The position numbers and the translations under genes were made by a program. This document shows positions 1 to 64,000 of a stretch of 64,000 nucleotides of DNA, one piece after another. Every line of letters begins with the position of its first letter. The stretch's first letter is position 1. The DNA is from Haliotis asinina (taxonomy: Eukaryota; Mollusca; Gastropoda; Lepetellida; Haliotidae): contig NC_090281.1 of assembly GCF_037392515.1 (NCBI RefSeq), forward strand, positions 48,708,645 through 48,772,644. The letters are read 5' to 3'. The notes beneath the pieces were generated by a model that did not search any database, was not told the origin of the DNA, and saw only the letters and a program-made list of their open reading frames with translations.

Positions 1-2
1 AG

Positions 3-620
3 GAGGAGAATCTGGAGGAGCTCCTATTTGGACCGGGGTTTCCTCCAGGGGAGAAGAAACTGCTGAATTTGATTGCTCGCAGTTACGACCTCCGCTTCTC
101 CACCAAGCAGAACAAGGAACATGCATACTCTGTCATCTTCAGGAAGTTTATGCCTGACAAGATGGCAGAGATTTTGAGGAAGAATGGTGGCCACAGTGGC
201 AAGTACTCCATCATCCCAAAGGAACTTCTTCCCAAACATGCTGACATCAAGGACCAGTTGATGCCACCTCCTAAACAAGAAGGCCAGAAAGGGAAAGGGT
301 CTGTCACTCAGTCGTTCGAGACATCTGGAGAATATGAAACTGCACATTCTACCTTCTTCGATACTTCAACTTCTGGTTCTAAAACCAAATTAAAATCTCC
401 ATTTTCAAATGTAGGTCGTGGGAATGTGTCCTTCCAGACAAGTACACCCAGGGGCGGGAATAAGGGGAAACGTGGGCGTGGCCGAGGGAAGGGGAACAAG
501 TTTGTATCTGGGAACCTGCAAGGGAACGGTGGGGATTGGGATGCTGGTCCTGGTTTGAAAGACGAAGATATATCTCTGTGTGACGATAATACTGGTGACC
601 AGATGGAATACACAGCCTGA
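3..620 (+). CDS. 3'-terminal coding exon of an unrecognised basic, Gly-rich-tailed protein (partial)
   Basis: The frame is open from the left edge, starting EENLEELLFGPG, to a TGA at 618-620, so only the C-terminal ~205 residues are present and the true start lies outside the window. The first ~85 residues look folded and conserved (NLIARSYDLRFSTKQ, then FRKFMPDKMAEILRK, then GKYSIIPKELLPKH). The remainder is low-complexity: a Ser/Thr-rich stretch, then a Gly/Arg/Lys-rich segment (RGGNKGKRGRGRGKGNKF) that suggests RNA binding, and an acidic end. Codon use is even and there is no intron inside the exon. I do not recognise the family. An RNA-associated nuclear protein is inferred from the basic Gly-rich tail only. 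Confidence 0.7.
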   Translation, partial: EENLEELLFGPGFPPGEKKLLNLIARSYDLRFSTKQNKEHAYSVIFRKFMPDKMAEILRKNGGHSGKYSIIPKELLPKHADIKDQLMPPPKQEGQKGKGSVTQSFETSGEYETAHSTFFDTSTSGSKTKLKSPFSNVGRGNVSFQTSTPRGGNKGKRGRGRGKGNKFVSGNLQGNGGDWDAGPGLKDEDISLCDDNTGDQMEYTA

Positions 621-2460
621 GTGTGACAAAAAAGCTGGGCATTGCATGGACAAAATGGTTACGCAGACAGCCAGTGATGACTTGTCTAGAGCTGGCAATG
701 AGGAATTGACACTGAATTGTACATTTGGAAGAATTTTGAGACTCTGAAAACAGTTTCTCAATTTGAAATGGAGTTTGTTTTTAAATTGTGTTGTTCACCC
801 AATAACATCAAGTAACTTCATTGTATGCCTTAGAAAACACATTGTTCCCATTATATCCTGCTGATCGACAAGGTGATATGAAGTTTTAAACAAGTAATAC
901 AAGGGTAGGTGAAATGTTTAAACTTCAAGTTTATCTGTGTGCCAATATGTATACCATTTGAAGATTTGTGACTCACTCATATTGTTCTTGTTGACGAGTC
1001 CTTTATGCCTTTCGATTCATGCTGTTCAGTATTACAGAATTTATCAAGCATTTCCCATAGACAACAGTGGCTTGAACTTTAGATAGCTTATTCAGAAATA
1101 ACATGTTTGCTAGGGTATGTTTCTTTGGTTCTGTTTTCAGTCTGCAAATTTACTGTATCCAGCAATTCAAAATGTTGTACAATTTCAGACTACATTCTAT
1201 ATTTCATTGTTCGTGAGGGTTAAATGTCAGGTTTAGACTTGCTACCCATTTGGATAATGTGGCTTGAGATTATATTTATGGTTTCTAATTTTAAATGATG
1301 TTACTTTGTATATGACTTCTAAAGTTTGATTGTGAACGTTTTGTAGAGATTATCTGTCAGTTTCTGAATTGTCAATACAAGTAGGAGGGGTTGATCAGTT
1401 GTAAAATGTCAAGTATGTCACCTGACAAATACCAAGCTGTAACAGAAAGTTTTGTGTGGAATATTTGGCGCTAATTTTCTTTTATAGTTAAGCTTGAATT
1501 GTTTTAAACTGATATTTTAAACATTATGCATGTAGTGATAATTCAAGTGAGGTCATGCAGGGAAATCATCAGTTTTTGTGCTTAAATTTCATCTGTTTAA
1601 GATGGCAGTGCTAAATTAGAGTGTGTTTTAAAATCATGTCCATCACACTTTTCATTACACACATACATAGTAAGATGTGTTACCCTATCATCACTTCATT
1701 GCTTCATTTTGTAACAGAAAGTGGCATTGTGTCCAGCTCGCTCGCTCACTCACTCACTCACTCACTCACTCACTCAGACATATTGTAATCAGTATCCCAG
1801 TGATCTATTCAAGTTAGGCCAGGTTTTATTCTTAAGCCTAGTTTACAAATTAACCAATTCCTTAAAATTTGAATGTAAAATATGAGTTCCTTATACCAAC
1901 AGCCTCTTCTAAAATCTCACTCACATTTTTCTATAAAACATGTTTTTCCAAACTGATGACACTTAGTAAAACTCAGACTAAATAAATTGGAACTTTGTTT
2001 TTATCTCTTTTCCATGTAAATCAAAACAAAAGAAATCTGGCCTTTATCTTCATGCTGTACCTCCTATTATGTGTATTCTAGCATGTATATATTCTACAAT
2101 GGCCTTTGTCGCAGTGTGAGGAATCAGTCAAATTGGTTTTGCAATTCATCATTCAGTCTGGCATGAGGAATCACAAATACACATTCACTGTTAGAAAAAC
2201 CTTATCATTGAGGTAACTTCTGTCAAACATCATTTCTTTGTATCGCAAATAGGAATAAACATCTTGTGCATATATTTGATCTTATGGTTTTCCTCCCACT
2301 GTAAAGGCAGATGGGACCTCGGGTCATAAACAATGAAATGAAACCGAAAAAGCACATTATGCAGTGTATGCGTCTCTCTGTGTGTCAGCTCATGCGTTGC
2401 CTAGCCCAGATTTTCGAAACAAACATAAGTTTCTATTATAACTGAGTTTGACAATTTGAA
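621..2460 (+). other. Probable 3' UTR and downstream intergenic DNA
   Basis: AT-rich and without credible coding potential, directly after the stop at 620. AATAAA-type hexamers occur near 1980 and 2252 and could serve as polyadenylation signals. A short CACT/CTCA microsatellite at about 1737-1775 resembles the tail of the SINE-like repeats found elsewhere in the window. Confidence 0.5.
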
Positions 2461-2864
2461 ACTACGGAATTTTTAGCTCAACAGCATTTTCATTTTTAAA
2501 AAGCACAATCCACTTGAGTAATCTATACACCAAACTCAAATTGTCTGCTATGTTTGAGTTCACTATCGATTTCAGTCTGTTCTGGAAATTGCAGTTTCCT
2601 GCATTTTCTCGACCATAAGTCAAAACTTCGAGGCCTATTTCTACATGTTTCAATAAGTATGACAATTAACGTGTACCAGTCCAAAATGATTTCTCAATAC
2701 GTGTTTAATCATCTTGTCCCCAACTTCAGTGATAAAAATGTGTGTTGAAAATAATCGAGATCTTTTATTCCATTTTAGAAAGATAAGGTCAAATCAACTA
2801 AAAAAGTGTTGTCTAAAAAGTATGCTCATTTTGTTAAAGAAATGTCTGAACTTTGTCAGTTCCA
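2461..2864. other. Intergenic, nothing recognised
   Basis: AT-rich DNA between the presumed 3' UTR and the decayed transposon. Only short spurious open frames are present. I searched for a terminal inverted repeat of the neighbouring Tc1-like element here and did not find a convincing one. Confidence 0.4.
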
Positions 2865-3898
2865 TCATGTTACATGAAGTCCATCATGTCCTGTAATGAA
2901 ATCCACAGTTAACGTTCCTAGGGAGTGTATCCAACCACGAGCCTGAACCACCTCTCGACAAAGCCGTCTCATTGATACCACCAGATTACGCAGGAACTGC
3001 ATTGGCAGATTGCTCCATTCGTCTAGGACAACCTGCCTGAGTTCGCGAACGTTGGTCAGGGGCCAATCTCTCGAGGAAATGCTCCTCCCGATGGCATCCC
3101 AGATGTGCTCTATTGGATTTCGATCTGGACTGACACTTGGCCAGTCAAGGGATTCGATGCTGTGCTGCCTTTTGAGGTCAGTGATCATCCCAGGACGATG
3201 GGGGTGGGCATTGTTATCCTGGTAGAGGTAATCAACGTGAGGATTGGCATGCAAAGATGGCAGGAGAGTGTTCTCGATGATGTCACGACCATACTTCTCT
3301 GCATTCATCGTGCCTTGGATCACTTTGATGTCTACTTTCTGGTCATGACAGAAGGCTGCTCCGACCATGGCTAACCCACCACCTCCAGCTACTGTTATCA
3401 GTATGTTTTGAGCGTGTTGGGAAGACGTAAGCGGCCCTCAACAACGTACAGATTGAACCTCAACTCATCAGACTAAATGACACGTCGCCATGTGCGCAAA
3501 TTCCAGTTTCGTCGTTCCAGTGCCCAAACCAGACGAAGACGCATGTGATTATCGGTCAGTCGGGGTCATTTCAAGGGACGACGAGCTCGTAAACCAGCGG
3601 CTACAAGACGTCTGTTAACCAACTCCCGCGACACATTTACTCCTGTTGTTTGCTACCATCACTGACGGAGTCGATTGGCTGACCAGAATGGTTCCTGACG
3701 TGCAATACGAAGTAAACTTCTATCATCCCTCAAATTTGTCTTTTTGACACGACCTCTTCTAGCGGCGACCTTGACTTCACCGGTTGTACGATGTTTTTTA
3801 AGCAACCTGCTTACAACGCTATGGCAACACGTCTTGCAATCTGACGTAGGGACATGCCACTTTGTCTCATGCCCACGATCTGCCATTTGGTAGCCCCA
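2865..3898 (-). pseudogene. Decayed Tc1/mariner-type transposase
   Basis: Read on the minus strand. An N-terminal helix-turn-helix region (3659-3886; VSRLLKKHRTTGEVKVAARRGR) is followed, after frame breaks, by the catalytic region (2865-3368) with YQDNNAHPH and SPDRNPIEHIWD, the hallmark DDE motifs of Tc1-like transposases. The first catalytic Asp sits in SDELRFNL (about 3440-3475). Immediately before it a TAG stands where Trp is usual, and the frame linking the two halves is interrupted. I count 35 residues between the second Asp and the Glu, against 34 in typical Tc1, because of an extra Asn after QDN. The element is inactive. Terminal inverted repeats were not found. Confidence 0.88.
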
Positions 3899-3899
3899 G

Positions 3900-4430
3900 G
3901 TAACTGATTACGTGCTATTTCAATGAATATCAAACCTACTCACTACTACCCTCGAAATTGATTTTTCAGAGATACGACCGTGCAAGCATTTTCTCTGCAT
4001 GCACGTGAAAAACACTCAGTGCACGTGCATATGGCTTATTCCTTGAGATAGTTTGATATTGTGTACATTACACTATTTCTACTTATATCATATCAATTCA
4101 GGTGTTGCTTCAGATTTTACCATCAATATAATACGCCCAACATAAACAGAACCACTTGACGAGGTTGTTCATGTGAAGACAGCTGCAGGGCCCTCTTCCT
4201 CGAAATGATCGCTATGTCCAACCATGTCATAACAAGACCATCCAGAAAACTCAATGCGCGCACAAATCAGGTAGCTGCATCACCAGTGACCCCATCGACA
4301 GTGGACAGGTGTCTTATAATCCAGGACTTCGAAGTGACATCGGGTACTAAGTTTATCTGGTTGTGTTCTGACAGGGAGACTATATAAGACGAAGATTATC
4401 CCTGGTCCTCATTAACGTCATATCGCGCAG
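3900..4430. other. Intergenic, nothing recognised
   Basis: No gene or clear repeat was seen. It lies between the broken Tc1-like element and a degenerate SINE-like copy. Confidence 0.35.
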
Positions 4431-4431
4431 G

Positions 4432-4755
4432 GAGTGAGTGAGAATGGTTTTATGCCGCATTTAGCAATGCTCAAGGGAGAGACCAGACATAGGCGGGTTA
4501 GTTTTTGTTGTTTATCTTCACATATTCAGATTTTTATTGATTTTGTTCTTAAACACCACTCTCACCAATGTACAAACAATATGGCGGCGGCATGTAGATG
4601 ATGGAGTCTGGACCAGACAATCCTGCGATTAGGGATACGGGATACGATGACGTGTGTCAAGTAAGTGAGCAAGCCTGACCAGCCAATCCCGCTAGTCGCC
4701 TCTTACGACGAGCATCAGTTGGCGAAGACAAATTGTAACCCGGATCTTCATATGA
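4432..4755 (+). repeat. SINE-like repeat (family 1), degenerate, with insertion
   Basis: Begins GGGAGTGAGTGAGAATGG and later matches the family body (GGAGTCTGGACCAGACAATC; CAATCCCGCTAGTCGCCTCT). About 100 bp of unrelated sequence sits inside the left part. This is the first of many copies of the dispersed ~260 bp family in the window. Confidence 0.7.
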
Positions 4756-4831
4756 TCATGGGCCTTATGCCGATCGGTATACAGTGGTATGTGGTATAAT
4801 CAACCTTATTACTCGCCCGTTGAAGATACTG

Positions 4832-4862
4832 CAGTGTAATATTTTCACTTCAATATTACACT
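4832..4862. repeat. Short perfect hairpin
   Basis: AGTGTAATATT is followed, after a short loop, by its reverse complement AATATTACACT. It may belong to the same element as the larger palindrome at 5037-5172. Confidence 0.5.
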
Positions 4863-5036
4863 AGTGTAATACCGCTTGACCTATGACGTCAAAATGGTTC
4901 AAAGTTGTGACGTCACAATGCTAATGTTGATGTCGCGTTTTTACTAGACCTTGCTTGACTTGAAAGCTGAGAGTCTTCACACTGTAGGCAATTTCGCCGC
5001 AGTTTCTGTCAATTTATGTTGGCGAGTAATAAACAG

Positions 5037-5172
5037 AATACTAAACTCGCTTCCGTGAAATATCATGTTTATTAAACTCATTAGAGATTTAGTATCAAAC
5101 TCGTTTTCGCTCGTCTGATACCAAATCATTAAGTCGTTTAATAAAAATGGTATTACACGGAAGGTCGTTTAG
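5037..5172. repeat. Imperfect palindromic (foldback/MITE-like) element
   Basis: The left arm starts ATACTAAACTCGCTTCCGTG. The right arm, read in reverse complement, starts ATACTAAACGACCTTCCGTG and stays alignable for about 65 nt, including TTTATTAAAC and GATTTGGTATCA. There is no coding capacity. A non-autonomous DNA element is the simplest explanation. Confidence 0.6.
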
Positions 5173-5700
5173 TATCCTCTATATACATGTATGTACTTTT
5201 CGACTGTTAGTCACCTTAGCGCGGTTGCTATCGACTTTACACTTCGACCGTGAATTGTATCATCCCACAAGTACCCTGACTCATCTATTGTCCAGCAGAA
5301 AAAAGGGACATTAGCCTCGTGCTGAAGGACATTTCTAATAGCATGAAATACATAGAGAATCTCACCCAACAGTTTGCTGATTTCATAAAGTTGCTGGGTT
5401 CATAAAGTAAATCTTCGAGGCTTGTCGAGAATATTTTACCTTTATCAACGAGAGTTGGTATAATTGATATCAGTAGACACGAGGGTAAGATTCTGTTTCA
5501 TCCTTCAATAGTTTTCAGTGAAAAATGTACATTTTTCAAAACTGTCCTACCATTAGACATGCAATGCAACTATGTCGTGGCATTGTGACGTCATCATGAT
5601 CATGACGTCATAGCATTGTCGGGGCATTGTACAATATCTACTGTTGAAACGATATCTCCAGTGGATGATAAATTGATACATCCCTTCGTTTCTAATACAA
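5173..5700. other. Intergenic, nothing recognised
   Basis: No gene was seen. It contains a small symmetrical stretch of TGACGTCAT-type sequence around 5585-5610 (GTGACGTCATCATGATCATG). Confidence 0.35.
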
Positions 5701-5702
5701 AA

Positions 5703-5775
5703 TGCTATGGATGTCAACTTTTTTATTGTTTACACAACGTTTCGGGGCTATTCCTTGCCCCTTCTCAGATGGATG
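5703..5775 (-). mobile_element. Penelope-like element tail with hammerhead-like hairpin
   Basis: In reverse complement it reads CTGAGAAGGGGC, an 8 nt loop, GCCCCGAAACGTTG, then AAACAATAAAAAAGTTGACA. The five-base stem GGGGC/GCCCC is perfect. The order CTGA..GA, stem, GAAAC matches the hammerhead-like tails reported for Penelope-like retroelements, with one core base missing. It is a tail fragment only. No reverse transcriptase is present. Confidence 0.55.
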
Positions 5776-6194
5776 CTAACTCAGTCACTCAATTTGAGGT
5801 GTAACGCCGGCTTCTGGCTGGCGCCAATATACAATATACAGGATAAATATCCAAATAATATACATGACGCCAGAGTGATGATTTTGGAGCATGTATACAC
5901 AATAAACCAACCACAGATTATTAAATAGCAGATAAACGAAAATGAAATATACAAAAGTAAATATGGTGTTGTTACATCGGATTAAGTGGGTAAGCAATAG
6001 CAGCCACTGAGTCTGATTGGGTTTCATAGGGTGACTGATAGTCTAATGCAATGCTGGGATGTGATACGAAAGGCAGGGATGAAGCTGTTACAGTGGATTA
6101 ATAGGTGATTGGGTCTGATTAATTTCCCAGGTATTGGGTAGGTAAACCCCTTGATCTCTGTTCATGTGTGGTGCTACTCTTTTGATGCTGATTG

Positions 6195-6760
6195 ACTCAG
6201 ACTCGTCTGACGAAGAGGCACGGAATTAAACTAAAAGTGCTTTATGGTTCAACTTCTTTATTATACAAGGTCTCAACGTTTCGAGACAGATTCTAGTCTC
6301 TTCTTCAGGTGAGGTGAGGATAAAACTAAAGGGTTGTAGTATATATACACATAACAGTAGTAGAGCGATAACAATGGGTAACAAGATATACAGAATACCC
6401 ATTGTTATCGCTCTACTGTTATGTGTATACATACTACAACCCTTTAGTTTTATCCTCACCTCACCTGAAGAAGAGACTAGAATCTGTCTCGAAACGTTGT
6501 GACCTTGTATAATAAAGAAGTTGAACCATAAAGCACTTTTAGTTTGATTCCTCCAACTTCTAAATGCCTTTGAAACAACAGGCACGGAATTGCCCAGAAA
6601 CGTAGGGTAAACAATGAATTCCTGACGGAGGGGCAATTTAAGAATAGCCCAGAAGCGCTACGTAAACAATAAAGAAGAAGCTTCCACCTGACGAAGGGCA
6701 AGAAATAGATCAGAAACGTTGTGCAAACAATACAGAAGTTGACATTTGTCTTAAACTTGA
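6195..6760 (+). repeat. Tandem Penelope-like hairpin tails (host of the foldback insertion)
   Basis: Three successive CTGACG(A/G)AGG..GAAACG-type units occur: at 6196 (interrupted by the foldback element and resumed at 6580), at ~6622, and at ~6688. Each is followed by AAACAATAAAGAAG- or AAACAATACAGAAGTTG-like sequence. The third copy has a poorly paired stem and is probably decayed. Confidence 0.55.
6216..6591. mobile_element. Foldback element (Penelope-like tail pair) with 12 bp direct repeats
   Basis: A near-perfect palindrome at about 6222-6551 has arms of ~160 nt; one arm holds CTGAAGAAGAGAC, loop, GTCTCGAAACGTTG and AATAAAGAAGTTGAACC, the other its reverse complement. The whole insertion (about 6228-6579) is flanked by the direct repeat AGGCACGGAATT at 6216-6227 and 6580-6591, which looks like a target-site duplication. 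Removing the insertion restores an older unit of the same hairpin family, so the element landed inside a relative. Confidence 0.75.
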
Positions 6761-6844
6761 ATCCCCAACTTCTACATGACTCTCAAGAACCCTTTCGTTT
6801 GTCAGTGAAACTGTAAAATGTATCCTCAAGATTTCATTCAGAAA

Positions 6845-6870
6845 TGGGCGGAGGGGTAGTCTAGAGGTTA
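6845..6870 (+). repeat. Truncated head of tRNA-like SINE (family 2)
   Basis: GGGGTAGTCTAGAGGTTAAA matches the tRNA-like head of the family 2 repeat and is joined directly to the start of a family 1 copy at ~6870. The join is either a chimeric or a nested insertion. Confidence 0.5.
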
Positions 6871-6873
6871 AAG

Positions 6874-7131
6874 TGAGTGAGTTCAGTTTTACGCCACACT
6901 CAACAATATTCAAGCTGTATGGCGGCGGTCTGTAAATAATCGAATCTGGACTAGACAATCCACTGACCAAGAACATGAGCATCGATTTGCGCAATTGGGA
7001 ACCGATGACGTGTCACCAAGTCAGCGAGCTTGACCACCCAATCCCGTTAGTCGCCTCTTACGACAAGCATATTGCCTTTTATGGCATGCACGGGTTGCTG
7101 AAGGCCTATTCTACCCTGGGACCTACACGGG
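6874..7131 (+). repeat. SINE-like repeat (family 1)
   Basis: A near-complete copy running from GTGAGTGAGTTCAGTTTTAC to the CCTACACGGG end. It forms the outer end of the left inverted-duplication arm. Confidence 0.85.
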
Positions 7132-7139
7132 TGTGATTC

Positions 7140-7967
7140 AGCTGAACGTGACGTGAGGCTGAGCTGTTAACTGTAAAATCGGGTGGTTGGTTTGCTGCTT
7201 AACACCAAAGGATTTAAACTTCGAGGCACAATAATATGCACACCAAAAGGTGTGTTGATTAATTTTTCTTCAAGCCGACCAAAGGGGAAGGGAAGCCATC
7301 AGATGCCATTATTTTGAAATATCCCTGATGGTTCTAGTCTGTTTCAATGAAGCATCCTTACTGAGCAAGCATTTTCGGATTTCAGTGGCATTGGTGGCTT
7401 TGACAACATTGACTGTTTTGGATATAATTTCTGGGAATTGAGAGATACATGCCTCAAATAACTTAGTGGCCTGATAACACTAATACAACCTTAATTTAGA
7501 ATATCAGCCTTTTTCAAATTCATTTGCTTAGCATTTTGAAAACAGTCTTTCCAAGAATACATGATACATTTTTATGGGTAACGACTTCTTTTTTATGTGA
7601 ATTGCTGAAGAAAGGAGCATGAATTAGCTCTGAAACGGCATTTAAGTAACAAAAACAAAGTTTTTATTCATAAAACGTGCCACGTATTCATATTCATCCA
7701 ACATCTAAATGCCTTTCAAAATGTTTAAAAATAATCTTTCCACTTTATCTGTCATTGTTGGGAATTTCATCAATGCAAGACATACATAGCAAGTTTTCAC
7801 AAGCCTTTCCACTGTAACATGTGGTGAATATTATCTGATTTAGAATTCATATAAATGAATATAAAATGCACTACAATAAAACCCTTGGCTGATTTTTTTT
7901 AATGAAGTTCCCAAGTGCATAAAGCCATAGAACATTATATGGTCCCTGATAAAACACAATAATAGAG
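7140..7967. other. Non-coding interior of the left duplication arm
   Basis: No gene was seen. A hammerhead-like hairpin tail lies at 7604-7645 (CTGAAGAAAGGAGC, loop, GCTCTGAAACGGC) with AAAGTTTTTATTCATAAAAC after it. Its inverted counterpart is at about 11060-11100. Confidence 0.5.
7604..7680 (+). mobile_element. Penelope-like hairpin tail
   Basis: CTGAAGA fits the CTGANGA hammerhead core. A GAGC/GCTC stem is followed by TGAAAC. The copy lies inside the inverted duplication, so it was present before that duplication formed. Confidence 0.5.
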
Positions 7968-8236
7968 TGAGTGAGTGAGAGAGTGGGTGAGTGAGTTTAG
8001 TTTTTCGCCACCCTAAGCAATATTCCGCTATATGGTGGCAGTCTGTAAATAAGCGACTCTGGACCAGATAATCCAGTGATTGACAGCATGAGCATTGATC
8101 TGCACAAGTGGGAACCAATGACGTGTCAACCAAGTCAGCGAGCCAGACCAGCTGATTCCATTCGTCGCCTCTTACGACAAGCATAGTCACTTTTCATGGT
8201 TGCTGAAGGCCTATTCTACTCCAGATCTTCACGGAT
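7968..8236 (+). repeat. SINE-like repeat (family 1)
   Basis: Begins in a GTGAGTGAGAGAGTGGGTGA run and ends near CTTCACGG. It forms the inner end of the left duplication arm. Confidence 0.85.
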
Positions 8237-8385
8237 TCTAGTGGTTAAAGCGTTTGCTCGTCAAGCTGAAGATACCGGTTCGATTCCACACATGGATACA
8301 ATGTGCGAAGTACATTTCTGGTGTCCCCCGTCGTGATTTTGCTGCAGTATTGTTATATTAATAAAAGCAGCCTAAAGCGTGCAAC
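8229..8385 (+). repeat. tRNA-derived SINE (family 2)
   Basis: The head TCTAGTGGTTAAAGCG resembles a tRNA A-box region, and GGTTCGATTCC (about 8277) is a good B box. The body continues CATTTCTGGTGTCCCCCGTC to an AATAAAAGCAGC tail. This plus-orientation copy shows why the other copies, read in reverse, carry GGAATCGAACC-like sequence. Confidence 0.75.
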
Positions 8386-9359
8386 GCAAGTCGAGAGAGT
8401 TAATTTTAATCTTAATTTTTTGCCAGCCCAAATTTAGTGTTTAATATGTTTTAAGTCACTTCATTTTGAACCTCTTTATCAGTCTTCTTAGTCAGTTCAT
8501 TTGCCAAACAACTGGACATATGTCTGAAGCCTCAGTGAATCCCATTTTATATATATTGACAGTGACATAATCATATATGTATGTTTATTACTGTGCACAG
8601 TCCGACCAGAGACCATATAATACATACATTATATAATATTTGGTCTCCGTGTATAACAGCCATGAAGCAAAGCCATGCAGTTTTACAATTGGGACAGTAT
8701 GACAAATGTATATGACAGAGAGTTTATGTCACTGTGATTTGTCGGCTAGTCCAAAGGGCCAATAGACGAATAAACAGTGGTTGTGCGCATTACTGCCAGT
8801 TATGCAATCTCTCGGTGTGCTGTTAAGATTAACTGTTCGTATTTTGAAGCGTGAGACATTAATCTTGCTTTACACTATTAACGAAAATGAGTGAGTGATG
8901 TTTCTACGACGATCCATATACATCTGGTCCCCGATAAAAATCGTTTCAGTCAAATAATTTGCAAATCCGAAATAAAAAAAATGCTAAGGAATTCGGTTTC
9001 GATAACATAAGAGGCTCAGTATAATAGCGTCTACAGTGACTCGATCTGCTCACAGGTGTGTTTTCGGGGCAATCGAACGTTCAACTGGGACAGTCCGAGT
9101 TTCTCGTCGTTTCATTGGATACACCACCACAAGAGCCAATCAGAATTCTAAATTCCCAAACCGGTTTGATAAAAAAAATCAAGTAAACAAGCACGTCCTA
9201 TTTCGGCAGGGGTGCAGTAGTGTCATCACGTGTGTGTGAACACAACCGATAACGACAATAATATCACATGCTAATGACAGGGCAGTGACACTATATCTTA
9301 CCGGTCCACAAACTCAAGGTTTCGCTGACAAGGATATGCACATCAAACAGTAGGTGGTA
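8386..9359. promoter_or_regulatory. Upstream region / probable 5' UTR of the NRF-6-like gene
   Basis: There is no coding sequence with support. The region directly precedes the first coding exon, so promoter and 5' UTR should lie here, possibly with further upstream non-coding exons. I see no diagnostic TATA or initiator element and cannot place the transcription start. Confidence 0.35.
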
Positions 9360-9558
9360 ATGATGGTCTCCACGGGTGGACACTTCTATTATGTTTCCGC
9401 ACTTCTTACTGCATGTTTCTTAATGACAATCTTAACAACGGGCACCTGTCATCCGAAGTCATACAACGAAATCGTGAATCGGGTTTTTAATGGAGTTGAC
9501 AGGATTAACGATGTGGAGCTTGTTAATAGACTTGAAGACACGCTTGAACGCATTGAAG
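9360..9558 (+). CDS. nrf-6-like: NRF-6-like exon 1 (signal peptide)
   Basis: ATG at 9360 (a second in-frame ATG at 9363). Residues ~10-25, YYVSALLTACFLMTIL, form a signal-peptide core, followed by a polar helical segment. The donor is GAAG|GTATGT, leaving phase 1. The exon lies alone between the two arms of the inverted duplication. Confidence 0.85.
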
Positions 9559-12500
9559 GTATGTTAGTTGTTAGAAGAAGATCCTGAAAAGCTGGTAGCT
9601 AAATGGATGCAACCCATCATTAAAACACAATTATCATTTGTTCAAATGAACAAAATTGTAAGCATCCAATAGCAAATCAAAAGTGCAATATTTTTTCTTG
9701 TTGTTTTATAAGATGTGTTATGCGATAAATTTGCTTTTTGAATAATTTGTTATTGTCAGTCCATACGGGAAAGTATCAGAATCAGCAAAGTAGAGTTTTG
9801 TGTATGTTGCATGTGACCATTAATTAAAACCTTGACACACAGAGATTGCCCAGAAATCTCAACTGGCTAGCAATCTTTGCTGTGGCGAGCATACAACTGG
9901 CCTCAAAATTTGTCCAACTTTATTTTATAATACTTCTAAAAGGAAAGAAGTTTATCTTAGTTTAATCTTCTTCCACTCCTAGTGACTCATGGTACACAAA
10001 TGTAGAAATGAAAGAACATGGAAATCAGTGTACACCATCGAGTTCATAGTGTTTATTTATATCTCTTAGCATATCAGATCTAATTTATTGTGTACCCGTG
10101 AAGATCCAATGTAGAATAGGTCTTCAGCAACCCATGCTTGCCACAAAAGGCATTGACTGTGCTTGTTGTAAGAGGCAGCTGATGGATTGGGTGGTCAGGC
10201 TCACCGACTAGATCGATACTCATGATGTTGATCAGTGGATTGTCTTGTCCAGACTCAGTTGTTTACAGACTGACACCATATAGCTGGAATATTGCTGAGG
10301 ATGGCAAAAAACTCACTCACTCATTCACTCACTCGAATAACGTCATCTTCATAGATAATCTTGAATTTTGTTATATTTATAGAATATGTGAATTCAAAAG
10401 AAACTCTAGGCTTAGTATTCTAAGTGTATATGTTGCTGGAAGTAAAGCTCTGAATTCAGGACCCGTGAAGATCTTGAGTAGAATAGGCCTTCAGCAACCC
10501 ATGCTTGCCATGAAAAGCGACTATGCTTGTCGTAAGAGGCGACTAATGAGATCTGGTGGTCTGGCTCGCTGACTTGGTTGACGCGTCATTGGTTCCCATT
10601 TGTGCAGATCAATGCTCATGCTGTCAATCACTGGATTATCTGGTTCAGACTCAATTATTTACAGACTGCCACCATATAGCTGGAATGTTGCTTAGGGTGG
10701 CAAAAAACTAAACTCACTCACCCACTCTCTCACTCACTCACTCTATTATTGTGTTTTATCAGGGACCATATAATGTTTTCTGGCTTTATGCACTTGGGAA
10801 CTTCATTAAAAAAATCAGCCAAGCTTTTTATTGTAGTGCATTTATATTCATTTATATGAATTCTAAATCAGATAATATTCACCACATGTTACAGTGGAAA
10901 GGCCTGTGAAAACTTGTTATGTATGACTTGCATTGATGAAATTCCCAACAATGACAGATAAAGAGGAAAGATTCTTTTTAAACTTTTTGAAAGGCATTTA
11001 GATGTTGGATGAATATGAATACGTGGTTTTATGAATAAAAACTTTGTTTTTGTTACTTAAATGCCGTTTCAGAGCTAATTCATGCTCCTTTCTTCAGCAG
11101 TTCACATAAAAAAGAAGTCGTTACCCATAAAAATATTAATGTATCATGTATTCTTGGAAAGACTCTTTTCAGAATGCTAAGCAAATGAATCTGAAAAATG
11201 CTGATATTCTAAATTAAGGTTGTATTAGTGTTATCAGGCCATTAAGTTATTTGAGGCATGTATCTCTCAATTCCCAGAAATTATATCCAAATCAGTCAAT
11301 GTCGTCAAAGCCACCAACGCCACTGAAATCCGAAAATGCTTGCTCAGTAAGGATGCTTCACTGAAACAGACTAGAACCATCAGGGATATTTCAAAATAAT
11401 GGCATCTGATGGCTTCCCTTCCCCTTTGGTCGGCTTGAAGAAAAATTAATCAACACACCTTTTGGTGTGCATATTATTGTGTCTCGAAGTTTAAATCCAT
11501 TGGTGTTAAGCAGCAAACCAACCACCCGATTTTACAGTTAACAGCTCAGTCTCATGTCACGTTCAGCTGAATCACACCCGTGTAGGTCCCAGGGTAGAAT
11601 AGGCCTTCAGCAACCCGTGCATGCCATAAAAGGCAACTATGCTTGTCGTAAGAGGCAACTAACGGGATTGGGTGGGCTTTCTCGCTGACTTGGTTGGTAC
11701 ATGTCATCGGTCAATTGCGCAAATCGGTGCTCATGCTGTTGATCAGTGGATTGTCTGGTACAGACTCGATTATTTACAGACTGCCATCATGTAGCTGGAA
11801 TATTGCTGAGTGTGGCGTAAAACTAAACTCACACATTCCCTCAGCTGCGTCAGATCGTATCTGAAGAGACCAAGATGGCAGTGGTACTGTTACACTGCCA
11901 GATTGAAGCTAATAGATCGGTGTTCCTTTAATATTCCAAGTTATGTTCAGATATTCGAAAACCAATTATGTCTTCATCACTTCATATCACATTTGTGATA
12001 TATTTACCTGACTTGTCTCCGTGTGTTGTTTAGATCAGTAAAGATCAGGGTTACAACTTAAGATTGATCTCCAGCATCCATGCTTGCTGTTAAAGATAAC
12101 TAACAGGATGGGGTGGTCAGGCTCACCCACTTGGTTGACATACATCATTTTGTCCCAGATTGTGTTGAGATCACTGCCCATGCTGTTGATCACTGGATTG
12201 TCTGATTCAGATTAAATTATTTACAGACCACCACCATATAGCTGAAATATTGCTGCAGTAATTGCTTTGTTAAACAACAAAACAACCAACCAGCCTCCTT
12301 GTGTTTCACTTAAGTCTTTAACATATTTAGCAGCATGTGCTAGTCGATTTGGACTTATGGGCTTATTTGAAGTACTTTTAGATTTTACCCATGAAGATCT
12401 GGCGTAGAATAGGCCTTGAGCAACCCATGCTTGCCATAAAGGATGACTCTGTTGGGATCAGGTGGCCAGGCTTACTGACTTCCTTGACATGTCATCGCTT

Positions 12501-15500
12501 CCCAGTTGCACAGATCGATGTTATTACTGGATTATCTGGTCCAGACTTGATTATTTACAGACTGACGCCAAATAGCTGGAATATTGCTGAGTGCAGCATA
12601 AAACCAAACTCATTTACTCCTTTTAGATTTTCCAAACTTGCAGTTTTGACATTGCTGCAATAATGAAGGTAATTATTCACATATATATTTTAAGCAGCTG
12701 ATACAAGCAGGGTGTAGTCTGTAAATAAGACGTAACTGTTATCAGCTGACCTGAAGTGAGCAACTCTTAGGTACTTGATTTAGGTTATGACAAGCAAGTA
12801 CTACATTTTTTACTACCTGTCACCACTTAGGACACTGTTCTTTGACTATGATATACTAGGGGATAACTCTATATAACCATCAGTATACATCCCCAATGCA
12901 TCAAACAGTGTCAGTACAGCTATCCCAATTCTAATTCAACTCATTTTACCCTGTTTTTTCATGAAAGAATTTCATTTTTAAACAGGTCAAAGTTCCTCTA
13001 GGTCAAAGGTTAAGCATATCATTCCTTGAACTTATGCCATCGCAAACACTTTTACTTTGTACACACTGACTAAATATCACAATGATGAAAAAGTCATAGT
13101 GTTATATCTAAAATGGACGGAAATATCATGAAACCGCCCTCCAGTTATCAGAAATGAGTGGGCTGCTGCAAGTGACAATGGACCGCTGATTCCTTTAACA
13201 ATGGACCATCATCAGTTCTGTTGTCAAATGACGTCACAGCAGGTTACGTCATGCACCATAACAGTGTACAAAACATTTCCAAATTTTGCAAGCCTGTCGA
13301 GATAGATACAACTGAATGTTAATAGCCCACAGAATTATTCACTAGTCCAAAAGTTGAAAGTAGACACGAGTTTCATCATTAAGCTCCTAATATGATGAAT
13401 GTTTTCATCAGACGATAATCTTGCAGGATTTAAAAGTGTGTTATAAGTTAACAAGTCAGAGAGAGTGATATATTTACAAAATAACCACATGAAAATTCAC
13501 TAGCTAGTCAGGCCAGTGACTTTGGAGATTTACAGACCGGACCAGATTATTACTAACCACAGTGTTTTGCACACTGTACCATGATCATGACATAAATCTT
13601 GTTAGCTTTCTACCACTATTATTTCTACCGCTGAACACTTTTCCAGAGTTTTTGATATATTAACCTTTCAGTGAATGTGTGTATGGTGAGCGCGTGGGGT
13701 GTATAGCAGTTGTATGGTTGTGAACAGGAATTTGGTGATTTTTCAGGGATAACCCAGAAAGATGTGATCGCAGCAAGTACCCGCTATCTGGAGACATTTG
13801 CAGAGATTCCAGAGGAGATAACTCCCCAATGTTCAAACGACACTGTACATCTGGTGGAGGGGATAATAGACAGAGACAGATGGGCACTCCAGTGTAAGTG
13901 GACGACGAGCTGCTCTCTGATTGGTCAAAATATAACATGAGTATTACATGTATTTTTATTTTGTGGTGCGATATATCATGTTGGTGCGAGCCTATTGAGG
14001 GTGAAGGACAAACATGGTGGATTCAATCACTCGATACCGCTAATTTCCCAATAAAGTCGTGTATTGCAGGTGAAAGAATAACCTATTTCATTCCAGAGGT
14101 TGTAGAACGAAAGCGGAATATCTAGCGATTATGGTAATGTTGTGTTTATCGCCGATCAAGTGTTTTAAAGTGAAATACATCATATTTCTTCCCCAAGAGG
14201 CAATGGTTTTCGTATGCAGCTTAATGGCGTACAAATAAAAAAGTTGTCTTTTGCCGAGTTCCAAGCAAAGTTACTTGGTACATAGTGCACAGATTTTGAT
14301 GATTTTGGATTCATTCGAAAGGGAATTTATCAGGCTTTATTTCAGTAGGGATTGTGGCTCAATGTTCCTCAGTGTCCCACCCAGAATTCACCTATAATCG
14401 AGAGTGGGGTGTTTGACAGCTTTGTGCGTGTTACATCCCTTTCCTTCGTTATATGTGTATGGATATCAGTGTAGGTTTGTTTGACCCAGGACGTATTGTT
14501 TTCAGCAATACAAGCCCCTGTGCTTTTGTGTTTATAAAAATGCTGTCCTAGTTTTGACCTCAGAGTTTTGTGACCACTTATAATAGTGGTAGAAAGCTAA
14601 TTTGTATTTTCCGAGTTTTATTCCAAATCTAGATCATTACATGTGTGATAAAACTTGTCAAATGAGAAGGTGGTATATGACACCTGAGGATACTTTGTGA
14701 GTCTTCATCTACCTGACCAGTGAAGATGTGAGGTTAGAATTGGTCTTCAGCAACCCATTCTTCTTGAAAGACATAGCTTGCTGACTTTGTTGACACACGT
14801 CGCATCCTAATCGCGTAGATCAGTGCTGACACTGTTGATTGCTGGATTGCATCGTCCAAACTCAATTATTTACAACCCTTCTCCTCCATAAACAACAAAG
14901 CAACCAAGCTCCATCAACCTGTTTTGTTCTTTGAAGTTCTGGACTCATTTGGCAAGCCTGGCAGTAATCTACTGCAGTACCAGCTACACTGGTTGGGATC
15001 ATATGATGAGTGTAACAGCATCAAGGTGATACCAGACAATTCCACAGGGATGAGAGAGCCATTCCAGAGTCAGTACTGCTTGGCATCCCGTGCTTTGACA
15101 CCACAGGTGAGTTGTGCATACCATCATGTGACACCACTGGTGAGTTGTGCATATTTGTGACAACACAGGTGAGATGTGCATTCCATCCTGCAACAACAGA
15201 GGTAAGATGTGTGCATGCTATCCAGCTACAACACAGGTAAGATGTGCATACCATTCTTTGACAACACAGGAGAGATGTACATGCCATCCAGCAACAACAC
15301 AGGTAAGATGTGCATACCATTCTTTGACAACACAGGAGAGATGTACATGCCATACTGTGACACCTGAGGTGCATTAGTGCTTTCCATATTTGACATGACA
15401 GATGAGTCCTGCATACCATACTATACCACCACAGGTGAGATGTGTGTACCTTACTGTGACAGCACACATGAGATGTGCGTACCATCCTTTGACAGCACAG

Positions 15501-18500
15501 GTGAGATGCGTGTACCTTACTGTGACAGCACACATGAGATATGCATACCATCCTTTGACAGCACAGGTGAGTTGTGTATATCATCCTGTGGCAACACGGG
15601 TGATGGGGATACCATTCTGTGAGACCACAGGTGAGCATACCATCTTGTGGCATTACAAGTGAGATGATTAGTTCATAAACACCCTGTGTTAGGAATGGTA
15701 TAGGAAACAATCCTCTCTGTGAAAGAAGTATACACGAACAGTTGCTTTATTTCTATCACTCCAAGATTAAGAGAAATGTAATCACTGCATTCCTTGCTAT
15801 ACAGATGGTGGTGGAACTTGGAACGTGTTTCCCAGACTCCTGCAGTGATATGGATGTCGCGATTATTCTCAATGGAGGTTGGTTGCAGTTACGTCATTAT
15901 TATTTTTGATGCTTTTATATATTGTTAATATATATATATATTTGTTTCTTGCGATAGCAACAGGCAAGAAATCATTTGAAACTTTTTGTATTAAGAACAT
16001 GTGCAAGAACTATTTTGGTATATGTTTATATATTAGTTTGTCATACCGACCCTGCTGCAGATATATCCAAGAAAGCCCATGCATGTCAATAAAATGTGGC
16101 AAGTCTAGATTTCCAGAGCTTTTGAAGAAAGGCTCCTTTTCATTATGTTTTATTTTTTTATATTTTTTTATAAACATACTGACCGGCTATGACACTGATT
16201 TTGATGTGGGATATAGTGACAAAAAACAGAGGTTTAGATGCAAAATCATTTCCAGTTTAAGACATAGGTAATTAGCAATGATTGTGGTTTTGAAAACAAT
16301 TGCATATCAGTGTGAGTGATACAGATGAGGTCAAACAAGTTCACCCCTTTCAACACTGTCAGCATCTTGTCATCCTCCATTCACCCTGACACAGATATGA
16401 TGACGATGGGGCAGTGCTCTAGGAATGTTCCCTATTCTTGCTGCCACACCAGTGTAAGATCTGAGATAGTGGCTGACGGTGGCTGACATCGATAAACACA
16501 TCTCACCAGTTCATCCCACAAATGTCCAAAAGGGATTAGATCTGGTGAATAAGCTGACAGTTCATCACATTATGTCCAGCTTGCTGCATGAATGCTTGTG
16601 TCACCCTGACGGTATGAGGACAGGTGTTGTCATGTTGGAATGGTACATTGTTAGTAGACGTTGACTGTTAAGTCTGGCCTGTCGCAGGTGTTGAATGGCT
16701 GTTGAAAGTGGATCCTTCTTCCAATCATTGGCTACCAATCATTGCTACTGCCTCTCTGAAGCAATCTCGAAAGTGCGCCAATCACATCTGTTGATCTTGT
16801 CTGGCTGTCATAAGAGGAAGCCGTCCTGATAAAGGGTGCTCAGTAACACTCTTTGTCATCTATTGATGACTAACAAGATGGCTAATGTTTGACATTAAGG
16901 CACCTAGCAACAACATTTTGTGAAATACCAGCTTCAAGGAGTTCCAGAGCATCTGCACGTTGCTATACATTCAGTCATCTCATGTTTAAGACAGGCTGCT
17001 GAGCTCTCAATACACATGCATTATACGGAAAAAACTCACAAAGTTACATGGATTTTCATTGTCAGGGTTGCCTTTCTATGTAATGAGAAAAATGCATTTT
17101 CACAACTGTTTCTGTTTCCGGAAGCATGAAGTGGATTTGAACTCAAGCAACTGTTCCCAGTCAAGTCATGAACATTCATTTCAAATAATCAATTTATCAT
17201 AAGTACTTCTCACTTATGTTTCACAAAATGATCTGAAACAAACCCTTTCATTGTGGATCAGTCAGTATGGAACAGACATGTTCTGTCTTAGAACACATGT
17301 TCTAAGCCTGCTAAGTAAGATTGAACATCAGCAACAGCATTAGTTTGTCAAGGGAAGATTTATCCTGAGTAAACATTTTTTATTTGCAAAGTTGTTATCA
17401 CTTTTGTTTAATAAATGTTTCAGTCCTTAAGGAAATAAACCCCAACTTGACCGTAAGCTCAGTGAGCTGCAAGGAGAGGGATTTGCCCATTGACTCTGCT
17501 GCTTCTGTGGTCATGTAAGTATGTTATTATAACCATGTTAACAGATTATAGATGCAAAATGATCTTTATCTGTATTATTGATGCAAAATGATCTTTATCT
17601 GTATTATTGATGCAAAATGATCTTTATCTGTATTATTGATGCAAAATGATCTTTATCTGTAATTGGTTTTTTCTCTTTGTTTTCCAGCGTTGTGTTGGCT
17701 ATTTTTGGCCTCCTCTTGTTGACCGGGACAGCGTTTGACATAGTCTACATCCAGATGCCCAAGTGGAAAACTGAGGAACTGAAGAACCCTGTGTCCAGTA
17801 ACAGTAAATACAGCACTGATGTACTGGGACAATCTGGCAGCAGTCTGTCTTCAGGGGAACATACCCCACTGCTTACTGAACACATCCTCAGGCAGGGAGA
17901 TGACCTGTACTCTCCAGGTGGGTCTTATGTGATTGGTTGGTGACTGATGATTCGATTTTGTGATTGGTTGGTGATGGATGTTGTATTTGATTGGTTGGTG
18001 ACAGATGATGAAATTGATTGGTTTGTGATTAGTGGTGGATGTTTTGTCATTGGTTGGTGATTGATGATAGTGTTTTTTTATGGTTGGGTAATAATGGATG
18101 ATATATTTGATTGGTTAATGTAGCAGGTGTTGGTGGCAAGATGGTTCAGGTATTTTGGGTGTACATGCACCAGTGTGATATTGTGTTGCAGGTGTTCATG
18201 GCAAGATGATAAAGGCATTCTGGGTGTACACCAGTGTGATATTGTGTTTCAGGTGTTGGCGCCAAGGTGATTCAGGTGTTCTTGGTGTTCACAAGTGTGA
18301 TATTGTGTTGCAGGTGTTTGTGGCAAGATGATTCTTGCATTCTCAGTGTACACTAATGGGAGCAAGCTGCTCAGTACCAAGCAGTCATCAGACAGTCTGC
18401 GGGCAGTGCATGGGATCCGTTTCATCAGCATGTCATGGGTTATACTCGGACACACCTACTTCTTCGGGCTTACAACATTTGGTATGTTGAGTTTGCTTGT

Positions 18501-21500
18501 TTTATGTCTCATTCATCAAAGTCTCAAAAGTTCAACTAGCAAGATCAAAATTGTTATTTCTGTTAGTATTTGTATTAAGGCAACAAATACTCTATTCTGG
18601 TACTTAACCCTTATACATCGTGAGGCCAGTGGCCTTCAGTGAGTGAGTGAGTGAATGAGTTGAGTTTTACACCACACTCAGCAATATTCCAGCTGTATGG
18701 CAGCTGTCTGTAAATAATTGAGTCTGGACCAAACAATCCAGTGATCAACAACAGGAGCATCAATCTATGCATTTGGAAATGGATGACATGTGTCAACCAA
18801 GTCACCAAGTCACCTCTTACGACAAGCATAGTTGCCTTTCATGGCAAAGCATGGGTTGCTGAAGGCCTTTTCTAACCCAGACCTTCACGGGTCCCTTCAA
18901 TCAGTGAATGGGCAAGTGAGTTTAGTTTTATTATTATATATTACTTAGCAGTATTCCAGCAATATCATGGCAGAGACCACACTGTACCTATACAGGGAAT
19001 GAAACCTGGCTCTTCAGCATGATGAACAAATATTTTAACTGCAAGGTTGCCTCAACATCCCTTCCTTCTTTGAAGCAAGTCATGTCTGTTGTGCAGTATT
19101 CAGATAAAGCTTTCCTTCGACTGAAGAAAAGAGTATCCCATTTTGGGTTTAGAACTGACAGATGATGAGACTGAGGTGAATTTGATAAACACTTTGTTTT
19201 GTTTTATTCCAGCAAATATATCAGAATTACCAAACCTGGTGACTCGGTGGACATTCGATGCCATTGATAACGCTTCTGTCTCTGTGGACACGTTTTTCCT
19301 TCTCAGGTATGTTATTCAGTCGAACTTTGTTCACAGTGCCCAGTTTGTGTTCCGACATTGGGACATCATTGGGACAACATCATCACTTATGTTAGGCCAA
19401 TGGTGGAAGCTATCTGGGAGGTTACCATGCTGAAAGAACCAATCATGAACTTTATGCATGAGCTTAAAATGGTTGTCAATGCAGTTTGTATTTAGTAGTG
19501 TTGTTCATTTATGGGGAATGATTATCTCCCTTGGATATTTTTATTTCATGTAATAAGACCTCCTGAGCTTCATGAAATATTTAGTATAGCTTTTCTGACT
19601 GAAAGTGTGAATGCGATATTCAAAGATTTTCACAGTCATTTCTGCCCCAAACAGACCAAATTGCTTATGCATTTTTTCAAAAGACAAAACAGTGGTTCTG
19701 TATACTGTGATGTTGGATTATAAAGTATTTCTCCCCTAGAAAGATTAAAGTGAACTTAATTCTCATGAAAAACAGTGTAGATGACTGTGTTGTCCATGAA
19801 AATGTGGTCATGTGTTTCAGTGGACTTCTGGTGTCATATCTGGCACTGAAGGAGCTGAAGAAAGGTGAAGGTCGTATCAACTGGTTCATGTTCTACTTCC
19901 ATAGATACTGGAGGTGAGGTTGACATGTTTGGTCTAACAGCTTGTCATTTGAAGTGATGGAGGACATTTTTTGAGGAAGAAATATAAAGTTGTATTCTCT
20001 CATATATGCCACAAGAAAATCTATACTTTATACTGAAAACGAATTATGTGCAGAAATTGTGTGCGAGAGAGACATCAACCAGTTTTGTTCTTGTTCTTCT
20101 AGGTTTATGTTTAGACCTACATGTTGTTCATCATGGTATACATCCACTGTTTCAGGTTGACTCCGCCCTACATGTTGTTCATCATGGTATGCATCCACTG
20201 TTTCAGGTTGACTCCGCACAACATGTTGTTCATCATGGTATACATCCACTGTTTCAGGTTGACTCCGCCCTACATGTTGTTCATCATGGTATGCATCCAC
20301 TGTTTCAGGTTGACTCCGCACAACATGTTGTTCATCATGGTATACATCCACTGTTTCAGGTTGACTCTGCCCTACATGTTGTTCATCATGGTATACATCC
20401 ACTGTTTCAGATTGACTCCGCACAACATGTTGTTCATCATGGTATACATCCATTGTTTCAGGTTGACTCCGCCCTACATGTTGTTCATCATGGTATACAT
20501 CCACTGTTTCAGATTGACTCCGCACAACATGTTGTTCATCATAGTATACATCCACTGTTTCAGATTGACTCCGCACAACATGCTGTTCATCATGGTATAC
20601 ATCCACTGTTTCAGGTTGACTACGCACAACATGTTGTTCATCATGGTATGCATCCACTGTTTCAGATTGACTCCTCACAACATGCTGTTCATTATGGTAT
20701 ATGTCCACTGTTTCAGGTTGACTCTACCCAACATGCTGTTCATCATGGTATACATATGTCCACTGTTTCAGGTACCTCCGCTTACATGTTGTTCATCATG
20801 GTATATGTCCTCTGTTTCAGGTTGTCTCCGCCTACATGTTGTTCATCATGGTATACATCCACTGTTTCAGTTTGACTCCGCCCTACATGCTGTTCATCAT
20901 GGTATATGTCCCACTGTTTCAGATTGACTCCGCCCAACATGCTGTTCATCATGGTATACATCCACTGTTTCAGGTTGACTCCGCCCTACATGCTTTTCAT
21001 CATGGTAGATGTCCCACTGTTTCAGGTTGACTCCGCCCAACATGTTGTTCATCATGGTATACATCCACTATTTCAGGTTAACTCCGACCAACATGCTGTT
21101 CATCATGGTATATGTCCACTGTTTCAGGTTGACTCTACCCAACATGCTGTTCATCATGGGATACATCCACTGTTTCAGGTTGACTCCACACAACATGTTG
21201 TTCATCATGGTATGCATCCACTGTTTCAGATTGACTCCGCACAACATGCTGTTCATCATGGTATACATCCACTGTTTCAGGTTGACTCCGCCCTACATGC
21301 TGTTCATCATGGTATATGTCCCACTGTTTCAGATTGACTCCGCCCAACATGCTGTTCATCATGGTATACATCCACTGTTTCAGGTTGACTCCGCCCTACA
21401 TGCTTTTCATCATAGTAGATGTCCCACTGTTTCAGGTTGACTCCGCCCAACATGTTGTTCATCATGGTATACATCCACTATTTCAGGTTAACTCCGACCA

Positions 21501-24500
21501 ACATGCTGTTCATTATGGTATATGTCCACTGTTTCAGGTTGACTCTACCCAACATGCTGTTCATCATGGTATACATATGTCCACTGTTTCAGGTACCTCC
21601 GCTTACATGTTGTTCATCATGGTATATGTTCTCTGTTTCAGGTTGACTCCGCCTACATGTTGTTCATCATGGTATATGTCCTCTGTTTCAGGTTGACTCT
21701 ACCCAACATGCTGTTCATCATGGTATACATATGTCCACTGTTTCAGGTTGACTCCGCCCTACATACTGTTCATCATGGTAGATGTCCACTGTTTCAGGTT
21801 GACTCTGCCCTACATGCTTTTCATCATGGTATATGTCCCACTGTTTCAAATTGACTCCACACAACATGCTGTTCATCATGGTATACATCCACTATTTCAG
21901 GTTGACTCCGACCAACATGCTTTTCATCATGATATATGTCCACTGTTTCAGGTACCTCCGCTTACATGTTGTTCATCATGGTTTATGTCCTCTGTTTCAG
22001 GTTGACTCCGCCTACATGTTGTTCATCATGGTATATGTCCACTGTTTCAGGTTGACTCTGCCCTACATGCTGTTCATCTAGGTATATGTCCTCTGTTTCA
22101 GGTTAACTCCGACCAACATGCTGTTCATTATGGTATATGTCCACTGTTTCAGGTTGACTCTACCCAACATGCTGTTCATCATGGTATACATATGTCCACT
22201 GTTTCAGGTTGACTCTACCCAACATGCTGTTCATCATGGTATACATATGTCCACTGTTTCAGGTTGACTCCACCTTACATGCTATTCATCATGGTATACA
22301 TATGTCCACTGTTTCAGGTTGACTCTGCCCTACATGCTGTTCATCATGGTAGATGTCCACTGTTTCAGGTTGTCTCCACCTTACATTCTGTTCATCATGG
22401 TAGATGTCCACTGTTTCAGGTTGACTCTGCCCTACATGCTGTTGATCATGGTATGTGTCCACTGTTTCAGGTTGACTCTGCCATACATGTTGTTGATCAT
22501 GGTATGTGTCCACTGTTTCAGGTTGACTCCGCCTACATGTTGTTCATCATGGTATATGTCCTCTGTTTCAGGTTGACTCTACCCAACATGCTGTTCATCA
22601 TGGTATACATATGTCCACTGTTTCAGGTTGACTCCGCCCTACATACTGTTCATCATGGTAGATGTCCACTGTTTCAGGTTGACTCTGCCCTACATGCTTT
22701 TCATCATGGTATATGTCCCACTGTTTCAAATTGACTCCACACAACATGCTGTTCATCATGGTATACATCCACTATTTCAGGTTGACTCCGACCAACATGC
22801 TTTTCATCATGATATATGTCCACTGTTTCAGGTACCTCCGCTTACATGTTGTTCATCATGGTTTATGTCCTCTGTTTCAGGTTGACTCCGCCTACATGTT
22901 GTTCATCATGGTATATGTCCACTGTTTCAGGTTGACTCTGCCCTACATGCTGTTCATCATGGTATATGTCCTCTGTTTCAGGTTGACTCCGCCTACATGT
23001 TGTTCATCATGGTATGCATCCACTGTTTCAGGTTGACTCTACCCAACATGCTGTTCATCATGGTATACATATGTCCACTGTTTCAGGTTGACTCTACCCA
23101 ACATGCTGTTCATCATGGTATACATATGTCCACTGTTTCAGGTTGACTCCACCTTACATGCTATTCATCATGGTATACATATGTCCACTGTTTCAGGTTG
23201 ACTCTGCCCTACATGCTGTTCATCATGGTAGATGTCCACTGTTTCAGGTTGTCTCCACCTTACATTCTGTTCATCATGGTAGATGTCCACTGTTTCAGGT
23301 TGACTCTGCCCTACATGCTGTTGATCATGGTATGTGTCCACTGTTTCAGGTTGACTCTGCCATACATGTTGTTGATCATGGTATGTGTCCACTGTTTCAG
23401 GTTGACTCCACCTTACATGTTGTTCATCATGGTATATGTCCCACTCTTCAAGTATTGGGGAAGTGGTCCATTTTTCCCCCAGACAGGCAACGACCCATCT
23501 TGTAAGACCAACTTCTGGGTGAACATGTTGTACCTGCAGAACATTGTCCGAGACGATAAGCAGGTAACTCTCCTGAATTATTGGAAAAGCGTATTAACTC
23601 AGCTCAATAGCATTTGATGAGGAGTATCTAAAACATCAAGCTTTTGACAGCGTTTCAGAATTTTTTAAGATGAAACTCCTAATCTGCTCAGACATGAATT
23701 GCTGGGTTTTTGGTTTAATGCTGCATTCAGCTATATTCTTGCTATATGGTGGTGGTCTTTAAATAATTGAGTCTGGACCAGTGATCAACATCAGCAGCGA
23801 TATACATGATGGGGAAGTGTTGACATGTCTCAACCTAGTCAGTGAGCCTGACCACCAGATCCAGTTAGTCGCCTTTTACGGCAAGCATGGATCTTCATGG
23901 GTAGAATTTGTCATTTGAAACAATTGTGACCAGCTCTCCTCCCATCTTTTGTCTGTACATCTGTCTGTCCGTTAAACTCTTTTTCCAAACCAGTTGTAGT
24001 ATGAACTTGTCAAGCACTATAACAGGACCCTGATTGATTGTTTGTGGAAAATGTTTAATTGTCATAATCTATTTTCAGTGCATGGGATGGGCTTGGTACC
24101 TTGCAAACGACATGCAGTTCTATGTTCTCAGTCCTCTTATATTTGTGCCTCTCTATTTGTGAGTACATGTTTTGTCTACTGAGCTATGTATGTCTATCAA
24201 GGCCATTTCAGTTACATATTGACTTTTATTAACACATGTGGACTTTGGACTAGCTGTTAAGAACACACATGCTTGTCCTGACTGCTCATATTCCTTGATA
24301 TTGACACTAATGTCCCATACCTAGGTATCCCTTCATCAGGTATCTTGATACAATATTGATATCATTAAGGTGTCATTAAATACCCACACACTATAGCTTG
24401 TTCAGCTTGACCTGACCTACTCTGCATATGTATGACCCGGGAGGTCAAATGGCACAAATGGCAGGTTGTGTAAACTTTATCAAATAGAGGAGCAGAGAAT

Positions 24501-27500
24501 GTTATTAATGTTGTGCTCGGTTGAAGCCTGCAGACTACAATTTGTTACGGAACTTTTGGGCGATGAAGTATTATTATTATCAATGAGAATTTGTAGTTTA
24601 AGTTAAAACACAAGTAATTGTGAAGAATTCTGGCACTGATCTCAGGGAATTCCAACTGCAGAATTTTTTCTGTCTGATCATAACTTTTAGGTGTATAGGT
24701 TCTGTGTCAGTTAAAACCCTAATGTTGCAGTTCTCCTGTGTTTGGTGCCATTGCTGCCGGAGTGTTCCTTCTGGCGACACTCATCACTACCGGTGTGATC
24801 ACAAGCTACTACTCCATCCCTGCTGGCGTCAGTGAGTTTTTGACTCAGGCCCCAGGGTAAGTAGGAAATAATCAGACTCTGGGTATCACAAACCAGCTAG
24901 CCCTTGGGTGTGAATTTGAGGAGAAAATCTTTGGAAAACAAGTAGAATACATCATGTGAATATACTATTTTTAGTATCCCAAGCTTGTCGTAATAGGCGA
25001 CTAACAGGATGATGTGTGAGTCATAGTTGATGCTCATGGTGTCACTCACTGGAGTGTCTGGTCCAGGCTCAGTTATTTACAGACTAGCACCATATACCTG
25101 GAATATTGCTGAGTGTGGCGTAAAACTAAACTCACTTGCACTTTCTGAGTGTTGTATAATATACATTTTCCATTTGATATTATAGTAATGTTATATTTAT
25201 TTAAATTTACCAAGACCTCAACAGTTATTACAAGTAAATGTATGTATTGTCTGGCCTTATAGCAACAAAGAGAATAATACAATTACAAACATAACTGGTT
25301 CTGTTTTCAAGTACATAAAACTTATCAGACCAGTCTGGTTTTGCACAGATTGTCACCCACTTTTTCAGTACAGGTATTGAAAAACATAGTAAGATGTAAC
25401 TACTGGACAGATTCACCTTTAAGATGCACACAGCATGACTTAAAACAACATGAACTCTCGTAGTTTATCATGGAAGTGTATAAGTAATGTAATGTTGTAA
25501 AAAGGTATGTTTATATTGGAACCAATTTTGTATCAGGTGAATTATTTGAAACATTCTGTTCCTGTGCACTGTGATCACAAAGAAGTTGACTTTCCATTTT
25601 TGCAGGAGTGAGTACTATATGTCAAAGTACTATTTTAAACCATGGTGTCGGATGGGGCCCTATATCATTGGTCTGCTCGCTGGTTACATCTTGTACAGAA
25701 CCAAGTGCAAGATCAGGATGAACAAGGTGAGAATCTTCATCTAACTGTGAAATAGTGTAAATCCTGAAATGAATGAGGCTCAAGTTTATTGCGAGTGTGA
25801 GGGTCTAGTCTAAAATGCATCACAAATTAGTGCAAACTCAGGAAATGGATCCTGAGTGAACTATTAAATACTTAAGTATTGAAAATTGGGAAGGTCCTTT
25901 ACTCGTTCTTGTGAAATACCAAACTATTTAAATGGCATCCTTGCCCTCCTCACACTTGAGTAGATTCGTCAAGATGCTGAATGTCATGTTTCAGTTCCTG
26001 TGCCTTCTTGGATGGGCGTCAGCAGCAGCGATATGTCTGGCGGTGCTATATGGCCTTGATGGCGATTCACATGGACATAAACTGAGCCATTCCGTGGCAG
26101 CTCTGTACAACACGGTTGCCCGCACAGCCTGGGCTGTGGGTGTTGCCTGGGTGATCATCGCCTGTGCCACAGGAAATGGAGGTGAGAAGACAGGACCGAC
26201 TATTCATCTACCTTAAATTGAATTTAAGTTCAGTAGTCTTGAAACAAAACATTATATGATCTAGTTGTTGTTTTATGCGAAATACCACAGGGATGTCATA
26301 TGTTCACACAGAGAGATGTCAGATATATAGAGTGAATGAGTTTAGTTTTACGCTGGTTTTAGCAATATTCCAGCAATATCACAACAAGGAACACTAGAAA
26401 TAGGTTCCACACATTGTACCCACGTGGGGAATGGAATCCAGGTGTTTGGTGTGATGAACAAACACTTAAATCACTCAGCTATCTCACTCCCAGTGCAATG
26501 ATAAACAATAATAATGTGATTGGAACATGGCTTCTTTTCCTCCAACTGAAGTGCAGGTCTTTGAATATTGGATTCAAGGGCTCAGATACATGTGATGTTT
26601 TTGAAGTGTGGATGAACCAGATTTTACCTTTGTTAGATTAGTCAGTGTTTTTAGCATTAGCTTGTATAATGTTGTGCATAAGTGTATTTGTATGTATTGA
26701 GGTGAGTGAAGGTGACTTGAGTACTGTGGAGGTGACTTGAGTACTGAATGAAACTGGTTATGTGCAGGTATTGAGGTGAGTGAAGGTGACTTGAGTACTG
26801 AATGAAACTGGTTATGTGCAGGTATTGAGGTGAGTGAAGGTGGTTTGAGTACTGAATGAAACAGTGTGTGTGCAGGTATTAAGGTGAGTGAAGGTGACAT
26901 GAGCACTGTGAAGGTGACTTGAGTACTGAATGAAACTGTTTATGTGCAGGTATTGAGGTGAGTGAAAGTGGCTTGAGTACTGAATGAAACTGTTTATGTG
27001 CAGGTATTGAGGTGAGTGAAGGTGACTTGAGTACTGAATGAAACTGTGTATGCAGGTATTGAGGTGGGTGAAGGTGACTTGAGTACTGAATGAAACTGTT
27101 TATGTGCAGGTATTGAGGTGAGTGAAGGTGACTTGAGTACTGAACGAAACTGTGTATGCAGGTATTGAGGTGAGTGAAGGTGACTTGAGTACTGTGAAGG
27201 TGACTTGAGTACTGAACGAAACTGTTTATGTGCAGGTATTGAGGTGGGTGAAGGTGACTTGAGTACTGAATGAAACTGTTTATGTGCAGGTATTGAGGTG
27301 AGTGAAGGTGGTTTGAGTACTGAATGAAACTGTATATGTGCAGGTATTGAGGTGAGTGAAGGTGACTTGAGTACTGAATGAAACTGTTTATGTGCAGGTA
27401 TTGAGGTGAGTGAAGGTGGTTTGAGTACTGAATGAAACTGTTTATGTGCAGGTATTGAGGTGAGTGAAGGTGACTTGAGTACTGAATGAAACTGTGTATG

Positions 27501-30500
27501 CAGGTATTGAGGTGGGTGAAGGTGACTTGAGTACTGAATGAAACTGTTTATGTGCAGGTATTGAGGTGAGTGAAGGTGACTTGAGTACTGAATGAAACTG
27601 TTTATGTGCAGGTATTGAGGTGAGTGAAGGTGGTTTGAGTACTGAATGAAACTGTTTATGTGCAGGTATTGAGGTGAGTGAAGGTGGTTTGAGTACTGAA
27701 TGAAACTGTTTATGTGCAGGTATTGAGGTGAGTGAAGGTGACTTGAGTACTGAATGAAACTGGTTATGTGCAGGTATTGAGGTGAGTGAAGGTGGTTTGA
27801 GTACTGAATGAAACTGTTTATGTGCAGGTATTGAGGTGAGTGAAGGTGACTTGAGTACTGAATGAAACTGTTTATGTGCAGGTATTGAGGTGAGTGAAGG
27901 TGGTTTGAGTACTGAACGAAACTGTTTATGTGCAGGTATTGAGGTGAGTGAAGGTGACTTGAGTGCTGAATGAAACTGGTTATGTGCAGGTATTGAGGTG
28001 AGTGAAGGTGACTTGAGTACTGAATGAAACTGTTTATGTGCAGGTATTGAGGTGAGTGAAGGTGACTTGAGTACTGAATGAAACTGTATATGTGCAGGTA
28101 TTGAGGTGAGTGAAGGTGACTTGAGTACTGAATGAAACTGTTTATGTGCAGGTATTGAGGTGAGTGAAGGTGACTTGAGTACTGAATGAAACTGTTTATG
28201 TGCAGGTATTGAGGTGAGTGAAGGTGGTTTGAGTACTGAACGAAACTGGTTATGTGCAGGTATTGAGGTGAGTGAAGGTGACTTGAGTACTGAATGAAAC
28301 TGTTTATGTGCAGGTATTGAGGTGAGTGAAGGTGACTTGAGTACTGAATGAAACTGTTTATGTGCAGGTATTGAGGTGAGTGAAGGTGACTTGAGTACTG
28401 AATGAAACTGTTTATGTGCAGGTATTGAGGTGAGTGAAGGTGACTTGAGTACTGAATGAAACTGTTTATGTGCAGGTATTGAGGTGAGTGAAGGTGACTT
28501 GAGTACTGAACGAAACTGTTTATGTGCAGGTATTGAGGTGAGTGAAGGTGGTTTGAGTACTGAACGAAACTGTTTATGTGCAGGTATTGAGGTGAGTGAA
28601 GGTGACTTGAGTACTGAATGAAACTGGTTATGTGCAGGTATTGAGGTGAGTGAAGGTGACTTGAGTACTGAACGAAACTGTTTATGTGCAGGTATTGAGG
28701 TGAGTGAAGGTGACTTGAGTACTGAATGAAACTGTTTATGTGCAGGTATTGAGGTGAGTGAAGGTGGTTTGAGTACTGAATGAAACTGTTTATGTGCAGG
28801 TATTGAGGTGAGTGAAGGTGACTTGAGTACTGAATGAAACTGTTTATGTGCAGGTATTGAGGTGAGTGAAGGTGACTTGAGTACTGAACGAAACTGTTTA
28901 TGTGCAGGTATTGAGGTGAGTGAAGGTGGTTTGAGTACTGAACGAAACTGTTTATGTGCAGGTATTGAGGTGAGTGAAGGTGACTTGAGTACTGAATGAA
29001 ACTGGTTATGTGCAGGTATTGAGGTGAGTGAAGGTGGTTTGAGTACTGAACGAAACTGTTTATGTGCAGGTATTGAGGTGGGTGAAGGTGACTTGAGTAC
29101 TGAATGAAACTGTTTATGTGCAGGTATTGAGGTGAGTGAAGGTGACTTGAGTACTGAATGAAACTGTATATGTGCAGGTATTGAGGTGAGTGAAGGTGAC
29201 TTGAGTACTGAATGAAACTGTTTATGTGCAGGTATTGAGGTGAGTGAAGGTGACTTGAGTACTGAATGAAACTGTTTATGTGCAGGTATTGAGGTGAGTG
29301 AAGGTGACTTGAGTACTGAATGAAACTGTTTATGTGCAGGTATTGAGGTGAGTGAAGGTGACTTGAGTACTGAATGAAACTGTTTATGTGCAGGTATTGA
29401 GGTGAGTGAAGGTGACTTGAGTACTGAATGAAACTGTTTATGTGCAGGTATTGAGGTGAGTGAAGGTGACTTGAGTACTGAACGAAACTGTTTATGTGCA
29501 GGTATTGAGGTGAGTGAAGGTGGTTTGAGTACTGAACGAAACTGTTTATGTGCAGGTATTGAGGTGAGTGAAGGTGACTTGAGTACTGAATGAAACTGGT
29601 TATGTGCAGGTATTGAGGTGAGTGAAGGTGGTTTGAGTACTGAACGAAACTGTTTATGTGCAGGTATTGAGGTGGGTGAAGGTGACTTGAGTACTGAATG
29701 AAACTGTTTATGTGCAGGTATTGAGGTGAGTGAAGGTGGTTTGAGTACTGAATGAAACTGTATATGTGCAGGTATTGAGGTGAGTGAAGGTGACTTGAGT
29801 ACTGAATGAAACTGTTTATGTGCAGGTATTGAGGTGAGTGAAGGTGGTTTGAGTACTGAATGAAACTGTATATGTGCAGGTATTGAGGTGAGTGAAGGTG
29901 ACTTGAGTACTGAATGAAACTGGTTATGTGCAGGTATTGAGGTGAGTGAAGGTGACTTGAGTACTGAATGAAACTGTGTATGCAGGTATTGAGGTGGGTG
30001 AAGGTGACTTGAGTACTGAATGAAACTGTTTATGTGCAGGTATTGAGGTGGGTGAAGGTGGTTTGAGTACTGAACGAAACTGTTTATGTGCAGGTATTGA
30101 GGTGAGTGAAGGTGACTTGAGTGCTGAATGAAACTGGTTATGTGCAGGTATTGAGGTGAGTGAAGGTGACTTGAGTACTGAATGAAACTGTTTATGTGCA
30201 GGTATTGAGGTGAGTGAAGGTGACTTGAGTACTGAATGAAACTGTATATGTGCAGGTATTGAGGTGAGTGAAGGTGACTTGAGTACTGAATGAAACTGTT
30301 TATGTGCAGGTATTGAGGTGAGTGAAGGTGACTTGAGTACTGAATGAAACTGTTTATGTGCAGGTATTGAGGTGAGTGAAGGTGGTTTGAGTACTGAACG
30401 AAACTGGTTATGTGCAGGTATTGAGGTGAGTGAAGGTGACTTGAGTACTGAATGAAACTGTTTATGTGCAGGTATTGAGGTGAGTGAAGGTGACTTGAGT

Positions 30501-33500
30501 ACTGAATGAAACTGTTTATGTGCAGGTATTGAAGTGAGTGAAGGTGACTTGAGTACTGAATGAAACTGTTTATGTGCAGGTATTGAGGTGAGTGAAGGTG
30601 ACTTGAGTACTGAATGAAACTGTTTATGTGCAGGTATTGAGGTGAGTGAAGGTGACTTGAGTACTGAACGAAACTGTTTATGTGCAGGTATTGAGGTGAG
30701 TGAAGGTGGTTTGAGTACTGAACGAAACTGTTTATGTGCAGGTATTGAGGTGAGTGAAGGTGACTTGAGTACTGAATGAAACTGGTTATGTGCAGGTATT
30801 GAGGTGAGTGAAGGTGACTTGAGTACTGAACGAAACTGTTTATGTGCAGGTATTGAGGTGGGTGAAGGTGACTTGAGTACTGAATGAAACTGTTTATGTG
30901 CAGGTATTGAGGTGAGTGAAGGTGGTTTGAGTACTGAATGAAACTGTTTATGTGCAGGTATTGAGGTGAGTGAAGGTGACTTGAGTACTGAATGAAACTG
31001 TTTATGTGCAGGTATTGAGGTGAGTGAAGGTGGTTTGAGTACTGAACGAAACTGTTTATGTGCAGTTATTGAGGTGAGTGAAGGTGACTTGAGTGCTGAA
31101 TGAAACTGGTTATGTGCAGGTATTGAGGTGAGTGAAGGTGACTTGAGTACTGAATGAAACTGTTTATGTGCAGGTATTGAGGTGAGTGAAGGTGACTTGA
31201 GTACTGAATGAAACTGTATATGTGCAGGTATTGAGGTGAGTGAAGGTGACTTGAGTACTGAATGAAACTGTTTATGTGCAGGTATTGAGGTGAGTGAAGG
31301 TGACTTGAGTACTGAATGAAACTGTTTATGTGCAGGTATTGAGGTGAGTGAAGGTGGTTTGAGTACTGAACGAAACTGGTTATGTGCAGGTATTGAGGTG
31401 AGTGAAGGTGACTTGAGTACTGAATGAAACTGTTTATGTGCAGGTATTGAGGTGAGTGAAGGTGACTTGAGTACTGAACGAAACTGTTTATGTGCAGGTA
31501 TTGAGGTGAGTGAAGGTGACTTGAGTACTGAATGAAACTGTTTATGTGCAGGTATTGAGGTGAGTGAAGGTGACTTGAGTACTGAATGAAACTGTTTATG
31601 TGCAGGTATTGAGGTGAGTGAAGGTGACTTGAGTACTGAACGAAACTGTTTATGTGCAGGTATTGAGGTGAGTGAAGGTGGTTTGAGTACTGAACGAAAC
31701 TGTTTATGTGCAGGTATTGAGGTGAGTGAAGGTGACTTGAGTACTGAATGAAACTGTATATGTGCAGGTATTGAGGTGAGTGAAGGTGACTTGAGTACTG
31801 AATGAAACTGTTTATGTGCAGGTATTGAGGTGAGTGAAGGTGACTTGAGTACTGAATGAAACTGTTTATGTGCAGGTATTGAGGTGAGTGAAGGTGGTTT
31901 GAGTACTGAACGAAACTGGTTATGTGCAGGTATTGAGGTGAGTGAAGGTGACTTGAGTACTGAATGAAACTGTTTATGTGCAGGTATTGAGGTGAGTGAA
32001 GGTGACTTGAGTACTGAATGAAACTGTTTATGTGCAGGTATTGAGGTGAGTGAAGGTGACTTGAGTACTGAATGAAACTGTTTATGTGCAGGTATTGAGG
32101 TGAGTGAAGGTGACTTGAGTACTGAATGAAACTGTTTATGTGCAGGTATTGAGGTGAGTGAAGGTGACTTGAGTACTGAACGAAACTGTTTATGTGCAGG
32201 TATTGAGGTGAGTGAAGGTGGTTTGAGTACTGAACGAAACTGTTTATGTGCAGGTATTGAGGTGAGTGAAGGTGACTTGAGTACTGAATGAAGCTGGTTA
32301 TGTGCAGGTATTGAGGTGAGTGAAGGTGACTTGAGTACTGAATGAAACTGTTTATGTGCAGGTATTGAGGTGAGTGAAGGTGACTTGAGTACTGAACGAA
32401 ACTGTTTATGTGCAGGTATTGAGGTGAGTGAAGGTGGTTTGAGTACTGAACGAAACTGTTTATGTGCAGGTATTGAGGTGAGTGAAGGTGACTTGAGTAC
32501 TGAACGAAACTGTTTATGTGCAGGTATTGAGGTGAGTGAAGGTGGTTTGAGTACTGAACGAAACTGTTTATGTGCAGGTATTGAGGTGAGTGAAGGTGAC
32601 TTGAGTACTGAATGAAACTGGTTATGTGCAGGTATTGAGGTGAGTGAAGGTGACTTGAGTACTGAATGAAACTGTTTATGTGCAGGTATTGAGGTGAGTG
32701 AAGGTGGTTTGAGTACTGAATGAAACTGTTTATGTGCAGGTATTGAGGTGAGTGAAGGTGACTTGAGTACTGAATGAAACTGTGTATGCAGGTATTGAGG
32801 TGGGTGAAGGTGGCTTGAGCACTGAATGAAACTGTTTATGTGCAGGTATTGAGGTGAGTGAAGGTGACTTGAGTACTGAATGAAACTGTGTATGCAGGTA
32901 TTGAGGTGAGTGAAGGTGGTTTGAGTACCGAATGAAACTGGTTATGTGCAGGTATTGAGGTGAGTGAAGGTGGTTTGAGTACTGAACGAAACTGGTTATG
33001 TGCAGGTATTGAGGTGAGTGAAGGTGGTTTGAGTACTGAATGAAACTGTTTATGTGCAGGTATTGAGGTGAGTGAAGGTGACTTGAGTACTGAATGAAAC
33101 TGTGTATGCAGGTATTGAGGTGAGTGAAGGTGACTTGAGTACTGAATGAAACTGTTTATGTGCAGGTATTGAGGTGAGTGAAGGTGACTTGAGTACTGAA
33201 TGAAACTGTGTATGCAGGTATTGAGGTGAGTGAAGGTGGCTTGAGCACTGTGAAGGTGACTTGAGTACTGAATGAAACTGTCTGTGTGCAGGCTTTGTGA
33301 ACACCCTGTTGTCCTGGGAAGCCTTCATTCCTCTGAGCCGCCTCACATACTGCACCTACCTGGTTCATCCTGTCATCATGGAGCTGTACTACTTCTCACA
33401 GCGGCAGCTATTCTACGTCTCAGACCTTAACATGGTGAGTGTAGCGTGTTTGATGTACAAAACTGGGTCTCAGTGGAAATATTCAGAAATGTGCATAGTG

Positions 33501-33964
33501 ACCTGGGTTGACCTACCTGTGTGAGGCTTAATGGGAGTATTCAGAATGATACATGGTCACCTAGGTTGACCTACTGTGTGAAGTTTGATGGGAATATTCA
33601 GACAGGTACATGGTCCCCTGGGTTGACCTACCTGTGTGAAGCTTGATGTAAATATTCAGACAGGTACATGGTCCTCTGGGTTGACCTACCTGTGTGAAGC
33701 TTGATGGAAATATTCAGAGTTGTACGTAGTCCCTGGGTTGTCCTGGGGATTCAGATGTTCAGATAGGTTGGTATAGCATTCTATTAGCAACAAGATACGA
33801 GGTTGTTTATGCAAGCATTCCACTTTCTGTCTCTACTTCAGGCCTACTGTTTCCTGGGCAACATGGGGATATCGTATGCTGTAGCAGCCATTGTCTCCCT
33901 GACGTTTGAATCTCCAATGATGGGGCTAGAGAAAGCAATATTCCAAAGAAACAGAAGCAACTGA
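9360..33964 (+). CDS. nrf-6-like: Nose resistant to fluoxetine protein 6 (NRF-6)-like acyltransferase, 16 exons
   Basis: Joining exons 9360-9558, 13747-13893, 14937-15106, 15805-15877, 17424-17514, 17688-17917, 18314-18481, 19213-19306, 19821-19913, 23401-23563, 24079-24158, 24731-24856, 25606-25726, 25995-26181, 33292-33434 and 33842-33964 gives 2208 nt with every phase compatible: 735 residues plus TGA. Order: signal peptide; extracellular Cys-containing NRF domain (about 66-225; WALQFLDSFGKPGSNLL, GSYDECNSI, CFPDSC); first membrane segment (exon 6); then an acyltransferase-3 multi-pass domain with HGIRFISMSWVILGH (His336/His350), FFLLSGLLVSYL, HRYWRLTPPY, YYFKPWCRMGPYIIGLLAGY and PLSRLTYCTYLVHP. 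Family knowledge: C. elegans NRF-6/NDG-4 act in intestinal lipid or drug uptake; the acyl substrate is unknown. Exon 14 could start at 25974 instead (742 residues). Four introns carry splice-junction minisatellites. Confidence 0.92.
10095..10335 (-). repeat. SINE-like repeat (family 1), minus orientation
   Basis: Starts ACCCGTGAAGATCCAATGTA and ends in CTCACTCACTCATTCACTCA, the reverse of the family start. Moderately diverged. Confidence 0.8.
10460..10742 (-). repeat. SINE-like repeat (family 1)
   Basis: Begins ACCCGTGAAGATCTTGAGTA and ends in a CTCACTCACTCACTC run. It is the inverted counterpart of 7968-8236. Confidence 0.85.
11060..11100 (-). mobile_element. Penelope-like hairpin tail, inverted copy
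   Basis: GCCGTTTCAGAGCTAATTCA followed by TGCTCCTTTCTTCAGCAG is the reverse complement of the hairpin at 7604-7645, carried by the inverted duplication. Confidence 0.5.
11578..11840 (-). repeat. SINE-like repeat (family 1)
   Basis: Runs from CCCGTGTAGGTCCCAGGGTA to GTGTGGCGTAAAACTAAACT. It is the inverted counterpart of 6874-7131. Confidence 0.85.
12035..12290 (-). repeat. SINE-like repeat (family 1), strongly diverged
   Basis: Recognisable from CAGCATCCATGCTTGCTGTT, CACTGGATTGTCTGATTCAG and ACCACCACCATATAGCTG. The end is degraded. Confidence 0.6.
12388..12615 (-). repeat. SINE-like repeat (family 1)
   Basis: Runs from ACCCATGAAGATCTGGCGTA to CAGCATAAAACCAAACTCAT. The middle is shortened relative to full copies. 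Confidence 0.7.
13747..13893 (+). CDS. nrf-6-like: NRF-6-like exon 2 (NRF domain start)
   Basis: Acceptor TTTCAG at 13741-13746. Encodes GITQKDVIAASTRYLETFAE... to DRDRWALQ, the start of the extracellular NRF domain. The donor is CCAGT|GTAAGT. Phase 1 in and out. Confidence 0.85.
13894..14714 (+). other. NRF-6-like intron 2, left part
   Basis: No repeat or gene was recognised in this stretch. The rest of the intron (14715-14905) is a degraded SINE-like copy. Confidence 0.5.
14715..14905 (-). repeat. SINE-like repeat (family 1), strongly diverged
   Basis: Recognised by TGGTCTTCAGCAACCCATTC, GTTGATTGCTGGATTG and CAATTATTTACA in family order. Confidence 0.55.
14937..15106 (+). CDS. nrf-6-like: NRF-6-like exon 3
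   Basis: Acceptor CTTTGAAG at 14929-14936. Encodes FLDSFGKPGSNLL, GSYDECNSI and QSQYCLASRALTPQ, the most recognisable part of the NRF domain, with conserved Cys. The donor CACAG|GTGAGT is the first member of a donor-containing minisatellite. Confidence 0.9.
15090..15660 (+). repeat. Minisatellite built on the exon 3 / intron 3 junction (donor array)
   Basis: About 14-16 imperfect units of ~33-37 bp, each with the exon end CACAG followed by GTGAGAT, GTGAGTT or GTAAGAT and then GTGCATACCATCC-like sequence. Many units keep a consensus 5' splice site (CAG|GTGAG or CAG|GTAAG). Some have mutated to CAGGAGAG, so repeats and functional donors diverge. The first unit is the genuine exon 3 donor at 15107. 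Confidence 0.85.
15805..15877 (+). CDS. nrf-6-like: NRF-6-like exon 4
   Basis: Acceptor TATACAG at 15798-15804. Encodes MVVELGTCFPDSCSDMDVAI with the CFPDSC motif of the NRF domain. Donor GGAG|GTTGGT, phase 1. Confidence 0.85.
15878..17423 (+). other. NRF-6-like intron 4
   Basis: An AT-rich intron with a short TA microsatellite near 15928-15940 and a decayed transposase at 16340-16900. The remainder (15950-16320 and 16900-17423) shows nothing recognisable. Confidence 0.6.
16340..16900 (-). pseudogene. Decayed Tc1-like transposase (second family)
   Basis: On the minus strand QHDNTCPHTVRVTQAFMQQA corresponds to the second-Asp block of Tc1-like transposases. After frame breaks, SPDLIPFGHLWDELVR corresponds to SPDLNPIEHLWDEL, with the catalytic Glu replaced by Gly. 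It differs clearly from the element at 2865-3898, so it is a separate insertion. Ends were not resolved. Confidence 0.75.
17424..17514 (+). CDS. nrf-6-like: NRF-6-like exon 5
   Basis: Acceptor TGTTTCAG at 17416-17423. Encodes VLKEINPNLTVSSVSCKERD... with one NxT glycosylation sequon, the end of the extracellular domain. The donor AT|GTAAGT leaves two bases. Confidence 0.85.
17545..17662 (+). repeat. 29 bp tandem repeat, 4 copies
   Basis: Nearly identical units of GATGCAAAATGATCTTTATC plus TGTATTATT lie inside intron 5, just upstream of the exon 6 acceptor. They do not include the splice junction. Confidence 0.9.
17688..17917 (+). CDS. nrf-6-like: NRF-6-like exon 6 (first membrane segment after the NRF domain)
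   Basis: Acceptor TTTTCCAG at 17680-17687. Encodes the hydrophobic IVVLAIFGLLLLTGTAFDIV, then a polar, Ser-rich cytoplasmic-type loop. Donor CCAG|GTGGGT, phase 1. Confidence 0.88.
17920..18125 (+). repeat. ~30 bp degenerate tandem repeat in intron 6
   Basis: Successive TGATTGGTTGGTGA(C/T)-like units, roughly six and diverged, follow the exon 6 donor. They give way directly to the acceptor-containing array at 18127. Confidence 0.7.
18121..18375 (+). repeat. Minisatellite built on the intron 6 / exon 7 junction (acceptor array)
   Basis: Four units start after an AG at 18127, 18192, 18253 and 18314 (spacings 65, 61, 61). Each has the pyrimidine/T-rich TGTGATATTGTGTTGCAG acceptor followed by a copy of the exon 7 start (GTGTTTGTGGCAAGATGATT). 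The last is the true exon 7. Spacings of 61 bp shift frame, so upstream acceptors would not give simple in-frame insertions. Confidence 0.88.
18314..18481 (+). CDS. nrf-6-like: NRF-6-like exon 7 (acyltransferase catalytic His motif)
   Basis: Encodes GVCGKMILAFSVYTNGSKLL then SLRAVHGIRFISMSWVILGH. His336 in HGIRF and His350 in LGH match the conserved acyltransferase-3 signature. Donor TTTG|GTATGT, phase 1. Confidence 0.92.
18638..18895 (+). repeat. SINE-like repeat (family 1) in intron 7
   Basis: Starts in AGTGAGTGAGTGAGTGAATG and ends at ACCTTCACGGGTCC. Near full-length. Confidence 0.85.
18905..19060 (-). repeat. tRNA-derived SINE (family 2), minus orientation, diverged
   Basis: GGCAAGTGAGTTTAGTTTTA, AGCAGTATTCCAGCAATATC and GGGAATGAAACCTGGCTCTT follow the family 2 order in reverse. 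The B box is degraded. Confidence 0.65.
19213..19306 (+). CDS. nrf-6-like: NRF-6-like exon 8
   Basis: Acceptor TTTATTCCAG at 19203-19212. Encodes ANISELPNLVTRWTFDAIDN then VDTFFLL, leading into the conserved FFLLSG. Donor TCAG|GTATGT with phase 2. Confidence 0.88.
19307..19820 (+). other. NRF-6-like intron 8
   Basis: 514 bp with normal GTATGT and TTTCAG ends. Nothing else was recognised. Confidence 0.7.
19821..19913 (+). CDS. nrf-6-like: NRF-6-like exon 9
   Basis: Encodes SGLLVSYLALKELKKGEGRI then NWFMFYFHRYW, completing FFLLSGLLVSYL. Ends AG|GTGAGG in phase 2, so the first G of exon 10 completes Arg in HRYWR. Confidence 0.9.
20113..23400 (+). repeat. Minisatellite built on the intron 9 / exon 10 junction (acceptor plus first codons, >60 units)
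   Basis: About 60-65 head-to-tail units, mostly 51 bp with 52 and 55 bp variants. Each has CCACTGTTTCAG followed by GTTGACTCCGCCCTACATG and TTGTTCATCATGGTATA, that is a 3' splice site plus the start of exon 10 (LTPPYMLFIMVY). The genuine exon 10 is the last unit (23401). Acceptors at 23350, 23299, 23248 and 23197 are each exactly 51 bp apart and in frame with exon 10. GTATGT after some ATG copies also makes a possible donor, so a unit could act as a 31 nt microexon. Internal higher-order duplications of ~880 and ~410 bp are visible. Confidence 0.93.
23401..23563 (+). CDS. nrf-6-like: NRF-6-like exon 10
   Basis: Encodes (R)LTPPYMLFIMVYVPLFKYWG, then SGPFFPQTGNDPSCKTNFWV and a stretch ending DDKQ. 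Chosen as the real exon because only this unit continues into conserved sequence and ends at CAG|GTAACT. The frame stays open upstream to about 23198. Confidence 0.9.
23698..23912 (+). repeat. SINE-like repeat (family 1), truncated, in intron 10
   Basis: Recognised by TTTAATGCTGCATTCAGCTA, TAATTGAGTCTGGACCAGTG and CAGTTAGTCGCCTTTTACGG. Both ends are degraded. Confidence 0.65.
24079..24158 (+). CDS. nrf-6-like: NRF-6-like exon 11
   Basis: Acceptor ATTTTCAG at 24071-24078. Encodes CMGWAWYLANDMQFYVLSPL plus IFVPLYL, a conserved membrane stretch of the family (W-YL--D-QF). Donor TT|GTGAGT, phase 2. Confidence 0.9.
24159..24730 (+). other. NRF-6-like intron 11
   Basis: 572 bp, AT-rich. No repeat or gene was recognised. 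Confidence 0.6.
24731..24856 (+). CDS. nrf-6-like: NRF-6-like exon 12
   Basis: Acceptor GTTGCAG at 24724-24730. Encodes FSPVFGAIAAGVFLLATLIT then TGVITSYYSIPAGVSEFLTQ, a membrane helix and loop. Donor CCAGG|GTAAGT. Confidence 0.88.
24980..25137 (-). repeat. SINE-like repeat (family 1), 3' part, in intron 12
   Basis: Starts at CAAGCTTGTCGTAATAGGCG and ends at GAGTGTGGCGTAAAACTAAA. The CTTCACGGG end is missing. Confidence 0.8.
25138..25605 (+). other. NRF-6-like intron 12, remainder
   Basis: AT-rich DNA with nothing recognised, ending in the TTTTTGCAG acceptor of exon 13. Confidence 0.55.
25606..25726 (+). CDS. nrf-6-like: NRF-6-like exon 13
   Basis: Encodes GSEYYMSKYYFKPWCRMGPY then IIGLLAGYILYRTKCKIRMN. 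The KPWCRMGPYIIGLLAGY stretch is a strong family signature. Donor AAG|GTGAGA, phase 0. Confidence 0.92.
25995..26181 (+). CDS. nrf-6-like: NRF-6-like exon 14
   Basis: The preferred acceptor is ATGTTTCAG at 25986-25994. An alternative in the same phase is GTCAAG at 25968-25973, which adds seven residues. Encodes FLCLLGWASAAAICLAVLYG and later AWAVGVAWVIIACATGNGG, two membrane helices. Donor GGAG|GTGAGA, phase 1. Confidence 0.78.
26326..26500 (-). repeat. tRNA-derived SINE (family 2), minus orientation, in intron 14
   Basis: AGTGAATGAGTTTAGTTTTA, then ATTCCAGCAATATCACAACA, CACACATTGTACCCACGTGG and GGGAATGGAATCCAGGTG follow the family 2 order. The B box is partly degraded. Confidence 0.75.
26690..33291 (+). 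repeat. ~6.6 kb minisatellite with an acceptor and a donor in every unit, ending at exon 15
   Basis: About 120 units of 54 bp (some 50 bp), very homogeneous: TTTATGTGCAG, then GTATTGAG, then GTGAGTGAAGGTGACTTGAG, then TACTGAATGAAACTG. Every unit has an acceptor-like CAG followed 8 nt later by a strong 5' splice site, GAG|GTGAGT. The final unit reads CTGTGTGCAG and is the true exon 15 acceptor. Variants include TGACTT versus TGGTTT and GAATGAAAC versus GAACGAAAC. Rare markers recur at spacings near 972 and 2158 bp, so blocks of ~18 and ~40 units were duplicated. Confidence 0.95.
33292..33434 (+). CDS. nrf-6-like: NRF-6-like exon 15
   Basis: Encodes GFVNTLLSWEAFIPLSRLTY then CTYLVHPVIMELYYFSQRQL, the conserved PLSRLTY-YLVHP motif near the C-terminus of the family. 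Donor CATG|GTGAGT, phase 0. Confidence 0.93.
33470..33745 (+). repeat. ~62 bp tandem repeat, about 4-5 copies, in intron 15
   Basis: Units with TATTCAGACAGGTACATGGT, CCTGGGTTGACCTACCTGTG and TGAAGCTTGATG. It contains CAGGTAC and CTGTGTGAAG strings but no evident copy of either flanking exon. Confidence 0.8.
33842..33964 (+). CDS. nrf-6-like: NRF-6-like exon 16 (terminal)
   Basis: Acceptor CTACTTCAG at 33833-33841. Encodes AYCFLGNMGISYAVAAIVSL then TFESPMMGLEKAIFQRNRSN and TGA at 33962-33964. Last membrane helix, the typical E(S/A)P----LEK ending, and a short basic tail. Confidence 0.93.
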   Translation, partial: AYCFLGNMGISYAVAAIVSLTFESPMMGLEKAIFQRNRSN

Positions 33965-33990
33965 ATGAACTCACAGACTCCAACATCCGC

Positions 33991-34455
33991 ACGAAGATAG
34001 GTCGCTGTCAAGATGACTAATGATCAAATAACACGAAGATAGGTCGCTGTCAAGATGACTAATGATCAAATAACACGAAGATAGGTCGCTGTCAAGATGA
34101 CTAATGATCAAATAGCACGAAGATAGGTCGCTGTCAAGATGACTAATGATCAAATAGCACGAAGATAGGTTGCTGTCAAGATGACTAATGATCAAATAAC
34201 ACGAAGATAGGTCGCTGTCAAGATGACTAATGATCAAATAACACGAAGATAGGTCGCTGTCAAGATGACTAATGATCAAATAGCACGAAGATAGGTCGCT
34301 GTCAAGATGACTAATGATCAAATAACACGAAGATAGGTCGCTGTCAAGATGACTAATGATCAAATAGCACGAAGATAGGTCGCTGTCAAGATGACTAATG
34401 ATCAAATAACACGAAGATAGGTCGCTGTCAAGATGACTAATGATCAAATAATAAT
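33991..34455 (+). repeat. 42 bp tandem array in the 3' UTR, about 11 copies
   Basis: Nearly identical units of ACGAAGATAGGTCGCTGTCA, AGATGACTAATGATCAAATA and (A/G)C begin 26 nt after the NRF-6-like stop. Because 42 is a multiple of three, the opposite strand stays open as a repetitive frame, which I do not regard as a gene. Confidence 0.93.
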
Positions 34456-37400
34456 ACAATATCAATGGCTGACTTACATAATCATGTCTTCCACTTTGGC
34501 AAGGCAAGCCTTAGCAACTGCATATCTGGCTGTTTAGTATCAGTCAAGGACTGAGACTACAGACTAAAGTATTTTCAGCTGTTTCTCTAAATCAGCATTC
34601 GTTGGTACCAGGAAAATGTTGGTTTAGAGAACTTTACCCTTTTCAACGTGAGAATGATCTTCTGTGTGCCTTAAAATATGACTGAACAACTCTTATTCAT
34701 TAAATTCTGCAAACAATAGCTTTCTGTTTCAATTAGGGTCAAAAATAGGCATGTATTTACTGCGGGCAGTTGAAAAAACAATCATGCATCTGTGTGGTAG
34801 CTTTGTCAAATTTATTGTTTTCGTTCACATGACAATTAATACACATGTGGAACGTGTCACTCACAAATTTACCTCACCTACTTAGGTCTAATCCTTATCT
34901 ATACTCTTTTCGTGATGCAACATGAATGAGCTTAATGCTGATGGGAATCAACTGTGTCGTTACAAGTACCGGAAATACATGTACAGCCAATCAGAAAGAC
35001 AACAGGAGAGCCAAGATACTGGATGCTGGTTTAGAGAGTGTTAATTACTGAATAGCCAATTGTACGGTCTATGTTGTGCCGAAATATGAAATAGACTGAT
35101 GAAGGATTAGATGGTGTATAAATAATCACAAATTAACTAGCTTAAACCAGGACCAAATTCTAGTGCCAATGTGGAAAGCTTGCCAGATTGGAAGGCTGCC
35201 AGTTTAGATATATTTCTACTTCAATGATTTCAGCTGCCTGGTTTTCCAGATTGTAGCATCATGATTCTACGATATATGTTTTAAGACCACCACAAGCAAG
35301 AAAGTTTGTTGTTTTTTAAAAACACACATGGTTGATATTGTTTATGAAGGATTTATGTTAAATTTATATTTCTTATATCTTGTTAAGGATTGATTCAACA
35401 TATGACAATTTTAAAACATATTTACATGTAACTTATTTGTTATGAGATTAATGATTAGTGTATATGTTATAACTGTGTGAATTTTGAAACAGTATTTGCT
35501 GGTCAAAAGGTTTTTATTGTTCATCAGTGTATACACACATCACATGCTACCATGATAAACCAAAGTATGTCAAAATTCATATTTCAAACCATATATTTGA
35601 ATGTATAGACTGAAAATGGCTTACTTATAGTCTGTTTGTATTGAAAATGTACCAATGAATTTCACTTTAAACCAAAAGATAAATGAAGTAAAATTAACAT
35701 TACAAATCCTCAGAATTCTACCTTGCCATTTGAATTTTATTTGACTTTGAATAAAAGTAGGTTAGCAATTACCTTGCCAATTGAACATTAAAATCTCAGA
35801 ATTTTGTTGGACTTCGAATAAAAGTTGTTTAGCAAATGATCATAGTTTCAAATAACTGTCAGTGGTTTACAAGGGGGTAGACACATTAATAGAAACACCA
35901 GAACAAGTTGGGGTTGGTCTAACATAAAGGTCATAACGACCTGCACATGCATATATTTCACTATTCCAACTACTGCGCTTACCCCCTGTAATTTGATTTA
36001 CTTTTTTAGTGTGCAAAGTGAAATTCAACAGTATGTTGTCACTCAAAACAGACTGTAGAAATGCTGGCACTTTGTTAAAGGTCCAAAAGAACAGATGGGG
36101 TTAATTGTAATGCAATAATGTTTTCTAATACCCTTCACCATTGTAGCTCACCTGCACAGAAAAGTCCCGTGAGCGTATGTTGTTGCAGGTTGTCCTCAGT
36201 TACCCGTATTGTTTCTCTGAAATAGGCGGTTGGAATCAGCAGCAGGTTATCTGATTGTTACTAGGAAGGGGTTAAAGTTCGTTCATTTCATCAAACTTGG
36301 TTTTTCAATATGTCCATGAGGTAAAAATAATGAAGTTGTAGTAGGTGCCCTATAATATGCAGCTCAAAAACAGGAGTTTCAACATGGAATGTACCCAGAT
36401 GTTTTCCTGTTCATGGTTTTATTGTTTGCATTGAGTAATTTCAATGTAATTTCAATGTTCCACCAAAATGAGAGGAACAGTGTATAATTCTCCTTCAGTT
36501 CAATGGCATTTGTCAATCCTTTCAGCTACATATGACAGAAATATGTAGGCAGTAATATAATTTACAGCAGTTTATTAAGTTAAAGGAAAATAATCGCAAA
36601 AACTGAACAAAATAGCTCTCCTTCACACCTTCCCTACTCCATGCCTAAATTCTGCATGTTCTACTTCATTCCTATGGCTAATTCATCCCCAACCCCAACT
36701 GTCTACATGATATAAAAATACCCAATAAAAATGTACTATGTTTTAACATGTATATAAATCTAACATGTTACTGCATAAATACTGTCTCTCCTTTTCCCTA
36801 CCCAACTACCATTCAAAACCACAACATCAATAAGCAAGTCAGGGTTAACCTAACGAGCACAGGGAATATCCCCTGCAGAGGCAGTGGAGTTGCTTCTCGA
36901 ATCACTGACATGCAAGACAATGATGTCGCTTGCATCAGGCTCTTATATAACCTGTGAGCTAATCTCTTAAAGGTCATGACGAAGTGTTAACATTGGTTAA
37001 CACCACAGTAAACAAATTCACTGTGGGACTACATATCTTCTGTTGCCGTACCAACACAGTACACTTGTTCCTTGAAAAGCAAGAAGCCTCAAACTTTGTG
37101 GTTTGAAAAACAGATTTTCCTGTTCTGCATAAAGATTTCTTTAATTTCTTTTTATATCTTTACATTTTGACATTTATTTATTGGACTATTTGGCACTTGG
37201 GCCATGCTCTCAGTACATATTTTCTTGCACTACATATGTAGGTGAGCCTCAGTGCCTTGCAACTGTTATTTATTTTAATGTTTTTTAATATTTCACATTT
37301 ACTGTCTTCTGTGATAATCAAACTGTTTTAATACTAGTACTTTTCTTTACAGATTTGCCTACATTGTTGATGCACTAATCTAGGCAGTTTCAGGGGCCTG

Positions 37401-38640
37401 CTTATTTGTTTGTGCATGTTATTGTCTATAATGATATCCCAGAATTCTTGACTTGTTTGCAACCTCTGCTGCTCCACTTGTAAGTGCATACATTGATCAA
37501 CTAAGATGAAAAACATTTTATATCTTGGAAGTAACAGGGAAATGTAGTTATTTTTGTCTCCCTTTATGATCTCTGCTGACAGTGTGTGTGTTGGCATTAT
37601 CTGCAAGCAAAGTACGGATATGTCTGTTGTATATTCCCATGAAGAATTCCCTCAGGGATAATGTGTTTGATGACTATGCATGTTATGTGTCTAACCTCAA
37701 CATTTCCTGGGAAATTCCTCTCAAGGACAACAGATTGTTTTAAGCATCTTCATACTTAATTAGAATATGATTTTGTTAATATACTCAAAGAATCAAATAA
37801 AGGAACTGTGGAAAATTCAAGTTTTCCTTTAATATGTTCTAGTTTTCATCACCAGCTTTGAATAGCACTGTAGGTGGAAATCTGAGAATAAAAAAAGAAA
37901 CACCGTCATGAAATGGTCTTCCCTTTTTTGTTTCCCTCAGTATATGAGGGCATAAAGTGCCCATTTGAAACATTGCTTCATGATGGTCACATAGCAGAGA
38001 AGTACGAGATGTTCATATGCACAGGCCATTGTGAGAGGATGTTATCTAAATATAAATCAAGGAGTCCGAATGTTTGAATGGTGATTATGATATGAAGTCA
38101 TCCATACTATACTGAATATACTTAATATCATATTGTCTGAGCAAATGCCATCATCCACGAGATACCAGATTGTTCTTCACTTTCTTTTTTGATCAAATGT
38201 GTTGCGATGACAAATATCTCATTAACCACATTAACCACATATGTGATATTCTGGACATGCCTGTGCTAATGATTCCTTCAAATTAAAGTGGAAGCTTTTC
38301 TGACAGTGGACATCGAGAATATAGTGAGGCCGACCACTTTTGTGACACCTCTCATATGTATTTGTGTCATATGTATGTTCAGGTAGGTCCATTTGAATGT
38401 TTTATGTGTCTTGATTTGATTGCATATGTCTCAGGACTGGAAGTGTTGTTTATGTATGCAGAGAGAGAGGTATTTGTAACTGGTACAAATGTCATTTAGA
38501 TTGTAACTTTCATGGCCTTTAGTGTTCTTAAACACATGAATAATATTCAGGAGAGATGTAAAATTGTGTGTTCTTGCGTTTTGTTACATTTTTTTTTTTT
38601 TTTTTGATGATTTGCTTGTTGTTTATCAGCAGCTGTCTAA
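34456..38640 (+). other. Probable 3' UTR, then intergenic DNA
   Basis: AT-rich with no convincing gene. GAATAAAAG occurs at about 35748 and 35817 and could polyadenylate the NRF-6-like transcript. A poly(T) run lies at about 38589-38605. No transposon was recognised between 34.5 and 38.6 kb. Confidence 0.45.
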
Positions 38641-38649
38641 AAACTCAAC

Positions 38650-38810
38650 GCGAGTGAGTAAGCTTTTACACTGCCTTTAGCAATATTCCAACAATATAAA
38701 TAGCCGGGGCACCAGAAATGGGCTTCACACATTGTACCCATGTTGGGAATCGAACCCAGATCTTCGGTATGACGAGTGGATGCTGTAACCACTAGGGTAC
38801 CCCACATATC
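38650..38810 (-). repeat. tRNA-derived SINE (family 2), minus orientation
   Basis: GCGAGTGAGTAAGCTTTTAC, GGGCACCAGAAATGGGCTTC, GGGAATCGAACCCAGATCTT (B box GGTTCGATTCC in reverse) and AACCACTAGGGTACCCC. Well preserved. Confidence 0.85.
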
Positions 38811-38885
38811 CAGTCTCAGAATAATACTGTCTTGGAATGGCGATAAGGTCACTGGAATCAGGAGCATTTATGTTCCTAATGGGAG

Positions 38886-39160
38886 ACCCATGAAGGTCCG
38901 GGGTAAGATGGACCTAGCTTCAGCAACCCATGCTTGCCATAAAAGGCGACTAAGCTTGCCGTGAGAGGTGACTAACAGGACCTGCTGGTCAAACTCGCTG
39001 ACTTGGTTGACACGTGTCATTGATTCCCAATTGTGCAGGTTGATGCTCATGCTGTTGATCACTGGATTGTCTGGTCCAGACTCGATTATTTATAGATTGC
39101 CATCATATTGCTGGAATATTGCTGAGTGCTGCGTGAACCTAAACTTGCTCACTCACTCAC
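38886..39160 (-). repeat. SINE-like repeat (family 1), minus orientation
   Basis: Full-length type, from GACCCATGAAGGTCCGGGGT to CTCACTCACTCACTCC. Confidence 0.85.
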
Positions 39161-39164
39161 TCCC

Positions 39165-39280
39165 TGATTGGAATGTGATGGAGTGCATTATCCAAGTCAG
39201 CGAGTGGAACCACGTGCCCTTTGTGACAAGCATCCCTTGCTGAAGACCTGTTATAACCCAGCTCTTCATGGAGTGATTTG
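39165..39280 (+). repeat. SINE-like repeat (family 1) 3' fragment
   Basis: CCAAGTCAGCGAGTGGAACC, then GTGACAAGCATCCCTTGCTG and AACCCAGCTCTTCATGG. It lies tail to tail with the previous copy. Confidence 0.6.
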
Positions 39281-39424
39281 TAGATAGAACAATATCTTTC
39301 TTTCTTCTTTAATGCCACACTTAGCAAATTACCAGGACCTCCTTTCACTATGCACTAAGGTGATGGAAAGTCACTAAGGTAAATTAGTGCAGTGTTAAAG
39401 AATGGGAGTTATGGTTAACTTCAG

Positions 39425-39560
39425 TAAATAGAAGACACAACTTTATGAATGATCAACTTATTTATTTTAGAGGTGACACAACTTTATGGATGAACAACTT
39501 CTTTATTTTAACAATTGAGAGGGTTTGGTATGGGTTCTTATACTGTCTTCAAGCATATGG
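39425..39560 (-). mobile_element. Penelope-like hairpin tails (two, partial)
   Basis: Two adjacent ACACAACTTTATG(A/G)ATGA-(T/A)CAACTT-TTTATTTTA segments, reverse complements of the AATAAAGAAGTTG-TCATCC tail. The second is followed by the hairpin region with a GTAT/ATAC stem near CCATACCAAACCC in reverse. Related sequence recurs at 39860-39925. Confidence 0.45.
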
Positions 39561-39614
39561 GAGATAATAGGGTACACCAGTTTATATACACGCTAAGATA
39601 ATGCTGTAACTATA

Positions 39615-39739
39615 CTGGACAAAAATAGTTAGGGATGTATGTAAATTTTGAAATTATGAATAATTATTTATCCATTCACTGACACACTGATAAAATATGA
39701 ATCATAAAAATACCAATATCCCTAATTTATTTTGTCCAG
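39615..39739. mobile_element. 125 bp MITE, Tc1/mariner type
   Basis: Terminal inverted repeats CTGGACAAAAATAGTTAGGG and (reverse of the right end) CTGGACAAAATAAATTAGGG, with TA on both sides at 39613-39614 and 39740-39741. Short, AT-rich and non-coding, as expected for a non-autonomous relative of a Tc1/mariner transposon. Confidence 0.85.
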
Positions 39740-39859
39740 TATGTAACAAATGTGGGAAAACAAAGCAGCATAGAGCTTTACAGGATGAGCTACAATTACA
39801 CAATGAAGAGCTTGAAATAACAAAATGAGATGAATGGGATTACAATGCCACTCAAACAA

Positions 39860-39930
39860 ATTCTTTATTTTAACAGTGGGGATGTTTCGGTATCTATTGG
39901 TTCCTATACCGTTCTTATGTCTTTTCAGTA
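39860..39930 (-). mobile_element. Penelope-like hairpin tail, partial
   Basis: In reverse complement GGTATAGGAACCAATAGATA then CCGAAACATCCCC and TTAAAATAAAGAA. The GGTAT/ATACC stem precedes GAAAC, as in the other copies. Confidence 0.5.
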
Positions 39931-39989
39931 AAGGTTGCTTTTTAGAAAGAAGCCCCAGTTATTTAACCGTGATCCAGTAGTGTTGTATA

Positions 39990-40157
39990 ATCGACATGAC
40001 AGTCAAGTGATTGACAAAATGAGCTTTGATTTTCACTATTGTGACACGAAGACCTGTGTTAGACAAGTCAGAGAGTCATACTGCCCCATCCTGTTAGTCG
40101 CCTCTTGCAACAAGTATGGACTGCTGAAGACCAGTTCTAGCCCAGGTCTTCATGAGT
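39990..40157 (+). repeat. SINE-like repeat (family 1), 3' part, diverged
   Basis: GACAAGTCAGAGAGTCATAC, CCTGTTAGTCGCCTCTTGCA and AGCCCAGGTCTTCATGAG follow the family order. Confidence 0.6.
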
Positions 40158-40232
40158 GTAGCAAGACGCAAATTGCCACAGACAAAGTAAAAGTTAAAGC
40201 AGTTGATCTGAAGCTTGCCGTAAAGTTCAAAA

Positions 40233-40440
40233 TTATGAGTGGGTTTAGTGTTATGCCGCACTTAGCAGTATTCCAGCTTAATGGCGATGGACTGTAAATA
40301 ATCAAGTCTGGACCAGACAATCCAGTGATCAACATCTTGAGCATCGATCTGCGCATTGGGAACCGATGACGTGTCAACAAAGTCGGCAAACCTGACCACC
40401 CAATCACATTAGTCACCTAACGATAAGTCTCCACTATCCC
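40233..40440 (+). repeat. SINE-like repeat (family 1), lacks 3' end
   Basis: From ATGAGTGGGTTTAGTGTTAT through AATCAAGTCTGGACCAGACA to the ATCACATTAGTCACC region. Confidence 0.8.
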
Positions 40441-40744
40441 CTGGACGCATCTATGGGCATTTACAATAATTTTGTTACCTCCCTTTGCTGGCTTCGTATT
40501 CTCATTGTAGCCTATCAGCTAATGTGCTGTTACAACCAAACTTGACGGGGTCAACAAAGATAGTGGTCGCAGCTGCAAAGGTTTGTTTGCACTATGACTC
40601 AGATTTGGGGGAAATCATACAGACAATCTGACAGGTCTGAAAATATAAAAACATATTAGCAAGAACCCCTTCCACCACTTTCAGAGAACCTCTTCATGGC
40701 ATGTGTTGCCAAATATAATCGGTTAGATAATTTAAAAAGCGACA

Positions 40745-40972
40745 GTGAATTGTGATTGCTACACTCAAATTCCCAGTTTAGAACCTGACTGGCTGAAAAG
40801 CCAGCCAAGGGAGGTAATAGATTCATTGGCCCGTAGATACATCCAATGTATAGTGGAGACTTATCGCAACGTATACCCTGGACATATCAAGGATGCTCGG
40901 CGGCTAATGTCATGGATCCACAAGGAGACGTGTTTTGGCATGATTCAAGTGGGTTATTACACATGTTTCTGA
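40745..40972 (+). other. Isolated protein-like open frame, unassigned
   Basis: The frame encodes CDCYTQIPSLEPDWLKSQPR, EVIDSLARRYIQCIVETYRN and VYPGHIKDARRLMSWIHKET before TGA. Its amino-acid balance and amphipathic character look more like real protein than the neighbouring random frames. No flanking exon, family or transposon signature was recognised. It could be an exon of an unseen gene, a gene relic or chance. Confidence 0.25.
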
Positions 40973-41926
40973 AGGCTTTGACAGTTCCATAATGTGAACT
41001 GTAACACATAATAAGTAATATATGCATTCAGATTGTGCCAAACTCACGAGATGGATGCTCATATTACTAAGTCAAGGCAGGCATATTATTATCCCGAATA
41101 GGCCAAGCTGCCTGTTAGATGCTAGAAGGTGACTGATCCCACCCATTTTCTGCTGGGTGAAAAGAGGCAGTTTTGAACAACATGCTAGAGGTGAGATCAC
41201 ATGTATCAAATGTGCTTTGTTGTGAAGCAACAGTCCTAGAATCACAGTCACCCATCCAAGGACTGTCCGAGCTCAACGGTGCTTAACTTCAACTGATTTG
41301 TGACCGGAGCTCCATGCACATTGCTACACACCACACACCACCTCATCTCTAGTGAAAGATCTGTGATTAGGTAACATTTCATTTTGACCCAATGATTTTT
41401 GTGCTTGAAAGTTTCATGACCAGATTACGATCAACTGGACATTGGTGATTCTGTTTCATGTTTGGTAATTGGTTAAAGTTTGTATAATAAACTACTTGTG
41501 TCCTATATGTCTTAGTGTCTTTATGTACCACAACATCGGGTGATAAGTCAGTATAAAACTAAAATAAAGGTTTTCAGAAAAGGTGGCAAATTATCATGTT
41601 TTGAAAAATGAGACCTACCTTAGGAATAATGTGGTTGTAGTTTTCTAATTGTCACTACGTGGATCTAGTTTTTACACGTCAATTAAGTTTTTCACAAAGC
41701 TGTAATTTCGTTGCTTTTAATAAAGGCCAAGAGAGTCTTATTTGAAGTTTTGAGAAGTATTCCTATGGGCGTTTACCTATAAGATTTTCTGTACAATATT
41801 TGACTTTCATGTTTGACCCTATGTAGTTGTATGGTTCCAAGTTGTGGGCTTTCAGCGTCTGGAGTGTTAGAGAGACTACAACATTTAACGATTAGTTTAG
41901 TTATGGGCGCATGAAGCAGGGTCTAG
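40973..41926. other. Intergenic, nothing recognised
   Basis: AT-rich, no gene and no clear repeat. AATAAA-like strings are present but cannot be tied to a transcript. Confidence 0.4.
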
Positions 41927-42030
41927 ATTTTCGAAGCCCTCTTAGCGCTAAGATAGTCGTAAGTTATTGTTAATGTATGGCACTTACGACAACCTTAGCG
42001 CTAAGAGAGCTTCGAAAATCTGGGCCCAGA
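41927..42030. mobile_element. ~100 bp palindromic MITE-like element
   Basis: TCTAGATTTTCGAAGCCCTC, TTAGCGCTAAGATAGTCGTA and AGTTATT face a reverse copy, CACTTACGACAACCTTAGCG, CTAAGAGAGCTTCGAAAATC and TGGGCCC. The arms are ~45 nt with about four mismatches. Transcribed, it would form a long hairpin. Confidence 0.75.
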
Positions 42031-44350
42031 TTCCCAATTTATTTGTCTTCTTTGCTGAGATGTGTTAAATTTTGGCTTTGACCAGATTACGACCGACTGA
42101 ACATTGGTGAGTCTGTTTCGTGTTTGGTAAAAGGGTTAAATTTTGGCTTTGAGTTACTCGTATACCTATATATGGGTATCCACGTAAAGGATTTGAAATT
42201 CTGCATTCAAGGGATAATGTTGATCGCGGGTTTCATATGTTAATTAAGCAAGTTTCATTTAGCTACGGATTTGGTTACGTTTGGGTGTTTCAGGTTGGTG
42301 GCAATTTTGAAGTATTTACGCTAGTTTGAGCAAAACTGTAAGTGGTATCTTAACTCAGGAATGGAAATCTAGTTTGCAATGTAGTAGCAGATATTTACCC
42401 TTATTCTTAACGCAAACTGAGTTTACAACCCGTTCCTTATATCGTCGTTACTTGACAAAACTACGTATTGGCATGGCCAGCTTACATGTTGGACTTGGGC
42501 CATGTTGTAACGTAATGAGAACACTACGACAGTGTACGGTGAGTAAGTTCGACATGACTGATGAAGAGTTTCGTGTTATGATATGTCCATCTTATGGAAG
42601 CTTCAGATTTTAATCCCTACCGTTTGTCTGTACATCCTATAAGATCACCAACCTAATGGCGTCTAATATCAAACGATACACACGTTATTTCTAATTAAGT
42701 TACAATTAACATTATGTACACAACGTACTGCGTCTGAGATATCAACGTTTGTTACATGCAGATTCCAAACAGTTGGTTGTAGCACCTGTATATGGGCCGG
42801 AGTCCACACATGATGAAAAAAATGAATTATAAATACCCTTTCATTCCTTTAAAAACTCCAAACCAATAAAAAAACGCCATATATTTGGAGCAAAAGTATA
42901 CATCCTGGCCCATGGGTTAGATTGAAAAAAAATAGCTCTAAATTAGTCGAATTGAGTCAAAATGAGTAACATCTTGTGTCATTGTGCTTACAAACATACT
43001 CTCATTCATTTACAAGTTCTAAAACTTCAAAAACATGCATTTCGAGCAAAAGTAAATATTTTCGCCAATTGGCCAAATGTTTTACGAGATTTTTAAATAC
43101 CGCTGTAACTTAGTCGAATTTTGTGTCATGCTACTTATTAATATACTATCATTCATTTACAACCTCAAAACGTGGGAAACATATATTTGGAGTGACAGTT
43201 ACTATTCTCGCCCCATGTGTCGTCTCAGCTCATGACTAGTTCGTCACTATGGTGAGTTCTAGCTCATGGTTTAATTAACGTGTTCATCACCTTCTGAATT
43301 TATAGCTGTGATCAGTTTCCACACACAGTCTAAATAAAGGAATGCTATTATATAATATTTAGCAAACCATTCGCAATCATGACTCACGCACAGGTAGATC
43401 TTGAGATCATTCCGTCCTACCATATAGAGGAACATACGTACATTCGTGGGGATGTATGTTGAAAAGTGCTGACGGTCCTGACAACACAAGATCAGTGGAG
43501 CGTGAAATCAACCATGCGTGACTTTCTGCCATGTAGTAATATTTTGGCTCTTTAGATCAAAGCATGCTCAGCTATTAACAATATAATGATCTATAAGGAT
43601 GAATATTTTTCGATAAATAACCAAACAATAACCTTGTGCTTTGCGGTTTCATGTTTCATGTGGAGTCCACTTGGTTGCATTCCAAAAATAGATATATAAC
43701 ATCTTCTGTTTCATTAGAAAAGTAGCTGCGGTTTATACTGTCTCCGCGAGTCACTTTATTGAGGCAGTGTGTTGCTAATGTTATATTAGGCCAATGTCCG
43801 TTTTGATGTTTGAACCATATTGTACTTTAGTCATTTTCGTGTTACTAAATGGAATAGCGCTGATTTTCGTCCTCCTTTTTGTTCAGTTTCATTAAAAGTT
43901 CGTATTCCCATTTTGCTGTATTGATATTTCTCTCACATATTTTTCAATAAGTACATAGTTATATAGAAATTCTACTGTAGATCTGCTGGTTAGCCACTAT
44001 GAATCTTTCATTTTATGGTCAGATGTTTTACACAAAAGGTTGGTTGCATGGTAATGCATTGATTGTATTTTGTATACTGTGAAAATGTTAGGAAGTGGAT
44101 GTTGTTAGGTCAAGTCAATAATGTATTTAATCACGTCGAAATTATACCATTTTGTATCAATGCCGGTTCAGGACCGCGTGTGCTCTTTTTACAGTACATA
44201 TCGGATATTTCAGTTAAATACCAATGAAGCCATTACCATTGGAGCAAAGCCATAGTGCAGCGGAGTGTTCTACGGAAGGGTTTACAAGCCCAAAAAGGAG
44301 TATTACTTTTGCTGAGCATGCTTTGATCCGAAGAACCAAAATATTACAAC
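42031..44350. promoter_or_regulatory. Intergenic DNA and upstream region of MCTS1
   Basis: No coding sequence was recognised. The last few hundred bases upstream of 44351 should contain the MCTS1 promoter and 5' UTR, but no specific element could be assigned. Confidence 0.35.
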
Positions 44351-44361
44351 ATGTTTAAGAA
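44351..44361 (+). CDS. MCTS1: MCTS1 exon 1 (11 coding bases)
   Basis: ATGTTTAAGAA|GTAAGT: Met-Phe-Lys and two bases of the second Lys, exactly the split needed for MFKKFD. The 11-base coding part is too short to find without the homologous start. Confidence 0.88.
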
Positions 44362-47300
44362 GTAAGTCAATATGACTTATCACAGAATAGTGTCAAATGG
44401 GTTACTTATATATTTCGATGTTGTGATTATGTTTAATACTGTGAAATCGTCGGAAAGCGAAGGAATGGGTATGAGTGGATGTTGATCGGGGTACAGTTTG
44501 CTAGACACCGGGAAACGACATAGACGGTCACCATGACCAGTCTGTCGAGACGATATGATCGCCTTTTGCTCAATCACATAAATAATCTTCTAATGCAGTG
44601 TAAGCAATGCTAAAGAATAAATGTGCTTTTGTCTGTGATTTCTAAAAAGTCGACATTTGACAATTTGTTATTTCCTGTCTATCATATCAATTTTGTGGTG
44701 AATGTGTCGTCGATATGATGTTGTACACAGAAAATCATTGAAAATGGCCCTGGTTTAGAACATGATCAGCCTGTAATTTATCACTTGCCCTGATATATGA
44801 CATAATCATCATAATGTAAGTATGACAGAATAAATCAGCATGGTATTTGATTTTAAGGTTCACTGGACTATTTATCAAAAACTCATAAATATCAAAGAAA
44901 CATAATTTTAATATACATATGAGACAAGCAGGGGAGGTCACTTACTTGTACATGCAAGTCCATAAAAATCATCTCCACCACCACTACCACCACAGCCATA
45001 AATTACATGAAAAGTCCTTTAATAGCTATATTTTGAGCAGCTATGAAATGAAATCCAAGTTTATTTGCAGTGTGAAACCGGAAGTTTTCTAGTAGCCCAT
45101 GGACAAGTAAGGTACAATTATTTGATGGCTCGAAAGGAAAACTGACTTGTTCTACCATCTTACCCTCTTGTTCTGGGCATCGGGCAATGGGATTTTTTAA
45201 CCCCTATATTTCATCATGCAGGAGTAATGAGAATATGGGAATTTTTCATACACAGGCAGTGAGTAGTCATATCATTCAAACACCCATGGAACATGTTTCC
45301 AAATCCATATCAATTCTTTTGGCACAATCTGAAAACCATAGTTACTCATACGTGAAGCTGGAATCTCAGGAATTAAATCATGTTGTACTGTACGTACAGT
45401 GACACACCTCACTGACAAAAATGTTCTGAATCTCTGCAGTACACTGAAATACATGAAATCTAGTTGTCCAGTTCTGAAGTAAATGGCCCAAGGTCATGAA
45501 TACCACCAATACCAAATATTAATTTTACAAAATGTCAAGTAAAAAGATCCTGTTAGCACCAACCTTTTCACATCTCGTCTTCTGCTTTCCTAGGTGACCA
45601 TACTTACTGCAATTGGCTGCCGTACAAAGTGGTATAAAGTAAGCAACTATGTAATCGACAAAACATGGTGACATCACATTTTGTAGGTACAGGAATGGGT
45701 CATGATTGCAAAAGGCTTCTGAAAATAATTGTTTCATTCATAAGTGGAATATTAGGCATTTTCAGTATGCTGAATCAATGAATAAAATGAATTTAAAATA
45801 TGATTTTCAGCACACTTTCCCTTATTTACTGATTCTGATGTCTATCTAATAACCTATGTGTTTTGAACCTCGTCTATGGTATAAAGAACTCATTTTCACT
45901 TCATCCCTCAACTATTGTCCAAACATCTCATGTATGTATATATCACCCAAAATTACTGCTCATGTATGACTTGCTTGACATTGACATACAATCAGTGTCA
46001 AAGCGTCACCTGTATAGAACTAAGAAGTTGTATATACATGAAAATAGTCCTTATTTTTCATCTGCCCAACTTGTAGAATGCCAGTTAAAGAAATCATACA
46101 TCGATTTGGTTCATTTAGAACTTGCACTGGTGCAGCCTAAAACTGCAAGAGGCAACCTCACATTTAAACCAATTTAAACCTAGTGTATGGTCATGTTCAA
46201 AGGTATTAACAGTTAATCTGTTAAGAAATAATTGAGTTCCATATTTTATTCATTAAAGACTTTACCAAACTTTAAAGACATAACTCTGCTATTTTAGACA
46301 ATGTATAGGCTACATTAACAGGAAGACTGTGTTGTTGATTCTTAGACCCGGCACCATGGCATAGTATGTATGTGCACTATGACTGCATATCCTTGTTTGT
46401 ACTATGAGGAACTGCTAGAGCGTACATGGACAGTGCTTGAATCACTGTTACTGGCCAAGTCATGAAATTTTGTGAAGTAAAATGATAATATGTGAACATG
46501 GGAATACTTTTGTTATAATGATACAGATATTCTGTATCATCATAACCTAAACTCACGACTTCATGTATTCATGTATAATATCATATTGAGAAGCAACTTT
46601 ATTTCCTTAAGTCAAACCCTGTATGGTGATACATATATAAAGTGTATTTTATTTATTGTATTGTTTCCAGGTTTGATAGTAAAGATGCAGTGTCTAACGT
46701 GAACAATGCCAAATCGTCAGTACAGAAAGGTATCCGCAATGCAGTGCTAGACCAGTTCCCACACATCAAATCCTATGTTGACGAGATTTTACCCAAGAAG
46801 GAGCCACTTAAAGTTGTCAAATGGTAAGATTTCTCTTTGTATTTACTGAACAAGAGACAGAGATCATATTCATTTTGGGGGTATTTTTATGAACTTTTGT
46901 ACAGTCTTTACAAAAAATGTCTCCCAAAATATTCTTTATATATCCTTATCCTGTCTCATACTTATTTGCCTTCTCTCTCTTACTTCCAAGGTTCAGAGAT
47001 AAACCTGTGCACCTATGTTCCCTTTAATGGTTATAAGCTAACTCACGCCAATAGGGCCTCTCTGTCACTTCTTGCCAAGTCAAACATGACCCGGTCTCCT
47101 TCAACACCCTACAGGACAGGTGAGTGGTTACCTTGGGTCCTTTTTGAAAGCTACCACTCAGTTTGTTTAGGCCTTAATTTCAGACTTATTTTGGTTGGGC
47201 GTCTTGTATTCTATTTGCGATGAGATCATGTTCAGCATGCAGATTTTGTATGTCTGCTTCTGACCCACACCCTGTGTGCTCTGCTGTTTCTTCACTTTTC

Positions 47301-50300
47301 ACTCTTAGCTAGCATTGTAAATATTGTACACAGTTGTCGTTGGTGGTGTTTAATACATTTTCTTTGTGTGGTTTACACACTAGATGAGGGTACTCTAATA
47401 GAGCAGCAGAGGCTGTCACTTTAGCACTGCGTCCTTCTACAAGGAAAATGGAGAAATTTTGAGCAATTTCCTAAACAAAAAGGGTCATCAGCCATCAAAG
47501 CCTCACATCCTCAAGTTGTGGAATATCTATGCCACATAAGCACCACTAGATCTTGAGAGATCTGCTTTATTTATCAACATAGCAACCATCAATTCAGTTT
47601 TAGCAGTGAACTCAAGAGTAAAACTTACAAAAGTTTCCTGAACTCTTCACTTTGCTGCAATTGTTTAAACTGGAAGATCAGCAGACCAAGTTTCGAGCAT
47701 CAGCCTGGAACTTTAATAGAGTACTCCAGCATCTTACAAGCAATGAATGTGAGCCTTTGATGCAAGCAGACTTTAAGTTGTTAACTCAGAGGACTCTATT
47801 CCTCCTTGCAATAACTATGGCCGCTCAAGTATCTGAGATACACGCTTTAGACTTTGGTCGAACAAGATTCGTCATCCAGCAGCTGAGGCAGGGTAAGGAG
47901 AAATATGTAATGTTTATGATAAAAAGATATTATATGCATATCCTGACTCATACGTTTGTGTGGCTTGAGTGGCTGGGGTCTCATTGGACGGGAAGAGACA
48001 GAGAGGCCCAATTGGGGTGAGTTAGTTTATATAACTATTCTTGGGAACATAAGGACAGAGGTTTACCACTGAACCTTGGAAGGAAGAGAAAGAAAGCAAA
48101 TAAGCCGCTAATATGGAAATAACTGTCTGGTTACAATGGTTATAAAACTCTGTGAGTGAGTTTAGTTGTACACTGCCTTTAGCAATATTCTTGCAATATC
48201 ACGATGGGAGACACCAGAAATGGACTTCACACATTGCACCCATGTGGGGAATCAGATCGGGTCTTAAGTGCGACAAACAAACACTTTAACCCCCGGGGTA
48301 CCCCTCTTACTGTGACCAAGACTAATTTATCTATACAACGGGTTAGACATATGCTGAACAGCAAAAGAAATGCTGCTCTGGCTTTTAGTCAAATTTTTAA
48401 ATAGAAGACATAACCATGAAAGCTTACTTTTATGAGATTTCAGTTTTTTTAAACTTACATTTCTTTTGCTCTTCAGTATGCTTTAGTGCCCAGTTGGAAT
48501 TACAGTGTAGTGTTTGCTAAGAAACCAACAGAGGTGACTTGAGGTATCCAGAGGTCAGGCTTGGTAATGGTGTGTCATCATATCCCGACAGCATCAATAG
48601 ATACTCATAATATCAATCACTGGATTGTCTGCTCCGGACATGTACAGGTGGACATTATAAATCTGGAATATAATTTGTTTATGTCATTAGGTATGTTTTC
48701 ACACCAACAAAATATATCAAGGAGTATTGTCAATTTGCTGGAAAGCGTTTGTGTGGTATACACTCAGCATTTCATACATGACCACTAGTCTGAAGACAAG
48801 ACTTGTTAAAACATCTTATTTTTATGCAGCATCCATTTGTTACACATACTGACAGTCCTTTTGTGCTCTGTACTACTTGATTTATAGTAAATTGTATTCA
48901 TGAAGTCTCTACCTGCTTTGGTAATGAGTTCCAAAATGTAACTGTTGTAATTACATAAATTGTTTAAGAAGTACATTGCAACTTTTGTCTGTGTGCAAGT
49001 CTGTTCACATGGTCATTGGTCAATAATGTATTGTTTATTTACAGTCATGAACATATAGAAATTCTAGCCAATCAGGCAGGTGACTTACTGTTCTTCCGAC
49101 AAAGAGATGGTCCATACTGTCCCACTCTCAGGCTCATTCACAAGTGTAAGTATCGTGTGTTTTCTGCTTAATTGTGCTGAAAAAGTCCTGTGAACTCAGT
49201 TGCTTGTAGTGAGGGGCAACCAAAACGGGGGTTAGTTTGTGCCAGGGTTTCAGTAGATCATTTTCGCTCCTTGTGTTTGCAACTGAATGAGACTCCTGCA
49301 TTTCCTTATCAGAAGAACCTGTCAAGATCTTGTTTAGAAGTAATTTTCTGCAACCAGTGTTTGTTGTAAGAGGCAACTAAAGGGATCAGATGATCAGGCT
49401 TGGCAACTTTGTTGACACATGTCATTATATCTCAGTTTCATTTCTTGATAAGAATAGTATAATACTTTATGGATAACAACTTCTTTATTTATTATGATTT
49501 GATGTTTCGTAGTAGCTTCCTATACCGTTGTTACTCTTGCTTGACAATGTTTATAAGTAGCTGTCCCAAAACGTCACATTATAATAAATAAAGAAGTTGT
49601 TATCCGTAGAGTATTATACTTTTCAAACAGAGCGTTGATTTCTTACAAACTGCCGTCATGTAACTTGAATGTTGTTGAGTGAAGCTTCAAATAGCACACA
49701 AACAATGCCTTCGGTTCAAGATCTAGTCACATGATGTAGCTGCCTGTGCGTTAAGTCAATATGTCCAGGCTTTCTCACAAGGTGCTGATTTCTCAGAAAT
49801 TGTCCCATGCTTGCCATAAAAGGTGACTATGCTTGTCGTAAGAGGCGACTAATGGGATCAAGTGGTCAGGCTCGCTGACTTGGTTGACACATGTCATCGG
49901 TTCCCAATTGTGTAGATCAGTGCTCATGTTGTTGATCACTGGATTGTCTGGTCCAAACTCGATTATTTACAGACCACCGCCATATAGCTGGAATATTACT
50001 CACTCACTTAGAAAATGTAGCTGTAGCTCTTGTATAATGGAGGCCCCATTGGAGGGACATTACTTTTCGTGATTACGGGTGTAGTACTGGAAATTATCTG
50101 AGTGTAATTTCAAACATTTCAACAATAAATCTACTGGAAATACATTCCTTCTATACTAATTGTCATAGTCTGAAGTGGGTCAAGATTGTTAATATTACAG
50201 TTATTACTGATGATTTTGTTTCCATGCCAACAGACCCGTTCCTGCTTCCCCTCATGCAAGTGGACAAGGGTGCCATTCGCTTCGTGCTAAGTGGTGCCAA

Positions 50301-52282
50301 CATCATGTGCCCGGGGCTGACGTCACCGGGTGCCAGGATGACGAAAGTAGACAAAGATTCCGTTGTTGTATCCTTCCAGAACTACCTTGTACACACATAG
50401 TTGCTCCAGCTCACATACATCACAATACCAGTAATGAGACATTACAGTATTAGGAGGCACTTCCATACACCAGTCGTATCATCACCAATCACTCCAATGA
50501 TGGAAATAGGGATAAGATAGTCACTGTTTGAAACACCTGCCTGTCCTGCCCGTACTATTTACAAAACGATTTTTATACTCTCAAATTCACCTGCCCGACA
50601 GTGGTGTTAAAATTTAGACATGTACATGAAGATATTTTGTGGGCAGGTAAGTTTTGGTCAGGGCTGGCAAGTTTTACATATATTCAGTAAAACAGAATCT
50701 TTTATTTATCATTTTGGCATGATTGGAAAAGTCTACACATGACAATGTTTCCGTGCCTTCATGCTGGGTGACTTTTAGATAGAAACCATGAAGTGACCAT
50801 GTTTATCAATAGTTCATTGTTTGTGTCATTAATTTTTGTTTAATGTATATTTTTAGTGTATGTTATGTTTAAAGTATTTACAGTATGTAACTTCTACTGT
50901 TTTGTGTGTATGTACTGTATTCCATTTTGTATGTCTTGCTGTCATAGACGCCAGAAGAGTCTAAGTAAAAACTGCTTATGAAGAATTCAGAAATGTTTGA
51001 TTCTAGTGACTTAGAACATAGAGTTAAATTTATGAATTGAAGCTGCTTGATTCACCATATGTGGGAGTGAATCACAACCACCACAGTGCCTGGATATGCT
51101 AGTAGTGAAAGCATTCACCCCAAACCCAGAACCCTCTTGTCAATCTCAGTAATATGGCTAAAAGCAACTGTAAAGCCTTTGCTCACTCATGCTTATCTGT
51201 ATTCCCATGTTCTCAGTTTATCATCTTTTGCAGCAAATATCATGCTATGCATATTACCAAGCAGAACTCAACTTCAAGGCCCGTTAGCATCATCTCATTA
51301 CTGATTATTTCTAAGCATGTGGACCCATGAAGGTCCCGGGGTAGAAAATTTTCCTGCAGCAACCCATGCTTGCCATGAAAGGCGACTATGCTTGTTGTAA
51401 GGGGCGACTAACAGGATCGGAGGGTCAGGCTTGCTGACTTGCTTGACTCATGCCATCGGTTCGCAGTTGAGCAGATTGATGCTCATGTTGTTAATCACTG
51501 GATTGTCTGGTCCAGACTCGATTATTTAGAGACTGCTACCATATAGCTGGAATATTGCAGAGTGTGGTGTGAACACTTCCTCAAACACTTGAACACTTCC
51601 ACAGACTCACTCACTTACTCAAAACATGTGTCCCAATTATCCTTAGCTTCTAAAGGCAGTCATGGCTGAGGGAAAGGACCATGCACTAGCTATTGGTCTC
51701 ACAAAGATGTCAACAGATGAAATGTAAGTAAAATAACAACGTTGAGCGATGTAGACTGTCTGACCTGTGAAGATTCAGGTTAGAATTTGTCTTCAGGAAC
51801 CCATGTTTGTTGTGAGAATCGACTAACAGGATTGGGTGGTCAGACTCGCTGACTTGGTTGACACTTATCACCTATCACAGTTGTGTAGATTGATGCTTAT
51901 GCTGTTGATCACTTGATTGTCCAATCCAGATTTGATTATTTACAGAGTGCTGTCATATAGCTGGAATAGTGCAGTGTTAATCCAACCAACCAACCAAATC
52001 TAATGGTTTCCAGGATTGTCAGCACCATTGCAAGTGGATGATTCAAAACAGCATGAAACTTCACTTATTAACCATTCTTGCTTTAGTACCTGTGTCTTTG
52101 TATTGATAAGTTTTTCTGTATACCTACTTCTGTTTCGTAAGTTATTTCTGTATTTACGTCCCCACTTGTAAAATGCTATTAAAGAATCTCTGTGTTTCAG
52201 ATTACAAAAGAACAAAGGTATTGGAGTGGACAACATTCACTTTTTGAACGATGGTCTATGGAATATGAAAAGTGTAAAGTGA
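44351..52282 (+). CDS. MCTS1: MCTS1 orthologue (malignant T-cell-amplified sequence 1), 6 exons
   Basis: Exons 44351-44361, 46671-46823, 49045-49145, 50234-50367, 51656-51723 and 52201-52282 join in phase to 549 nt: 182 residues plus TGA, against 181 in the human protein. The start [13 protein letters not shown] matches human MFKKFDEKENVSN. Other diagnostic blocks are [65 protein letters not shown] and [20 protein letters not shown]. The N-terminal DUF1947-type domain covers about residues 1-90 and an RNA-binding PUA domain about 92-172. Family knowledge: it pairs with DENR on the 40S subunit and acts in translation reinitiation and ribosome recycling. A polyadenylation signal AATAAA lies near 52350. 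Confidence 0.96.
44362..46670 (+). other. MCTS1 intron 1
   Basis: 2.3 kb, AT-rich, with GTAAGT and TTGTTTCCAG ends. No repeat family or nested gene was recognised. Confidence 0.7.
46671..46823 (+). CDS. MCTS1: MCTS1 exon 2
   Basis: Encodes [40 protein letters not shown] and [10 protein letters not shown]. The donor TG|GTAAGA splits the following Cys codon. Confidence 0.94.
47380..47905 (+). pseudogene. Decayed tyrosine recombinase (DIRS/Ngaro-like) in MCTS1 intron 2
   Basis: Piecewise frames give LALRPSTRK, then [13 protein letters not shown] and [14 protein letters not shown], and after further breaks [40 protein letters not shown] and [20 protein letters not shown]. This is the order of the N-terminal and first catalytic box of DIRS/Ngaro-type YR recombinases. 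The catalytic Arg expected before VSE (usually RRVSEL) is Gln here. The remaining catalytic boxes and element ends are not seen. Confidence 0.75.
48153..48310 (-). repeat. tRNA-derived SINE (family 2), minus orientation
   Basis: GTGAGTGAGTTTAGTTGTAC, CACCAGAAATGGACTTCACA, CACCCATGTGGGGAATCAGA and CTTTAACCCCCGGGGTACCC. It lies inside MCTS1 intron 2. Confidence 0.8.
49045..49145 (+). CDS. MCTS1: MCTS1 exon 3
   Basis: Acceptor ATTTACAG at 49037-49044. Encodes (C)[19 protein letters not shown] then [14 protein letters not shown]. Human has the same HEHIEIL and FFRQR blocks. The donor AAGT|GTAAGT splits a Tyr codon. Confidence 0.95.
49315..49690 (-). repeat. SINE-like repeat (family 1) interrupted by a foldback element
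   Basis: Family sequence runs from ACCTGTCAAGATCTTG to CATTATATCTCAGTTT (49440), then resumes at about 49630 with TTCTTACAAACTGCCGTCAT. About 60 bp of the family is missing at the break. Confidence 0.65.
49445..49626. mobile_element. Small foldback element with Penelope-like tails
   Basis: AGTATAATACTTTATGGATA, ACAACTTCTTTATTTATTAT on the left and ATAATAAATAAAGAAGTTGT, TATCCGTAGAGTATTATACT on the right are reverse complements. The interior has TGTTTCGTAGTAG and CTATACCGTTGTTAC, matching the hairpin region at 39860-39930. It is smaller than the 6216-6591 element but of similar architecture. Confidence 0.7.
49805..50012 (-). repeat. SINE-like repeat (family 1) in MCTS1 intron 3
   Basis: From CCCATGCTTGCCATAAAAGG to GGAATATTACTCACTCACTT. 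Well preserved but lacking the CTTCACGGG end. Confidence 0.85.
50234..50367 (+). CDS. MCTS1: MCTS1 exon 4 (PUA domain)
   Basis: Acceptor GCCAACAG at 50226-50233. Encodes [40 protein letters not shown] and KDSVV. The end before GTATCC is chosen because it joins AVMAEGK in phase 0. The donor is weak. Confidence 0.9.
51325..51620 (-). repeat. SINE-like repeat (family 1) in MCTS1 intron 4
   Basis: From GACCCATGAAGGTCCCGGGG to a CTCACTCACTTACTC end with a small internal duplication (GAACACTTCC twice). Confidence 0.85.
51656..51723 (+). CDS. MCTS1: MCTS1 exon 5
   Basis: Acceptor CTTCTAAAG at 51647-51655. Encodes [20 protein letters not shown] then DEM. The donor AT|GTAAGT leaves phase 2. Confidence 0.92.
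51760..51985 (-). repeat. SINE-like repeat (family 1), diverged, in MCTS1 intron 5
   Basis: CTGTGAAGATTCAGGTTAGA, CAGACTCGCTGACTTGGTTG and GCTGTCATATAGCTGGAATA. Confidence 0.75.
52201..52282 (+). CDS. MCTS1: MCTS1 exon 6 (terminal)
   Basis: Acceptor TGTGTTTCAG at 52191-52200. Encodes (I)[19 protein letters not shown] then WNMKSVK and TGA at 52280-52282. Confidence 0.95.
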
Positions 52283-52660
52283 CCTTTAATCAAATGCTAG
52301 ATTGTTTTCTTTCAATGTCTCCTTTATTTTCTGTATTTAACAACTGAAAATAAATACATGCCAGTAACAAGGCCTCTCGGCATCATATTTCTGGAAGCAG
52401 GATTCATTAATGTGTGGCCTACTGCTTTGTGGCGGACATCATGTTCAGACAAATCAGGAGAGGACTGTGTATGAATGAACAAGCAGCTCGGCAAGGTGGA
52501 AATTCAGCACTGCCATGGAACAGTATCATATGATATACATCAAAGTAACGTGCTTTGAGAGTGCTGTATTTATGAAGCACCGGATATATGACAATGGGAA
52601 TGAAGTTCCAAAATCATAAATGATTCCCGATCATTTTGGGTTTTGTTGGAGTATTTTCTG
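52283..52660 (+). other. MCTS1 3' UTR and flank
   Basis: GAAAATAAATACATGCC near 52348 holds a canonical AATAAA. Beyond it nothing was recognised until the repeat block. Confidence 0.6.
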
Positions 52661-52668
52661 ATGATGAG

Positions 52669-53005
52669 TGTGTTTTGGTAAAATGGATATTTTCAACATC
52701 TGCCATTGTTTGTGATGGTTTCAAGACAGAGCTGGGCCTGCTCTGAATGGTTGAAGAATTCAATACTGGACCGACTTTGACCCGTGAAGGTCCCGAGTAG
52801 AATAGACTTTCAGCAACCCATGCTTGCCATAAAAACATGTTTTGGTAAATGGATATATTCAACGTCTGCCATTGTTTGTGATGGTTTCAAGACAGAGCTG
52901 GGCCTGCTCTGAATGGTTGAAGCATTCAATACTGGACCGACTTTGACCTGTGAAGGTCCCGAGTAGAATAGACTTTCAGCAACCCATGCTTGCCATAAAA
53001 ACATG
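52669..53005. repeat. ~168 bp tandem duplication within a SINE insertion
   Basis: Two near-identical units, each from GTTTTGGTAAA-TGGATAT through TTTCAAGACAGAGCTGGGCC and GACCGACTTTGACC to CATGCTTGCCATAAAAACAT. The unit includes the first ~60 bp of a minus-oriented SINE plus its flank, so the duplication followed the SINE insertion. Confidence 0.88.
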
Positions 53006-53185
53006 ATCGGGTGGTCGGGCTTGCTGACTTTGCTGACACATATCATTGGTTCCCAGTTGTGCAGATCAGTGCTCATGCTGTTGATCACTGGATACTCTGG
53101 TTGAGATTCAATTATTCACAGACCGCTTCCATATAGCTGGAATATTGCTGAGTGCGGTGTAAAACTAAACTCATTCTCTCACTGG
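52780..53185 (-). repeat. SINE-like repeat (family 1) with partially duplicated end
   Basis: Its CGTGAAGGTCCCGAGTAGAA end is present twice because of the tandem duplication. The body continues at ATCGGGTGGTCGGGCTTGCT to GAGTGCGGTGTAAAACTAAA. Confidence 0.8.
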
Positions 53186-54505
53186 ACATAGTTGTCTCCC
53201 CTTGCTGCATGTCTGACAATCACATCCCTCATTTCAGATTGAGAGCAGCTGACTTTTATTGTAACAAGAAACACAGCCGCACAAAAACATGTTTCTTTCA
53301 TAAAAACAATCGGAATATACAGTATTGCATTCGTAGAGGGTGAACTTGTCACAAGGCATTGACAAAAAGCATTTTAGTATAAGTCATTCAATAAAAAGCA
53401 TGACAGATCTGCCACAATGTTTTGGTTGTCCATTTTGCCCAACCAGATTTGAAATTCATTCCATCACCACTTTGTCTTTTTCTGGTTATAGTATGATGAT
53501 TATGACTAACAATAACACAATATTCTTATTACATTCGCTTTATAACGATAGGGCGTGGAATATCGATAAAATCTCCTTGAACTTTAATAACAGAGTGAAA
53601 TTACTTTTTGATATTTACAGATGCGAAACAATCTATTTGCAATACTGACTGGGCAAGTAAATCAAATTTGTGGGTTATGCTCATGCATTATTCATAATGT
53701 TAAAACATCAACAATCAGAATATAAAGATGACTTCAGTGAAATTTACTTGTAGGAAAATATTTATCAGCATACAGTTTCCTTCTTCAACAGCAATACCTA
53801 GATCATATTCATGACTCAGAATTGCACATCTTTCCTCAGGGTGCGATTTCGCTATGTACAACGTGTGTGTTCAAAATAGTTGGTGCAGGCTGCCCATAGC
53901 AAGAGGATGAACCTGGTGCAGGTTACAATAAATCACCCATTGTTTTATGACTGTCACATGTTTCTGGTAGAAACGTTTGTGTACTCCATGAGTCCATAAT
54001 CAGGCACATAGTAATCATGTAAGGCCAAGCCAATGTTATTTGTTTTATGGATTTTTTTCATCAGAAAAATCCTAAGGAATGAGGGAAAATAGTAAAAATG
54101 AAATAACAAATCAAAGTAATATTCCTCCTAAATACTCAAAGTATTTTACTTTTGGAAATTTATGAAGTGTATATGAGGCATTTAAAATATAATCTAAAAA
54201 TGAATTTTCTTGTAAGTTTACAATATGTAAAAACTTTCTGTTTTTATTTTTTGAGAGGCTAAAAATAATTATTATTTGTTTTCTTAATCTTGAAGATATA
54301 CAACAAGTGGATCCGTAAAACAAGTAATAAAATCAGTCTGGCCTAATTGAGATTTATAAATAGAACTTGTAAGCAAAATTGCTAAACAAACATTTATGTT
54401 ATGTTTTAGAACCAGTGACAATATTTTGAGGTGCAACCAAAATTTTGATAGTGCAGCCAAACCTAAAAGCCAGGTTGCACCCTGAATCACACCATTTTCT
54501 TCACA
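53186..54505. other. Intergenic, nothing recognised
   Basis: AT-rich between MCTS1 and the minus-strand gene. No gene or repeat family identified. Confidence 0.4.
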
Positions 54506-54507
54506 GG

Positions 54508-54566
54508 TACATGGCTCTTCTACGATTGTTCAGTTTTGCTGCTGACCAGGAATGCATGCATCTTGG
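54508..54566 (+). other. Exon-like segment, unassigned
   Basis: TTTTCTTCACAG is followed by a short open stretch, TACATGGCTCTTCTACGATT ... GCATGCATCTTG, then GTAAAT. It would encode YMALLRLFSFAADQECMHL. Both splice-like borders are reasonable, but no neighbouring exon or family was found. It may be chance. Confidence 0.2.
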
Positions 54567-55820
54567 TAAATATATGAGTGTTCTATTTTGAGCTTGTCAC
54601 ACAAATGCTGCAATGGTACATAGCTAATTTCTATTGCAAAACATATATTATTTGAAATCTGAGCATTAAAAGAATCACACATATTCAAAACTTAATTTAA
54701 TCAGAATGTGTTGAAGTAGTGATACTGTCACTTAATGAAATTGATTGCAACTGACAACCGCCAGTGGCTGTTAGAACAGAACATGATGCTCAGCTGGAAT
54801 CCCATAAATACAAAATGGAAAATGTTGTAGGAATTACAACTCTTGAAATAATCTATGTGGATGAGTTGACGATAATAAGATATAGCAACAAAACAAAATT
54901 TTCCCGAATGGCATGTCGGTGCAACACATCATACACCACTACCCATGTTGCAATGATTTGTTTTTTGGAGATTGCAATTATAATGGCTTACAAAAAACTG
55001 CTTATGAAATATTTAGAAAAAACATTGTTTAAAACGGTTTTATTCTTCATCAGAAATGAGTATCCAAAGCAGTTTTTAAATTTTTTTATGTGTTTAAAAC
55101 TGAAAAAAATTACATGCATCATGTGAAGATGTCTACTCCAAACCAAACACAAACTGGCTTCAAATCATCCAAAATTAAGGAACTGAAAACAGTTTTGAAA
55201 AAGTCATGATAGCACTATCATCTGTGATACAGAGCTTGATGCAAAATTGAACTTAGAACATTTAGTTTTAAGTTAACCTGTTTAAAAAAGAAGATGAAGG
55301 TCAGATGAATGTAATGTCTTCTGTTCAATATCACAGACTGTGAATGTTGTTACAGTAAATTTCAAATGTACAATAAATGCATAAATTTGGTATCTTCTCC
55401 CAACACCATTTTGATAGTCATTGTGCAATGATTCATGTAAAACTAATATGGAAATAAATAAGAAAAAAACCCATCCCAAACAAAATTTCATGTTAAGTCT
55501 TGACTGAAATGTCATCGTATTAGTGTGTTTTCTTAAGCATTGTTTACTACAGTTTGCATTGTATACATATAAATAGGTCAAAATTTTACATCAAAATGGT
55601 AAAAATATTAAACACACTTTTAGTAACATTTCAACACAAATGCACATTTTTTTCTTAAATATTTGAACAGATGTGTAGTTCATTATGTGAATTATATTTC
55701 ATATTTCAATCAGCGTTGTGGGAATGTAATAATGATATGAAAAATCATTTGTAAGAATTGAATGTTTGATTTTTGTAGCATAACACTTGGAGTCAGATTC
55801 TTTCATTTGGGATCCTGTGT
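54567..55820. other. Intergenic, downstream of the coiled-coil gene
   Basis: AT-rich, with no gene recognised on either strand. The 3' UTR of the minus-strand coiled-coil gene must begin at 55820 and run to lower coordinates. Confidence 0.45.
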
Positions 55821-63072
<7,252 letters not shown>

Positions 63073-63790
63073 CTGTGAGAAAAACAGAATAATCATTTGT
63101 TGGACTAGCAACATTGCACCACAATGCATGTTATACATATTCCTAACAGAACCTTGCATCATGGGTACATAATGAAAGCAAGCTGAATGGGCTCTTGACA
63201 TTTTTTCAGTCATATTGTGGTTCTATTTGAGGCAAGATGTAGGTTAGACATCCACGACTCTGATGAAAGACATGAGCATGGGGATGACAAATCAAGATTG
63301 AAACTCAATACTAATCAGGGATTTGAATCCAAAGTGACCCTTTACAGACAGATTCAGTTCTTGTTACCTATTGCAAGCTTACTGCTTTTAATCAACAGGT
63401 GGCAACCACAGAGAACAGCACAAATTTGTACCTTTTCTGGTTAGCTGAACATGTGTGGGTTCCTTATTAGAATGCTCAATTACTTCTTGAGACACATTTA
63501 TCTACACTCTCAAAGGTGGACAGCTTTCCCATGAAACATTGTGAAATATTTGAACATGATACCAAAGACCAGTGAAAGCTGTGTGCAGTGTCATCCATAT
63601 AGATTACAATAAACTGACCACAATTTATGACCTGAGTAAGGCACACAATTCTGCACAGCAAATTCTTGCATCTGCATGACTGGGCCACCATTATCCGCAA
63701 TACAACCCTAAACATGACACACTACTTCATTTGGGAGAGGTCATATCTATTTCCTCAAAATCAGCATCCCCACCTCCAATGTAACAGATC
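63073..63790 (-). other. Coiled-coil gene intron (continues right)
   Basis: AT-rich, without a recognised exon or repeat, up to the SINE at the window edge. Confidence 0.5.
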
Positions 63791-63796
63791 AAGACG

Positions 63797-64000
63797 AGTG
63801 AGTGAGTTTAGCTTTATGCCACACTCAGCAATATTCCAGCAGTATGTAAATAATTGAGTCTGGGCCTGACAATCCAGTGATTGACAGCATGAGAATAGAT
63901 CTGCGCAGCTGGGAACCGACGTCTCATCCAAATCATCAAGCCTCACCACCCGATCCCATTTGATACCTCTTACAACAAGCATAGTCGCCTTGTGTGGCAA
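63797..64000 (+). repeat. SINE-like repeat (family 1), cut by the window end
   Basis: Starts GAGTGAGTGAGTTTAGCTTT and reaches ACAACAAGCATAGTCGCCTT before the window ends. Confidence 0.85.

Follow-up and report, generated by a model that had tools for sequence, protein, structure and literature searches.

The 64,000-nucleotide stretch of Haliotis asinina DNA analysed in this study (referred to below as the window) carries an NRF6-like acyltransferase gene on the + strand, and a neighbouring kinesin gene on the - strand. The 16-exon model of the NRF6-like gene matches the annotated protein P0001, which may have been derived from homology instead of RNA. In this in-frame model, identical to P0001, exon 9 (19821..19913, +) ends with the donor GGAG/GTGAGG (a slash marks the splice boundary), and exon 10 (23401..23563, +) has the same start in the model and in the annotated protein, i.e. 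it is entered via acceptor 23401.

The intron between these two exons contains a tandem array, which TRF placed at 20116-23441 (period of 51 bp, 64.6 copies, 87% matches, score of 4390). Splitting at the acceptor motif delimited the units of this array and gave 64 acceptor-like ends (62 CAG and two CAA) and 63 complete units of 49-55 bp (20156..23400, +), each composed mostly of the start of exon 10 together with an acceptor tract. Thirty-seven units are 51 bp long, ten 55 bp, six 50 bp, six 52 bp and four 49 bp, and 38 distinct sequences were found among them. In the column table, A replaces the G preceding TTTCA in 4 of the 63 units and CAA is the end of two others, so that TGTTTCAG closes 57 units exactly. 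Exon 10 is the next, terminal copy of the array, as its first 52 nucleotides are identical to a 52-bp unit at 46 positions. An earlier note on this DNA had described more than 60 tandem copies of an acceptor plus exon start, with the real exon as the final unit, and both descriptions were borne out by TRF and motif splitting. The 25-mer from the start of exon 10 scored 40 against its own intron, compared with a maximum of 22 for 107 control 25-mers; an array of 64 copies cannot be a product of chance. At its left edge lies a partial unit, recognized in the sequence (20116..20155, +), preceded by the acceptor-like TTCTTGTTCTTCTAG ending at 20102, which may represent an older acceptor (score of 5.4; genuine sites, 3.5-11.4).

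Splice sites were scored with a home-made weight matrix (not a published program) built from 25 acceptors and 25 donors of the NRF6-like and kinesin genes; the 665 AGs that served as background were taken solely from NRF6-like introns. By this home-made score, 49 of the 63 upstream acceptors equal or exceed the authentic acceptor 23401, and a branch-like motif precedes all 64, so the sequence itself provides no reason for the upstream acceptors to be ignored. Across the 38 distinct units, just one of 51 windows varies less than the acceptor block, which could reflect constraint. The unit border reads AG/GT at 54 of the 64 ends. The donor side of these borders is weak (median score of 0.8, maximum of 4.3, versus 3.4-13.0 for genuine donors), and a reading of the borders as dual-specific splice sites was dropped on account of these low scores.

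The same note had pointed out that acceptors 23350, 23299, 23248 and 23197 lie at 51-bp intervals with an open frame that continues into exon 10, and that their use would add 17, 34, 51 or 68 residues. The frame test of the 64 acceptors agreed: a fully open frame was found for these four 51-bp units (23197..23400, +) and for 23401 itself. As a correction to the note, the other 59 upstream acceptors lack an open frame; only 37 of the 63 units are divisible by three, and the 26 that are not prevent the array as a whole from keeping the frame. Any added residues would enter the motif HRxWRLTPxY, which carries no inserted residue in any of the 120 listed homologues (803 were found in all), and the same point falls within a single predicted helix (residues 412-441).

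The array also has a higher-order structure. Its last part consists of two adjacent blocks (21642..22521 and 22522..23400, both +), identical at 870 of 880 alignment positions, with all differences confined to one patch of approximately 60 nucleotides, and the second block ends exactly at exon 10. This near-identical 879-bp duplication suggests that the array has changed recently. A second, older pair of blocks (20871-21280 and 21281-21690) shares 386 of 414 positions (93%). The four open-frame units recur 879 bp upstream with zero mismatches over those units, and their open frame is therefore no sign of selection.

Arrays at exon edges were found elsewhere in the window. Within the NRF6-like gene (all +), a 33-bp array detected by TRF (15096..15635) starts inside exon 3 and repeats its donor CACAG/GTGAG (junction 40-mer score of 56, exon-edge score of 28), and a 61-bp TRF array (18119..18353) ends inside exon 7 and repeats its acceptor and exon start (scores of 63 and 32, respectively). 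A 27-bp array (17928..18028) begins 11 nucleotides past the exon 6 donor (junction 40-mer score of 32; no exon part demonstrated), and a 54-bp TRF array of intron 14 (26694..33291) reaches the exon 15 acceptor (junction 40-mer score of 42; exon part not demonstrated). The latter is larger than the array of intron 9: with a few variants allowed, it comprises 118 acceptor-donor units of the form CAG/GTATTGAG/GTGAGT. On the - strand, 52- and 29-bp arrays (56525..57639) extend from the donor of the kinesin exon ending at 57639, whose end, GCAGCACTTCCAG, recurs in the sequence of the 52-bp unit (exon-edge score of 26, junction 40-mer score of 30). A degenerate array (58587..59175) lies downstream of donor 59175, where the alignment matches on the intron side and includes only the AG of the exon (junction 40-mer score of 33), and a TRF array (55892..56041) extends as far as the acceptor at 55891, which belongs to the last kinesin exon, again matching on the intron side (score of 36). 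The array at 61291-61643, with a junction 40-mer score of 21, was left uncounted. The junction 40-mer scores come from a run without a random-position control. Controlled comparison was available for exon-edge 25-mers: 4 of 50 edges, namely exon 10 and three others, had copies in the intron next to them, versus 0 of 107 controls. Both types of boundary are affected: donors at NRF6-like exon 3 and kinesin exon 9, and acceptors at NRF6-like exons 7 and 10.

The placement of the arrays does not carry the case, since random placement of the 13 intronic arrays with a 45-bp exon overlap allowed gave no enrichment at junctions: four contacts (distance 0) were observed against 4.6 expected (P = 0.76). 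The corresponding null without overlap (0.2 expected) cannot generate overlaps and is little informative. Six arrays lie within 13 bp of a junction, against 5.8 expected when overlap is allowed (P = 0.59) and 2.7 when it is not (P = 0.02); nine of the 13 lie within 45 bp (P = 0.47 with overlap and 0.20 without it). A bias of CAGG towards the sense strand of these arrays was also considered and dropped as unconvincing (8 of 13 sense-rich, two antisense-rich and three with none).

We consider the intron 9 array to be a boundary-spanning minisatellite born on an exon edge, the surplus copies of which are probably inert (a probability of roughly 0.8). According to this reading, a segment of 51-52 bp, consisting almost entirely of the beginning of exon 10 (nucleotides 1-45) with the acceptor tract at its end, would have been duplicated in tandem, and multi-unit unequal exchange or slippage would have produced the 63 extra copies, the 879-bp duplication being one recent step of growth. 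Splicing would normally take only the copy joined to the remainder of exon 10, as exon definition would prefer the acceptor closest to the exon's own donor, and the remaining copies would be kept in intron 9, probably without function in spite of their resemblance to intact 3' splice sites. Of the three options raised previously (length isoforms, a decoy array or neutral slippage), slippage or unequal exchange is favoured, because the open units are copied 879 bp upstream, the motif is uninterrupted in the 120 listed homologues and comparable donor arrays occur in the window.

A variant that we regard as somewhat doubtful, though worth serious attention, is a purely exonic origin, in which the first 52 nucleotides of exon 10 were duplicated in tandem and mutation of CTTCAAG to GTTTCAG turned the ends of the copies into acceptors; the original acceptor would be the one that ends at 20102, and the intron would have grown from former exon. 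It draws on the agreement of the unit tail with exon nucleotides 40-52 (10 of 13 matches, versus 3-8 for the 13-mers preceding the other 25 acceptors) and on the acceptor-like site directly preceding the first partial unit. However, CCCACT accounts for six of the ten tail matches, and these six would come about in any case if a boundary-spanning duplication had arisen at a short direct repeat; moreover, agreement is poor over the initial nucleotides of the left-edge unit and the left acceptor scores just 5.4. If the origin was purely exonic, relatives devoid of the array should lack CCACTGTTTCAG ahead of exon 10. A bolder proposal, which seems to us quite improbable, holds that exon edges in abalone repeatedly yield tolerated arrays of intact splice sites, donors as well as acceptors, a raw material for new introns, exons or length isoforms, and that the low variability of acceptor and branch-like blocks reflects selection; tolerance by the cell would then rest on strong exon definition.

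Little credence can be given to a working decoy array, in which these acceptors, along with the 118 pairs of intron 14, would slow or regulate splicing, e.g. by holding splicing factors or through intron retention. The high site scores in both introns would suit such a role, as would the limited variation seen in the acceptor and branch-like blocks, but the presence of similar arrays at donors and in the kinesin gene nearby points to a process of mutation and not to a device specific to this gene. Functional length isoforms, with the four nearest upstream acceptors used at a useful level to insert 17-68 residues where a membrane helix begins, are likewise unlikely, and deserve very little weight. 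The open frame and acceptor scores equal to that of the authentic site would permit them; nevertheless, the insertion would break both a motif invariant in 120 of 120 listed homologues and the predicted helix, and the open stretch belongs to a recently copied block. In addition, four consecutive 51-bp units are unremarkable where 37 of 63 have this length, and the H. asinina protein-database cluster consists of a single member, with no longer form. Least probable of all is misassembly inflating the copy number, above all through the 879-bp block. The identity of the two blocks outside one patch would fit, but the 38 distinct units, the older 93% pair and several further arrays in the window favour a real array, and this doubt touches at most the number of copies.

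The presence of 49 acceptors with an equal or better score among the 63 before one exon means that this gene could reveal how the spliceosome selects a 3' splice site: the one nearest to the exon's donor, the first after the branch site, or one at random. Were exon edges indeed a recurrent source of arrays, the 63 surplus acceptors and 118 pairs of the NRF6-like gene would constitute a natural test of this choice. Our results also suggest that boundary-spanning minisatellites, known from amphioxus, are present in a mollusc as well, with two genes affected at several exon edges, which bears on intron growth and possibly on the birth of new introns. Among the papers listed in searches on molluscs and abalone, no mollusc case of such a minisatellite was seen.

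The closest parallel is provided by the amphioxus "mirages", described in the relevant passages of two papers (PMC3087553, PMC3902484) as minisatellite-like tandem duplications that involve an intron-exon boundary, either 3' or 5', often with the AG or GT kept, in the globin genes BflGb6 and BflGb9, Adh3, TnC and PGBD5. As in intron 9, the authentic boundary lies beside the repeats, and the unit holds exon-edge sequence plus the splice boundary (a 46/52 match in our case). Undisturbed splicing of the mRNA is one criterion for a mirage, with which the annotated NRF6-like protein is no more than consistent; another is length instability between alleles or tissues, for which the near-identical 879-bp block of the one assembly suggests recent change. 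The abalone case differs in its mollusc host, in the clustering of several arrays within a single window, spread over two genes, and in copy number (63, versus 3 and 6 in two amphioxus BflGb6 haplotypes). Together with the larger array of intron 14, these mirages temper the view, put forward in the earlier note, that such an arrangement is very unusual. According to the passages concerned, another abalone, Haliotis discus hannai, has a long, length-variable minisatellite (27 bp, 62 repeats depicted) in an intron of a TSSK1-like gene; like the intron 9 array it is a long intronic minisatellite, but it is described there without mention of a splice junction (PMC6905558). The dual-specific splice-site array reported for polyubiquitin UBC resembles ours in its tandem AG/GT at unit borders, but is coding, with its units in frame, whereas the borders in intron 9 score poorly as donors and 26 of the 63 units there have lengths not divisible by three (PMC10809524). 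Finally, intron gain by tandem duplication (PMC4974935) involves, as here, a duplicated segment that runs across an intron's 3' boundary into the first part of the exon, with signals inherited from the parent. In that case a single duplication creates a new intron, while in the abalone gene, where the unit tail and left edge give no evidence of a new intron, dozens of copies are contained within one.

Intron 9 of the NRF6-like gene (19914-23400) consists almost entirely of a tandem array. The earlier note had described more than 60 tandem copies of a splice acceptor followed by the start of exon 10, an observation that is both right and striking. TRF reported a period of 51 bp and 64.6 copies (20116-23441), and splitting at the acceptor motif yielded 63 complete units, the next copy being exon 10 itself. 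These represent 38 distinct sequences and measure 51 bp (37 units), 55 bp (10), 50 bp (6), 52 bp (6) or 49 bp (4); since the longest has 55 bp, the cutting pattern missed no unit with a lost motif. Exon 10 matches a 52-bp unit at 42/45 positions over nt 1-45 and at 46/52 over nt 1-52, and the unit is therefore mostly the exon 10 start plus the acceptor tract, (C)CCACTGTTTCAG. TTTCA is invariant in all 63 units and the last G is kept in 61. Among the 38 distinct units, the variability of the acceptor window (0.024; mean 0.089) is the second lowest of 51 windows, and TTCATCATGGTA, a sequence compatible with a branch site, varies about as little; this low variability is suggestive only.

The gene model comprises 16 exons (9363-33964, + strand) with GT-AG junctions. 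Its 734-residue product, which carries NRF and Acyl_transf_3 domains (Pfam), is identical to the annotated H. asinina "nose resistant to fluoxetine protein 6-like" (P0001), apart from one extra N-terminal Met in the latter. An 11-copy, 42-bp array (98% matches, 33990-34451) starts 25 nt past the stop codon. In the annotated H. rubra homologue (P0003), 23 residues of the stretch encoded by exon 5 (17424-17514) are duplicated in tandem, and its C-terminal end is a read-through into what corresponds to intron 13 of H. asinina.

Five of the 64 acceptors alone (23197, 23248, 23299, 23350 and the authentic 23401) have a full open frame, which bears out the four upstream sites singled out previously as open into exon 10. 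The exon 9/10 junction separates R422 from L423 within HRxWRLTPxY, a motif whose eight named residues are all invariant in the 120 homologues listed (803 found), none of which has a residue inserted between R and L. Both residues fall inside a single helix (412-441) in an AlphaFold2 model built from 42 sequences, with a mean pLDDT of 79.9 and values of about 86-90 around the junction. The block with the four open units occurs twice (21642-22521 and 22522-23400; 870/880 positions identical), the ten differences lying in one patch of approximately 60 nt, apart from those units. Because the open units are thus present twice, the open frame next to exon 10 is not a long-kept property.

With a weight matrix trained on the other acceptors of both genes in the window, the authentic exon 10 acceptor scored 8.7, a value reached or exceeded by 49 of the 63 upstream acceptors and by 0.75% of 665 background AGs (NRF6 introns, arrays excluded). 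A match to yTnAy, the branch-site consensus used, was found at -45 to -16 in 64/64 array acceptors versus 319/643 background AGs. As donors, the unit borders are weak, with a median score of 0.8 and a maximum of 4.3 against 3.4-13.0 for genuine donors. Exon definition would be expected to select the copy closest to the exon's own donor.

The intron 9 array is not the only one of its sort in the gene. A 33-bp array (15096-15635) starts within exon 3 and repeats its donor (authentic score 13.3); of its ten listed CAG sites, CAG/GT is retained at seven located downstream (8.9-13.3) and two are CAG/GA (4.3). A 61-bp array that terminates within exon 7 contains repeated copies of that exon's acceptor. 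The 54-bp array of intron 14 (26694-33291) fills most of that intron and reaches the exon 15 acceptor. In this array, 118 units contain an acceptor (8.3 in 82 units; authentic 7.6) and, 8 nt downstream, a strong donor (12.3 in 108 units, above the 8.7 of the authentic exon 14 donor). This layout looks like recursive splicing, and the array may be stranger than that of intron 9.

On the - strand, 11 exons of a kinesin-II 95 kDa subunit-like gene (377 aa; 93% identity, gapless, to H. cracherodii P0121) were modelled, with arrays at donor 57639 and, on the intron side only, at donor 59175 and acceptor 55891. Its introns also contain minisatellites at 61291-61643 and 62317-62917, the former preceding the exon 3 acceptor (61104) and, with a junction 40-mer score of 21, not counted as a junction array, and (CGCA)72 (100% matches, 58237-58525). 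Short dispersed repeats of a single type are numerous in introns and intergenic DNA (18650-18880, 24990-25140 and others); they are probably a SINE-like family and may resemble mollusc repeats.

When a 25-mer from each of 50 exon edges was scored against its adjoining intron, four (NRF6 exons 3, 7 and 10; kinesin exon 9) reached at least 26, a score attained by none of 107 controls (maximum 22). A 40-mer spanning each junction, scored without a random-position control, gave at least 30 at 8/50 and at most 22 elsewhere. Contact of the 13 intronic arrays with exon junctions was not enriched (4 observed, 4.6 expected, P 0.76) when the arrays were slid randomly with exon overlap permitted. The case for exon-edge arrays rests on common exon sequence, not on placement.

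The array is most simply explained as a minisatellite that spans the exon boundary and would have expanded by slippage or unequal exchange. CCACT ahead of the acceptor and CCCACT in exon 10 lie one array period apart, and their misalignment could have been the first. As regards origin only, a purely exonic duplication, with an older acceptor ending at 20102, is a less likely variant. A function of the array seems unlikely.

Our search of the open-licence literature found no boundary-spanning array in any mollusc. A boundary-crossing duplication able to found an intron is described for a potato gene (PMC4974935). The intron 9 array does not fit the dual-specific splice-site array of UBC (PMC10809524), its donor side being too weak. 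It does display the structural features given for amphioxus mirages (PMC3902484), and is most likely a large addition to this known, little-studied kind.
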